Positions 1 to 64,000 of a stretch of 64,000 bases of DNA are shown piece by piece. A model generated the notes under the pieces. It had not been told where the DNA came from. It saw nothing but the letters and a program-made list of their open reading frames with translations, and searched no databases. The stretch is from Gambelia wislizenii (Eukaryota > Chordata > Lepidosauria > Squamata > Crotaphytidae): assembly GCA_030847615.1 (NCBI GenBank), contig JAUMIR010000001.1:157887001-157951000 (forward strand), in the 5' to 3' direction. Position 1 is the first letter of the stretch. The number at the start of each line of letters is the position of its first letter. The translations under genes were made by a program, and so were the position numbers.

Positions 1-1255
1 ATAAGGAAAGCACATTAATAATTGTTCTTAGGATTGCAGCCCTGTTGGTTTAATCTCACTGAAAATACATTGTTGTACTAAATAATAGAAAGAAAGGTGG
101 TGGGAAATTCGTGTGATTAAAAAAAAAAAATTACTGTATTTTTTTTTTAAATAAGAGCTTAAGTAACATTCAGTTAGTCTCCTCTTACTTGTATCATCAA
201 GCTAGGACAAAACAATCCCCTTCCAAAACAATACAAATTTTAAAAGTGACAAGGAGATGTAAAAATAAGTATTTGGAATATTTTAAAAATCCGCACAGTG
301 TAAATCTCTTACTGAGGGCAAGATCTGTGATCTATGTGTTATGTCACTGCCATCTTCTTCAAAATCATATATTTTGGTAAGGAATTTTTCAGGTGTTGTT
401 TTTTTAAACGAATACTGACACACTGCTGAGTTAAAAAGCTACAGGCAAAAATGGCTTGTATACCCATGTAAAGAGCTCTATGCCTGCTGTTTATATAGCA
501 AGGGCAAAGCAAATGTATGCTACAGGCTCCACATGCAAGCCAGAAGATTTGTGTGTGGTCTGCACAGAATTTTTTTTTTATCATCCTGTTTGGGAACAAA
601 TTCAGGATCTGTTTCTGTTGGCAGTTTCCTCCTGTTGTGAATATATTAGTATCGTTCTCAAGGCCTCTGTAGAGAAATCTGCAATGTTAACAATGTGAGC
701 CTGGGGGCCTATAGACAATCATCCTCCATCAGGTCAGATGCTAGTAATGAGATGAAGAAGGAAAGATTACCTCACGAGAAAGAAAAGAATTAGTGCAAGC
801 CAAGACCAACTAGCTGGGCTGTAATCGCACTCTGTTTTACCATAAATGTCCAAGAGCATGTTATCTCGACACTGAAAACATCATCCCATCATGTTTAGGG
901 AATACCAAATGGATCCAGAGATTAACAACAACAACAGCAAAATCAAGAGTCCTCTGATGTCCTCTAAATTTTGAAGCCCTGCATCATGATAAGCAAAGTA
1001 GTTTCAAGCCGTTTTGCCACATCACAAGAGAGGAAATGTTTTGGGTTTTTTGCTTATTAACATCGCTGTTAATGCCTAGTGGGAAAGGTCATTCCTTTCA
1101 GAACATTTGCGCTCTCTGCTCCTGCCTAGGGCTGGTTAACATTACGGATGTACATCTTTGTAGCTTTTATTCTCACGGGCAAGAATGAATCATTTTAGCA
1201 TTTTTCTCTTTCTTGCAAGAATATTGTCAAAAGCTGTTCAGTTTTCAAAGACTAT
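1..1255. other. AT-rich stretch, nothing recognised
   Basis: No gene and no repeat that I can name. The short open frames here have no recognisable motif and overlap on both strands, as expected for chance frames in AT-rich DNA. Confidence 0.5.
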
Positions 1256-1318
1256 TCACAGTTTGGGACTTGCTCTGTACAAAAAAAAGGGGCATGGGGC
1301 TTTATTTGCCTAGAGAAC

Positions 1319-1425
1319 CGCATTTTCTACACAGAAAAATAACATTTTCTTGTTTTCTGCGCAGAAATTTTATTTTCTGTGCAGAAAATGTTGCTTTCTG
1401 TGCAGGAAAAAGCTTCCTGGGTAGA
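1319..1425. repeat. Run of short palindromes built on TTTTCTGTGCAGAAAA
   Basis: Three near-identical palindromic units (TTTTCTGCGCAGAAA, TTTTCTGTGCAGAAAA, TTTCTGTGCAGGAAA) follow each other about every 22-26 bases, preceded by a partial unit. Similar units occur inside the inverted-repeat element at 37065-37356, so this is probably a fragment of that family. I see no clear termini here. Confidence 0.55.
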
Positions 1426-1512
1426 AAAACGTAAATTTTTAAAAAGTGAATCAATAATTATGTAAATCTGCTTGATTCAAATAGGTCTATTCTAGTTGGG
1501 ATTATCAATTAG

Positions 1513-2154
1513 GGGCTTGTCTATATGCAAAAATAATCCTCATTGAATTAAAGGGGGATTCAATTTGTCTTAATGAGACTCCATGTTGAATCACAGTATT
1601 TGGAAGGAGGGGGGCCAAAAACTATGCTACAAAAGACTACAGGACTTTCCCCAAGTTTTTAAAAAACTGCGGGGGAAATGCGCACTCCCACTAATTAGGA
1701 CAACCAAATCACATTGCTGCATATTCCTAAAGTAGATAGCTGATTGGTCAGATGTGTATGGGGGGCGGATACATATGTTGTCATGGCAATGCACAGAACC
1801 ACCATGTTGGATTTTCAGTGTAGCTATTGTGAGCTGAGACAATGAAACAGTCTTTTTTAAAGGGTTTTTTGTTTGCTTATTTAAGAGGAAGCTCACACTT
1901 CTGCACCTCAGGTTTAGAGGTTTTTTTAAAAAAAAAATACTGTTTGGTAGTGGCAACTTGGGGAGAATAAAAAGGTGAGTAATTCACTCATGCCCACCAT
2001 CTTGATTTTCAGGCATGCCCGTTTGAACAGCAAATGCAGATAGCTTTGCATGCCTGCAATCTTGCCAAAAAAACCATGGAGACAAATGAAAGCTGCTTCA
2101 AATTGGTGTTACTGTACACCAATCCACATTTTATTGCATTGTATAGATAAGTCC
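1513..2154 (-). mobile_element. MITE family B, complete copy
   Basis: The left end GGGCTTGTCTATA and the right end TATAGATAAGTCC are imperfect terminal inverted repeats. The 642-bp body is flanked by TAG on both sides (1510-1512 and 2155-2157), a 3-bp target duplication. It carries no coding capacity. The body is the reverse orientation of the copy at 53049-53689, sharing the blocks around 'cttgattttcaggcatgcc' and the purine/pyrimidine-rich centre. The transposon that mobilised it is not in this window. Confidence 0.75.
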
Positions 2155-2344
2155 TAGATTTAGGCTGCAGGTAGGAATCATGCTGCCACCGCCGCCACCA
2201 CCCCATGTGGTTGGCCTCCAATTCCCAGCATTCCTCACTACTGATTATGCTTGCTAGGGCCACATGGTTCCCACTTTCGATTTAGGCCAGAAATTTTTAA
2301 CATGATGATGCCAATGCATGTCATAAATTTAGCCAGGAATCATA

Positions 2345-2919
2345 GGAGATTATCAGACAGGAATGCAAAAAACGTTCCTGTTCCACAATCTCTAGTCCCA
2401 CCCTTGTCCCAACACAATAACCCTCCCTATCACACTTACCTTGTCTTGTGTCGACAGGTAGCTCAGGAAAGAATGGAGTTCTAATGGAGCTCCATTCTCT
2501 TCCTGAACTGAAATCCAGCCTGTTCTCATGAAAAGATGCGAGCGCAGGAAATTCATAAATAAAAAGTTAAATAACACCCAAAAAAGTTATACCAACCACA
2601 AAAACATACTTTAAAACTTACAAGTAAGCCAGGGAGGGTCATAAAAAGTGTGTCACTTACCTGGATGTCGTGATCTCAGCCATAAGTGTTCTGGCAGGAC
2701 CACCCATTGACGCTGCATTCAGAAGAATTAAATGGCTTGAGGTTTCAGATGCTGGCAATGCCGTCACCAAATCACAATGGGGAATCTATTGATGGCTTGG
2801 CCCATCAATAAAAAGAAATACCAGCAGAACGCAAAAGGACAATGTTGTCTGATATTGGTGTCCTTTTGTGTTCCCCTTGTCTCATTATGGCATCACATTA
2901 GCCATGTCTGATAATTTCC
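2345..2919 (-). mobile_element. MITE family A, complete copy
   Basis: Ends read GGAGATTATCAGAC and GTCTGATAATTTCC, inverted repeats of each other with one or two mismatches, and ATA flanks both sides. An internal hairpin TATTGATGG...CCATCAATA lies at 2788-2810. No coding capacity. The body resembles the copies at 58658-59252 (same orientation) and 61877-62424 (opposite), for example in the block containing 'cttacctggatgtcgtgatc'. Confidence 0.75.
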
Positions 2920-3168
2920 ATAGGTGCAAGGGGGATCTATATCACAAGCTTGTCTCCATTGTACAAAGTTTAATATGCAGACAAGCTTCCTCTTTTTCTT
3001 CCCTCTGTTCAGAAATTCCCTGATAGAGATCCCAGCTCTGTGATCCCAATGAGCCAAATGAATCGTACCACATTTTAGATACAGAGGCCTAATTTATATG
3101 TGATGCTGGGCAAAGTGAAATTGCTCACTTAAGCACGTTCCCATTCACATTTGTAAATATATAGAGAG

Positions 3169-3390
3169 AGTTGGCCCTCTGTATCCATGGATTCTGCATC
3201 CATGGCTTCCACCATCCATGGCTTGAAAGTTTTCCCAAAAATATTCCAAAAAGCAAAGCTTGATTTTGCCATTTTATATAAGGGACACCATTTTACTACA
3301 CCATTGTATATAATGGGACTTGAGCAGCCATGGATTTTGGTATCCATGGGGTGTGTGTGTCCTGGAACCAAACCCCAAGGGTCTACTGTA
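3169..3390 (-). mobile_element. Tigger-like MITE
   Basis: The end beginning AGTTGGCCCTCTGTATCC and the far end near GGGTCTACTGTA form the terminal repeats of a pogo/Tigger-type short element. The body matches, in reverse, the copies at 41522-41736 and 56718-56932 (shared 'aagggacaccattttac' block). No coding capacity. Confidence 0.65.
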
Positions 3391-3422
3391 CATATGAATA
3401 AAAGGATGTTAAAAACAGTAAA

Positions 3423-3584
3423 GAGAGCCAGAGTGGTGTAGTAGTTTCATCATTGGACTATGGCTCTGGAGACGCTAGATCTCTGCTCAGCCATAGAAAC
3501 CCGCTGGGTGACCCTGGGCAAGTCACATGCTCTCAGCCTCAGAGGAAGGCAAAGGCAAACCCCCTCTGAAGAACAAATCTTGCA
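3423..3584 (+). mobile_element. tRNA-derived SINE, 3'-truncated
   Basis: Starts 'agagccagagtggtgtagtag', then a MIR-like core 'gggtgaccctgggcaagtca' and 'cctctgaagaacaaatcttg'. The downstream tail seen in the copy at 50437-50626 is missing; the copy stops where the family B MITE begins. Such SINEs are transcribed by Pol III and moved by a LINE. Confidence 0.7.
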
Positions 3585-4757
3585 TACACAAAAGTCAGCA
3601 ACTGCTACTTGTCTTAAAGGGATTTTTGGCAGATCGCAGGCATGTGAAGCTATTCACGTTTGCTGTGCAATCAGGCATGCCTGAAAATCAAGATGGTGGC
3701 CACAAGTGAATTACTCGTGTTTTTACTTACCTCAGTTTGCCGCCACCAGACAGTATTTTTTTAAAACCATATCCAAGGTGTGAAAGAGAGATCTTTCGCT
3801 TTAACAAAAAAGGAATCAAAAAACGTCATTTTATCTCCTTAGTGCTTACTCACTAAGGCAAAAATCCAACATGGCAGCTCTGCGCACTTGCCTTGTTAGC
3901 AAGCGCTGCCCCCCCCCGCACATCTGACCAATCAGCTTTCAACTTTTGCTTATATAGGGAAAGCAAATTAAATTGAATTGCTTGTCCCAATGAGCAGAAA
4001 TGTGCATCCCCCCTACTGTTTTTTTGAAAGTTCGGGGAAAGCCACAAAGGCTTTTCCCATAAAGTATATGGGGGATTTGATCCCCCTCCTTCCCAATACA
4101 TCAGAATGATGTGGGATGCCATTTAGGAAATTATCAGACGACCCCAAAAGTCCGGTACAGGCATGACAGGAGATCGCTAGAGGGCTTGAATATCAGATGA
4201 TGTCGTCCTTGTCCTGTTATGCCCCCTTGCTGCTTCTGTTCCATCCATGTTCCTTTTTATTGACAGCTTAAGCCATCAATAGATCACCCATTCCGTTCCT
4301 GTCACGAAACAACAGGCGAGCAAAAAGGAGCCCCATTATGCTGGTGCGATGCTAGCCACAGTGGGAGGTCTGTGCCGAACACTTCCGGGTGCGTTCAGGA
4401 CATCCAGGTAAATGATAGACTTTTTTTGTACCCTCCCTGGGTTACTCAGTGTTTTAAAAGTGTGTTTCTGTGCTTTTTTTTGACATTTATTTTTCTCTAT
4501 ATTTTTAAATTTTCTGCACGACCGTCCTCTTGCAAGAACGGCCGGAATTTTGTTTCCAGGAAGTGAATTAAGCTCCATGGGGGCTGCATTCACTTCTGGC
4601 TGCTGGAGGGGAGGGGAGGACTTTTAATCACACAGCAAGGTAGGTATCTGAAAAATTTTCATTTAATCAGTTATAGGAACGGAAGTGGGGCAGGAGGGGG
4701 AGTTGCGAGATGAGGCGGGGTTTTTTGGTCCCCATCTGATAATCTCCTTAGACAGAT
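3585..4757 (+). mobile_element. MITE family B, 5'-truncated and interrupted
   Basis: The sequence from about 3590 matches the interior of the copy at 53049-53689 ('gcagatcgcaggcatg', 'aaaatccaacatggcag'). Its right end reads 'ccattta', is cut by a family A MITE at 4126-4747, and resumes with 'gacagatg' after the TTA duplication, matching 'ccatttagaca' in the 53-kb copy. The left terminus is lost beside the SINE. Confidence 0.65.
4126..4747 (+). mobile_element. MITE family A, complete copy inside a family B MITE
   Basis: Ends GGAAATTATCAGACG and CATCTGATAATCTCC are inverted repeats. A perfect TTA duplication flanks them (4123-4125 and 4748-4750). The internal hairpin TATTGACAG...CCATCAATA lies near 4259-4281. 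Length is 622 bp, the same as the copy at 40396-41017. The host family B sequence reads straight across once one TTA and this element are removed. Confidence 0.8.
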
Positions 4758-4775
4758 GAAAACCTTTGCATCTTA

Positions 4776-4985
4776 GTTATTTTATTTTATTTTATTTTAG
4801 TTATTTTATTACCCGCCTTTCCCATCAGGATCAGGGCTGGGTACAACATCACTCAGTATACAATACAATGCATCATAGTACATCACTATGCAGTACAATT
4901 CAATACATTACAATTCAATGCAATACAGTTCAGTACAGTTTTTATCAGTACAGACAGTACAGACAATACAGACAATTGTACAATG
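4776..4985 (-). mobile_element. LINE 3'-end fragment (L2-type tail)
   Basis: A (TTTTA)n run followed by 'ttacccgcctttcccatc' is the reverse complement of the usual L2-type 3' end with its A-rich simple-repeat tail. Downstream is a degenerate run of 'cagtacaattcaata'-like units with no coding content. Confidence 0.5.
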
Positions 4986-4994
4986 TGAATGCCA

Positions 4995-5235
4995 GTAGAT
5001 GGCACTGCTGGCATGCAAACGATGCTGCAAGAGTGACATTGCAGAATGCAATGACTGCTGCTTTTTTGGAAACTGTAATTAACAGTTTCCCCAGCATGTC
5101 GCCCCAGCTCTTTATTACGCTGGTACTCATTTTACGGACTTACGGAAGACTGAGTCGACCTGGGAGGGGCTGGGATCAAACTTACAAACTCAAGATCTGC
5201 ATGAGTTTTGGCTGCATTAGCTTACTGCTTCACAA
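4995..5235 (-). mobile_element. tRNA-derived SINE related to Sauria/Squam types
   Basis: Read on the minus strand it starts 'gggtcccttgtgaagcagta', has a B-box-like 'gtttgatccc', then 'ggtcgactcagtcttcc' and 'gtaaaatgagtacc', the block shared with Sauria SINEs. The 3' part differs from the Sauria copy at 24810-25082, so it may be a separate squamate tRNA SINE family. Confidence 0.6.
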
Positions 5236-5307
5236 GGGACCCTAATCTCAAAATGTTAACATGTGGTCTGAAAATTGTTTTAGGACTTAGGACTGAAAAT
5301 TGTTCTA

Positions 5308-5580
5308 GGATGTTTCAGATGATACAGTCCTCCTCTGTCCTCCTCTCGAACTCCTCCCGCACTCCTCCCGACCTTTCCCCATGCTGCGGGTGCCATTTTT
5401 TATTGACGGAGGTTCTCCGTCAATAAAAAGTGGCGCCCGCAACACAGGGGAAGGTCAGGAGGAGGATAGGAGGAGGACAGAGGAGGACGTGGCTGTCTGA
5501 AATGGGGCTCTGAAAATGAAACAGCCACGTTCTTCTCCCAAGCTCCGTAGGGGGGGGGTTTCACCCATCTGAAAAAGTCC
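5308..5580. mobile_element. Short family A-related MITE with strong hairpin
   Basis: The right end CATCTGAAAAAGTCC and the diverged left end GGATGTTTCAGATGA are inverted repeats; flanks are CTA and TTA. The centre is a hairpin with arms of about 15 bp (5396-5411 and 5415-5429) around ATTGACGGAG. At 273 bp it belongs with the 310-bp element at 57702-58011 (shared end GAAAAAGTCC and AATAAAAAG stem). Confidence 0.65.
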
Positions 5581-5584
5581 TTAG

Positions 5585-5757
5585 TCTTTTAAACATGCTT
5601 TAAGTTGTTAATCATATTTAATATGGTTTAGTGTATTTCAATTATTTTGATTGCTTTAAATTGCTTTTGCTTCTTTGCATTGATTTTACTTGTACACTGT
5701 CCTGAGATCCTTTGAGGTAGGATGAGATAGAAATATTTTAATAAATAAAATAAAAAT
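5585..5757 (+). mobile_element. LINE 3'-end fragment (L2-type tail)
   Basis: T-rich sequence leading to 'tgtacactgtcctgagatcc', 'tagaaatattttaataaata' and an A-rich tail. This is the typical 3' end of squamate L2-type elements. Only the untranslated end is present. Confidence 0.6.
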
Positions 5758-7431
5758 AAATTAACACACTTTAGAAGACTGGGAAAATAAGAAGCAAGAT
5801 GCTGACTGATACCTAAAGGAGAACCAATGAAGAGATGTCAGTTTCTTTGGGAAGGAAGTTCCACACCCATGCACATGGAGTAATTGCCCCCCTCTTTTAC
5901 TAGAATTACTAGAATCGTCCCAGTGGTAATACTGCCTGGGAGATTCTTGGAACTGTGTTCAATCTATGGGGAAAGGATCACAGACATGCAGTTTTAGCCC
6001 CTCTAGTGTCACATTTAATCTGACCACACAAAGTTCTCCCTCAGGAGAAACTGGCCAGCAGTTAGGCACACAGGCACATTAGCAGTGGCCTAGTTTAATT
6101 TTCTATCCATGATAAACCCATTGGGTTGGAGGCAGATTGAAGCAAATTGGGGCCCCACAACTGAATTGATCTTGTAGGTGAAGGTGGAAGGCAATTTTTG
6201 CTACTTTGTGCTTCTCCTTGTGCCCCCCCACCCTTAAAATTTCCTCTCTGGGGAGTTTGAGGGCCAACCAGAACAGTGTGTGCCATGGTGCTGAGGTCTG
6301 CAGGGGTAAGGAAGAACCACCAAAACCATTATCCCATCCCCTTCTCCACTGAGAAGTGTTCATTTGACCCCTCTGCTAATAAAAGCGGCACTTCCATTCA
6401 TGAAGGGTCACCTCTGGATCCACCATACTGTCTCAAATCCTATCTCTGAACCTGCATTTTCTTGTGTAGTAGCCCATGTTTCTCTTCATCAGCAATGGCA
6501 GTTGAAGGCTTCCCTGTTGGGGATGGGGAGTGGGTGATTAATCTACTCCAGGTTTTAGATGGAACTATCTAAATTGTTGAACCACCCAAAAAGTTCTGCA
6601 ATTTGGATGGCTCCTTTAAAGTTTGGACTAAAACCCAGATGTGGATGGACTGCCCCACCAAGATGGATGCCACCAACCATCACTGATTTTCAGTGGTACT
6701 TCACAAGACACCTCTTCAACCTTTTTAAAATTCAATCTGTCTTTCCCTTTTGCTAGATTTCCAGATTCAGGACTGAAAACGAAGCGTAAATCTTACTGCC
6801 TAATAACCACATCCATTGCTTCCATAAAATGCTGCTTAAAAAGTCAATAGGCTGCACATGTTAAAGACATTAGAGCTGTTAACAGAGCATTGTAAAGTAA
6901 GCAGAATTTTTAATAACCTGCATGGAACTTTTAAGCCATGGTATTTTTTATCACAGGGCAGGCTTCAGTTCTTCTGCTTTGCAGTTTGCCTGACTGTGCT
7001 CTTCTGGAATTTTAAATATTAATAGAACAACAAAAGTAGGAAAAAGTGCCTAACACTAAGGAAAAGTTTCACAAACAGTGGCTGTGAGAATGCTTCATGT
7101 TTCCCTTTTTGCTGCTTCTGAAGAGAGGTTGCTTAAGATAGTGTTATGCAAGTTTTCCAAAGATACTGTTTGTACCACTTTCTCTTTAGAAGCGATGTCA
7201 GAAATGCTGTAAAATCCCTCGTCTGCATTACAAAACCATTCTCAGGGTACTTTTTCCAGGCAAGTATTTTACTGGGCAATGGTCCTGCCTCTTTCATGGA
7301 ATTTATGGGAGATCCAGTTGGCAATGTCTTCCATTTCTAACTCTCCTGTGTTTTTCACAAGTTGTTCCAGCTTTTTTTTTCATAGGAAAAAAATATGAAC
7401 AGCTGCCCAATGCCTTTTGGTAGTGTCAAGA
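5758..7431. other. Low-repeat stretch, no gene recognised
   Basis: No protein motif, no RNA gene and no named repeat seen. Open frames of 60-86 codons overlap on both strands and do not resemble known domains. Confidence 0.45.
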
Positions 7432-7936
7432 CAGAACTTGGAACGTTCCTTTTTAAAGGAACTAGTTACTTTACTTGTTACTCTGAACTCCCAACATGTC
7501 ATTAGTTGTTACTGTTACTGCAGTCCAGAAAGGTAACCTACTGTGTTATTCATCATTAAGAAGTTACCATTACTGTGAATGCCATGGGAATTACAGTATA
7601 GAAAAATGCTCTCTGATCCACCAAGTGGCTAATTCAGATATTACATCTTGGAAAATGTAAAATACATTGCAAAGCTTCTCTTTCCAGCTGCCCCATGAGG
7701 CAGCTGTTCATATGACCCTTCCTCTTCCACCTCCATTTCTTCAGTCTGAGTCAGCACACACACCTCATAATGAGTAACAGGCAGAAAGCCCATTCCTGTT
7801 CCACTGTAAGTAGTGGGTTACAGCTACGGCAATTACCATCAAAAAACGTAATTCTGTTCCAACTTGTTACTGTGGAAAGTAATTGGATAACAGAATTGGA
7901 TAACTCAACAGAAGAATGGGTTATTTCCTAGCTCTG
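7432..7936. mobile_element. hAT-like MITE
   Basis: Left end CAGAACTTGGAACGTTCC and right end, read in reverse, CAGAGCTAGGAAATAACCC are imperfect inverted repeats starting with CAG, as in hAT elements. The body is rich in 'gttact/gtaac' motifs in both directions. No clear 8-bp duplication is left, so it is probably old. No coding capacity. Confidence 0.6.
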
Positions 7937-8405
7937 CATTACGAGCTGTCCATGTAGAAGCACTCCTGAGAAAAATGATAATCATGTGGAAAGTGTACAG
8001 ATTGCTTCACAAACATTTCCCTAATATTCTCAACTCATATATATTTTCTTAAGAATCGTGTTACAAAAAGATTAACGGTCCCCCCCCCAATTTATAATTG
8101 ATCAAAATCCAGGTCCCTGCTGTAAAACACCAAGACTTGTCATTTGGTCTTCATCAATCTTAGGAGCATGTTTGGTGCTGGCATGAGAGAGGGCCTAACC
8201 CAGCCCCTTCCCTTTTTCCCTTCCATTGAGAGGCAAAAACCATTTTATTTAGGCAGGCTTTTATTCATACCATTGTAAACTAAGCAGAAATTTTAATGAG
8301 TTTTTAAAGTTTCATTAATTTGTAAGCTTTTATTCAGGAGAGCTTTCTGTAAATGAGTGCTTGAAAAATCATTTTAATTGAGTGGGTGGTATACTTTTAA
8401 AACTA

Positions 8406-8653
8406 TAGTAGGACCCCTGTATTCACTGATTCATTATCCACTGATTCAATTATCCATGGGACACAAAACAGCTCACCTACCATAGAGTCTTTCTAGAAAA
8501 TGTGTCCTCTCTAGCCATTTTCTAGGTCCTCAAAGGCAACTCTATAGTATTTTAAAGCGGAAGTTCCATTATTTTCAATGGAGTTCGCTACTGTCCATGT
8601 TTTCTGTACCCATGCCCCAGAACCAATCCCCAGCAGATATGCGGTCCTACTGT
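8406..8653. mobile_element. Tigger-like MITE, second subfamily
   Basis: Ends 'tagtaggacccctgtattc' and 'gcggtcctactgta' are inverted repeats. The interior 'agaggacac/gtgtcctct' blocks match the better preserved copy at 41965-42220. No coding capacity. Confidence 0.6.
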
Positions 8654-8654
8654 A

Positions 8655-8790
8655 ATGTGCTTTCAAATTGGGCATTTTTAGTTTTTACTTAAACTTCTTA
8701 AACCTTTTTAGTCAAACTTCTTGTAAGGTTCCTTGAGTCCCAGTTTTGGGGGAAAGGTGGGGGTATCAATCAAACCGATCAATCAGTATG
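8655..8790 (+). mobile_element. Possible LINE 3'-end fragment
   Basis: 'ccttgagtcccagttttggg' followed by 'aaaggtgggggtatcaatc' resembles the end of an L2-type LINE, ending in ATC-type short repeats. No coding part. Confidence 0.4.
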
Positions 8791-8832
8791 TATGTTTTCT
8801 GAGGAATTAAAACCCAAGCTAGAATTGCATTA

Positions 8833-9034
8833 CAGTTGTCCCTTCATATCCTCTGGGGTTTGGTTCCATGATCCATGAATACTCAAGTCCCATTATATGC
8901 AATGGCATAGCAAAATGGTGTCCCTTATATAAGATGGCAAAATCAAGGTTTGCTTTTTAGATTATTATTTTTTAAAGAATATTTTCATGCCTTGAATACT
9001 TAAATCCGTGGATACCAAATCCATGGATATGGAG

Positions 9035-9036
<2 letters not shown>
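8833..9036 (+). mobile_element. Tigger-like MITE, right end lost
   Basis: Starts TA-CAGTTGTCCCTTCATATCC and runs parallel to the copies at 41522 and 56718. Its right terminal repeat stops at 'ggatatggagggtc', where the (TC)n tail of the RTE-like LINE begins, so the last bases including AACTG are gone. Confidence 0.65.
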
Positions 9037-9080
<44 letters not shown>

Positions 9081-9089
9081 TCTCTCTCT
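9037..9089. repeat. (TC)n microsatellite, the tail of an RTE-like LINE
   Basis: About 53 bases of almost pure TC/CT. On the minus strand it is (GA)n directly after the LINE 3' end. The same tail, shorter, ends the copies at 16106, 43189 and 54238. Confidence 0.85.
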
Positions 9090-9489
9090 GGCTTTTCTTC
9101 ACAAATAAAGATTCAGGAAGGACTCATCCTGCACTTTCTGCAAGCGCACTGATGACTAAAAAGGCCAATCTGAGATAAACAAGTTGGGTTGCAGAAAGCA
9201 CAGCAGAAGGTCTCCTTGGGTGATGTTTCCGGGTTGTGATTCTTTCTGTGTTGTCATTTCTCTTCAAGACTTGTTCGGCGTGAGTTCTCAAATAAGGCAG
9301 CAGCATTGTGGATAGTGCGTCTCCATACCTCCCAATGTGAGGCCAGGGCGGACCATTGTTGCTGATCAATTTGGCCGAGCCTGAGATGTTGTTTCAGGGA
9401 GTCCTTGTATCGCTTTTTTTGGAGCGCCCCTCTTACGCTGACCTGTGGTGAGTTCACCGTAGGGTACTATTTGGGGGAGGCAATGGTCA
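9090..9489 (-). mobile_element. RTE-like LINE, 5'-truncated
   Basis: Only the last 400 bp of the LINE. On the minus strand it encodes the end of the protein, with the recognisable stretches RYKDSLKQHLRLGQIDQQQW and WRRTIHNAAALFENSRRTSL in one frame and the zinc finger end in another, so it is frameshifted. The terminal hairpin has decayed (9097-9110, CTTC-acaaat-AAAG). It joins CR1 sequence directly at its 5' end. Confidence 0.8.
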
Positions 9490-9593
9490 CCCATCCTATA
9501 TCTGTGCTTTTCATTTTACTGCCCGAGTGTAGTATCCTACATTTCTCCCTGTTGAGATTCATTTTGTTAGTTTTGGCCCAGCTTTCTACTCTG

Positions 9594-10800
9594 TTAAAGA
9601 TCATTTTGAATTCTGATCCTGTCCTCTGGGGCATTAGCTACCCCTCCTAATTTGGTGTCATCTGAAAACTTGATAAGCATGCCTTCTATTACGTTATCCA
9701 AGTTGTTAATAAAGATGTTGAATAGCACTGGGCCCAGGACAGAACCATGTGGCACACCGCTGGTCCCTTTTCTCCAAGATGAAGAGGAGCCATTAGTGAC
9801 TACCTTTTGGATTCGGCCCATCGACCTATTACAAATCCACATAACAGTTGCATTGTCTAGCCCACATGTTATTAACTTTTTTTGCAAGGATATCATGGAG
9901 GACTTTGTCAAAAGCCTTACTGAAATCAAGATACACTACATCCACGGCATTCCCTTCATCTACCAAGTATGTAACTCTATTGAAAAAAAAGAGATAAGAT
10001 TGTGTTTTTCAAAAACCCATGTTGACTTTTAGTGATCACGGCAAACCTTTCTAAGTGCTTACAGACTGTTTGATGATCTGCTCTAGAATCTTTCCTAGTA
10101 TTGATGTTAGGGTGACTGGACAATAATTATTTAGATCTTCTTTTTTCCCCTTTTTCAAGATGGGGACAACATTTGCCCTCTTCCAGTCCTCTGGTACCTC
10201 TCCTGTTCTCCAGGAATTCTCAAAGATTATTGCCAGTGGTTCTGCAATTACTTCTGTCAGTTCTTTTAGTACCCTTGGATGTAATTCATCTGGACCTGGA
10301 GACTTGAATTCATTTATACTGGCCAGGTATGCCTAAACTACCTCTTTACCTATTCTATGCTGCATTTCCCCTACTACATAATCTGCTCCATTTTCTCTAG
10401 TTTGAGCACTGTTCTCCTTTTGGGAGAAAACTGGGGCAAAGAAAGTGTTGAGTAGTTCTGCCTTTTCTCTGTACCCTGTTAGCATTTCGCCATCTTCTCC
10501 TTGCAGTGGTCCAACTACTTCCTTGTTCCTTCTTTTGCTACTAACACATCCAAAAAAGCCGTTTTAATTGTTTTTAACCTCTCTAGCAAGCCTGAGCTCC
10601 ATCTGTGCTTTGCTTTTCTGATTTCCCCGCTAGATGAGTTGGCTATTTGTTTTAATTCTGCTTTAATGATTTCTCCTGTTTTCCATTTCTTGTACAAGTC
10701 CTTTTTAAGTTTTAGCTCAGTTGAGAGTACTTTTGACATCCATACTGGTTTCTTTAGATGCCTCCAATTTTTCCTCCTCATGTTTGAAGTTGTGTCTTCA
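9594..10800 (-). pseudogene. CR1 reverse transcriptase, 5' half plus EN-RT linker
   Basis: The minus strand shows the motif SGVPHGSVLGPVLFNIFIN (RT block 4/B; normally GVPQGSVLGP) and the catalytic block as MLIKFSDDTKLGG, where the usual FADD reads FSDD. Further 5' is the basic linker region (MSKVLSTELKLKKDLYKKWK) between endonuclease and RT. At least three frames are needed, so it cannot be made as one protein. The CR1 copies at 56 kb and 49 kb show the same segments and allow alignment. Confidence 0.8.
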
Positions 10801-10861
10801 ATATCTCACTTTTTAGAAACTTCCATCCATCATGTATTTCCTTCTCTTTTAGTATTCGATT

Positions 10862-11037
10862 CCAAGAGCTCCAAGGTTCACTCAGCCTTCCATCTCTTTG
10901 CAGGTCAGTAAAATGAGTACCCGGCTTGTGGGGGCAATTAGCTAACACACATTGGAAACCGCTTAATGCAGTGTAGATGTGTAAATTGCTATTGCTTAAA
11001 ACAATTTGTAAGCCGCTCTGATAGCCTTGTGGCTGAA
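10862..11037 (+). mobile_element. Sauria SINE, 5'-truncated
   Basis: Matches the 3' two thirds of the full copy at 24810-25082: 'aaggttcactcagccttcc', 'gtaaaatgagtacccggctt', 'aatttgtaagccgctctgat'. The tRNA-like head is missing. It lies in CR1 sequence in the opposite orientation. Confidence 0.8.
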
Positions 11038-11064
11038 AGTTTTCTGAAATAAGCTTTCATAAAG

Positions 11065-11908
11065 TCATGTCTGACTATGCTTGGCCTCCCCTTTCCTCTG
11101 TATAACAAACTCCAGGGGAACATGTTCACTCTCCCCTAGGGATCCTGCCACTTCCACCCCATTAACCATATAATCTCCATTGGTTAGGATCAGATGTAAA
11201 ATAGCTGTTCCCATTGTTGCCTCTTCTACCTTCTGGATAATGAAATTGTCTGCAAGGCAAGTGAGGAATTTGTTGGACCTTAAATTTTTGACAGAGCTGG
11301 ACTTCCAACAAATATCAGGATAGTTAAAATCCCCCATTATTACTACATTTCTCCTGTTTGAATATGTGGTCATCTCTTCTAGCAAGGCATCATCCAAGTC
11401 CTCAGTTTGGCTTGGAGGTCTATAGTATATCCCCACAATGACACCCCTGCTGTTTCTCTCCCACTTGATTTTAACCCAGATGCTCTCAACCTGGCTCCCA
11501 GGATTTAAGTCATGGATCTGTTCACAGGTGTACATATCCTTGATGTATAATGCTACTCCACCACCCTTCCTGTTTGGTCTATTTCTGTGAAATAGGTTAT
11601 ACCCCTCTATTGCTACATTCCGATCATAAGACTCATCCCACCAGGTTTCAGTGATGCCTATTTTATATATATATATATATTTGCTGTGCTAAGAGTTCAA
11701 GTTCATCCTGTTTATTTCCCATGCTCTGTGCATTAGTATAGATACATCTAAGACCACGGACCATTCTCCCTATCTGCCTTTTAAAGGTTTTATTCCTCCC
11801 ACTGTTGTGTTCTTGTACTATTTGCGTTGTTCTCTGTATAACATTCGGACTATTATCTCCAGCACTTGATGAACTCCTGCCCTCATGAATACTGTTTCCC
11901 TCCCCCAC
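11065..11908 (-). pseudogene. CR1 APE-type endonuclease, broken
   Basis: The N-terminal strand LRCIYTNAQSMGNKQDELEL is at 11663-11908, followed after a gap and (TA)n run by GVIVGIYYRPPSQTEDLDDA and the MGDFNYPDICW block (11065-11535), where the D and N of GDFN are conserved catalytic/metal residues. The C-terminal block shows GESEHVPLEF where active elements have SDH, so the catalytic D-H pair reads EH. The middle of the domain is lost. It would nick target DNA to prime reverse transcription in an intact element. Confidence 0.8.
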
Positions 11909-11913
11909 ACAAC

Positions 11914-12396
11914 TCAGTTTAAAGCCCTCCTGATCAGATCCTTCAGACTCTTAGCAAAAACATTCCTGCCAACTGCAGTGAGGTGCAACCCTTCCCTTGC
12001 CAGAAGTCCACCTCCCTGAAACTGCACCCCATGGCCCAGGAAGCCAAACAGTTCCTGGGGGCTTTTGTTGTCTCCGTGCTGAGAAGGTGGGTATAGGTAA
12101 GTTGTGCTCTGTATCTGAAGAGGCAGGACCCTCTGCCAGAGCTGATACTGCATTATTGTCTGTGTCTGAAGCCTATGACTCTGGAACATCCTCTTGCTCT
12201 GGTTCAGCAGTCCTGGCATGTCCACTGCTTCAGTCTCTGAGTCAGAGTCCATTTCCAAATTCTGGAAGCAGAGCTTGACATCACCCTCCAAAGTGTGTGT
12301 GTGTGGGGGGGGGGGAGAATCTACATCACATGTAGCCAAGCAACATAAAAGTGTGGTCAAGATGGCAAAATATATTAGTGAGGAAGAACAGCACAA
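11914..12396 (-). pseudogene. End of CR1 ORF1, SGNH hydrolase (esterase) domain
   Basis: The C-terminal 50 residues contain FLGHGVQFQGGGLLAREGLH and GLHLTAVGRNVFAKSL. This is the last catalytic block of SGNH hydrolases (D-G-x-H before a terminal helix), here E-G-L-H instead of D-G-L-H. CR1 ORF1 proteins of this type carry an esterase domain. The N-terminal part of this frame reads into unrelated sequence including a (GT)n(G)n run at 12293, so only the end is genuine. Confidence 0.65.
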
Positions 12397-12660
12397 GCTA
12401 GGAAAGGCTGCAGCAGTTTGATTTTTCTCATGTCTAGTGGGAAGGACAAGAGTGTTCGTCCCTCTGCCCTGCTGAATTCAATGCAAACTCAGCACGCTGA
12501 ACCCATGTCCCCAGCAATTTAAGTAAGCAGAGGAAAAAGTGTAAGGGGGGGGGAGCGAGATATTGGGACATTTCAAAAGCAGATAAAAAAGTGGGACAAC
12601 AGAGGCTTAATCAGGACTGTCTCTGCCAAATTAGGACAATTTGAGGGTAGGAGTTTTTCC
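12335..12660 (+). mobile_element. Family C repeat, unclassified
   Basis: Shares several blocks with 32930-33250 (same orientation) and 16865-17215 (reverse): 'aagtgtggtcaagatggcaa', 'cacaagctaggaaaggctg', 'tgggacatttcaaaagcag'. No coding capacity. Probably a non-autonomous DNA transposon. Confidence 0.55.
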
Positions 12661-14688
12661 GTGTGCATGTATGTATTTTAGCTAGTGTGGCCTGCATGTT
12701 GCTCCCAACCCCTCTTTTGAGGCCTCAAGTCCCTCTGAGTCCCCCAAAGCCCAAGATGTACACACCCCGCAAAAATGAAAATAAAAAATCAGGCTAAAAA
12801 AATCACATCAGTCATGTTATACATTACAATATATCCCAGCCTCTCTCAACCACTTCAAAAATGGCCTCCCTCAAAAAGCAGATGTGGAAACCAGGAGTGA
12901 TTGCTGGTCCCTTCTTGACTCCCCATTGGCCTAGTTTTCACTGAAAATGTAATCATGCAGCACATTACAGGGGTGAACATTGGTCCCAGCTCTTTCTATG
13001 GTTGTCCACCCTAAGGTAGAATGACACACAGAACTGAATCTTGGAAAATATATGACATGCCAAAATATTTTGCATAATTCTGCTCAATATGTACAGTATG
13101 TACAGTATTTGGTTTATTTGGCACAAATAATTATATCTTGCTTTCCCAATAAAATTAGCCCTCGAGGTGGCTAACAACACCCCATCCCCCTCAAAAAAAA
13201 AAAAATCTATAAAGAAAAAAATTAGAAAGAGAGATAGAAAGCTTTGGCCCCTGTGGGAACAGAATGCTGGACTAGATCCAACATAGCTGTTGTTATATTG
13301 CAACAGCTGTTGATATAAATGCGGCTTAGAAATTCACTTGTGTCTTCTATTACTTCTGACCATTTTCCAGCATTTTTTTTTTAAAAAATCTCCTAACCAT
13401 ATACTAAAACACTAATGATCTAGTGAGCTGGATGTAGTAGTATTCTATTTTCAAGGTGAAGAACTGTGAACATTTAGTTGAAGTCGTTGAATTGTGCCAG
13501 AACCTTTTTGAAAAAAGCATTTCATCTCCATTAATTTTGACTGTTAAATTTCATAAGACCCCGTATGAAAACATTAGCATAATTTGGACATCATAAAGCT
13601 GTCTCTGCACAATTTACAGAACTGTGTGTGCTGAGCCATATTTTTCACTTGGCAATTATCTGGACAGTTTTATTCTGTCATTATGAAATTGCAGGGAGGT
13701 ATACTAATTTTCCATGTTCTTACTTCTCCAGTTTCATGGCCTGAAACAATGTTCCATGGATATATTAACTAATTTATAAAAGCATTATTTACATCTCAGC
13801 TTAATATCTCCCTACACAATCTGCTTCATTTTATATCTATAACAAATAATCCATTTTCTCTTCATTTTCCAGGCAACATTTTAAAAACCTTTTTTGGCAT
13901 TCTTCGTCAAGATAGCCATATCAAGACAAATGCTTCCAATTTAAGGGTTCGTGAACTTACAAGGAGGTGTAAAAGATATATGTTCCATCCTATTTTGCCG
14001 CTGAAAAGACAATTATAAATTTGTCACACATTAAGTCATGAAAAAAAATGAAAAAACAAAATTATTTATTCCCCATTCCTTAAGTGGAAAGTAAGCAAAC
14101 TGAGTAAATGAGTCCAGGGGGATGGCATAAGACTAAAACAATGGCTGAGATAAATAGTTTAATCAGGAGGGTTTTTTAACCTTTAAGTTGCATGGCCCAA
14201 GTAGTGTTTAATGGTGTGTTCTTGTAGACCAAAAAGCAATATACATATTGAACACTGTAATTCAGCTTTTTAAAACCAGGTTCTTCCCTCCTCTTGACTG
14301 TTTCTTTAACTAGAGGCAAAATTAGCAACTGCTATGTCTTTGTAACAAAAATTCTCATATCACAAAGCTATCACATGGATTCTTCATGGTGATTCAGAAA
14401 CCATCACATCATCTTGGTTCCACCAATATTGGTTAGTTATTTGTCAGTCTTGTACAAGGTGTCTTCTGAAAGCCATTCTACCCACCAGAGTCACCATTTT
14501 TGGACTTCATGGGTAGGATGCCCACCAGTGGGAGGGCATGAGATAATTTTGGAATACCTTCCTCTTAGACGTCCGGTTGGATTTGATGCTGCTTTTCTTC
14601 CAGCACCAAGTAAAATATGGCTTTTTACTAAAATCTCTGGTGAGTCATTGATTTCAGTCAAATCTGCACTGGGTTTTATACTGTCTTA
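12661..14688. other. Low-repeat stretch with one LINE tail
   Basis: 13125-13215 resembles a minus-strand L2-type 3' end ('gctttcccaataaaattag'). The rest, especially 13430-14100, is AT-rich and free of repeats I can name. No coding motif. It could hold conserved non-coding sequence, which cannot be judged from one genome. Confidence 0.4.
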
Positions 14689-14911
14689 GGCTGCTGCCAC
14701 ACAGCAGAAATAATGCAGTTTGACACCATTTTAACTGCTATGGCCCAATCCAATGGAATTCTGGGATTTGTAGTTTTGTGAGCTATTTAACCTTCTCTGT
14801 TAGAGAGCCCTGGTGCCACAACAAACCACAAATTCCAGGATTCCATAGGATTGGAGCCATTCTAGTTCAAGCGGTGTCAAACTGCATTATTTCTGCAGAT
14901 TGGCAGCAGCC
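14689..14911. mobile_element. Palindromic MITE
   Basis: The two halves are near-complete inverted repeats: GGCTGCTGCCACACAGCAG at the left, and CTGCAGATTGGCAGCAGCC at the right, each followed inward by 'aaataatgcagtttgacacc' or its complement. Flanks are TTA and TAA. Total 223 bp, no coding capacity. Related in its core ('ctgggatttgtagtttt') to 31374-31581 and 62745-62930. Confidence 0.75.
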
Positions 14912-14924
14912 TAAAACTATCGTA

Positions 14925-15085
14925 CTTGGTTTTAAATTGTCTTGTTTTAACTTATCAATTTGTTAAACACACTTTTAGTCTGTTTAAATTAATTTGTATT
15001 GTTTTAAATTGGTGAAATTTATTTTACTGTATGCCACACTGCAATCTCATAATATAGTGTGGAAGATTAAATGAATAAATCCAGC
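14925..15085 (+). mobile_element. LINE 3'-end fragment (L2-type tail)
   Basis: T-rich lead-in ('ttgttttaaattggtgaaat'), then 'ctgtatgccacactgcaatc' and 'gattaaatgaataaatcc', resembling the end of an L2-type LINE. No coding part. Confidence 0.45.
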
Positions 15086-15533
15086 TTTGCCCAAGGAGGA
15101 TGTACTACTTCAATAAGAAGGTATAGAAAAAATATTGTTAATCATTACTGTTTCCTCTTACATTTTCCTTTTTGTTTGTTTGTTGGGGGGGTTGCATATA
15201 TAAAATTGCTTTAAAATACAATAGCAGTGAATGCGTGTGTGAATGGTAATTGCAATATCCAAATAGACATGCAAAATATTTGAAGCTTTCACAATTCAAT
15301 AGACTTGACTTTTTGACAGGCTGCAATTTAAGGCCAATAAAGGATCTTGAGGAGAAGATCACCATGACCTTGATGATATTTATATTGTTTCAGACAAGAA
15401 AAAGCAGAAATTTTATTCTGGATACAATTTGCTCTCCCAAAATGAATGCTGCTAATTGATTCCTAATAGTAATGGGCAATGTTTGTTTTTGCTTAGCATA
15501 TGGGGCACCAATTCCAAACCTATTTTTATCTTT

Positions 15534-16594
15534 GTACTTTATCAGATGTGACAAAAATCACACAATTACGATATTATGGTAGCATGAATGGTTTTTGCTA
15601 TCACACAATGTCATGTTTGCATGGTCAATCTTTGCTCCAGCCGCAAATAAGGCATTGCTTTTCATTGATGGAACAAGCTGTCAATAGCCCTCAATATCAT
15701 GTGTTGTTGTTGTTGTTTTGTTTGTGATTTTTTTTTCAGTATTAAAGAGCGTGTGAAAACATCTCACTGTAATTGTGAGATTACAGCATGAGTGGCCAGC
15801 CCTCTTTCCCCTTTCCCTGTTCCTGGCGAGAAAACATCGGGGTGAGAACATGAAAACTATCCACAGAATGCTCTCTTTATGAACTGCCCTGGTTTGTTTG
15901 CAAGTTTTTTGGTTTAAGTGTTTGTGTGTTCATTCACTTTGTACATTAAGGGGGTTTTGGTGTTTTTAAGCCTGCTTACATCTTCTCATGAGAACCACCA
16001 AAATCTTACCTATGCTAAATCATGGAAGTAAAGTCCCGTTCTTAGTGTTAGTGGTGGTCATGCGATAATTCTGTGGCAGTTCTTTTGTGCAATTACAGTG
16101 ATATGCTCTCTCTCTCTCTCTCTCTCTCTGGCTTTTCTTCGCAAACGAAGATTCAGGAAGGATTCATCCCGCGCCTTCTGCAAGCGCGCTGATGACTAAA
16201 AAGGCCAATCCAAGATAAACAAGTCCGGTTGCAAAAAGTGCAGCAGAAGGTCTCCTTGGGTGATGTTTTTGGGTTGTGATTCTTTCTGCGTTGTCGTTTC
16301 TCTTCAAGACTTGTTTGGCGTGAGTTCTCAAATAAGGCTGCAGCATTGTGGATAGTGCGTCTCCATGCCTCCCGATGTGAGGCCAGGGCGGACCACCGTT
16401 GGTGATCAATCTGGCCAAGCCTGAGATGTTGTTTCAGGGAGTCCTTGTATCGCTTTTTTGGAGCGCCCCTCCCACGCTGACCCGTGGCGAGTTCACCGTA
16501 GAGTAGTATTTTTGGGTGTAATAATGCCACTCATGCTTCTGCTTTCCTCATACGCAGAATTACAGTGTTTTTAGATGCTAGTCTGATAAAGTCC
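15534..16594 (+). mobile_element. MITE family A, split by an RTE-like LINE
   Basis: Left end GTACTTTATCAGATG, right end CTAGTCTGATAAAGTCC, flanks TTT and TTA. The body is collinear with the uninterrupted copy at 29415-30034 ('agcatgaatggtttttgcta', 'tctctttatgaactgccctg', 'gcagaattacag'). The internal hairpin is near 15664-15688. Sequence 16106-16516 is a LINE insertion absent from the 29-kb copy. Confidence 0.8.
16106..16516 (-). mobile_element. RTE-like LINE, 5'-truncated, inside a MITE
   Basis: (CT)n tail at 16106-16129, then the LINE 3' end. The minus-strand frame 16153-16530 reads through the last about 115 residues without a stop: LLYGELATGQRGRGAPKKRY, WRRTIHNAAALFENSRQTSL, and the zinc finger FCCTFCNRTCLSWIGLFSHQ followed by RAC. 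The TGA stop (16153-16155) is two bases from the hairpin CTTCG-CAAA-CGAAG (16137-16150). This is the best preserved short copy. Confidence 0.85.
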
Positions 16595-16864
16595 TTAGTC
16601 CTTTCCAGAGGTGATGGAGACATACAAGGCCAGATTATCAATGGTGCAACTAGAGCAAATGGTCCAGGACCCTCAGTGAGCTTCTTGTACTGTGATATGT
16701 CACAGGGAGAACTGTCTCTGGGGAGAGGGAGGCCAGTAGATGCCTCCTTCCCTGCCCTCCCCAAGGACTGGTAGAGCTTACCACCCAACCTGGCCAGCTG
16801 CACGTTGAATGCAGTGGTGTTGCTGCCTCTGGGACTCCAGCCTTGAACACATACCTCCCTCAAC

Positions 16865-17215
16865 TATCCAGATGTGGAAGGGACGTCCCTGATTAATCCT
16901 GTCACCCCACTTTTTCAGCTGCTTTTAAAATGTCCCAGTTTCTCTCTTCTCCTCACACTTTCTCCTTCTGTCCTCCACTTACTTTAATTGATGCAAAGTG
17001 AGTTCAAAGTGCAAAAGTAGTTTACACTGAAACGCAGCAAGACGGGGAGGAGGAGAAGGGGCAGAGTCTTGCCCTTCCCAGATGGCTCATGCAAAAGTAA
17101 ACTGCTGCATCCTCTCCTAGGTTGTGTGTTCTTCCTCGTTAATAACTCTGTCAGTCTTAACCACACTCTGATGTTGCTTGGCCACACATATCCCAGTTTT
17201 CATCTGTTAAATGTT
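16865..17215 (-). mobile_element. Family C repeat, unclassified
   Basis: Reverse orientation of the copies at 12335 and 32930: 'ccactttttcagctgctttt', 'atgtcccagtttctctctt', 'accacactctgatgttgctt'. Ends read 'atacctccctcaact' and 'atgttggagggtat', inverted repeats of each other, which supports a DNA transposon origin. Confidence 0.55.
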
Positions 17216-18068
17216 GGAGGGTATGTGATCGAGCCAGTTGAGGAACAAGTACTGGGAATGCACAGAGAGCCACCCCTTCCATCATAACAGAAGGGCTGGC
17301 CCTGGCCCCAGAGGGGGCTCCTCATACCCCAGCAGCACAGCCAAGCTTAATCTACCAGAGCATAGGGACAGCCCTCCAACAGGACAGTTCACACATGTAA
17401 ACAAAAGAGAGTCTGGTTGCAGAACTGCTTCAGGGCTCCAATACCCTCAGCCTGGTCTTGAGGTCAAGAAAGGGACAGGGAAGTGTGGGAGCAGGGACAA
17501 CCCTTGAGAAAATAGCCCAGCATCAACAAATCTGTGTGTGTTTGTGTCAGCTCCAAGTTATAGAATTTAATTAGCTATTACAGACTTAAGTATATCAAGT
17601 GCATTTTTTTGCCCCTTTCATTAATTAATTGACCTCTCAAAACATGAGAGTAAACAGTGATTCCGCCCGCATCTGTCCTCACTACGTACTTCACAAACAC
17701 ATCGCGTGGTCTCTAGCAAAGTACATATTAATTAATGTGATTTTTTTTTTCAAAAAAGGAGCAAATTAACTCAAGCTGACCAAGTGTATTTACAAACAAA
17801 GCTTGTGTTGTGTTAAGTGTTCTGCCTCAGACATTGGGGGGTGATGCATCGAAATGATAATATCTTCATTTTATAACCTTCCTCTGACTTCCCACTGCTT
17901 CTACTGTATTTTTTAAAAATTACTACCAAAAAAGAAACAGTTAAGAAGGAAAATATGGAGTTACTGAGGATGCCTTTTGATTGGTTGTGCGAGGAGCCCA
18001 CCCTGTCCCACCTCCAAGGCTCAAGGGCTACTTAAACTTCCATAGTTATATAAAGTGCCTATCTGAAA
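17216..18068. other. No gene or named repeat seen
   Basis: A mixed-composition stretch. Open frames at 17238-17507 and 17813-18001 show no recognisable domain. Confidence 0.45.
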
Positions 18069-18180
18069 ATAATAATAATAATAATAATTATTATTATTAT
18101 TATTATTATTATTTCTTACCCACCTCTCCCCAAGGACCAACTTTTACTTTGTAAAGGTCTTACAAAGTAGTATAAGAACT
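18069..18180 (-). repeat. (AAT)n(ATT)n microsatellite joined to a LINE tail
   Basis: 18069-18112 is AAT repeated then ATT repeated, itself an inverted repeat. It continues into 'tcttacccacctctccccaa', the reverse complement of an L2-type LINE 3' end, so the microsatellite probably grew from that LINE's tail. Confidence 0.65.
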
Positions 18181-18383
18181 TATAACAAGGAATTGCTTTT
18201 AGTTTATCACTACCCTCTGATCTTTAAAGGCATCATCCATCCTTGTTTCATATTGGGCATCCTCTGTGTCCCTTTTCTTCTTCCTCTACTTTATAGGACT
18301 GACTGAGACATCAAATGAGCCCTGTTAAAGTGCCCTTTGCCTAACAGTGTCTGTGCTAATTGCCACATTTCTATGTTCCTACG

Positions 18384-18600
18384 TATGTACTGTATGTATG
18401 TATGTATGTATTTTCATTTATAGCCCACCTTCCTCCCAAGGAAGCTTACAGTGTTCCTCAAGGCAACTTGCAGTGTTCAGCTGGGTGGGAAATACAAAAT
18501 CTGATACAGAAGTTTAAAAACCATTAAAATACATATAAAACATATAAAAGCACACATACCCCATTAAAAGACCCTTATGCCACACCCAGTTAGAGACCTA
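18384..18600 (-). mobile_element. LINE 3'-end fragment with (ATGT)n tail
   Basis: A tetranucleotide run at about 18384-18411 is followed by 'tttatagcccaccttcctcc' and 'aattaaaatac'-like A-rich sequence, the reverse of an L2-type 3' end. No coding part. Confidence 0.5.
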
Positions 18601-18659
18601 AGTCCTGTTTAAATAAACAGGGTCCCAGACTTGTGAGGTGCATGGTACCGTGGTGAATG

Positions 18660-18960
18660 AGGGTAGCAATGAACCCCACCATGAGATGGGACCAAATGCA
18701 TTTGCAATTGTGGATGCAGTTTATGACCCCTGAAAGATCTACTCAGGGAGAAAGGCAGGCACATTATCCAGAAAGCCCAGGTGGGGGTGGATAGTAACAG
18801 CCAGGTGGCTGCTAGTACCCAGAATAAGTTATACTGGGAGTTTGGGGTGCAGGGTTATTACATATAATGCCCTTGCAAATTCCGGCATGAATGTTCAAGT
18901 TGTAACAGGGTGCTCTCTTTTTGGAATTGTACAAAAGGTAGAGGTTCAGGAGGACACAAG
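18660..18960 (+). pseudogene. DIRS Gag-like ORF, C-terminal part
   Basis: One frame reads NPTMRWDQMHLQLWMQFMTP and then a Gln/Ser-rich linker, as seen before the cysteine-rich end of DIRS Gag proteins. The Cys/His cluster expected next is degenerate. The start is not visible. The assignment leans on its position in front of the RT. Confidence 0.5.
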
Positions 18961-19065
18961 GAGCACCAGTCAGGTAAGAGGGGACCTAGGGGTGCTCCTG
19001 CACCTGCAAAATGGTTTCAGCCCAGTTAGTTAGATTGGCTACCCAGATCATGTTGCAGCTTGTTA

Positions 19066-19990
19066 TTTGAGAGAGGGATTAAGGAGTGATTTTTGGATTC
19101 CATAGCAAGGAATCTGGAAGACTTATTTTTCTAAGAATCTCCATTCAGTGATTGGCTTGGAGCCTGTCTTCAGGGACAAGTTTCATAAGGAAGTGGCAGA
19201 GGGTAGGGTAGTTGGCTCTTTTACTTCTCTTCCTGTGCTAATGTAAGGATGTCACCTTTGGGGGTTGTTCCCAAGAAAACACTTGGTGAATATAGGGTTA
19301 TTCACCGTTTGACTTACCCTAAAGGGAAGATTTTTAATGATGCTATTCCTGCAGAACTTTGCACGGTTCGCTACACATCTTTTGATGCAGTGGTTTGGGA
19401 AGTGTGTAGGAATAGAATTGGGACAGACTTGGTGAAATATAACATTAAGTCTCCATTTCGCCTTCTCACTGTTCATTCTGGGGATTTTGAGTTACTGGGC
19501 GTTTCTTTGGATGTTGTATTTTCATGGACTGGGCTCTTCTGATGCCCTGCTTTTGAAAAGTTCAGTACATTTCTTGAGTGGACCTTCACGCTCAAGTCAG
19601 GGCAGAGAGGGGATATCCATTATCTCAATGACTTTTTGTTTGTTGGCTGAGTAGGAACAGGGCACTGTGCCTTTATAATGGGGAAATGTTATTCCTTGAC
19701 TGAGGAGTTAGCACATGAGAAAGGGAGGGACCTAGCACTCACTTGGTTTTTCTACATCAATACCATATAGCAAACTTCAGGCTCCCTGTGGAAAAACTTA
19801 AGTGATTTAAATGGGAGGATGTCTGGTTTTATGGGACTCAGTAAAGCCATGTTTGGAGAGTTTCAGGAACTCATTGGCCTCTTGAATTTTGCTTGTAGGG
19901 TCATGCCTCTGGCAAGGCCTTTTTGAGGCATCTGTGTGATACTATTTCTGGTGTGAAAAATTAGGCTTACTCAAGAAATTAAAAATGATT
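19066..19990 (+). pseudogene. DIRS reverse transcriptase
   Basis: Recognisable blocks: SPLGVVPKKTLGEYRVIHRL (19249-19310), the conserved PAELCTVRYTSFDAVVWEV, and KYNIKSPFRLLTVHSGDFEL (D of the usual KxDIKSAFR lost to N). The catalytic box at 19621-19650 reads HYLNDFLFVG where DIRS elements have HYLDD, so a metal-binding Asp is Asn. It then runs through the ELIGLLNFA block. Stops include the codon after the catalytic box. Two catalytic changes plus stops make it dead. Confidence 0.8.
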
Positions 19991-19999
19991 TGAAGGTAT

Positions 20000-20525
20000 G
20001 GCAAGAGTTTCTTGTATCCTTCAATGAGCTTTCATTTTGGAGAGATAAGCTGTGCATCCAGGATGCATTGAAGGTGTCCTCGGATGCATAAGGGTGTAGA
20101 GGGTTTGGGGTTTACTTTCATGGGCACTGGTGTGCCCAGGTATGGCCAGAGGAGTGGGCTAGGGTAGGCTTGTTGTTGGATTTGATGCTTTTAGGGTTTT
20201 CCCCAATTGTCGTAGCTGTCTAGATTTGGGCAAAACAGTTAGCTAACTCCTCTGTCCATTTCTGGTGTGATAACATGGCTGTAGTTTAAGTTATCAATTC
20301 TGTGTCATCCAAGTAGTCCCCTAGCGTCATGCATTTAGTCAGAGCTTTTGTCTTGCAGAGTAGAATATTCACTATAATGTCTTGTTTACAGCCCTCCATG
20401 TGACTACTGTGGACAATGGTATACCTGGTGCCCTTTCCCAACAACAGATGGAGCGCTTCAGACAACTAGCTCTTGAAGCAGATGCCTGTTCAGTGCCAAT
20501 GCCCTTAGACCTATGTAACCTTGGC
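20000..20525 (+). pseudogene. DIRS RNase H domain
   Basis: VSSDA, then GFGVYFHGHWCAQVWPEEWA, then HFWCDNMAVV (20258-20287), the conserved second acidic block, and MHLVRAFVLQSRIF. The order and spacing match the RNase H of DIRS elements and follow directly on the RT. Internal stops interrupt it. It ends near QQMERFRQLA, the link before the recombinase. Confidence 0.75.
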
Positions 20526-20539
20526 AAGGTGAGGTTGTC

Positions 20540-21385
20540 TGAGCCATTGGCCTCTTGCTAGCTCCTAGTACTAGGAACAGTTATAAGAAGGCTGGTAGGG
20601 AGTTCAAGCACAGTATGTTGGTGAGTGGGCTTCAGGCCACCTGGCCCATTCAGGTTGAGCACATTTTACAATATTATGTTTGCTTGAGAGGTGGGGTATT
20701 GGCTTTGCAGTCCATTAGGACTAGGCTGTCAGCATTGGCCTTCACCCAAAGGTTCAGTGACATAGAGGTAACAGGGCCAAATTTAGGGTTTGCAAGGCTT
20801 TGGAAGAGTGGGAGAAGGGCTGCGTGTCTGATAGACATGAAACATTATCCCCTGAGGTCCTCAAGGGTTTGGGGGATGTGTGGTCTATTTGTGTCTCAAG
20901 CTACAAGGTTATCCTTTTCCATGCTGCAGCTTTGGGGCCTTGCAAGTCAGTAACCACATCCAAAGGGGATGTTTCTGGCAGAGCTCTGAACTGTAGAGAC
21001 TTAGCTCTATCAGAGCAGCAAGAGGTATTAAGGATCAGGAGTTCCAAAAGAAATCATAAGGGGGTAGGGGCAACAGTCACATTGGGTTGGTGCCCTGGTT
21101 GAGCTTTATACTCCGTTAATGCTTTGCAGGCCTATCTACAGGTCAGGGGAACTAGGTCAGGGGAACTGTTTTGTCATGTTGACTTTTTCCCCCTTACCAG
21201 ACATTAATTTGGGACCTGTCACCTCTAAGGCCTTGCAGAACTTGGAACCTATGGGGTGTTATGTTTGGTACCTATACATTTAGGACTGGGGCTGCGTCTA
21301 TGGCTTTTGCCATGGATATTGGCCTGCAGTCTCTCCAATGGATTGGGCATTGGAGATCTTCAGCTTTCGAGAGGTACACGTGTTG
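20540..21385 (+). pseudogene. DIRS tyrosine recombinase
   Basis: Starts at the typical LAPSTRNSYKKAGREF block (20558), followed by an open frame to 20953 covering the N-terminal core-binding region. The C-terminal catalytic box is at about 21270-21385: GTYTFRTGAASMAFAM and WIGHWRSSAFERYT. The family normally has H-S-F-R at the first box (H-x-x-R), here Y-T-F-R, so the His is lost while the Arg and the final Tyr remain. Several frames are needed. In an intact element it would integrate the circular cDNA. Confidence 0.8.
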
Positions 21386-21429
21386 ATTATATTGCATTTC
21401 CTAACTTTGATGTTTTTGTTAGATTCTAG

Positions 21430-21960
21430 GTGCTTTTTTGAGAGGTGATGAGTTCTGATCTGGTGTTCTGGGTAGAATGCCAGGCCCAAAGTTGCCAATT
21501 TGGGCTCAACTGGGGCTGAGCAAGTTGGCCACTGTGTAGTGGCTGGGGAAAGGGTCCTTTGTTAGAGTGGTTTGTTGCCTCTTTTGTTTGAGGAGTACAC
21601 AAGGCCTCCTCCTCATATTCTGGTCATTCACCTCAGGGGGAATGACTTGGGCATGCTGAAGGGCAAGGCCCTCATTCTTCAGGCTCTGCATGACTTCCAG
21701 GTCATATAGAGTAGATGGCCAAGTATAATCTTAGTCTAATCTGATATCTTGCCACGCCTGATTTGGCATGATGAGGGGGATCCTTGATGTCTTGACCTAG
21801 CCTAGTGAAGGGTAAACAGGGATATATGCAATGCTTACATGGAGTTTCAGAAAAATGAAGCTTGCAGGAAACAATGCAGGCATTTGTAAAATGCAAATAA
21901 CAATCTTCCATCATTCCATAAGTCTAGGGAGAGCTGAGGAGAAAGTCCTCTGCTTCTCTA
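21430..21960 (+). pseudogene. SGNH hydrolase domain at the DIRS 3' end
   Basis: Pieces in different frames read PPHILVIHLRGNDLGMLKGK (GND block of SGNH hydrolases) and ALILQALHDFQVI, followed by the degraded KKVNREM-like helix region. The GND Asn is kept. The final D-x-x-H block is not clear. The unit directly follows the recombinase in the same orientation, so it is part of the element and not a host gene. Function in the element is unknown; CR1 ORF1 (11914-12396) carries a related domain. Confidence 0.65.
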
Positions 21961-22550
21961 TGCTGGTGAGAAATCCCGTACCTACCTTGTAGCCACAGCT
22001 GATGTTTTTGATTTGCAGCACCCCTTAAATGCCACACACACTGGGCTTCTCCAATTGTAGATCCAAGTATCCCACCACACTGTTAGTTGCAGTGGAGTAA
22101 AAGGTGGGACTACACTGATCACATGTCTTATACGTCATACTATTTCTGGCCACACAACCAGGGCTGCTCTGGGGGGGTTTCCCCGTTCACTGGTGCATGT
22201 GAATATGTAAATATACATTGCTGTATATTTACTGTATTACTGTATAAGTGGAGATACGCTTATCCATATATGTGCACAATCAAAAAATAATTTAAAAGCA
22301 CTAGGATGGAGTCCCATCCACTGGATGTCCCACCCCCTGCTTTGCACTGCAGTCAATCCACACATGCCACATGGCCAGTTATCTGGATTTTCCACTCAAA
22401 TGCAGAGCAAACTGCTAATCTTACAGATCTGGAGTTTCTTTCAGAAACCCCAGTGAAAATGCTCATAGTTGAAAACATCGTGTGGCAACTGTGCCATGAA
22501 TATGGGGTGAGTACGGGGTTTTTTTTTGCCGTTGTAGACAAGCCCTGAGT
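21961..22550. other. No gene; one MITE end
   Basis: Near 22520-22546 the sequence 'gttgtagacaagccctga' matches the right end of MITE family B plus TGA, but I do not find the left end, so it is a fragment. The rest shows nothing I can name. Confidence 0.4.
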
Positions 22551-22735
22551 GACAGATGCCAGCCTCATCCTGGCTGACTTAAGTAAATTTCCCCCAGGGG
22601 ACCTGAGGTAATTGGGTAGATTATACGGGAGAAGGCGATGACTTAAACCCAAACTGTGTAGGATTTTAAACGTAACAACCAACACTTTGTACCTTGTCCA
22701 GAAAGTAATTGGCATCAAGGCATTGACATAGAAAT
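22551..22735 (-). mobile_element. L2 LINE fragment, end of RT
   Basis: Minus-strand frame 22353-22718 contains RYKVLVVTFKILHSLGLSHR followed by LLPYNLPNYLRSPGGNLLK, the C-terminal block of L2 reverse transcriptases (compare AQYKVLVITFKALNGLGPTY in the copy at 46225). Only this 180-bp piece is present; no 3' tail is attached. Confidence 0.75.
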
Positions 22736-22969
22736 TGCACCGGAATCAGTGCAGAAACTTGAACTGGAAACAAAACTGTGGCATCCTATGAGGCTTTTTG
22801 TACACATCAGAGCCCAGTGCAGGGAACAAGCCTATGCTGTCTAAATGCCAAGTGCGTGGATGGTTCTGACAGAGGTAGAATACTGAAGTTGTGGTCAAGC
22901 ATAGGTGGAATGAAATCATGTGACTCATTCAGCCAGTGATAGTGATGCAAAAAAAAGATGGGAGGGACA

Positions 22970-23801
22970 GGTGAATAGGCACTAAATCCCTTTAAAAAAA
23001 AATCCCAATAACAGACACCCACCCCCCCGGATCTTAAAGAATGGTAGATCCGGGGGAGGTGTTTTAATGATGGGCATGGAGACGAGCGCAGGGGTTGGCG
23101 AGGGCGTAGCTACGCCCTGGCTAGGAGGAGACAGGGGAAGGGATGAGGCAGGGCCTATTTTACCCTTTGCCACCCCTGGCTTCCTCTTTTCCACTGGATT
23201 GAAGAAGGGAGAACATCTAGCAATTGGAACCTTTCGAACTAGAAGGAGAGCTAGAAGAAGGCTGTGCTGTGCTTGTGGGGTTAGATGATTGAGCAACAGC
23301 CCAGCAGTGTGGTTGTCTGATTTCTGATTGATTTTTGATTGAATTTACGTAATTTTGATTAATAGGCTTTATTGCTTTGGTCTCTTTTCTTTGTTTCCTT
23401 TGTTCTCTCTGTTCTCCATTTGGACCACGTGGTCCCCCTCCCTCTGTTTCTGATTGCCTTGATTGATCAATTGTGTTGATTGTTTATTTGGTGGATTGTT
23501 TGATTGTTTTATTGGACTGTGAATTGAATTGAATTGAATTGAATTGAATTGGCCAACCGTGCGCGCGGGAGAAAGGGCTTTCTCCCGCGCCCCTTTCTCT
23601 CCCATGCCCCCTTTCTCCCCTCCTGCTTGCTGCTTTCTCCCTGGACGCCACCGCTGCTTCGCTGCCTCTCACAGCCCACGTGGTTCCGTGGCTCACTAGA
23701 AGGCCGCTTTCGCCCCCTTCACCGCTGCTGCCGCCCTCCAGCCTCCTCGCGGCCGGTGAATAGGCACTAAATCCCATTTTTTTAAAAAAAAATCCCAATA
23801 A
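22970..23801. other. CpG- and palindrome-rich block between 42-47-bp direct repeats
   Basis: The sequence starting 'ggtgaataggcactaaatcc' and ending in A-run plus 'aatcccaata' occurs at 22970-23011 and again at 23755-23801. Between them lie 743 bp much richer in CG dinucleotides than the surroundings, with a stem CCCCCGGATCT/AGATCCGGGGG (23024-23056), the palindromes GGGCGTAGCTACGCCC (23102-23117) and GGACCACGTGGTCC (23422-23435), six GAATT units (23521-23550) and a 13-bp-arm hairpin (23563-23590). No protein recognised. It could be an insertion with a very long target duplication, a tandem 5' UTR monomer of a retroelement, or a promoter-like CpG island. Confidence 0.6.
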
Positions 23802-24580
23802 TAAATATTAAATATTAGATAATAAATATTAGAACATGTGGCATTCTAAATGAAACATTTTCCACTGAATTCTCTCTTAACATTCTAAGTTTTCATCTTT
23901 ATGAAGCTGTTCTGAGTAGAGGAGTAAATTGAATTGCAAATGCTTTTTTAAAAAGCCATACAATAGCAGAAGCAGTACATTCTGGGGTGCCCTATTGTCT
24001 TCTCTTTCTGTCTCTCTTTTTTAAAAAAACAAATGAAAGGAGAATCAAATACACATTCCTCTGAGTGTTTTAAAGGAATTCTGTTGGGGGATGAATAGCC
24101 AGCATGCATATAACCACACACATATGTAGGGATAAATTTACAAGCTACAATATCCAGACATCATGAGGCTCTGCTAATAATTTTCCCAAACTTACCAGAC
24201 TGTAGCTACATTTATGATCTGTAGATTTATTGATTTTAGTTATTTTATCTTTTCCATAATGGGAAACTACCCTAGGACCGTTGACCTACTCTTGTTATAA
24301 ATATATTGTAGTCTACTTTCATCATAGCACAATGCTTAAGCCTGGAGCTTTAGATGTTATTATGAACCGATGGTATTATGAAGAAGGTGGTTATAACAAG
24401 GTTTTAAAATAACCATTTAACCTTTCAAACACATATCAAACATACTTTTTTACACATCTGTAACTGCAACACATCTGGGTAACCAAATAGGACCATTTCT
24501 GGCAAAGGTTTGAGCGTATACAGCAAAATGCATGGTGCTCCTCAGAGTGCTACAACCTGAGAAATAGATATTGATGAATA
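23802..24580. other. AT-rich stretch, nothing recognised
   Basis: No coding motif, RNA gene or named repeat. Confidence 0.45.
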
Positions 24581-24809
24581 TAATAATAAAGCTTATTTAT
24601 AATGCCCTTTCTATCACAGAGTGGAACAACAATCATATACAATCAGAGACAAAGACAATAACACCTAACTCTATAAATATATATAAAAACATCCTACCAG
24701 TCACTGCCCATCTCAGCAACCTCAGGCACAATCCCACAGCTTAATCCAGCTGTGTTACTGTCTTAACAGCCATGTTATTAATCCAGCTGTGTTATTGTCT
24801 TAATCCAGT

Positions 24810-25082
24810 TTATGGAGCCCTGGTGGCGCAGTGGTTAAATGCCAGTACTGCAAGCCACCACGTTGCAAGTTTGATTCCAGCGGGCTCCAAGGTTCACTCA
24901 GCCTTCCATCCTTTCATAGGTCAGTAAAATGAGTACCCGGCTTGTGGGGGCAATTGGCTAATACACATGAGAAACTGCTTAATGCAGTGTGGATGTGTAA
25001 ATTGCTATTGCTTAAAACAATTTGTAAGCCGCTCTGATAGCCTTGGGGCTGAAGAGCGGGGTATAAATAAACAAATTTTAAA
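24810..25082 (+). mobile_element. Sauria SINE, full length
   Basis: Begins 'ggagccctggtggcgcagtg', has a B-box-like 'gtttgattcc', continues 'gtaaaatgagtacccggctt' and ends 'gagcggggtataaataaac'. Direct repeats 'aatccagt' flank it (24802-24809 and 25083-25090), so it inserted by target-primed reverse transcription into the L2 3' UTR. Sauria SINEs are squamate tRNA SINEs with a Bov-B-like tail. Confidence 0.9.
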
Positions 25083-25333
25083 AATCCAGTGAATCAAAGA
25101 GGAAGGTCTTCAATCCCTTATGAAAATAGGTGAGATCCTCCTCCAGCCAGAGGTCCAAAGGAAGACCTTTTCACAGATATGGAGCCAGGTCTTGAAAGGT
25201 TCACAGACTTGACAGAGCTGTGTGAATTGGTAGAACAGACAATAATCCTTTGCTTGTAGATCTTAAATTCCTAGATGATGTATACCATGCTAGCTGATCT
25301 GTTAGGTACTGTGGGAGATTAGTGCACAGAGCC

Positions 25334-27177
25334 CTAAATACAAGAACCAAAATTTTGAAACAGGCTCAGCCCAAACTGGTAGCCAGTGAAGGGGTCTACC
25401 AGTGGGGAAGAAGCATGTGAATATTTAGGTAGATTTAAAACAACCCAGATGACACTGTTCTGAATTAAAGCCAGAGGAAGAAGAGAGCAAGAAGGCAAAC
25501 CTGCCAATAGGCTATTACAATAATCCAGGAATGACATAATCAAAGCCTGGACAAGCAGATGGGTAGTCAAGAACCTACTGATCCTTCAGTTGTTCAAAAA
25601 ATGGAAATTATCTGTCTTTGCTAAAGGGAGCAGGGAGAAATGGTCATCCAGCAGGACTCGAAGGTTCCTGGCAACCAAAACAAGAATCACTATGCAACCC
25701 TGTAAACACAGTGGAGGGTATAAAAGAGGGGCTACTGGATGGTCAGGCTGAAACACCAAGATCTCCATTTTTACATAGTCAGCTTAAGATGGTGAGTGGT
25801 CATCCACAAAGTAATACTTGACAAGCAATCCATCATGGATTTCTGCACAGAGGCATCAATTGATTTAAAACTGGAAAATCTGTGTGTCATCTGCATAAAT
25901 GTGGTACTGAAAACCCAAATCTGAATTCTAAAATTCATAAGAAAAGAAGAGGACCCCAAACTATTCCTTCTGGAACCGCTAAAGTTACAGGAAAAGCTTA
26001 TACAGTAGATCCCTGAAGTGAAACAGAGGAGGAGCAGTCAAACAAAAAAAGATTTAAACTAGGACAAAGTGTTCCCATTATTCCCAATGATGCCAACCAT
26101 AATAGTAAAATCTGATGATCCAAAGTGTTGAAGGTTGAAGAAAGATTCAATAGGATCAACACAGATGATTGATGCTGAAGCCACTAGAATATCATTTACT
26201 ACATGACAAGGCCATTTGAGTGGTGTGACCTATATGAAACCCTGACTGAAGTGGGTTGAGGAGATCAGGTGTAGTCAGGTAAGGCATCAGTTGGGAAAGG
26301 GCAGCTCTCTCCGAAATTTTGGAAAGAAAGGGAAGAAGAGACATGGGTTGATAATTAACACAAAGTGAAGGATTCAGAGAAGGTTTCTTTAATAGAAGAT
26401 GCAAGATATCATGGTTAAAACAGCCCAGGCCGGTGGGGGGCGGGCTTAAAAAGGAACAGTTCATCAAATGGATTATATAAGGCAGAAGCAGCACCAAAGG
26501 GATTGGATAAAGAACAGAAGAAAAGGGGTCAGTAGGACATGAAGTGGGAGAAGATGACAACACAGTCTGACCCATGATTGTCTCTGTAACAGGGGGGGGG
26601 GGAATGAAACTGCCCATGATGGTAAAGACATAGTCTAGGCCAATGACTGTGGTAAATCAACTGATGGCAATGGAGGTGGAGAGCCATCCACAAAAAACAA
26701 ATTAACAATTGAGATCACCTTCTAATGAAAGAAGGAGGCAAGTCACTTGCAGAGAGATCCTGAACTAAAGGACCCGCATCACATCCAGTCACAGGACTCA
26801 ATAAAGTATTAAAGGTGGCAAATAACTGGTGAGGGCTTGAGCATGAATCTTCTGCAAATAGGATTGGCAAGATTCATCTATGTGAGAATAATAAATTGTA
26901 CAAGCCATCCTCAAGCTTTGACACAATTCATCTAATGAGTTCTCTCTCCACCAACCAAAAGACAGCTCACTCCACACGCAGCTTTGAATACGGCCAAGAT
27001 CTTAGTTGGCACTGTGTGACTAAACAGGTTCTTGATGGGGCCACAACTTCTAACAGCAGTTTTTGTTACAATGTTAAATTGATTAGCTAGAGCATCTGGA
27101 TTTAAGGCATCTTCCAAAAAATTCTGATCCACTACTGTATCGCCCAGCTCCATCTCATTCTCTGGTACCCCATTCAT
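25334..27177 (-). pseudogene. L2 reverse transcriptase, fragmented
   Basis: From high to low coordinates: LFSHTVPTKILAVFKAACG-type linker (26932-27177); LLKKPSLNPSLCVNYQPMSL with LLPFLSKISERAALSQL and SGFHIGHTTQMAL (26192-26617), the RT N-terminal blocks; CLSSITLWMTTHHLKLTM (25771-25959); ARNLRVLLDDHFSLLPLA (25586-25768); and QALIMSFLDYCNSLLAGLPS (25334-25570). Each piece needs another frame. The region with the catalytic Y/FADD is too decayed to read. Confidence 0.75.
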
Positions 27178-27550
27178 CCATTCATTCTTCCACCTAAAAT
27201 AGGGCTGGTAACTGACTGAGGACTTGGGAGAAGGAATCCAGAGATATCCTAGATAAATCCCAACAGTGTCTCACTTGGTTGATGAGGGGAAGAGGAGGTC
27301 AAACCTCTATAGTGCTTTGGTGTAGCATATAAGCTTCTGTTATAGTTTTCACATAATGTACTAAAAAGGAAGCTTCTGGCCCTTCTTCATTCCCATATAA
27401 GTGAACAGTTGAAAGGACAAAAACACTCAGTAGTTGGGAATTGAAGAATAGAAACCCATTTTTAATGTCCCAAACAAGGTCCTTGGCCCTACAGGTCACT
27501 GGTTAAGTCAAAGTAACAGGTTCTGGTAGTCTATCCTGTCAACTGGGTCT

Positions 27551-28631
27551 GGGCTCCTCATAATCATGCCCAGAGTCATTCTAACACATGTTTCTGTTTT
27601 ATGCAGAATGGCATGACCCACATCCCCAAAGTCAAGGTGCACAGTGCCCTAGGCAAGCTGAGTTATTTCAGCACCTGAAAACTCTTGCCAGTGTTTTTCC
27701 TCCTTCCTGGAAGTTTTAAAAAGTGAAATAAATTGACTAGCACTTTTTTACTTTTTAATGATAAAAATCTGCCAGAGCAGCAGCCTCAATTTTTCTGATG
27801 CTAGCACCAGTCTTGAGTAACCTTATACAAAATAACCTCTTTCCTGATCAACTGAGCTACAAGAGCAGTAATGCTCTCCTTAAATATGCTTGGCAGTGTA
27901 AATCAAGATCTTAATGTGGGTGAGTTATGTTATCCCACAACCCTCCACAGACCAGAACACACCACTGCTTAAACAACTCTTGTATTTATTTAGGGAACAT
28001 CAAAACTAGGAAAATACAGTCATACAAAAAGGGTAGAAAATAATGGCCAAAGTTCTACACTGGCACTGTGTAACATAAATTTCTACATGTAGATTTGCAC
28101 ACATAACCCTTTCTTTTTTGCACACAGAACCCTTTCATTGAATGGCAACCTTGTACAACTGAACCAAGACACTAAATGATTGACCACATGCACAATCTGA
28201 TGTGCATGCATATCCATGCACAATGTGCAGTGTGAATCAGTGGCACCATACATGCAACTCCACTTTTGCAACCTCAATCTGAACGTAGATGTTCTGCATT
28301 GGACAAAAATGTCCAACCACTTCCATAGGAGCACTCTCCTCCTCTACCCACACTTCCAGCCAATCACTCTCTCTGAATCTGCTCACCACTCCACCTCTCC
28401 TTCTGCCCTTCTCCAACTCATACTATTATACCATGTTTATTGTTTCAAATGCCACTAGCTTAATAGGATTTGCTTAATAACACAATGTTTTGAAATATCT
28501 GCCTTAGTAGCTTCCACATTTAGCTTCTTTTGTCTTTTAAAGAAACACCAGGATTTTGGACCAGCTGTGATCATAGGCAACAAATACCAATCAAGGCTGC
28601 CATGTAATTTTATTTATTTGCAAAAGCAAAC
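27551..28631. other. No gene or named repeat seen
   Basis: Open frames at 28083-28334 and 28216-28458 overlap on opposite strands and show no domain. Nothing else recognised. Confidence 0.4.
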
Positions 28632-28838
28632 AGCCAGTGTGGTATAGTGGTATGAGCACTGGCTTCTGGAGCACCAGGGTTCGAATCTCCATTCAGCCAT
28701 TGACACCTGTGGGTGACCTTGGACAAGGCATACCCAGAGGAAGGCCATGGCAAACCACCTCTGAACAAATCTGGCCAAGAAAACCCTATGTCTTAGGATT
28801 GCTGTAAGCTGGAAACAACTTGAAAGCACACAGTGACA
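28632..28838 (+). mobile_element. tRNA-derived SINE, full length
   Basis: 'cagccagtgtggtatagtgg' head, B box GGTTCGAATCT (28679-28689), core 'gggtgaccttggacaaggca', 'cacctctgaacaaatctggc', and tail 'gaaagcacacagtgacaaca'. Same family as 3423, 50437 and 60291. Confidence 0.8.
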
Positions 28839-29414
28839 ACAATGGAAGGTGCAGCAACCATGTACCACAGATATACATGAACACCCACCTAAAAGATATT
28901 GTCCAGTAAATTCAAAAGGACTTGTTTCAGCATCACAATGTGGACAGGGTTCTGAATTCAACATACACATCTACATCACCAATATCAGTGGAAGACTGTT
29001 AACAGTGCATAATTTCTTCCATAGATTCTTCCATTCATGGAGAATTCATGGGGAATACATTCATCTATTCTTTTCCTTGACTGGGTTGATCCTTTGGAAC
29101 TAAGTTCTACTCTTTTAGAAGTAGCAGCAGGCAGAAGTACAGGAGTAACTGAACTGACCTAATTATTCAAAGAAAATATCCAAGGAGCAAACCCAGTTCC
29201 TTTGTCTCGCTTCTGAAAACAATTGTCTAATTTCCCCTTCCTGACACTCACAGCTACCAAGTAAAAACGCGAATGGACATTATAATATAAGCTTTGTTGC
29301 CTGTCCATCTAATAGGAATTAATTCTATGGATACCAACAATTTCATTGTGTTATACGATGTTACAGAATTGGTTAACTGTGTTTTCCTCTAAAGAGTGAA
29401 ATCCATTAGATTTA
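28839..29414. other. No gene or named repeat seen
   Basis: The 84-codon open frame at 28849-29103 and the 118-codon minus frame at 28614-28970 run through or beside the SINE and show no domain. Confidence 0.4.
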
Positions 29415-30034
29415 GGACTTTATCAGATGCAGTAAAAATCATGGGATTACAACGTCATGGTAGCATGAACAGGTGCAGCTACTGCATGATGTCGTTGTTG
29501 TCATCTTGTGATTACCCCATGCCCCAGCCGTGAATAAGGCATTCCTTTTAATTGATGAGACAAGCCATCAATAGATCGCCAATATCACTTTTTTCATGGT
29601 ATTGAGGGCATACAAAAACATGTCCCATTGTAATCATGATATTACAATGTGAACGGGCACTCCTCAGCCAGCAAACTTTGGGCTGAGAACCAAAAAATGA
29701 AGCACAGGATGCTCTTTTTATGAACTGTTGCATCTAGTTTGCATGTTTTTAGCTTTGTTTCAGTGCTTGTGTGTTCATTAACTTTGTTAATTTAGGGAGT
29801 TTTAAGCATGCTCATGTCTTCTCATGAGAACAGCTGAAATCTCGCCCGTGCCAAATTGCAGAAGTAAATTCCTGTTCTTAAAGCACTAGTAGTCATCGTG
29901 CAATAATTCCATGGGGTTTCTTTCTTTTCTGTGATTACAGCTACATGTGATAATAAGTGTTATTGTGCCACAATGTTCCTGCTATCTTCATTCGCAGAAT
30001 TATAGCATTTTAAAATGCTAGTCTGATAAAGTCT
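29415..30034 (+). mobile_element. MITE family A, uninterrupted copy
   Basis: Ends GGACTTTATCAGATGC and GCTAGTCTGATAAAGTCT; flanks TTA and TTT. Internal hairpin ATTGATG...CCATCAAT at 29551-29573. 620 bp, no coding capacity. It is the reference for recognising the LINE insertion in the 15.5-kb copy. Confidence 0.8.
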
Positions 30035-31373
30035 TTTAGTAGTGGCTGTTCAAGAACTTCACCATGTGGAATACTTTATGGTGCAAATCTAAGAAATGTC
30101 CTATGATTTTTGTAGACTTCTGATTATTAAAAGAATATATGATATACATTTTTGAAATGCAAATGGAAAATGCAAAGGAAATGTTTTTTCAGTCATTTTT
30201 AACTGAAAAGCCCTGTCCCAACCTAATTAAATAAAATAATCCTTACACTTTCACTGACAGGAAGGCCAATTTAATGACATTTTGGAAATTATTTTTAGCC
30301 AGTCAATTTGGTTTTAAAATCTGCCTATATTTGGAGGTATTATTGTGGCTTCTAAATCATACCTTTGGAATTTCTGTTATTTAAAACATATTCAAAGTTT
30401 AAAAGATTGACATTTTAAAATTATTTCCTCATATTTCGGCTCTCATTGAATTTATTTAAGGAAATTATATTTGACAGGACCAATTACAACATGTCTAATG
30501 GTTAAATTAAACTGAGAGTGGAAAGAGAATTTTGACATCTTTTCCTCATCATTTTCCCACAGACACACATGCACATGCAGACACATATATATATTTCAGA
30601 AATTTCAATGAGTCCATAAAAGGATATATCACTGGTTCAGCTCTCACCCACAATAGGGTTACACAAAGTTTTGATAAACTTGTCTGCATAACATCTTGGT
30701 TACTGATCACTGATACAGTATTCTTATGGCACAAAATGCTTTATAATTTTCATGCCAATTGTTTTACAATCCTATTAGGTTACTTTGTCAAGAGTAAATC
30801 CCCCAGTTGCAAATGATGGCTGGAATCCTATTGGGCAGGTATGAATGTTTAACTACTGTAGTTATAGAACTATGCAGTGAATTCCAACCCAAACCCCTCC
30901 AGTCCTTACATATTGGGAAGTAGCTACTGCAGTCAACAGCAGTCCATTCCCCTGTTACTCAGGAAGCAGCTGACTGAAGTTCCCACCCCCCTCTCGTGTG
31001 TGATCTCCACTGTGATAGTGATAGGCAGAAGCGGGATCCCTGTTGCAATTACCCCTCATGCTGGAGTTCACTCATGTGAAAGGGGTGGAACCATCAGTCA
31101 GATACTTCCCGAGCAACAGGGGAACTGACCTCCATAGATCACAGAGGCTGCTTCCTGGTAAGTGGGGACTGGAGGACTTGTACAGTCCCTAAACAAGGGG
31201 CTACATATGGATGTAGCCCCAGGGATCATGAATGCCACACAGTTATGAATGCATAACTCCCAGTTACACATTCTTAACTGTGTCTTGTAGCTAAAGAATT
31301 TTGGCCAATAACAATAACTACTACTGCTACTACTACTGTTAGAAAACCTCATCTGGCAAGTCCAAGAAGATTA
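30035..31373. other. Low-repeat AT-rich stretch
   Basis: No coding motif or named repeat. 30120-30520 is strongly AT-rich single-copy-looking sequence. Confidence 0.45.
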
Positions 31374-31581
31374 TCACACTACACCGTTATAGCACTATTA
31401 TTCCACTTTAACTGCTATGGCTGCCTTCTGTGGAATCCTGGGATTTGCAGTTTCGGTAGGGGCATTTAGAGCTCTTAGCCAGAGAGCTCTTAGGCCTCAC
31501 TAAACTACAAATCCCAGAATTCCACAGAAGGCAGCCATAGCAGTTAAAGTGGAATAATAGCACTATGACAGTGTAGTGTGA
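31374..31581. mobile_element. Palindromic MITE with TTA duplication
   Basis: TCACACTACAC at the left and GTGTAGTGTGA at the right start two arms that pair over most of the 208 bp ('actgctatggctgccttctg' and its complement). TTA flanks both ends (31371-31373, 31582-31584). Confidence 0.8.
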
Positions 31582-32444
31582 TTAAGTGGCAAGTCTGCCT
31601 TCCACAACCTGACATCCTTCAGATAAGCTGGACTACAATTCCTATCACAATGGGCCATGGCTGGGGCGGGGGTGTATTTAATCTCACACATCCAGGAAGT
31701 GCCAGATTGAAGAGAATTTCTGTAAGCAAAGAATAATATCCATGAGGTATCTTTCTTATCTCGTTAAATGTATTAGAGGTTTATATTGGTCTTGTTCCAT
31801 TGAATTTTTATGGCTTTCCCAAGAATTATAGCTTGGAAGTATTGAAAATCCCTAGCATTCCCTAGAATTCAGTAGCATGCACCACCTAACTAGATTTTCT
31901 TGACTATTCTGGGAAGATAAATTTACTGTAAAAAAATATTTTAAGTCCTATGGTTGCTTCCACGCTTTCTTTCAAATTACTAGACTTCCAAAAGGGGAAT
32001 CCATACAATATCATTATCAAAGGAGACAAAATGTCCAGTGCTTCCTGTGGACCCCCCACTCAAAAAAATGGAATTGTAGCAGTAGTATGGATGGACTGTT
32101 GAGGCTTTTCAGGATCCTGCATCTTTAATTAAAATTTCCAAGTTTTGCTCATTTAATTATCCCTTGATTAGCCTCTCATAATTGTTGTTCTTGAGGAGGG
32201 AACAAAGTTTTAAAGACTGTTTACATGTAATAGTAATTTTAAAAAGCAAAACTGCATTGTTACAAAATAGCACCGTTTTATCATAGAGATGTAAATAAAA
32301 AGCAATGCAAGTAAATTAGTAACCAAAGCCTCACCTCTGTGCCACAGTAAGACAATAATATGGTCCTCAGACAATCAATATAGCGTAATGGAATGGAAAG
32401 ACCCAGGTGAAATCCACGCTCAGCCTTGAAACTTTCTGATATAC
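31582..32444. other. No gene or named repeat seen
   Basis: No coding motif. Mixed AT-rich sequence. Confidence 0.4.
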
Positions 32445-32584
32445 AATAGTGTAATAAAATGGTGTCCTTGATAATAAAACAGCAAAATCAAGGTTTGCTT
32501 TTGGAATGTCTTTTGGGGAATATTTTCAAACTATGGTTGTTTGAATCCATGGATGCAGAATCCGTGGATATGGAGGGCCAACTG
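32445..32584 (+). mobile_element. Tigger-like MITE, left part lost
   Basis: Matches the right two thirds of the 41522 copy ('aaaatcaaggtttgcttttg') and ends GGATATGGAGGGCCAACTG followed by TA. Confidence 0.65.
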
Positions 32585-32929
32585 TATTATAAATTACTGT
32601 AATGTTTGCCACTGGAAACTATCAAATGACATCCTTGTTCTCTGCAGTGAAGAAGAAATGAACAAGAAATAAAGAGAAGGAAATTTAATACTATTCAACT
32701 CTTACTACTCCAAAAATGAAAGCTGCCTTAAGTTCTGTGCTGGTATTTTTGAGAGTTCCTTCCCTTCATGCACCCTTTTACAGAACACTTTAGCTTCTAC
32801 TGTCATGACATTATTGTGCCATAGTTGAATTTGGCTCAGATCTTCTTAATCTATTGCCTCTACTCTAGCCACCAAAGAACTAAAGCCTGCAGTTACCTCT
32901 TGGTGGAGAAATCCAGGAACCCTCCAAAG

Positions 32930-33250
32930 CTTCCCGGGTGAAAACTGGGACACATCTGACCAAGAAACATTAGAGTGTGGTCATGGGGGCAAAGATTATT
33001 AATGAGGAAAAACACACAAGCTAGGAGAGGCTATGGAAATTTTATTTTCACCTGACCCTACAGGGATGGACATGATTCTGCCCCTCCTCTCCTAATTTTG
33101 CACTTTGAGCTCAGCTTACAGCATTTGAGGTAAGATGAGGACAAAGGGTAAAAGTAGGAGGACAAGAGAGAAACTGGGACATTGCAAAGGCAGCTGAAAA
33201 AGTGGAATTATTAATCTGGACTGTCCCTGCCAACTCTGGACAGTTGATGT
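32930..33250 (+). mobile_element. Family C repeat, unclassified
   Basis: 'gaaaactgggacacatctga', 'cacaagctaggagaggctat', 'aaactgggacattgcaaagg' and 'ggactgtccctgccaactct' match the copies at 12335 and 16865. Confidence 0.55.
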
Positions 33251-35960
33251 CCCATGCTCTGTGGTAGGAAGTTAAATACGGTATTAATTTTGTTTTAGAA
33301 AAACCTTTGATATTCATAGATGTTCAAGTACTGCTTAATTTCTTTTCCATAATCTGGACCTAATAAAGGAACAGCATAAATGCACTCTTTGAGCCCTTGC
33401 ATTTACAACCAAATTTAAACTCCAAGACTGGAAAGAAAAACACCATGTACCATTCAGTGGTCTGAAGACCTCATCGCTATATCTACATTTCAGGGTATAT
33501 CTTATAATCATAACCTCCAGCCAGACAAGTCTGGGGGACATACTGTATGGACTCCTACACCAATCAATACACTTAATTGAGTACTGTATGACCCTTATTA
33601 ATATCATCATGAAATGGGTTTAGTTCTCTTTAGCCCTCCCTTTTCTGTTCTCTTATTAAAATTACATTCACAAAAAATGAAGAAGAAAAAAACTGGTAAT
33701 TTGCTAGCTTGACTGAGATTAAACAGACAATTTGGATATCTGCACAAATATATTAAGAATGTAACATGATATCTTAGACTGACTTTCAGTTACAGACTGA
33801 GCAGATACAAGTTTCATAAAGAGTTGTATCTGAAGGTATTCCTCCCAGATGTGGTTTCAGCCATGGTCCAAAGTGGCGTTGATGAGTTACACTGAGGAAG
33901 CTAGAAAAGGCCAACGTATCAGTTTTAAGTTTCATAAGAGGTTTTCGCTTGTATCCACTTCAGGAAATGAATAGTGCATTCATAACTTGTGTGGGTTCTT
34001 TTTTCTCCCCCTCATCCAGGAGATGAGCTTTAACATTTTGATTTCGCCCCAGGGTATTAAATTTCTTTAACACTTTACCACATTAGAACATGCTTTCCAT
34101 CTCAACAAAGATGATGCAATCTCATGAATGGGAGATGGGGGGGAGGAGAGTTGGCAAAAGTGGCCTTCCATAACAAGCCATAAAAATTTATGATGCACAT
34201 CGTCTGATAATGGCACGCAATGAATTGAATATTTCCTTATGGATGCTATTTGAGAAGATATAGCATGTGAGGCTATCATAACACTTCAGTCAGTCTACAA
34301 TTGCTACTTGAAAGTGTAGTTCTTTTACTGTCCTTATAACAGATTTTTAACAGTGCCAAAATTTAGTCTGGCTAGGAAGATGAAAAAGGCACATTATTTC
34401 CCCTCTTGTGTTGCATTTTCCACAGCAGCCTTTCCCCTTATGTCTCCTTTCTTGCTTGTTTTCATTCTTTGTTGCTTTTCTCATTCTCCCTCTTTTAGGT
34501 ATGTGTGTGTGTGTGTGTGTGAAAGATTCGTGCTGATGACATGCGACTTATTGAACATCAGATCTAGTGCAGTCCCTCCACACCCTTTCCAATTATGACA
34601 TTAGAATTATTTTCAATAGGAGCTTTTATAATTACACTATAATGGGGAGGAGGGAATCATTTGTGAACGGTGTCATTTTGCATTCTCCAGACTTTTCAAA
34701 ACTTCACACCTGTTTTTCTTAGGTTTGGAAGTCATACCAGTCTATAAATCCTTCCGTGTTTCCTGATATAGTTTCTTATGAAACGACACACCTACCCCCT
34801 GCACACATTTCCATTTGCCCAACTGTTTTCAATACTTGCAGTCATGCCTGAAGTTGTCAGTTAAAGAACAGCTTATCAGTCTAGGTTTTTCCTTTTTAAG
34901 CTTAAACTTGGTGACTTTGGAGACCTGTCAACACCCAGTTGCTTTTAGCCCTAACAATAAAGTCACACTCTATCTCCCACCTAGTAGCTTTAGATTAAAT
35001 TCTGATGCTATGTACGTCATATTTACATAGTTAAAACTCATAACAAAGCAACCCACAGGCAATAGGATGTAATAACCATGCAACAGAGCTATTTCCTGTC
35101 CCCTTTTCTCTCTCATACTATGTTTTGTGTAGTTTATTGGATGTGAATGTTTTGAAAATGAAAATCATCTGAGGAGAGAAAAGTGCTCACCAGGCGTGAG
35201 GTTTTAGAAGTATTCCACTGAAAGAATATATAGAGCTGTAAATGCTTGGCCACCTCTGGTACTGTAAAACAAAAACTGGTTCAATATTCCATTTTATTTC
35301 CATAAGATGAATAGAAGAGGGAGGGAGGCATGATTATATACTTTAATATTATATTTTAATATTTTTTTATCCTATTCACATTAAAGGGAACAATTAACTT
35401 GGAGTCAGAAAACCTTAAACACCAAAGGTTTTTACAGTTTTCATTTTAAGACACAAAGGGACTATTACAAATACACTGTAATGTGAACTTTGCCCAAGGA
35501 CTGTGACCCTCTGTCTGTAATAATGCCTTTTAAAAACAACCCATTAAATCAAATCAGAAATTTTCTTGTCAGTCTTTAGCAGAGAGGTAGAGCCAATAAA
35601 AACAGCAACATTTGAAAAAATTGGTCACAAGTCTCTCCCTCTATATTAGCAAGCTGCTGGTTGTGCCAATACTTGAGAGTCCCAATAGAGAGTTTTGTGC
35701 ACACTCTTAATGCACATACAGAGTAACTGTGCATGTGAGCTACCATGTGAGTCCTCAATACAAATGAGACCATCTGGAAACCCCAAGGGAACCCCAAGGA
35801 ATCCTTCTGGTTGGATTACCTATTTCTAGTGGAAGTGGAAGCAGAGGAAAGGTGTGCTGGTCACAAGGGTTTGCCAGGAAGATGGAATGGGTCAAAAAGG
35901 TTCCGTTGGTCCTTGAAACAGCCAGGCAATTTCCCCATTTGGCACTTCAGGTGTGAGTGG
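33251..35960. other. Longest repeat-poor stretch of the first half
   Basis: About 2.7 kb with no named repeat except a (TG)n run at about 34501-34521. No coding motif: frames of 68-91 codons lack domains. Repeat-poor AT-rich blocks like this can harbour conserved regulatory sequence, but that is inference. Confidence 0.45.
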
Positions 35961-35964
35961 TAGT

Positions 35965-36002
35965 TGGATCCCATTCTGGGAGAAAGGTGGCATATAAATC
36001 AA

Positions 36003-36039
<37 letters not shown>

Positions 36040-36040
36040 C
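35965..36040 (+). repeat. LINE-type 3' end with (GATA)n tail
   Basis: 'ctgggagaaaggtggcatat' plus 'aaatcaaat' resembles an L2-type 3' end; it runs into about nine GATA units (36005-36040), probably the expanded tail. Confidence 0.6.
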
Positions 36041-36045
36041 ATATA

Positions 36046-36527
36046 CAGTTGTCCCTCCACATTCGCGGGGGTTAGAGGCATGAGACCCCCGCAAATGTGA
36101 AAAAACAGCGAATAAAAACTAGGTCACGCCACCACCCTCCCGCAACCCCCGCTGCTTCTCCCCCCCCCCCCCCGGAGCAGCGACGGGACTACCCAAGCCT
36201 CGTCGCTGCTTCCTCCCACCCTCTCCCACACACACCCCAGGAGCAGCAACGGGGCTACCCAAGCCTCATCACTGCTTCCTCCCTCCCTCTCTTGCCTCCC
36301 CAGGAGCAGTGACAGGGCTACCCAAGCCTTGTCGCTGCTTCCTCCCCCCTATCCCCCCCGGAGTAGCGATGGGGCTACCCAAGCCTCATCGCTGCTTCCT
36401 CCCACCCCCCCACCCCCCCCAGGAGCAGTGACCCCATTGCAGTTTTTTGGATGGCGGGGGGACACTCCCCAAACCGCAAATAGTCAAAACCACGAATCTT
36501 AAAGCCACAAATGTGGAGGGGCAATTG
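36046..36527. mobile_element. Tigger-like MITE carrying a minisatellite
   Basis: Ends CAGTTGTCCCTCCACATTCG and GTGGAGGGGCAATTG, with TA at both sides (36044-36045, 36528-36529). Inside, about 36170-36430 holds four copies of a roughly 62-66-bp unit. Each contains a hairpin of the type GAGCAGCGACGGGGC...TCGTCGCTGCTTCC, separated by C-rich spacers. The minisatellite explains why this copy is twice the length of its relatives. Confidence 0.75.
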
Positions 36528-36690
36528 TAGATCTCTCCTCTTTTTCATACATGGAGTTGTAGCCTATACTTGCATTTGAAATGTAGAACTGGGAAAGATA
36601 CTTTTTATAAGGTTTTTTCTTTAGTGTGAATCATTCCAAAGCCCAGAGTTACACCCACCCTACCGGAAAATTGTTAATATCATGTCACTT

Positions 36691-36905
36691 GCTGTGTGTG
36701 TGTGTGTGTGTGTGCCTTCAATTAGCCTCTCGACTTATGATAACCTCATGAATTTCATAGGGTGTTCTTAGGCAAGGAACAGTCAGAGGTGGTTTTGCCA
36801 GTTCCTTCCTCTGAAATAAACCACACAGCACTGGTATTCACTGACACTCTCCCATCCAAGTACTAACAAGGACTGACCCTGCTTAGCTTCGGATGGGATC
36901 TGGTG
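36691..36905 (-). mobile_element. 5S rRNA-derived SINE
   Basis: The segment near 36850-36895 reads 'cccatccaagtactaacaag' then 'gaccctgcttagcttcggat', the reverse complement of the internal promoter half of 5S rRNA. The body 'cagaggtggttttgccagtt' and the terminal (TG)n (36694-36714, i.e. (CA)n on the sense strand) follow. The 3' part matches the plus-strand fragment at 54745-54838. Confidence 0.8.
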
Positions 36906-37064
36906 GGGGATCCTTTAGGTTATTTAGGCAATGTCATGCTACATTGTACTAGGGATATAATTCTTCACTAAGTTTCTTATTGAAGGAAAGAATTCGCCGT
37001 TTTAGCCATTTTCTTCCCACTGTGAGAAACTCCTCAAAAGCCATGCTGCTTTTGAAGCCCATTT

Positions 37065-37356
37065 GCAATTCAGGACTTATTCTGCACAAATTTGCTCATG
37101 GTCGTTTTGTGTAAAATCCACACATGGTTGATCTGCATAGAAAACAGGAAAATGCTGTTTTCTATGCAGATTGTCGACATGTAAATGTTACACAAAATAA
37201 TCACCCAATCACAGTATTTCCTGTGCAGGAAGAACCATTTTTCCCCCACAGAAAATAATACTCCTGCATTGAAAATGTTGTTTCCTATACAGAAAATTCT
37301 GTTTTCTGTGAGAAGCAACCATGTGGGAATATTATGCAGAATAAATCCTGAATTGC
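37065..37356. mobile_element. Inverted-repeat element with GCAGAA palindromes
   Basis: Terminal inverted repeats of about 21 bp with one mismatch: GCAATTCAGGACTTATTCTG at the left, complement of CAGAATAAATCCTGAATTGC at the right. The interior repeats 'ttttctatgcag', 'tttcctgtgcagga' and 'ttttctgtgag' motifs, as in 1319-1425. No coding capacity; the superfamily is unclear. Confidence 0.7.
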
Positions 37357-39835
37357 AGAGATTCTTGTTACTCATCAGGGTTTCTTGACACTTGACAAAC
37401 AGGTTGAGTCTGAACCTTAAAGGATCTGTCCAAGCTGCTAAGCCTATGCCAGGGTAGAGTTTAGATTGCTCATTCAAAGTTCATTCTAAGCCCATAGTAG
37501 ATTTGCTGTCCCTCTGAGCTGAAAGCCACCAGCTGTCATTGCAAACAACTGTTCAGGACCTACAGAGTTAAAACAGGAGTCAAGAAGCTCACAGTCTGAG
37601 CAGCTCTAGACAGTGACAATATTCAGATCAAGTGACAATGATAGCTAGTTCCCTGTTTCATTGCATTTCTCTAAATCACACACACATGCACATCCTTTGA
37701 CTGTTTCTTACCCAGGTGCAAGAAAAATGTGTTTTTTTCTCACAAAGGAATTAGCAAAAAAAAAAGTAAGCCTTTTTGTATGCATTTTAAAATACAAGGC
37801 ATTTTGTACAGTTTTCCCGTTGACTAAAGCATGGTTATGTATATTTAGCTGCTATTGATATTAAAATCCATGAATTGTTTGTTGCATATATTATTTCTCT
37901 GAAATACACTACATTTTTCACAAGTGCAAATTTCAGAGACAAGGGTATGCTTTTCCTCGTAACAATTCTGGATTGTTATAAAATGCATATTTGTTGTTGT
38001 TGTTGAAATATACAGAACCAGAAAAAATCCGCCTAACCCTACTTCCTGATCATATATTCTGATCCAGTTCTGGCCTCCAGACGCACAGTAGGGATCTCCC
38101 CACTCTTCCTTTGTTTGCCTATGAAATCCCTGGAATAGGGAGGAGGAGGAGGAGGAGGAGGAGGCCATGACAGGCAGAGAAGGAAGTCCATTCTAAATAC
38201 ACAAGTGTGCCTCCTCCTGACAAGGGGAGTTTGTGGGTCAAGGATGAGAATTCCTGCTTCATTCCTCCCTCCTATTCAGATTCTGCCAAATGGTGCACTT
38301 GAGAAGAGATTTATCTTTCTTAGATCTTAAACAAAGCCTGCTCTGTAATGTCAGTTCCCCACACCAAGTGGACAGCTCTTCTCCAAGCTTCCCTTCTCAC
38401 CTCCCCACGTTTTCTTTTCCCTGTAGTAACAGCTCCTTGGTTAGTTTGGCTTCCCCCCCCCCTCCCTTTTTCTTTTCTTTTCTAAATGTGGATCTCTTTC
38501 ATATACATCAGGTCTGATCTGGATTAGTTACCCTTCCATTCATTTGTCCATCCCAGGTGGTCTCTCTTGCTCCAAGAGCAGCTGAACTTGAGGCTTCCTG
38601 GGCACTTGCCCTCTGCTGCTGCCAAACCCCTACTGAACAATGTCCTTTCACAAGTGCACTTTTAGGAAATTAAGCCCAACCTAGCCCTCCCTTCCCCTCC
38701 CCTATCTATTTTCTTTTTGCCTATGCAGTGGGGGCGGTTCATTTGGTTACAGTCATTTTTTTTTAAAACGTTGCTTCTGGAGTTAATGTTTGTCTCTGTT
38801 TCAGGCAGGGAAAGTAAGAAAACCTTGGTATTTTCAACATATGGGTTTATAATGTGTAACGTATGCAGGCAGATGTGTAATGGAAATCTATTCATATGTT
38901 TGCGATGGTGGTGATTGCCTCAGATCACACCATCATGCTCCAGAGCACCATCTGTCTTGTCAATGTTTCCCATTTGATCGTTTGGTTGTAGAAATTTAGA
39001 AGATTTTGATTCCTCCCCCCTTTCTATACCCCCTCCCAAGCAGATAAGTGAAACTCCTGCTTTTTGTGTTAACAGCATCCCAAAATAGCCCCTCCAGCAT
39101 CACTTGGATTCTGGCTCAGGAGAGGAGGGTGAAGGCAACCAGACCCAGGAAGAAAGAGTACAGGACGCTCACCTGATGATGCCTCCCAAAGGAGGGTGAC
39201 GCTTCTTTAGTTAATCAAGCCGTCTCATTCAATTACCAGGAAGCTTTTTAAATTATTAAATGCACCAGTTATTGACATGTCTTGTTAAACTGGGCCCCGT
39301 GAATGACTCAACACATGTCAAACTGCAGTACAGCAGGTCTGAATTCAGCGTATATTCTGATGATTTCTAGAGGTGTTTTCTTAACTTTCAGCTCATATTA
39401 AAGAAACACTCATCAAACCACATGGCAAAGCAGGAGGAAAAAAGGAAGCTGGTAGTAACATCACTTTGGTGGATACTGATTATATAGATCCATTCTCATT
39501 GTTCCCAGAACCTGGAAATAACATGCTACAAGTAATATAGTTTTATGTAATGAGTTAATCATTTTCAGAGATGAGATCATAACAAAATTTCAAAAGTAAT
39601 ATAACCCTGAGGAATCAATTTACTGTATTGCTATACATTTCCACCTATTTCCTAGTTTTTTAGTTATTTTAGGGCCATTTTTAGAGACATTTTAACAGAA
39701 ATGTATCACCTTTTATGCCATTCTCTCATTTAAACTAAGCTGACATTTTAGGTCATGAAAAGCAAGAGGAAAAATAACAAATACAATGCAATGAGTAGTA
39801 TAACTACTTTGTAAGCATTACAATCTTGTTATAAG
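37357..39835. other. Repeat-poor stretch
   Basis: No named repeat except a (GGA)n run at about 38141-38163 and a T/C-rich tract near 38450-38480. No coding motif. See 39195-39330 for the part most like a conserved element. Confidence 0.45.
39195..39330. promoter_or_regulatory. Possible conserved non-coding element
   Basis: Repeat-free block with several homeodomain-type TAAT/ATTA cores ('gttaatcaag', 'tcaattacc', 'aattattaaa', 'gttattgac') close together, resembling developmental enhancers in composition. This is a composition-based guess; no alignment supports it here. Confidence 0.2.
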
Positions 39836-40044
39836 CTGCCATGTTGAGACGAAGGTAGAATATAAATAAAATAAAGGCAGTGAATTGCTTTTCAAACACT
39901 ATAATGAGTAACATAGCAAATTACTTATAAAAGGCAATTTTCCAACCTCCAGATGTTGCACATCAATTCATAAAATTCTATTGAACTTATAAAGATTTTC
40001 TCTTATATTCTACAGGATATATATTTCATTCTTTTTGTCCATGT

Positions 40045-41397
40045 CCTCTCTATAAGATGCATTATAGGTGGCACATGACACCAAATCAGTTATCAAAAAT
40101 GTACAAGAGTATAGACAACAGATATTGGAAATGTGGAAAAGAGTCAGGAACTTTCTACCATGCTTGGTGGACATGCTGAAAGGCAAAGAAATACTGGAGA
40201 TCTATATACCACTGATAGAAAGTATCCTGTACCAGTGCAACCAGAAATGTATTTATTAGGAATAACAGATGATGAGCTAGACAAAAATTATGGAAGAGTG
40301 ATATTTTATATGATGAATGCAGCTAGAATATCATACACTCAAAATCGGAAAGAAAGCTCAGTTCTGATAATAGATTGAGTGGATACTAAAACTAAGGACA
40401 TTATCACATCGGCTTCCTTCCTCAGAACAATTGCATTAAGTGAAGCAAATGAGAACATACTGGTATTGAAGCCAAAACTATCGCACCTCCTGTTCACTTG
40501 CACAGTGCTGTGATTGTACTGGTTTGGTAATTTCCATCCCATCATACCAGCTCCGTAACCCAACCACACCGCACTTGTGTGCCTTTCTTTTTTTTCTTTT
40601 TTCTTTTCTTTTCTTTTTTTTTTCTTTTTTTTTGCCATGATTGTGTAATTACAGGAAAACAATTTTTAAAAAATTATTTTTATCGTTTCCCTATAAGTAC
40701 ATAAGCATGGGGGGGCATGGAGAAAAACCTATTTTCACCAGCTTGGAACAGCAAGGGAGAGGGGGGAGAGAGAAGTCATGTGGCCCCCTCATGCCATGTG
40801 ACTTCCTTCATATCACCACTGCCACAGAAGTATGCTGCCATAGCAGTGATATTGGGAGCTACTGATGGGTTTCCCTCATCAATGATAACATGTGCTGCAG
40901 AAGCAGATGAACACAAAGACAGAAAAGGGAAAGAGACAATGTTGTGCAATAAGTAAGGGCAACATCTGCTACTATCTTGCTGTAATTCTGGAATGTGAGC
41001 CTTATATGATAGTGTCCTATATGAAATGGCAGAAATGGATAAGTTGACTTGGTTGGAGGTTGGCAATTTTTTAAAGAGTGGGGTGAAGTAATAAAACATA
41101 TATGTAATATTTGGGGAGAGTTGGCAATAGGAAGGTCTACAGATTGAAGATACGCTGATGAGATTCTGTAAGTTAATAAATGACGTGTAAATATTTTCAA
41201 AACGTATATAATAGAATTAATGCTTAAAGCAAAAAAAGAGATAAGATACTTATAATACAGAAGACGCATATAAGTAGGGCGTACATTAACAGATGTATTA
41301 GGGAGCATGTTTAGGATGTGTGTGAAATGAATGGTCAAGACTTGACTTTGTTTTTAAATTGTGGTAAAATTTAATTTAAAAAAACAAAAAAAAAATC
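40045..41397 (+). mobile_element. L1 LINE, ORF2 end and 3' UTR, split by a MITE
   Basis: One frame from about 40063 reads [20 protein letters not shown] then [17 protein letters not shown], the C-terminal cysteine motif region of L1 ORF2 (C-x8-H-x4-C visible; an upstream Cys is Tyr), then a stop. Another frame continues with PVQPEMYLLGITDDELDKNY and FYMMNAARISYTQNRK. After a family A MITE (40396-41017) the L1 resumes with AEMDKLTW. An A-rich end with two poly-A runs lies at 41370-41397. No RT catalytic core is present. Confidence 0.75.
40396..41017 (+). mobile_element. MITE family A inside the L1
   Basis: Ends GGACATTATCACATCGG and CTTATATGATAGTGTCC are inverted repeats; flanks are TAA and TAT. 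The internal hairpin CTGATGGG...CCCTCATCAAT is at 40860-40881. A pyrimidine-rich (CTTTT)n tract lies at about 40588-40635. Removing the element makes the L1 reading frame blocks adjacent. Confidence 0.75.
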
Positions 41398-41521
41398 CTA
41401 TTGAACTGGATCTGTGTAAGGGATCTGCTATCTGCACAATGTTGTTAAGAAGAATTAAACTTTTGATACTAAGAAAATTCTAATCAGTTGTATCTAGATG
41501 CAATTATAGCTAATACAACTA

Positions 41522-41736
41522 CAGTTGTACCTTCATATTTCCTGGGGTTGATTCCAGGACCCCCCATGGATTACCAAAACCCATGAATGCTCAAGTCCCA
41601 TTATATGCAATGGCATAGCAAAATGGTGTCCCTTATATAAGTTGGCAAAATCAAGGTTTGCTTTTTGGATTATTATTTTTTTAAGAATATTTTTCAAGCT
41701 GTGGATACCAAATCCATGGATACAGAGGGACAACTG
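41522..41736 (+). mobile_element. Tigger-like MITE
   Basis: CAGTTGTACCTTCATAT at the left and AGAGGGACAACTG at the right, with TA on both sides. Body 'tatgcaatggcatagcaaaa' is shared with 8833 and 56718. Confidence 0.8.
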
Positions 41737-41964
41737 TATTTTTCCAGGTTAAGAGATGCTTCAGGAATTCAAGTACATGAATTCAGATATGAACTGATTT
41801 GGTTTGCAACTTATAGAATAAAAATATATGGATTGAACAGCAAATATCCAGTGAATTTTGCACTAATATGAACATTGTGATTTCACTTTCAGCTAAGACA
41901 CAGGGAAAGGACAAAAAGGCATTTTATAATGCACATTCTACTATAAAAAGCTTTTGTGCATATA

Positions 41965-42220
41965 CAGTCGGACCCCTGAGTTTGGTTCCCTAACTTACCT
42001 CAGATACCAGAAACCACAGATAAAATTGAACCCTATTTTTAAAAAGGGGCTCCTGGTACAAACAAGCCATAGAGTTGTATTGGAGGACCTAGAAGATCCC
42101 TAGAGAGGACACCTCTCTAGGCATTTTCCAATGCAACTCTAAGGTATGTGTCCCTATTTTTTCAGCCACAGATAACTGAAATAGCCGATATTGGTTCTGT
42201 TGATACGGGGGGTCCAACTG
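41965..42220. mobile_element. Tigger-like MITE, second subfamily
   Basis: CAGTCGGACCCCTGAGTTTG and GGGGGGTCCAACTG ends, flanked by TA. Interior contains 'cctagagaggacacctctct', shared with 8406-8653. Confidence 0.75.
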
Positions 42221-42828
42221 TATTTCAATAAAATAAATTTAGAAATATGTGTTTGATGAGAAAATTCTTTCAAAGTACATACTTAAATATGTACTTTTGT
42301 ATGGATTATTGTGCAGGGTTTTTTTTAATGCACATTGTTGAGGAAATGGGACAAGGTGGGCTCACAGAAGGCAGCTAGAGAATGGGGAAGAAGTGGAAAG
42401 GGCCCTGCAGGGAAACCTTCCTATGAGACAGTGGGGGTGGATGTTGTTGCTTTTAGTTGACCTGTCACCATGGCCATTACAATTTCAACATCTTGACACC
42501 AGCTATGCACTGCACATTGTACATGGATATCCGTGACTTGACGTTCCTTAGCAAGGTGGTGTTTATTTCTGGATTTGGTCAAAGAAAGCTTTCAAATCAT
42601 ACAAGTTTTGTTTTGTTTTAATAGTGAAGACAAAATAATGATTGGGCCTATGAATATAGTCATTGGGTGGGGTTTTAAGGAGCTAATGGTTACCCAAAGA
42701 GGGGGATCTGTGGGAGCCCACCTCTGATGCCAAAATCTCAGTTATTAATTGGGGGAATAATTAGCTCAAATGGCTGCGAGAGGCCGGATAACTTCAGGAC
42801 CCTGTGCACATATGTATACCAGTACTTA
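42221..42828. other. No gene or named repeat seen
   Basis: AT-rich then mixed sequence; no coding motif recognised. Confidence 0.4.
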
Positions 42829-43098
42829 TAGAATCATAGAATTGTAGAGTTGGAAGAGACCATGAGGGCCATCCAGTCCAACCCCCTGCCATGCAGGAAT
42901 ACACAATTAAAGCATCCTTGACAGATGGCCATGCAGCCTCTGTTTAAAGACCTCCTAGGAAGGAGACCCCACCACGCTCCGAGGGAGTGTGTTCCACTGC
43001 CAAACAGCTCGTACTGTTAAAAAGTTCCTCCTAATGTTGAGGTGGAATCTCTGTTCCTGGAGCTTACACCCATTGTTCCCTGTTTAGTCTCTTGAGCA
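42829..43098 (-). mobile_element. CR1 LINE, 3' terminal fragment
   Basis: On the minus strand it ends with the CR1 terminal repeat ATTCTATGATTCTATA. The body ('tccagtccaaccccctgcca', 'agcctctgtttaaagacctc' on the plus strand) encodes the untranslated end common in amniote CR1s. 5'-truncated. Confidence 0.85.
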
Positions 43099-43188
43099 GC
43101 AGAAAACAAGCTTAAATTTTTTTAAAAAATTATTTTTATCCCGCCCCTCTGTTAAAAACAATCGGGGCAGCTTAGAAAATTAAAATAC

Positions 43189-45935
43189 CTCTCTCTCTTT
43201 CTGGCTTTTCTTCGCAAACGAAGATTTAGAAAGAACTCATCCTGCGCTTACTGCAAGCTCGCTGATGACTAAAAAGGCCAATCCGAGATAAACAAGTCGG
43301 GTTGCAGAAAGCACAACAGAAGGTCTCCTTGGGTGATGTTTCTGGGTTGTGATTCTTTCTGCGTTGTCGTTTCTCTTCAAGACTTGTTCGGCATGAGTTC
43401 TCAAATAAGGCTGCAGCATTGTGGATAGTGTGTCTCCATGCCTCCTGATGTGAGGCCAGGGCAGACCATTGTTGGTGATCAATTTGGCTGAGCTTGTAAT
43501 GTTGTTTCAAGGACTCCTTGTATCGCTTTTTTGGAGCACCCCTCTTACGCTGACCCGTGGCGAGTTCACCATAGAGTACTATTTTTGGGAGGTGATGGTC
43601 CTCCATCCTAGAAACATGCCCTGCCCAACACAGCTGTGTTCTCAATATCATGGCCTCAATGCTGGTGATCCCTGCTTGCTCAAGGACAGCAACATTCGCA
43701 ACATAGTCAGTCCAGTATATATTTAGGATTGTGTATAAACAGCGCTGATGAAAGCGTTCGAGGAGTCGTAAGTGGTGGCGATAGGTGACCCATGTTTCAG
43801 ATCCATAAAGGAGAATAGACAGTACAATGGCTCTATACACACTGATTTTTGTGCTTCGCCTCAGGTGTTTATTACTCCAGATTCTTTTGTAAAGTCTTCC
43901 AAATGTGCTATATGCCTTTGCTAATCTGTGATCAATCCCTTTGTCAATCTTGGCATCTGAGGAGATGATGCTTCCCAGGTAGGTGAACTGCTGAACAGAC
44001 TTAAGCACAGAGTTGCTGATGGCAATGTGGGGATGGTGGTGTTCGTCCTGTAGTGCAGGCTGGTAAAGAACTTCCGTTTTCTTAAGGTTGACTTCCAGCC
44101 CAAACAGCTCTGCAGCTGTTGCGAAGCAGGATGTTAGGCGCTGCAGAGTTGCTTCTGTGTGGGCAACAAGGGCAGCAGCATCAGCAAAGAGCAGTTCACG
44201 GACTAGATAATTTAGAGTCTTGGTGCGAGCTCTCAATTGGCTTAAGTTAAACAAGCGACCATCAGTATGGTAACGTATATAGATGCCGTCATCTTCTTCA
44301 GGCTCTGCCGTAGCCCTTTGGAGCACCCATGCTGAAGAAGATTGTAAATAAAGTTGATGCAAGAACACAACCTTGCTTCACTCCATTTGTTATTAGAAAG
44401 GGCTCTGAAAGAGCATCGCCATATCTGACTTGACCATGCTGGCCCTCATGTAGCATGATAATCTTTTTAAGGAATCTGGAGGGAAATCTTAGTCTTTCAA
44501 GGATCTACCACAGACCTTTTCTACTCACGGTGTCAAAGGCTTTGGTGAGGTCAACAAATGTTACATAGAGACCCTTGTTCTGCTTTCTACATTTCTCTTG
44601 CAGTTGTCTAAGGGCAAGTACTCCTATTGGCTCTGAAGCCACCTTGGCTTTCAGGGAGAAGTTCTTCTGCAATAGCAGGAACTAATCTGTTCAGGAGTAT
44701 CCTTGCAAGGATTTTTCCAGCAATAGAGAGCAGTGTTATGCCTTGATAGTTTGAGCAATCGGATTTTGCTCCTTTTTTCTTGTACAGGGTGATGATGACT
44801 GCATCTCGGAGATCTGATGGCAGTTCCCCTTTTTCCCAGCAATTCACAAGGAGTTTGTGGAATTTTTCATGGAGTACATGACCTCCGTGTTTCCAAACTT
44901 CAGGTGGGATTCCATCAATCCCAGCTGCCTTGCCGTTTTTCATCTGCTGTATGGCCTTAAGGGTCTCTTCCAAAGTGGGAGCTATGTCCAATTCATTTTT
45001 CACCGGTTTTTGTATCATATGTTGGATAGCTGAGCCTTGGACTACTTGGTTGGCACTGAAGAGACTTTGAAAGTGTTCAGCCCATCGATTCAGGATGGAG
45101 GCTTTATCAGTAATTAATGTTTGACCATCTTTACTGTATAAGGAGCTTTGGACCTGATAAGTAGGTCCAAACACTGCCTTAAGAGCTTCATAAAATCCTC
45201 TAAAATCACCCATATCTGCACAGCATTGTGTCTTTTCTGCTATATTGATCCACCACTTGTTCTGTATGTCTCGGAGTTTTTGGTGATGTTTACTACATGT
45301 GAGACGAAAAGCTGCTTTTCTTACATGGCAACTTGGCTGGGCAAGGTATGCCTGGTGAGCAGTTCTCTTCTTTGCCAAAATCTCTTGGATCTCTTGGTTG
45401 TTTTCATCAAACCAGTCTTGATTTTTTTGGCGGAGAACCTGAGGGATTCTTCCACAGACTGCAGCATACTGTTTTTGATATGCTGCCAAAGCACTGTAGG
45501 AGAAGGATCTGTAGGATGGTCTTCAAGTTTTGTTTGCAGATTTGCCTGGAAGTTTTCTCTCATGGTAGCTTGTTGGAGATTGTTGACTTGGAGTCTCTTC
45601 TTTAAGATGCCACCCCTCTTAGGTTTGAGCTTAAGATAAAGATTTAGTTTACATCTGACGAGGCGATGATCTGTTTGGCATTCTGCACTGGGCATCACTT
45701 GGGTATGACGGACATCGCGAATGTCTCTCTGACGGACTAGAACATAGTCAATGAGGTGCCAATGTTTGGATCAGGGATGCATCCAGGTTGTCTTCAAGCT
45801 GTCTTTCTGCTGAAAGATTGTGTTTGTAATAGTCAGCTGTCGTTCTGCACAGAACTCTAGCAGGAGGCACCCATTACCATTGCAATTTCCCTCTCCATTG
45901 ATGCCCCCTTGTCGTGAGAGAGAGGCTTGCGTACA
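43189..45935 (-). mobile_element. RTE-like LINE, 2.75 kb, inserted in the L2 3' UTR
   Basis: A 7-bp duplication AAAATAC flanks it (43182-43188 and 45936-45942). It ends on the minus strand with a stop codon, a hairpin (43210-43223) and a short (AG)n. The 5' end is cut within the endonuclease. Encoded blocks run from the endonuclease C-terminus through RT to a zinc finger. The L2 reads on across the insertion ('aaaattaaaatac' to 'aataccaatacag'). Confidence 0.85.
43226..45915 (-). pseudogene. RTE-like endonuclease-reverse transcriptase protein, broken
   Basis: From the 5' side: GNCNGNGCLLLEFCAERQLT and a SKHWHLIDYVLVRQRDIRDV block with SAECQTDHRLVRC (endonuclease C-terminus, D-H kept); AAYQKQYAAVCGRI onward (44608-45489) with NGKAAGIDGIPPEVWKHGG, KGAKSDCSNYQGITLLSIAG and ESQGGFRANRST (RT N-terminal blocks); VDLTKAFDTVSRKGLW and NGVKQGCVLASTLF; then LLFADAAALVAH, where the second Asp of FADD is Ala; then an open C-terminal region (43226-44368) ending in FCCAFCNPTCLSRIGLFSHQ plus RAC, a C-x2-C...H-x3-C finger. 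Frameshifts near 44370-44610 and 45320-45700 and the lost catalytic Asp make it inactive. Affinity to the RTE group is inferred from endonuclease type, the C-terminal region and the tail; a Vingi/Ingi-type origin is an alternative. Confidence 0.8.
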
Positions 45936-46224
45936 AAAATACCAATACAGATTAAACCCCCCAAATGACACCCACCCCACCCTCCCCCATAAAATGACAT
46001 TAAACCAAAATACATTAAACAACTGATCTAAAATCACATTAAAATAATAAATAAGCAGCAGACTAAAAAGGGCCAGGAACTCCTGAGGCCGGGAACTAAT
46101 TAGGAAAGGCCTGCTGAAAGAGATCCGTCTTTAGTGCTTTTTTAAAGCTACTCAGGCTCGTCATCTGATGGATCTCGTTCGGCAGGCCATTCCACAATTT
46201 GGGGGCGATTACCGAAAAGGCCCT

Positions 46225-47652
46225 CTAGGAGGTTGCAGACAGCCTAGATTTTTGTGGCTGAAGCAAATTCCTCCCAGATGACCAGAGTGTGCGGGGAGGA
46301 TTGAATGGGAGGAGGTGGTTCCAAAGATAAGTTGGACCCAAGCCATTTAGGGCTTTAAAGGTAATAACCAACACCTTATACTGGGCCCAGACACTGATAG
46401 GCAGCCAGTGGAGAGATTTTAATACTGGAGTTATATGATCTCTCCGAGATGTTCCTGAGACCACTCTGGCTGCCATATTTTGTACCAACTGAAGTTTCTG
46501 GACCAAGCATGAGGGTAGCCCCATGTAGAGTGCATTGCAGAAATCTAGACGAGAGGTTACCAGCACATGCACCACAGTCTCGAGGTCCTTTTTTTCCACG
46601 AAATGGCGCAGCTGGCGTATCAGCCGAAGCTGATAACAGGTGCTCCTGACTTTTGCATTCACCTGACTCATCATCTGAAGCAATGAATCAAGGAGCACCC
46701 CCAGACTGCAAACACAGTCCTTAATGGAGAGTGTGACCCCGTCCAGGACTGGAGGTTGCAACCCAACTCCTGGTTTTAGGGCTGCTACCATGAGCACCTC
46801 CGTTTTGTCTGGATTTAATCTCAATCTGTTTTTCCTCATCCAGCCCATTACTGCTTTAAGACAATCATTAAGAGGAGAGACGCCATCGGAATTCAAGACT
46901 GACGATCGGGACAAGGAGAAATAGATCTGGGTGTCATCAGCATACTGATAACACCCAGTCCCATAACTCCGAATAATCTCACCCAGCGGCTTCATATAGA
47001 TGTTAAACAACATCGGGGACAGGATGGCGCCTTGCAGAACACCACAAGTAAGCTCCTTTCTGCTGGAGCAGCTGTCCCCGAGCAGCACCCTCTTGGACCT
47101 GCCTGAGAGGAAGGACCGGAACCACTGGAGCGCAGTGCCTCCAATTCCTAACCCACTCAGGCGATCCAAAAGGATGCTATGATCTATCGTATCGAAAGCC
47201 GCTAAGAGGTCCAAAAGCTCCAACAGGGTCACACTACCCCTGTCGATGCTTAGACGCAGGTCATCTGTCAAGGCAACCATGGCAGTCTCAACTCCAAATC
47301 CCATCCTAAAGCCAGTTTGAAATGGGTCTATATAATCAGTTTCATCCAAGACCACTTGGAGTTGAAGCGCAACTGCCCTCTCAATCACTTTGCTCAAGAA
47401 TGGTAACACAGAAACCAGCCTATAGTTGTTCATGTCCAGGGGGTCCAGGGAAAGTTTTTTCAGGAGCGGCCTAACCGCCGCTTCCTTTAAACAGGATGGA
47501 ACACACCCTTCTCTGAGGGATGCACTGATGATGTCCCTAAGGAACACCATCAAGGCACCCCCCCGGATGGCCAGCCATGACAGGCAAGGATCGAGAGGGC
47601 AGGTAGTCTTCCTCACCCAACCAAGTAGTTTGTCCACGTCCTCGGTACTCAT
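46225..47652 (-). CDS. L2 reverse transcriptase, open for 475 codons
   Basis: Non-LTR reverse transcriptase that would copy L2 RNA at a nicked target. RT blocks are all readable: VRPLLKKLSLDPLDMNNYRL with VSVLPFLSKVIERAV (about residues 60-95), DPFQTGFRMGFGVETAM, LLDLLAAFDTIDHSILLDRL (first catalytic Asp, usual DLSAAFDT), GVLQGAILSPMLFNIYM (usually GVPQGSILSP), and the catalytic box CYQYADDTQIYF (both Asps present). The thumb and C-terminal region follows, with TSRLDFCNALYMGLPSCLVQ and LKSLHWLPISVWAQYKVLVI. No internal stop. The Met is only the first in the open frame; the true protein continues from the endonuclease, separated by a frameshift near 47650. Confidence 0.8.
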   Translation of the reverse strand: MSTEDVDKLLGWVRKTTCPLDPCLSWLAIRGGALMVFLRDIISASLREGCVPSCLKEAAVRPLLKKLSLDPLDMNNYRLVSVLPFLSKVIERAVALQLQVVLDETDYIDPFQTGFRMGFGVETAMVALTDDLRLSIDRGSVTLLELLDLLAAFDTIDHSILLDRLSGLGIGGTALQWFRSFLSGRSKRVLLGDSCSSRKELTCGVLQGAILSPMLFNIYMKPLGEIIRSYGTGCYQYADDTQIYFSLSRSSVLNSDGVSPLNDCLKAVMGWMRKNRLRLNPDKTEVLMVAALKPGVGLQPPVLDGVTLSIKDCVCSLGVLLDSLLQMMSQVNAKVRSTCYQLRLIRQLRHFVEKKDLETVVHVLVTSRLDFCNALYMGLPSCLVQKLQLVQNMAARVVSGTSRRDHITPVLKSLHWLPISVWAQYKVLVITFKALNGLGPTYLWNHLLPFNPPRTLWSSGRNLLQPQKSRLSATS

Positions 47653-48960
47653 GAATTAAATTCATCCAGTAAACTTACATCAACAGAGTTGCTGGACACC
47701 TCATCAATTGTTTCTGTCAAAATACTGGCATCTAAGTCAGCTCTTATCCGAGAGATTTTATCTGCAAAGAAGTTGTTAAACGCGTCACAGCAGGCCGTTG
47801 TTGGGTTAAGCAACGGGTTTTGCATCATCTCCCTTACCACCCTGAACAACTCTGCTCGATGGGACTCTGCAGATGCAATACGTGCAGAGGAGAAGGATCT
47901 CTATGCTGCACTTATTGCCTCTCAATAGGACCAAAGGAAGTTCCTTTGATGAGTCCTGTTGGATAAGAGCTGAGTTTTCCGCCAGTTGCGCCCTAGTCGT
48001 TGTCCAACACACTTCATTTTCCTAAGCTCTGATGTATACCATGACTTACGGTTTGGAGCGGGTTGGAAAGGACGCTTGGGAGCGATCGTGTCAATAGCCT
48101 TGGTAAGCTTGGTGTTGCAGGTATTAACCAAAGCTTCAACAGGGTCACAGGCATTACCAACCATTAACCCCTCCAAGGCTTTCTGGAATCCTATTGGTTC
48201 CATTAGCCTTCGGGGGCGGAACATTCTAATGGGTCCACCACTTCCGGTGGGATGGGAAGAGACTCTTAGTTCAGTCTTGACCAGGAAATGATCCATCCAT
48301 GACAATGCAGTGGTTTTAATAACCTCCGCCCACGGATATTCCTGTTTTGTACTGAAGACCACATCGAGGGTATGACCCGCACAATGTATGGGCCCGACGA
48401 CCATTTGGGATAGGCCCATGTTTGTCATGGTCTCCATGAACTCCCTAGCCGCACCAGTCAGATTTGTCAAGCTGGTCTCGAGTGGAATGTTGAAGTCGCC
48501 CAAAACTAAAAGTCTGGGCGACTCCAACAGCAATTCTGAGACCAGCTGTGCCAGCTCGGTTAGGGAGTCTGCTAGACAACGGGGTGGTCGGTATACTAGC
48601 AGAATCCCCAAACTATCCCTGGTCCTCAGGCTAAGGTACATACACTCAAAGTGGACTGTGTTTCGGACAGGTATCCTGGTCAAGGTCAGATTGTCCTTAT
48701 AAACCAGAGCCACTCCGCCCCCCCCCCCACCCACTTCCCCTCACCAGCTCACTGACAGAATATCCAGCTGGGAGGGCCTGTGCCCACGTGACAGAGCTAT
48801 CCTCTCCCAGCCAGGTTTCTGTGAAGCAAGCCAGGTCAGTATCCTCATCCAAAAGGAGATTGTAAATAATTTGAGTTTTATTCTTAACCAACCTGGCATT
48901 GCAGAGGAGCAAAGTAAGGTTCTGTTGAATGGTGGGTATGCTCTCCAATCCATTCTGGGA
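47653..48960 (-). pseudogene. L2 APE endonuclease and linker, frameshifted
   Basis: Starts in frame 48697-49251 with [20 protein letters not shown] and [13 protein letters not shown] (N-terminal E of the active site), shifts near 48720 in a run of C (48718-48728), then continues 47922-48734 with [39 protein letters not shown] (GDFN kept) and ALSWMDHFLVKTEL, where the usual SDH reads MDH with Asp and His kept. The linker to RT (47649-47849: FNNFFADKISRIRADLDASI) is in another frame. Three frameshifts separate otherwise well conserved blocks, so the copy is fairly young. Confidence 0.8.
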
Positions 48961-48984
48961 AACAGGGTGAACTGAAGGTGGTAT

Positions 48985-49597
48985 AGCTAACAAACAGCAA
49001 TCCCGCCTTCTTTCGTAACATCTGTTCACTCTGTTCCGACCATCCTCAATGTGACACCCCTTCAAATACTTAAACAGGGCTATCATATTGCCCCTTAACC
49101 GTCTTTTTTCCAGGCTAAACATACCCAGCTCCCTAAGTCTTTCCTCATAAGGCAGGGTTTCCAAACCTTTCACCTTTTTAGTTGCCCTTCTCTGGACATG
49201 CTCCAATTTGTCAATATCCTTTTTTGAATTATGGTGCCCAGAACGGGACACAGTATTCTAGGTGAGGCCTGACCAAGGCAGAATAGGGTGGCACTATTAC
49301 TTCACTTGATCTAAACACTATACTTCTATTGATGCAGCCCAAAATCGCATTGGCCTTTTTAGCTGCCGCATCACACTGTTGACTCATGTTCAACTTGTGG
49401 TCTACTAGGACTCCTAGATCCCTTTCACACGTAGTCTTGTTCAGCCAGGTCTCCCGCATCCTATATCTATGCATTTCATTTTTCTGCCCTAAGTGCAGTA
49501 CCTTCAGTTTCTCCGTATTGAATGTCATTTTGTTAGCTTTGGCCCAGCTCTCCAGTCTATCCAGGTCATTTTGATCCTGTCCTCTAGGGTATTAGCT
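48985..49597 (-). mobile_element. CR1 LINE fragment, RT C-terminal region
   Basis: Minus-strand frames show MTFNTEKLKVLHLGQKNEMH, ERDLGVLVDHKLNMSQQCDA, ILGCINRSIVFRSSEVIVPP (49229-49528), then [20 protein letters not shown] and [20 protein letters not shown] (48697-49251), the CR1 C-terminal domain. It is cut on the 5' side at 'attagcta' (49597) and on the 3' side by the L2. Confidence 0.85.
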
Positions 49598-50436
49598 AAT
49601 TAGTACGTAATACCTAACTTACTGCAGAAAACTCCAGTATAAACTCCATTTATTTATTTATTTATTTAGAGTAAAATAAATGGTTTTTATTGGAAAATAA
49701 CTCAAAAAGCACTCACACAAGCAACACACGCTCACAAGAACCACACAAGGCTAATGAAAAGTTTTAAGGCAAAAAGGTTAGATAGAGGAATAGATTCGGG
49801 AGATAGGACAATAATTACCAGTCCTGAAGAGAGGGGAGCGAAGTACTTAGAAGTACTTAGAGGGTGGTACTGAAGTCCGATCCAGGAGCGCACCAACAGA
49901 GAGTGGACAGATGTCACCAACAGTGGCACAGTAGCACACACTGCTATTGTTTGGGACTAATATTTATACTGTATTTCTTGTCCTGAAGGGGTGTTTGGCT
50001 TAGAACAAAGCTTGGATGGATTTCTTACTGTTTAAACAAAGGAAACCGAAATGCTGATGATTGTTGTTGATGGCTGAGAGACAGGAATTGACGGGTTTAT
50101 TACAACCGCATATTGTAGGACAGGGTGGGGTGATGGGGGATACTTCCTGAGGATAAGGGTTGTTTTGGTCACTTGTTTGTTTGTGATGTGTGACTCATTG
50201 CCAAGAGGGGATTAGCACATACCACCTTAAATGGCGCTGTTTAATAGGGGCTTCACTTAATCCTGTTTTGGGTGTGTTTCCTAGTATTTTTCCACGATAG
50301 CTTCCTCAGGTCCTGGTGACCTCCATCTGACCTTACTTTTGGTCCATCCCGGTCTACTAGATCTCATGAAGCATCTTAATATTGCCAACTATGATATATT
50401 ATAAGGAGGGTGTGTGGAGCATGGGAACACAATGTG
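49598..50436. other. Unassigned block, possibly an LTR
   Basis: On the minus strand there is a TATA-like 'cagtataaatattag' (about 49961-49975) and, some 280 bases downstream, 'ccaataaaaacc' (49690 area) like a poly-A signal, the layout of a solo LTR. A TG...CA boundary and target duplication could not be fixed. Tandem 'agtacttag' copies lie at 49839-49860. No coding motif. Confidence 0.25.
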
Positions 50437-50626
50437 GTGTAGAGGTTTCAGTGTTGGACTGAAGAAACCCAGTGGGTGACTTTGAACAAGTCACACTCTC
50501 TCAGCCTGTCTCAGAGGAAGGCAATGGTAAACCCCTCTGAGCAAATCTTGCCAAGAAAACCCCAGGATAGGTTTGCCTTGGAGTCATGTAAGTCAGAAAC
50601 AATTTGAAGGCACACAACAGCAACTT
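50437..50626 (+). mobile_element. tRNA-derived SINE, head partly deleted
   Basis: 'gtggtgtagaggtttcagtg' then core 'aagtcacactctctcagcct' and 'cccctctgagcaaatcttgc', with a full tail 'aatttgaaggcacacaacag'. The B-box region is missing between the head and 'gaagaaacccagtggg'. Confidence 0.8.
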
Positions 50627-50830
50627 TTTAAAAATGGCATTAAAATATCTCCCTTGCATAGGCTGCCCATGCACCAAGGAGTTACATTTTACTTCCCCAA
50701 TCACAGGCATCAAAATGCTTACTTTATTCACAAATCAGCATCCACCTGGCCCTGTAGTCACTACATACTCCACGTACATACATCACTGCACACTGGAGTA
50801 TATAATGATTACTCCCAACCCATAGACTGA

Positions 50831-51427
50831 GGTCTTGTCTATATGGTCAAAATAATACCAAAAGCACGCAAACGTACGGCAATCCATTCATAAGGACATG
50901 TGCATAAATACATGTCATTCAGAAAGGGGGCAGTCAAATCCACCCCAAAGTCTGGGGCTCCATCCAGACTTTTTTAAAAGCTCTGTATGACATGTGAATG
51001 TGCAATCGTTTGAACACTCACATTCTATGATTCTATGATTCGCACAAATACAAACAGGCAGCGTAATCTGATTGGCTGGATGAGCATGGGGGCAGGGCTA
51101 GCAAATAGAGAAAGTGCCAGCAGCCACCATGTTAGATTTTCAGCTAAGTGTGGGTCCGGTAAGTCAAGAACACGGCAATCTTACACTCTTTTTTTCCTTT
51201 TAAAAATAATATAAACTATTGCTTATGTGCACCATGGGAAACTTTTTTTTAAAAAAATGGTGTTGGCAGATTTAAAATCGTGAGTAAATCACTCACTGTC
51301 ACCATCTTGGCTAGGGGTTCATGACGAGTTTAGGGGGGCTCTTTTGACCGTGAAGATAGGTTGCATCATTGCAAATGCCTGCTTTTTTGGATGTGTTCAT
51401 ATTTTTCCGCCTTGTATAGACAAGACT
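50831..51427 (-). mobile_element. MITE family B, complete copy
   Basis: Ends GGTCTTGTCTATATGG and CCTTGTATAGACAAGACT, flanked by TGA on both sides (50828-50830, 51428-51430). The body is diverged from the other copies but keeps 'ccaccatgttagattttcag' and 'tcactgtcaccatcttgg'. A CR1-like ATTCTATG tandem (51021-51040) lies within. Confidence 0.75.
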
Positions 51428-52448
51428 TGATGGCTGCATAATAAATAGGCTGCAACCAGGATGGGGAGTAATGGCTCTGTTGGTCCTGGCTTTCTCCTCC
51501 ACTTATTCAGCTTGACATGATTAGTGCTAAGATTTGCATAGGAACAAAATGTCTTCAGATATCTATTGCATGAGTCAAATGTGTATTAATGTGTATGACT
51601 TGTATTAACAAAATATTTTTGAAAATTGATACAAAACAATGGAAAATTTCTCTCATTAAAATGAAATTAATCCATACATGAAGAAGGCGGCTTTCGTGAC
51701 ACGCACCCTGCAATCAATGGCATAATTTGCCATTTTGTTTGTATCTTGCACCAAACCTCTATTTTGTTATTACCCGCCTATGGTATTTTTGTTTTTGTTG
51801 CTTGCACTGATGTCTGGGATTACTTCTGCCATACATTAAATGTGAAGTCAACACTTGAACAAACTTTATATTAAAGTTTAATTTTAACCCTCTTGATTTC
51901 TTTGTTTTCTTTCTTCTTAAATACTGATATGGTAATATTTTTATCCAATAAACAGAAAAGATCAGATAAATCAACTGGAAGTGGTCTAATAGAAGAGATG
52001 TTGACGTTAGAGCACTGCTACTCAAAGTGGTGGTCTCTAGACCAGTGCCAGTCCTGGACCCATTGGCTGCTAGTCCCAAGTGAGTTTTCAGGAAAGAAAG
52101 AAGCAATTGTAGCCAACAGGCACAAATACAGTGCTGGTCCCAGGCATATTGGGAAAATATACTTTCTAGTCCCCACATCAGATAAGCTGAGAAGCACAGT
52201 TCTAGAGAACAGGGGGGTTGTGGGTAGGAAATATTGATGCCTTTTATTAGAACAGTTCTCTTAGTAATAGACAGGCCAGGTTCACCTTTATTGTGGCTCA
52301 CATGCAGACACTTCAGGAGTATATGTGGGCTTCTATTGATGTCACTGCTAGGCCCAAGTCATGGTGAGACACCATTTCTAGGAACCACAAGAGGGCTACA
52401 GATATAGCAGCACATATTATTCACATTGATCTGGCATGGAAGAACTAT
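51428..52448. other. No gene or named repeat seen
   Basis: The overlapping open frames at 51759-52301 (minus) and 51893-52237 (plus) have no recognisable domain and lie on opposite strands, so neither is supported as a gene. Confidence 0.4.
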
Positions 52449-53046
52449 GGAGATTATCAGACGCAGCAAATATGGTGTGATAATGACACCAAAAGAACAC
52501 AAAAGTGCACCCATATCGCATAATGTCATGCTATGATGTTATGCAGTTGTTACTAAGGCGTTATTTTTTTATTGATGGTCCAAAGCCGTCAATTGATCTG
52601 CCATGGCATTTTTGTTGCAAAATTGCAAGTGTCTGAAACTGTACACTGTTCTGCTCTCGTGAATACAGCATCAATGGGTGGTTCCCGCCAGAATACTTCT
52701 GGGTGAGAACATGAAAACTAGGTACGGGACACTCTTTTTATGAACCTCCCCATTTTGTGGGCATATTTTTATGTCTGTTTCAGTGCTTGTGTGTTGGTTT
52801 TATTTTTTAATTTAGCTGTTTTTAGACTTTTAAGTGCACTTGCGTCTTCTTGCAAGAACCACCAAGATCTCGCACCCAGGCAACTGCAGAACTAAACAGT
52901 GGTAGCGTTCGTGCTTCAATAATGCTGGGGCTGCTCTTTCTCGTTATTACAGCAATGTGTGATAAAAAGGGTTATTGTGCCAGGACACCTACACTTTAAA
53001 ATATAGTGGCACAGGAACATTTTTAGAGGCTCGTTTGATTATCACC
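52449..53046 (+). mobile_element. MITE family A
   Basis: Left end GGAGATTATCAGACGC, right end TTTGATTATCACC. Internal hairpin ATTGATGG...CCGTCAATTGAT at about 52570-52597. The body follows the 29415 copy ('tgaacctccccattttgtgg', 'cgtcttcttgcaagaacc'). No matching 3-bp flanks are left. It abuts a family B MITE with only two bases between. Confidence 0.7.
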
Positions 53047-53048
53047 AA

Positions 53049-53689
53049 GGGCTTGTCTATAGAAGGAGGGAAATTGTGGATTGATGTGCACTAGCACCAA
53101 GTCAAAGCAGCTTCAATTTGTTTTAATGGGATTTTTTGGCAAGATCGCAGGCATGCGAAGCTATCTGCTGTTCCAATGGACATGCCTGCGAATCAAGATG
53201 ACAGGCACAAGTGAATTACTTGCATTTTTATTGTCACTAGTTGCCACCGTGGAACAGTATTTTTTAAAAAGCATATCTAGGGTTCAAAAGTGCAATATTC
53301 CACCTAAATAAATAGAAGAAAAGGGAGAAAGGCTGTTTCTTTTCCTAAGCACATGATCAGTACAACAAAAATCCAACATGGTGGTTCCAGGTGCTTGCCT
53401 TGCTAGCAAGCTCCACCCCTGCACTTATCTGACCTATCAGGTTTCCATTTCCACTCTTATTGGGAATGCCAATCAAAGCGAATCGGTTATCCCAACGAGT
53501 GGGAATGTACATTCCCTGCGGAGCTTTTTTTAAAAATACAAGAAACACTGTGAAGGCTTTTCCTGCTGAGGTTTTTGTGGTTTTGGTCCCCTCTCCTTCT
53601 GAATATGGTGGATTGACGCGGGATGCCATTTAGACAAATTATATTCTCCTCGAATTCTATCAGGAGTATTTTTGCCATTTAGACAACCC
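53049..53689 (+). mobile_element. MITE family B, complete copy
   Basis: Starts GGGCTTGTCTATA and ends ATTTAGACAACCC; CAA flanks both ends (53046-53048, 53690-53692). An internal copy of the end motif (53627-53639) suggests a local duplication. The body is the plus orientation of 1513-2154. Confidence 0.75.
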
Positions 53690-54237
53690 CAAAGAAACAT
53701 TGCTGATATTTTATCATTTTCTTTTTTGCCCAAAGGCATCAAAGACCACACAGCATATTCAAAATACAATCTCCATGAGTTCTGTGTTGCTGAGAACCCA
53801 ATAAGCAGTGTCCATGGCTCCTAAGATACCATTACTAGTATCAACAAGGACTTCATAAAATCTTCCTAGAACTCAGTCAGAATGAGAAATTTGAGTTGGT
53901 TCTGAGGTGAAATGCAAAATCAGCAATGCAGATACATGAGTAAATAGAGATTCCCTCTCTTGGAAGGACAAATAAGATGAAAAGACCAAAGAAATTCTCT
54001 ATATAGGGAGAAGTACTCATGATGGCAGTAAGCCCATGTTTTTACACATGGATTGCCACCAATCAAATCTAAAGTAAGGTATGTGGAGGCATAATTCCAA
54101 AATAAACTAATACAGCAAATGGAGGAGGACTACTGAACTCTTCCTTCAGTAGCTGTTTTCTCCTTTAAAAGCAATGGAATGTCATGTGAATTCCTAATAA
54201 TTATTGCTGGATAGTGCCAAGAATATCTATAGAAAAC
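53690..54237. other. No gene or named repeat seen
   Basis: No coding motif recognised. Confidence 0.4.
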
Positions 54238-54545
54238 CTCTCTCTCTCTCTCTCTGGCTTTTCTTCGCAAACGAAGATTCAGGAAGGAATCATCCTGCGC
54301 TTTCTGCAAGTGCGCTGATGACTAAAAAGGCCAATCTGAGATAAACAAGTCCGGTTGCAGAAAGCACAGCAGAAGGTCTCCTTGGTGATGTTCCTGGGTT
54401 GTGATTCTTTCTGCGTTGTCATTTCTCTTCAAGAGTTATTTGGCATGAGTTCTCAAATAAGGCTGCAGCATTGTGGATAGTGCATCTCCATGCCTCCCAA
54501 TGTGAGCCCAGGGCGGACCATTATTGGTGATCAATTTGGCTGAGC
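54238..54545 (-). mobile_element. RTE-like LINE, last 290 bp
   Basis: (CT)n tail at 54238-54255, intact hairpin CTTCG-CAAA-CGAAG (54263-54276), then the zinc-finger-encoding end. It is cut at 'atcaatttggctgagc'. Frame breaks are present (a G is missing near 54386). Confidence 0.85.
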
Positions 54546-54744
54546 AGCAAGTATTAGATGGCAGCATTTTTTCACAAAAAAAGTAAATTACAATAAATTA
54601 TATGTACTCACTCTAATTTTTCCACCACCTTTAGACACCTTTCACTCCTACTCCTTCTGGTAAAACCAGTTTACAGTTTTCTAGAAATTCTATTTGGGGC
54701 CTAAATAAGGGGGAATGGCCTTTAATAACAAAGTCGAGGAATGA

Positions 54745-54838
54745 ACTGGCAAAACCACCTCTGAGTATTCCTTGCCTAAGAAAACCCTATGAAATTCATA
54801 AGGTGACAGTCAACTTGAAGGCACATGCACACACGGAG
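54745..54838 (+). mobile_element. 3' end of the 5S-derived SINE
   Basis: 'tggcaaaaccacctctgagt', 'ccttgcctaagaaaacccta' and 'gtcaacttgaaggcacatgc' match the reverse complement of the 3' part of 36691-36905. The 5S-like head is absent. Confidence 0.7.
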
Positions 54839-55984
54839 GCCCTTGAAGGCTTCTGGAAGCCTCTCTCCATTGTACTGTTGGCAAGCGCAATATGATGACA
54901 GATAGTTCTGAAACAAGGGTCAATCCAGTACACAATTTATATGGATTATTCACATTGGAATAGCTCCATCTATACTTAGCAGGAAGATATTATTACGCAT
55001 AGAATAGGGCATTTAAAAAACGGGAGGAGGCAAAATGCATGACCAAACAAACTATCTTGCCTCCAGTTTCAAAAATACGTGGCGGGGGCAAGGGGGCAAA
55101 GAAACCAGCACAGAATAATAATAAGTGTGCTACAGAGAGAGAGAGAGAACTAATAAATATGTTGTTTAATAGCAATATAATGTGTAGTGTTGTTACTTTG
55201 CCTAGAAAACACCCTATGAGAACTCAAATTGCTCTGTGTGAAAATCAGAGGCTGGAATTGCCATTATGCACCAGTGACCAGTTTTCTGACTTTATATTGA
55301 ATAATTCAAAAGATATTACTTAACTCCACATCCCCCCCACCCCAGTTATGGAGTGAAGGACTGGACTTATTTATCATCTGCTAAAGAAGAAGGCAGCAGC
55401 CTTATGAACAAATAGAACTATCACTATAGGATATCCAATAAATAATCCCATACCCATTAATATTTGTGGGTTGTGTGGTTTTTAAAACAGAGGATAGAAG
55501 TCTTTCTCAATGTCAACTTAGCTGCTCAGTTCAATCACTAGCTATAAACTGCATGAACTGTATGGGGTCCATTGACATCATATGTAAGAAACTGAGCCAG
55601 TGGAGGTGGCGTTGAGAATATGTTGTTTGAAGTACAGACATTTACATGTGTACACTGTCTCATCCCCAAACCAATGGCATAATGGCTATCAGATGCCATA
55701 TTTTCAGAGAGGAAAATTGTTTTCTTTTGATTTTATTGTTTGCTTATGTGACATCACATGATGTTAGGGAATGTCACCCAGTGCTGGGGATAGAATAAGG
55801 ATCTGAATTTTCCAAGCCTTGCTTCTCAGCATTGGCTGTTTTATTCATTTCAAAGACAGAGATTTATGAAGCAAGATAGAATTTTATCACATGTTTTCCA
55901 TCTGTCCTGTCAAGTTGAGGGCCTTTTGTTGAAAAGCAACATTAAAATACACGGTAACATAGCAAACACAAATACAGTTAAGTA
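54839..55984. other. No gene or named repeat seen
   Basis: Includes a short (AG)n run at 55135-55148. The 94-codon frame at 55039-55323 has no domain. Confidence 0.4.
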
Positions 55985-56717
55985 GCGCTAAAGCTTCTGT
56001 ACCAAAGGTTTTTCAATATCCTTGTAGAATTGTCAATATCCTTCCTGTCAATATCCTTTTCAATATCCTTCTTGAATTGCAGTAGCCAGAACTGGACACA
56101 GTATTTCAAGTGAAGCCTGATCAAAGCAGAATAGAATGGCACTATTAGTTCCCTCGATCTAAACGCTATACTCCTATTAATGCAGCCTATAATAACATTG
56201 GCTTTTTTAAGATGCTGCATCACACTGTTGATTCATGTTCAGCTTGTGGTCTACTAAGACTCCTAGATCCCTTTCGCCTGTACTGCCATCAAGTCAGCTG
56301 TCACCCATCCTGTGTCTGTGCTTTTCATTTTTACTGCCCAAGTGCAGTATCTTACATTTCTCCCTGTTGAAATTCATTTTGTTAGTTTTGGCCCAGCTTT
56401 CTAATCTGTTAAGGTCATTTCGGATTCTGATCCTATCCTCGGGGGTATTAGCTACCCCTCCTAATTTGGTGTCATCTGCAAACTTGATAAGCATACCCTC
56501 TATTCCCTCATCCAAGTCATTGATAAAGATGTTGAATAGCACTGGGCCCAGGACAGAACCCTGTGGCGCCCCACTAGCCACTTCTCTCCAGGATGAAGAG
56601 GAGCCATTGGTGAGCACCTTTTGGGTTCAGCCTGTGAACCAATTACAAATCCTCCTAACAGTAAGAGGTCTGTCTATTAAATAACAAGACTGATAAACCC
56701 ATCTTTAGTTATATGTA

Positions 56718-56932
56718 CAGTTGTCCCTTCACATTTGCTGGCGTTTGGTTCCAGGACCCCCCATGAATACCCAAATCTGTGAATACTCAAGTCCCAATAT
56801 ATGCAATGGCATAGCAAAATGGTGTCCCTTATATAAGATGGAAAAATCAAGGTTTGTTTTTTGGATTATTATTTTTTTAAGAATATTTTCAAGCCGTGAA
56901 TACTTAAATCCATGAATGTGGAAGGACAACTG
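56718..56932 (+). mobile_element. Tigger-like MITE inside the mariner
   Basis: CAGTTGTCCCTTCACATTTG and TGGAAGGACAACTG ends, TA on both sides (56716-56717, 56933-56934). It lies between the mariner left TIR and the end of its transposase gene. Confidence 0.85.
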
Positions 56933-56942
56933 TATTACAATT

Positions 56943-58265
56943 CTAATGCTTGTCCCTTTCAGTATACTCCCCATTCACACTCTCACACTGATGCAGTCTT
57001 GTTTTCCACTGGTCAAAGGTGTGGAGCAGATCAGTTTCTGTCACCTGGTTGAACACATCTATTTTCTTCTTTACTGCATCAATTGACTCAAAATGTGTTC
57101 CTTTAAGCACCAATTGCACTTTAGGGAAAAGAAAAAAGTTGCATGGTGCCAAATCTGGCCAATATGGAGGATGTTCAAGTGTAGTAATGCCTTTATCAAC
57201 CAAAAATTGCTTCACAGAAAGTGTTGTGTTTGCAGGTGCATTGTCTTGATGAAGAACAAAACCCTTTTTCCACAGTTTCAGCCTTTTTTTCCTGACTCTT
57301 TCTCTCAGCTTTATCAAAACTTCCTTATAATAATGCTGGTTCGCTGTTCTGCCTTCTGGAACCCATTCTGCCAAAATTACGCCATTGATGTCAAAAAACC
57401 CAGTGAGCATGGCTTTGAATGTGGACTTGCTTTGACGTGCTTTTTTCATTCTTGGTGATGATGGTGTTTCCCAGTGTATTGAGCATCATTTTGTCTCAGG
57501 ATCATACTGGAAGATCCAGGTTTCATCACAAGTGATGATTTTTTGAAAAAGGTTTGGGTCCGCCTCAAGTTGCTGCAGAATGTCAGTGCAAATGTCCTTG
57601 CAACACTCTTTTTGCTCTGGTGTGTCAACCCTATGGACCATCTTGGTACAAACTTTTCTCATGTTGAGATCCTCATGCAAAATTTTCCATACAATGTCTT
57701 TGGACTTTTTCAAATGGGGTGGGGGGAACCGAGGAGGTTGGGAGAAGAATGGCACTGTCCCACTTACAACGCCCCATTTCGGATGACGCTGTCTTCCTTC
57801 CAATCTTCCCCCATGCTGCAGGCATGAGAAATGTGCCCCTTTTATTGATGGAAAAACCCTGTCAATAAAAAGCAGTGCCTGCGGCATGGAGGAAGCATGG
57901 GGGAAGGTTGGGGGGAGGATGGTGCCATTTGAAATGGAGTGCTGTAAGCAGGACAGCACCGTTCTTCCCCTGACCTCCTTGGGGGCTTTCCCCCCCCATT
58001 TGAAAAAGTCCTCAGTCAATGTTCACAGCTTCAGTTATCATTCGGACACTGAGTTGGCAGTCTCCTCGAAGTATCTGGCTGATTTTCCCCACAATTTCTT
58101 TGGTTCTTGAAGTGGAAGGTCGTCCAGGGTATTCATCGTCTTCCACATTCTCACATACTTCTCTGAATCTTTTGTGCTACTCAGACACACACACACAAGG
58201 CATGCAGATTCAATTGGGGCTTTTTTTTTAACTAAAAATTTCAAATTGACACACACATTGCTCAA
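56943..58265 (-). pseudogene. Mariner transposase, inactive
   Basis: DDE/D transposase that would cut and paste the element at TA. From the N-terminus: DSEKYVRMWKTMNTLDDLPL with KSARYFEETANSVSE (58038-58265, DNA-binding region); then, after a MITE, DIVWKILHEDLNMRKVCTKM; KIITCDETWIFQYDPETK (first catalytic Asp); an in-frame TGA at 57486-57488; then FKAMLTGFFDINGVILAEWV, GFVLHQDNAPANTTLSVKQF (second Asp) and HPPYWPDLAPCNFFLFPKVQ, where the third catalytic Asp, 34 residues after the second, is Asn. The MITE at 57702-58011 also interrupts it. Spacing fits the DD34D mariner class. Confidence 0.88.
57702..58011. mobile_element. Short family A-related MITE inside the transposase gene
   Basis: Ends GGACTTTTTCAAATGGGG and CCCCATTTGAAAAAGTCC are perfect over 18 bp. 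A central hairpin with TTTATTGA...TCAATAAAA stems lies at 57841-57873. The flanks (TTT, TCA) do not match. It splits the transposase between its DNA-binding and catalytic halves. Same subfamily as 5308-5580. Confidence 0.8.
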
Positions 58266-58657
58266 CGTTTAAACTTAACATTTTTCCAGCACACAACAAA
58301 CAACACAGCTGCTTTAGATGATGACTGACAATTAATTGAATGGACGAGAGTGTTGTGCTTGTCATGCAGGTTCAGACATGTTCAAGATCACCATTCAAGC
58401 ATTCACAATCAGTTCTCTCTGATTTGTCTGAAATGTAGAAACACAATCTAGTTATTTAATAGGCAAACCTTGTAACATTGTCTAGGCAACATTTTATTAG
58501 CTTGTTTGAAAGCATTTCATGGGGAACCTTGTCAAAGGCTTTGCTGAAATCAAGATATGCTACATCCACAGGATTCCTGCCATCTACCAAGCTTGTAACT
58601 CTTATTTAAAAAGAGATAAGATTAGTCTGACATGACTTGTTTTTGAGAAACCCAGAT

Positions 58658-59252
58658 TGAGTTTGATTGATGAGCCCCTTTAAAGCGTTCTTTTGCTGGC
58701 ATTAAAAAAATCAATTTTTATGCCAGCAAAAGAACGCCCCCCCCCTCTGCACTTACCTCTAATCCTGGCAAAGGCTTCCCCGGCAGTGAAAGAGGTCTTC
58801 CTCATTCAAAATCCCATGTATTCTGTCGAGAATATATAGTGCAGGAAATTTTTTAAAAACAACAAAAATAACAAGGTAAAAGTGTCACAAAGCACAAAAA
58901 CACACTAAAAAAACTTACAAGTAACCTGGGGAGGGTCATGAAAAGTGTGTTACTTACCTGGATGTTGTGATCTTACCTGGAAGTGTTCGCACCGGACCAG
59001 CCACTGATGGGGTAATTATGGAGGGGGGGGGGACCTGTAAGGTTTCACACGCCAGCAATGCCGGCAAAAAACAACAACAACAACAACAAAAGAACAGCAA
59101 GGAGGATCAATTGATGGCTTAAGCCATCAATTAGAAAGTATGGGTTTTGGTAGGGACATAACTGCAAAAGGGCGATGTCATCTGATATGCGCACCCTTTT
59201 GCGGTTATGTGGCATTGTTATGACACCGTATTTGATGTGTCTGATAAAGCCC
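58658..59252 (-). mobile_element. MITE family A inside CR1
   Basis: The right end GTGTCTGATAAAGCCC is clear; the left end is diverged ('gtttgattgatgagcccc' against GGACTTTATCAGATGAGCCCC in the 61877 copy, reversed). It has two internal palindromes: a perfect 24-bp one at 59109-59132 and the 'ttttgctggcat' stem at 58691-58730. An (AAC)n run is at about 59069-59088. Confidence 0.7.
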
Positions 59253-60045
59253 TATGGCAAAGAAGATACTGAGTAGTTCTGAATAGTTCTGACAGCCTTT
59301 TCGCTGTCTCCTGTTAGCATTTCACCATCATCTCCACACAGTGGCCCTACTATTTTCTTGTTCTTCCTTTTGCTATGGACGTAACAAAAAAAGTCCTTTT
59401 TATTGGTTTTTACCTATCTAGTAAGCCTGAACTTGTTCTGTGCTTTAGCATTTCTGACTTTCTCCCTACATGTACTGGCTATTCATTTCTTTCTCTTTTT
59501 CAGTTTCTTGTACATATCCCCTTTAAATCTTAGCTCAGTTGAAAGTTCTTTAGACACCCATCCTGGTTTCTTTAGACACCGTCCATTTTTTCTTCCTCGC
59601 TGGAACTGTTTAAATTGTGTCTTCAATATCTACTTTTAAGAAACTCCCATTGATTGTGAACTCCCTTCTCTTTTAGAATTCCTGACCATGGGATCACACC
59701 CAGTTTCCCTAAGTTTACTGAAATTAGCTTTGCTTAGCAGAGAGACAACACCCCAAAATAGCCTTCCTCAACGTCAAAAAACTAGGGTGCCTCTCTCTGG
59801 GTCTGTTTATGTGTTACACCTATCCACAAAGTTGTTTCGTATCTACTGCTTCTTGAAAAAGAATCCAAGCTGTATCTACTTATTTCACTTCAGAGCTTTT
59901 TTTACTTCAGACATGTGGTACCCAGGCAGTCACCAACCATTCCAGATGGCTTAGAGGACCAGATCTGTTTAGTGTCAACAGTAGAAATGTGTCATGTTCC
60001 TTCAGGCCATTCTTTGTATGTAATTTAAAACATCGGTGCTGATGC

Positions 60046-60182
60046 TGGCCTAAATCCAGTTGCTAGTCCCAACTAGATGAAACCCATTAAATCAACTGCT
60101 GGATGCTAAGCCAACATTTATGTAAATCCCAATTGATTCAATGGGTCTACTCTAATTGCAAGTAGCAGTTGGATTTAGGCCA
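60046..60182. mobile_element. Short palindromic repeat
   Basis: 'ggcctaaatccagttgctag' at the left and its near complement 'agcagttggatttaggcc' at the right frame a 137-bp element. No target duplication was found. Probably a non-autonomous DNA transposon. Confidence 0.5.
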
Positions 60183-60290
60183 TTGTTACTATCACTTCTT
60201 TAGTACTGGGTAACTATGCTTTTGGCCAGAACCTCTGTGTGTGTGTGTGTGTACACATGAATGCATGTGCACACTCTTCAAGTTATAATG

Positions 60291-60487
60291 GTGCCGTAGA
60301 GCAGCCTGGTCTCCAGGAGACCAGGAAATCAGGGTTCAAATCCCCACTCTTCAATTGAAACCCACAGGGCAGCCTTGGGGAAGTCACACTCTCTCAGCCT
60401 CACAGGAAGCAGTGGCAAACTTCCTCTGAACAAATCTTGCCAAGAAAACCTTTGGATATTGTCACCATAAGCTGTATAATCTTGAAG
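60291..60487 (+). mobile_element. tRNA-derived SINE
   Basis: 'gtgccgtagagcagcctggt', B-box-like GGTTCAAATCC (60332-60342), 'aagtcacactctctcagcct', 'cctctgaacaaatcttgcca' and tail 'aatcttgaaggcacataag'. A (TG)n run precedes it (60235-60252). Confidence 0.75.
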
Positions 60488-61876
60488 GCACATAAGAACA
60501 TCACCCAGTACAGCTGCATTTCCCAACTACAAGCCCCATCTTTCCCAACCAACACTGGGCATCTTTACTGGGAATGATGGAAGTTATAATCCAACACATC
60601 TGGAGGGCATTATTTTGGGGTATGGTGCAGTAAATTCTCTTTAAGTGTGTGCCCATTGCTATTCCCTCATCACAAACTAAACAAAACCAGCTCCACCACA
60701 TCTGGGATTAAATGGAAGCACTTCCAAATCAGAAAATCTGATTTCTATACCAGCAGCATACTATCTGATTGCTTCTACTGCCCCACAGAAATTAAATACT
60801 GGCTGGACTAATTTGCTTTCCCTATGTGTAGTTAAAATCATTAAGTATAAAATTAAGCCATTAAACTGACTCAATGTGAAACAGACTCCAAGCACTTCCA
60901 GACATTTACAGCTCTATCACCAGAATTCTCTGTAGCTTTCCACGTACCAAAACTGTTTCATGTTTCCTTTGACTATAAAGGAAATGGTAAGAGTTTCGAT
61001 CCCAGCAGATGTTCTTGGGCAATAGGATGAAACTGAAACAAGAAAGACGTTCCTGAGTTATGTGCTCAGCTTACAAAATGGAGGGACAGGATGTTGCAAC
61101 TTACAACCTCTGCAAAAACATTCCCAGATCATTAAAGAGTGTCATCTCCCAAACTCCAGGCTGCACAAGCCTCATGGGAGAAGAGAAAGCAAAGCACGAA
61201 GAGGTGTTACGGTGGCTTAATGGATAAATCTCCACAACCCACCTGTAAGCTTCCCCTTTCACTGCTGCTGCAAGCACAATTCTCCAAGGCAGGAAAGGAC
61301 AACATGGAGGGAGAGTCACATTTCTCTCTAAAATGGTGGCCCATTATAGACTGGAGGCATGTTTCATAGCACAGAGTATGAAAAATAACTTATTTGGGCT
61401 ATAACTTCTAGAATCCTTCAACCAAAATGGCCAGTGGTCCTGCTAGCTGCAAGACTGGGGAAATGGCAGTTCAAAAATGTTGGAATATATAGTTTGTAAT
61501 CCAATAAGTGGAAATGTTTTGCTATTGAAGGGTTAACTGATAGAAGCCAAACAGAATATGTGTTGACGTAACTTTCTAATGTTTTGTTATTGGGATTCTA
61601 GGGAAAGGGGAGTGTCTAAGTCTTCCTCCTTTGTCTAGAAGCTGAGCAGGAGGTCTTTGTGCCTCACCACACCCTCACCATGTTTTCTTAGAGAGAGGAC
61701 CTCCCTTTCAGGGATCCTGCATATTCTTTCAAAACTCTGAGGCCCATCATCAGATTCCATAATATGGACAATGCCGCCTTGCAATAAGTCTATTCTTTTC
61801 TATGGGACTTAACCCATTAACGTCAAAACTAGAGGTTATGGCAAACATATTACCTTGCTTATTCCTTCAAGACAAA
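60488..61876. other. No gene or named repeat seen
   Basis: Frames at 61101-61319 and 61139-61369 overlap on opposite strands; neither has a domain. Nothing else recognised. Confidence 0.4.
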
Positions 61877-62424
61877 GGACTTTATCAGACGCATAAAATA
61901 CGGTGTCATAACAATGCCACATAAAGACAAAAGGGTGTGCGTATCACACGACTTCGCCCTTTTGTGTTTATGTCCCCACCCAAACCCATGCTTTTCAATT
62001 GATCCCCTGTGGCGCTTTTGTGCCGGCATTGCTGGCATGTGAAATCTCGTGCCATTGTACTCATGTCAATGCATTGAGAATGGCCGGTACGGGGCCAACA
62101 CTTCTGGCATCACCAACACATCCAGGTAAGTGACACACTTTTTATGGCCCTCCATGGGTTACTTGTAAGTTTTAAAGTGGGGTTTTTTGTGTGCTTTGTG
62201 TCACTTTTTGTATATCCTTTTTGTTTGTTTGTTTGTTTGTTTTTAATTTCCTGCACGATGAAGTCTTGCAATAATCTGCGGGATTTCAAAGGAGGAAGAG
62301 AATGGGGAAGCCTTTGCCAGGAAAGAAGGTAAGTACAGTGGGGGGGGGGTATTCTTTTGCTGGCATAAAAATGGATTTTTTATGCCAGCAAAATAATGCT
62401 TATGGGGCTCATCTGATAAAGTCC
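61877..62424 (+). mobile_element. MITE family A, complete copy
   Basis: Ends GGACTTTATCAGACGC and CATCTGATAAAGTCC, with AAA on both sides (61874-61876, 62425-62427). The central hairpin is half eroded ('tcaattgatcccctgtgg'). The 'ttttgctggcat' palindrome is at about 62354-62392. A (TTTG)n run is at about 62218-62241. Confidence 0.8.
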
Positions 62425-62744
62425 AAAGAAACAAAAGCACCCAGATGAAAGCTGATCCAACTACCAAACATGGCCTAAGGAAAGGGGTTCATACCATCTC
62501 CTCTCTAAAATTTACCCTTTGATGCAGTTTATGCTAAAAGTTTCCATTTGCTAAAATGACATCTTGGGCGGGTGGGTGAGGGGGAAATAGTAAAAACCAT
62601 GACTTTTAAATGGAAAAAAAGTCATATGAGCGAACAGATATGGGAAATCCTTTCCCCCATGTCATTTCCCCCAAACTGACCAGCCTTCTGTCCCATTGGC
62701 TTGTATTTTAAAGTGAGGGGGGGGGGAATAGAGAGAAATGGGAT

Positions 62745-62930
62745 CTTTCAGACTACATGGTTATAGCACTAGGATTCCACTTTAACTGCCATAGCTGCAA
62801 CACCCTATCAAATCCTGGGATTTGTAGTTTGGTCAGAGCCACTACAAGAACTGCAGATCCCAGGATTCAATAACATGTTGCTGTGCCAGTTAAAGTGGAA
62901 ATGGGTCCCATAATTAATCTCATTTCCACT
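62745..62930. mobile_element. Palindromic MITE, diverged
   Basis: 'ttccactttaactgccatag' and 'tgtgccagttaaagtggaaa' form the arms, with 'aatcctgggatttgtagttt' opposite 'gcagatcccaggattcaat'. Related to 31374-31581. Ends not sharply defined. Confidence 0.6.
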
Positions 62931-63192
62931 TTGACCACTTGGTCATAAATAACTTGAATTGACTTGGATCTTCCATAATCATTTGGGAAGAACATTGAGG
63001 GTTTGATAAAATGTCTTCAGACACAAGCAATGTGCTTTCAGTAACTTATTATCCCCATTGAATGGGCTGAACAAAACCTGATCTTGGGTTGCACACAATT
63101 CTAGAAATTTGGGGACTGAAGGAGTTTGGGTGGGGGAAAGACTGCTTATTGAGGGTGGTACCTTTATTTTTGCCCCCACCATAGTCACACCC

Positions 63193-63617
63193 TGTTGGGA
63201 ACAATGTTCCTTTAAGACAAGGTAAAATATTTTGTATGGCTGTGAAGGATGTGTAATATCAGGTGTCAACCCTGAGTAATCACTACAGTATATGAGTGAG
63301 CTAAGACATAGAGCAGGTGTGGGTTGTAGTGGGTCCTAGTGAATTGTGGTGGGTTGGAGTAGTTGCTGTGTAAGTTTGCTGAGAGAGGTGGGTTGGCTAT
63401 TGTGAGTATTTTGTATTACTTCAGACATTGTATGTTGGTAATATATCTTGCAACAAGAGATAAAGAGCCTCCAAGAAATTTGGAAGAAGCCAACTGTGTC
63501 TGTGCATCATTTCAAGGTTGGTCAGTGCCATATTGCCAAATATTGCTAAAGGGTTTTGTTCTTCTGCACTCTGCAGTAATAGCTACTGCTGAGGACAAGC
63601 ACATCAAACAGTGCTGA
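63193..63617 (+). other. Possible solo LTR
   Basis: The block starts TGTTGGGAACAATGTTCC, contains a poly-A-signal-like 'gagataaagagcc' about 270 bases in, and ends near 'acatcaaaca'. The layout resembles a retroviral or Gypsy LTR. No flanking duplication, primer site or internal coding sequence was identified, so this is a weak call. Confidence 0.3.
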
Positions 63618-63817
63618 TAGTTGGCTTCTCAGTGGGTCTAGTTTTTGTATTTATTGCTGCATGCCTTGCAGAACATAACAGAACACACCCCTGGGACCAG
63701 CCAAAGACACTTTGCTTCCCCACCCATTCCATATACAGAAACCAACCCAACTTCAACTCACTCTTGGACTATCCTGCCTTGGATACTCAAGTATCATATC
63801 CCAGGTAATATATGGAA

Positions 63818-64000
63818 ACAGAAGTTCTTTACCAGCCTGCACCACAGGACGAACACCACCATCCCCACATTGCCATTGGCAAATCTGTGCTCAAGTCCGT
63901 TCAGCAGTTCACCTACCTGGGAAGCATCATCTCCTCAGATGCCAAGATTGACAACGAGATCGATCATAGATTAGCAAAGGCATATAGTGCATTTGGAAGA
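63818..64000 (+). mobile_element. RTE-like LINE, start of a plus-strand copy running off the window
   Basis: An open frame to the window end reads TEVLYQPAPQDEHHHPHIAI, KSVLKSVQQFTYLGSIISSD and AKIDNEIDHRLAKAYSAFGR, matching the RT region just after the catalytic box in the 43-kb copy (KKTEVLYQPALQDEHHHPHI). It begins within RT, so it is 5'-truncated. No stop in the visible part. Confidence 0.85.

Follow-up and report, generated by a model that had tools for sequence, protein, structure and literature searches.

How RTE elements choose their RNA when it has almost no 3′ UTR is, to our knowledge, an open question, and the choice matters both for the way RTEs establish themselves in new hosts and for their hijacking by SINEs.

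RTE elements carry unusually short 3′ UTRs which consist mostly of simple repeats (PMC1291365, in part). In lepidopteran RTEs, microsatellite units, (GA)n included, follow the stop codon and 3′-partial copies seed microsatellites (PMC2887409, in part). AviRTE has been described from seven bird clades and has a 3′ UTR of about 40 bp; its hosts are birds, manakin, tyrant-flycatcher and antbird lineages among them, and filarial nematodes. It is distant from BovB and closer to the RTEs of aquatic animals, turtles and crocodilians are marked in the same tree, and the AviRTE consensus sequences differ from each other by 0.009-0.169 at the DNA level (PMC4844689, in part). RTE insertions are reported to bear a Tn-TA signature, three T residues about 10 nt upstream of a target-site duplication (TSD) that is cut at TA (PMC13295347). 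ZfL2-2 no longer retrotransposes once its 3′ stem-loop is deleted, and this stem-loop is bound by the part of the protein that lies between endonuclease and reverse transcriptase (RT) (PMC4176376, in part).

Copies of one LINE and their 3′ ends

The window (the whole 64-kb stretch of squamate DNA that was analysed) holds four minus-strand copies of one LINE with a 3′ end, referred to here as the 9-, 16-, 43- and 54-kb copies, and an internal fragment of the same element (Table 1). The four 3′ ends have a common layout: stop codon, A, a 16-nt hairpin, AAAGCC and an AG/(GA)n run. The 3′ UTR before the repeat measures 23 nt, 16 of which are taken up by the hairpin, and in every one of the four copies the GA run comes next, which supports the preliminary description of an RTE-like element with a very short 3′ UTR and a simple-repeat tail. 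The sequence AAAAGCCAG adjoining the hairpin is identical in all four copies. The stop codon is TGA in the 9-, 16- and 54-kb copies and TAA in the 43-kb copy, where the AG run begins AGAAAGAG on the element strand.

On that strand, the hairpin of the 16-, 43- and 54-kb copies is TCTTCG-TTTG-CGAAGA. Its 14-nt core, CTTCGCAAACGAAG, matches the window at 16137, 43210 and 54263 and nowhere else, even with up to two mismatches (chance expectation 0.18), and all three sites are 3′ ends of minus-strand copies of the one LINE, just as the preliminary description had them. Its perfect stem next to a stop codon was also found, but the stem measures 6 bp instead of 5 and begins a single base past the stop codon instead of two. 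The hairpin of the 9-kb copy is CTTTATTTGTGAAG, with three changes, every one at a CpG position. Six pairs remain, including one wobble and one double change, with a folding energy of -1.7 versus -5.2 kcal/mol for the intact hairpin; what had been called a decayed stem is altered and weaker but still pairable.

Table 1. Positions of the LINE copies and of their parts in the window
Feature	Position	Strand	Basis
RTE-type LINE copy (43 kb), 5′-truncated in endonuclease region, frame broken	43189..45935	-	self match, three-frame translation, likely TSD
Open frame: end of RT core, following region, C-terminal C2HC zinc finger; stop TAA 43226-43228	43226..44368	-	
Open frame: pre-RT region and start of RT	44608..45489	-	RVT_1, E 3.5e-4, 20.8 bits (curated cut-off 29.6)
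Perfect 16-nt hairpin of 43-kb copy, 6-bp stem, loop TTTG, one base past stop codon	43209..43224	-	
GA tail of 43-kb copy (AGAAAGAGAGAG...)	43189..43202	-	
Likely TSD GGTATTTT, 3′ copy; first G overlaps GA tail	43182..43189	-	
Likely TSD GGTATTTT, 5′ copy, within 3′ part of another LINE	45936..45943	-	
5′-truncated copy (16 kb); hairpin 16136-16151, stop TGA 16153-16155, tail 16106-16129	16116..16516	-	
Likely TSD CACTGTAATT, 3′ copy (5′ copy 16558-16567)	16091..16100	-	
5′-truncated copy (54 kb); hairpin 54262-54277, stop TGA 54279-54281, tail 54238-54255	54242..54545	-	
5′-truncated copy (9 kb); altered, pairable hairpin 9096-9111, tail 9037-9089	9078..9498	-	
Internal fragment of same LINE, runs off window end	63816..64000	+	self match

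The four copies are collinear at their 3′ ends and differ in their 5′ limits, three of them being truncated to 305-421 aligned nt. The 43-kb copy extends over about 2.75 kb and starts in the endonuclease region, and its three-frame translation contains at least three frame changes as well as in-frame stops. The 16- and 43-kb copies had been singled out as keeping the frame. The 54-kb copy does lose it, through a 1-base deletion upstream. Shared words in the flanks, which are likely TSDs, were detected for two of the four copies, namely GGTATTTT (8 nt) for the 43-kb copy and CACTGTAATT (10 nt) for the 16-kb copy; the flanks of the 9- and 54-kb copies contain no shared word of at least 7 nt, and no TSD was found there. 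In a control of 400 random comparisons of 35 x 100 bases, words of at least 8 nt occurred in 3.75% and words of at least 10 nt in 0.5%; the actual flanks compared were larger (about 49 x 120-145), so that the true chance of such a word is roughly double. Inspected by eye for the Tn-TA signature, one of the two TSDs is preceded by TTT at a distance of 10 nt, though its first base is G, and the other has no TTT at that place. In the 16-kb copy, 41 nt (16517-16557, minus strand), perhaps 5′-junction filler, separate the likely 5′ TSD from the point where the element becomes recognisable. The stretch adjoining the 9-kb copy (9500-9900, minus strand) resembles a CR1 LINE fragment.

Ranked by length, the top three perfect GA/TC arrays in the window are all tails of the RTE-type LINE. 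Altogether there are 14 perfect GA/TC runs of at least 8 bp, and five of these entries, representing four arrays, are situated at LINE ends, the fourth tail being just 10 bp long. A 15-bp GA/TC run at 55134 is apparently unconnected with the LINE, and the window also contains a GC-rich minisatellite (36166-36432; period 63-66 bp, 3.3-4.3 copies).

Truncation together with likely TSDs is the mark of ordinary target-primed insertions, and the pattern of truncation, likely TSDs and GA arrays agrees with the mechanism put forward for lepidopteran RTEs, in which target-primed reverse transcription is accompanied by slippage in the tail (PMC2887409, in part). New copies would arise by target-primed reverse transcription begun within the GA tail, where slippage would produce the microsatellite; early stopping would give the 5′-truncated copies, and the hairpin would already have been present in the 3′ UTR of the source element and handed on. 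All copies, being 5′-truncated or broken, look dead, and the likeness of the truncated ones shows what their source looked like. Very probably, then, we are dealing with dead copies of an RTE-type LINE related to AviRTE in a squamate genome, with a hairpin inherited from the source and priming in the GA tail.

A second squamate LINE is present on the minus strand (45936-48734 plus about 43080-43189), with an endonuclease frame at 47922-48734 and an RT frame at 46225-47652; it is presumably L2/CR1-like. For the latter frame, the named proteins among the best 120 of at least 1922 matches are mostly from squamates, Anolis, Hemicordylus, Podarcis and Varanus first, which marks the host as a squamate. 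The 43-kb copy appears to sit in the 3′ end of this second LINE, between the two copies of GGTATTTT.

The encoded protein and its relatives

The frame at 43226-44368 yielded 726 protein matches at E <= 1e-3, and among the best 120, which were listed, the closest named ones are eight suboscine-bird proteins. The four best-covered of these, from Pseudopipra (73% identity), Manacus (72%), Myiozetetes (74%) and Pitangus (74%), have query coverages of 76-95%, and four with lower coverage have identities of 76, 70, 72 and 57%. Other named proteins in the list come from Penaeus, molluscs, corals, carp, medaka, rays, lancelet, mantis shrimp and softshell turtle; many entries are nameless, and some of these match no less closely than the bird proteins (71-73% over part of the query). 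With the Pseudopipra protein as query instead, largely the same set came back (best 120 of 853 listed). No nematode is named among the listed matches of either search, which lends no help to a connection with AviRTE but does not refute it either, as most entries are nameless.

Since the closest named relatives are suboscine-bird proteins and these birds fall within the host range of AviRTE (PMC4844689, in part), we infer that these proteins probably represent AviRTE, to which the window element would then be closely related, a placement drawn from loosely named proteins and the published host distribution. The preliminary description could not place the element in a described family; its closest named listed relatives now point to AviRTE or close kin.

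Though truncated and broken in frame, the 43-kb copy retains the order endonuclease end, RT and finger, the endonuclease end having been recognised by eye from known motifs. Pfam reported no family for the frame at 43226-44368 at E 0.001. The RVT_1 match in the upstream piece stays below the curated cut-off, yet PF00078 is present in most of the listed relatives. When the frame at 43226-44368 was aligned with 12 of the 120 listed matches, nine of the 12 relatives reached the C-terminal C2HC finger; six of these end 8-9 residues past the position of the last cysteine (which is replaced in one of them), as compared to 8 in the window protein, and three end after 1-4 residues. The position of the stop thus looks old, as judged from relatives that are predicted proteins, some of them probably from broken copies.

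The structure model of the protein is poor (mean pLDDT 55.5), and its sole feature used here is a finger shape, strands and a helix near residues 350-378 (block pLDDT 61-78). Foldseek gave no match to the model at E <= 0.001; above this value, zinc fingers and R2 were among the matches. The window frame alone found one match among solved structures, at E 0.7, and a profile searched against PDB found R2 and L1 reverse transcriptases (E from 6e-17) and, weakly, zinc fingers (E 0.3-1). The element would encode an endonuclease and an RT with a C-terminal C2HC zinc finger, and its stop codon would lie 23 nt before the (GA)n tail.

Protein scans confirmed no DNA of relatives in viral contigs, genome contigs or phages, the viral contigs also having been searched by exact patterns. 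In a plasmid collection, one match, 26% identical across 63% of the query, was too distant. It lies at 3001-3717 of NZ_CP104070.1, a 'plasmid' record of 39.8 kb from Alicyclobacillus fastidiosus with only two annotated features, and is an unannotated, broken LINE-like RT, perhaps a eukaryotic contamination of the record.

Retention of the stem and the choice of RNA

The hairpin had been regarded as the recognition structure of the RT on the grounds that its stem is conserved in independent copies. This is not supported: the four 3′ ends differ pairwise by 7.6-9.8%, mostly by transitions, and the copies are truncated or broken and share a source. As they differ by so little and look dead, and should not be under selection after insertion, a shared stem is expected, and we rejected stem likeness as proof of function. 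Inheritance from one recent master, which the preliminary description itself had named as speaking against its proposal, matches the appearance of the four copies.

Retention was compared with neutral expectation using rates measured outside the hairpin and a consensus of the same four copies in which ties were resolved to the CpG form. Under these settings, the neutral chance that all 16 bases are kept is 0.25 for the 9-kb, 0.40 for the 16-kb, 0.25 for the 43-kb and 0.14 for the 54-kb copy, and P for an intact stem in at least three of the four is about 0.05. Elsewhere, 61 of 260 overlapping 16-nt windows are equally well kept, among them none of the 37 with two CpGs; the hairpin has kept 6 of 8 CpGs versus 26 of 52 in the remainder of the region that all four copies span (one-sided Fisher p 0.17). 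Retention in three of four copies and the lack of an equally well kept two-CpG window lean slightly beyond inheritance, at most a hint, coming as it does from four copies that look dead and should not be selected. Compensating changes in the stem had also been proposed as a check. Only one of the four copies is variable, and its single double change, G-C to A-T, was rejected as compensatory, all three changes being CpG transitions with decay on both sides. That the stem still pairs proves nothing, since, by hand count, three CpG hits can be placed in four ways, of which two preserve a pairable stem.

The hairpin is ordinary for the window in both frequency and energy. A perfect hairpin with at least 6 bp and a loop of 3-8 occurs in 614 of 9138 40-nt segments (6.7%), a fold no less stable than that of the 3′ UTR is reached by 957 of 3763 36-mers, and equally good hairpins are present at seven other places within the 2.75-kb copy. 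No Rfam family matched at the gathering threshold, ARAGORN found no tRNA gene, and, as regards a SINE with the 3′ end of the LINE, the tail motif with up to three mismatches matches just the four LINE copies in the window.

What the RT recognises can be read in two ways. We lean slightly towards the view that the enzyme relies solely on the linear 3′ sequence or on the GA tail, the palindrome being incidental. The invariant AAAAGCCAG beside the hairpin agrees with this, as do a butterfly RTE with a 14-bp 3′ UTR that has repeats alone directly after the stop codon (PMC2887409, in part) and the abundance of comparable hairpins in the window and in the 43-kb copy itself; against it stand the share of the 23-nt UTR that is filled by the hairpin and the neutral P of 0.05 for its retention. 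By analogy with L2-clade LINEs, the protein of the element might instead bind the stem-loop in its own RNA and start reverse transcription in the adjacent (GA)n. The order of stem-loop, short spacer and repeats does resemble stringent LINEs such as ZfL2-2 (PMC4176376, in part). Moreover, SINEs using AviRTE carry its full 3′ UTR (PMC4844689, in part) and about 49 bases of a hagfish SINE match the 3′ end of an RTE (PMC7245038, in part), which indicates that the final tens of bases of RTEs hold something of importance and renders hairpin recognition plausible. The three intact copies and the persistent pairing of the variable 9-kb stem would also suit it. However, the copies appear dead and go back to one recent source, the lone double change is CpG decay on both sides, the hairpin is ordinary in the window, and stem-loop binding has been demonstrated for another clade. 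The word 'hairpin' has no occurrence in the main texts of PMC2887409, PMC1291365, PMC4844689 and PMC7245038, nor have 'stem' and 'secondary structure' in that of PMC2887409, and a search by title and start of abstract, mostly of literature other than subscription journals, found no paper on a 3′ hairpin in RTEs. We therefore regard recognition of the hairpin as doubtful.

Its furthest-reaching form, an AviRTE-like LINE in which the 16-nt stem-loop one base past the stop codon would be the whole RNA recognition signal, possibly read by the protein's own zinc finger at the C terminus or by the linker that joins endonuclease and RT, we consider unlikely. If true, few LINEs of any kind would have a 3′ recognition unit as small as this stem-loop, and a stem shown to be recognised would be an unusually small and testable signal. 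As it stands, the element is one more squamate RTE-type LINE with the usual minimal 3′ end.

Comparison with described LINEs

AviRTE shares with the window element the RTE type and a short 3′ UTR (about 40 bp, as compared to 23 nt before the repeat). Suboscine birds, an AviRTE host group, are also the source of the closest named listed proteins, and both have kin among aquatic animals, turtles and crocodilians. They differ in that the window protein is mostly 70-76% identical to the bird proteins (57% in one case) and that its host is a squamate. The 70-74% protein identity to the best listed bird proteins may point to a distance beyond the published DNA range of AviRTE (up to 0.169). Bov-B likewise belongs to the RTE clade and has squamate hosts and a microsatellite-like 3′ end, but its tail is (CAA)n in most reptiles (PMC13295347) whereas that of the window LINE is (GA)n. 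Lepidopteran RTEs have insect hosts and resemble the element in the stop codon followed by an extremely short simple-repeat 3′ UTR, with (GA)n among the reported units (PMC2887409, in part). The stringent L2-clade LINEs ZfL2-1, ZfL2-2 and UnaL2 belong to a different clade, and their stem-loop has been assayed in cells and in vitro whereas the window hairpin is known from sequence alone; in common with the window LINE, they have a stem-loop near the 3′ end which is followed by short repeats (PMC4176376, in part).
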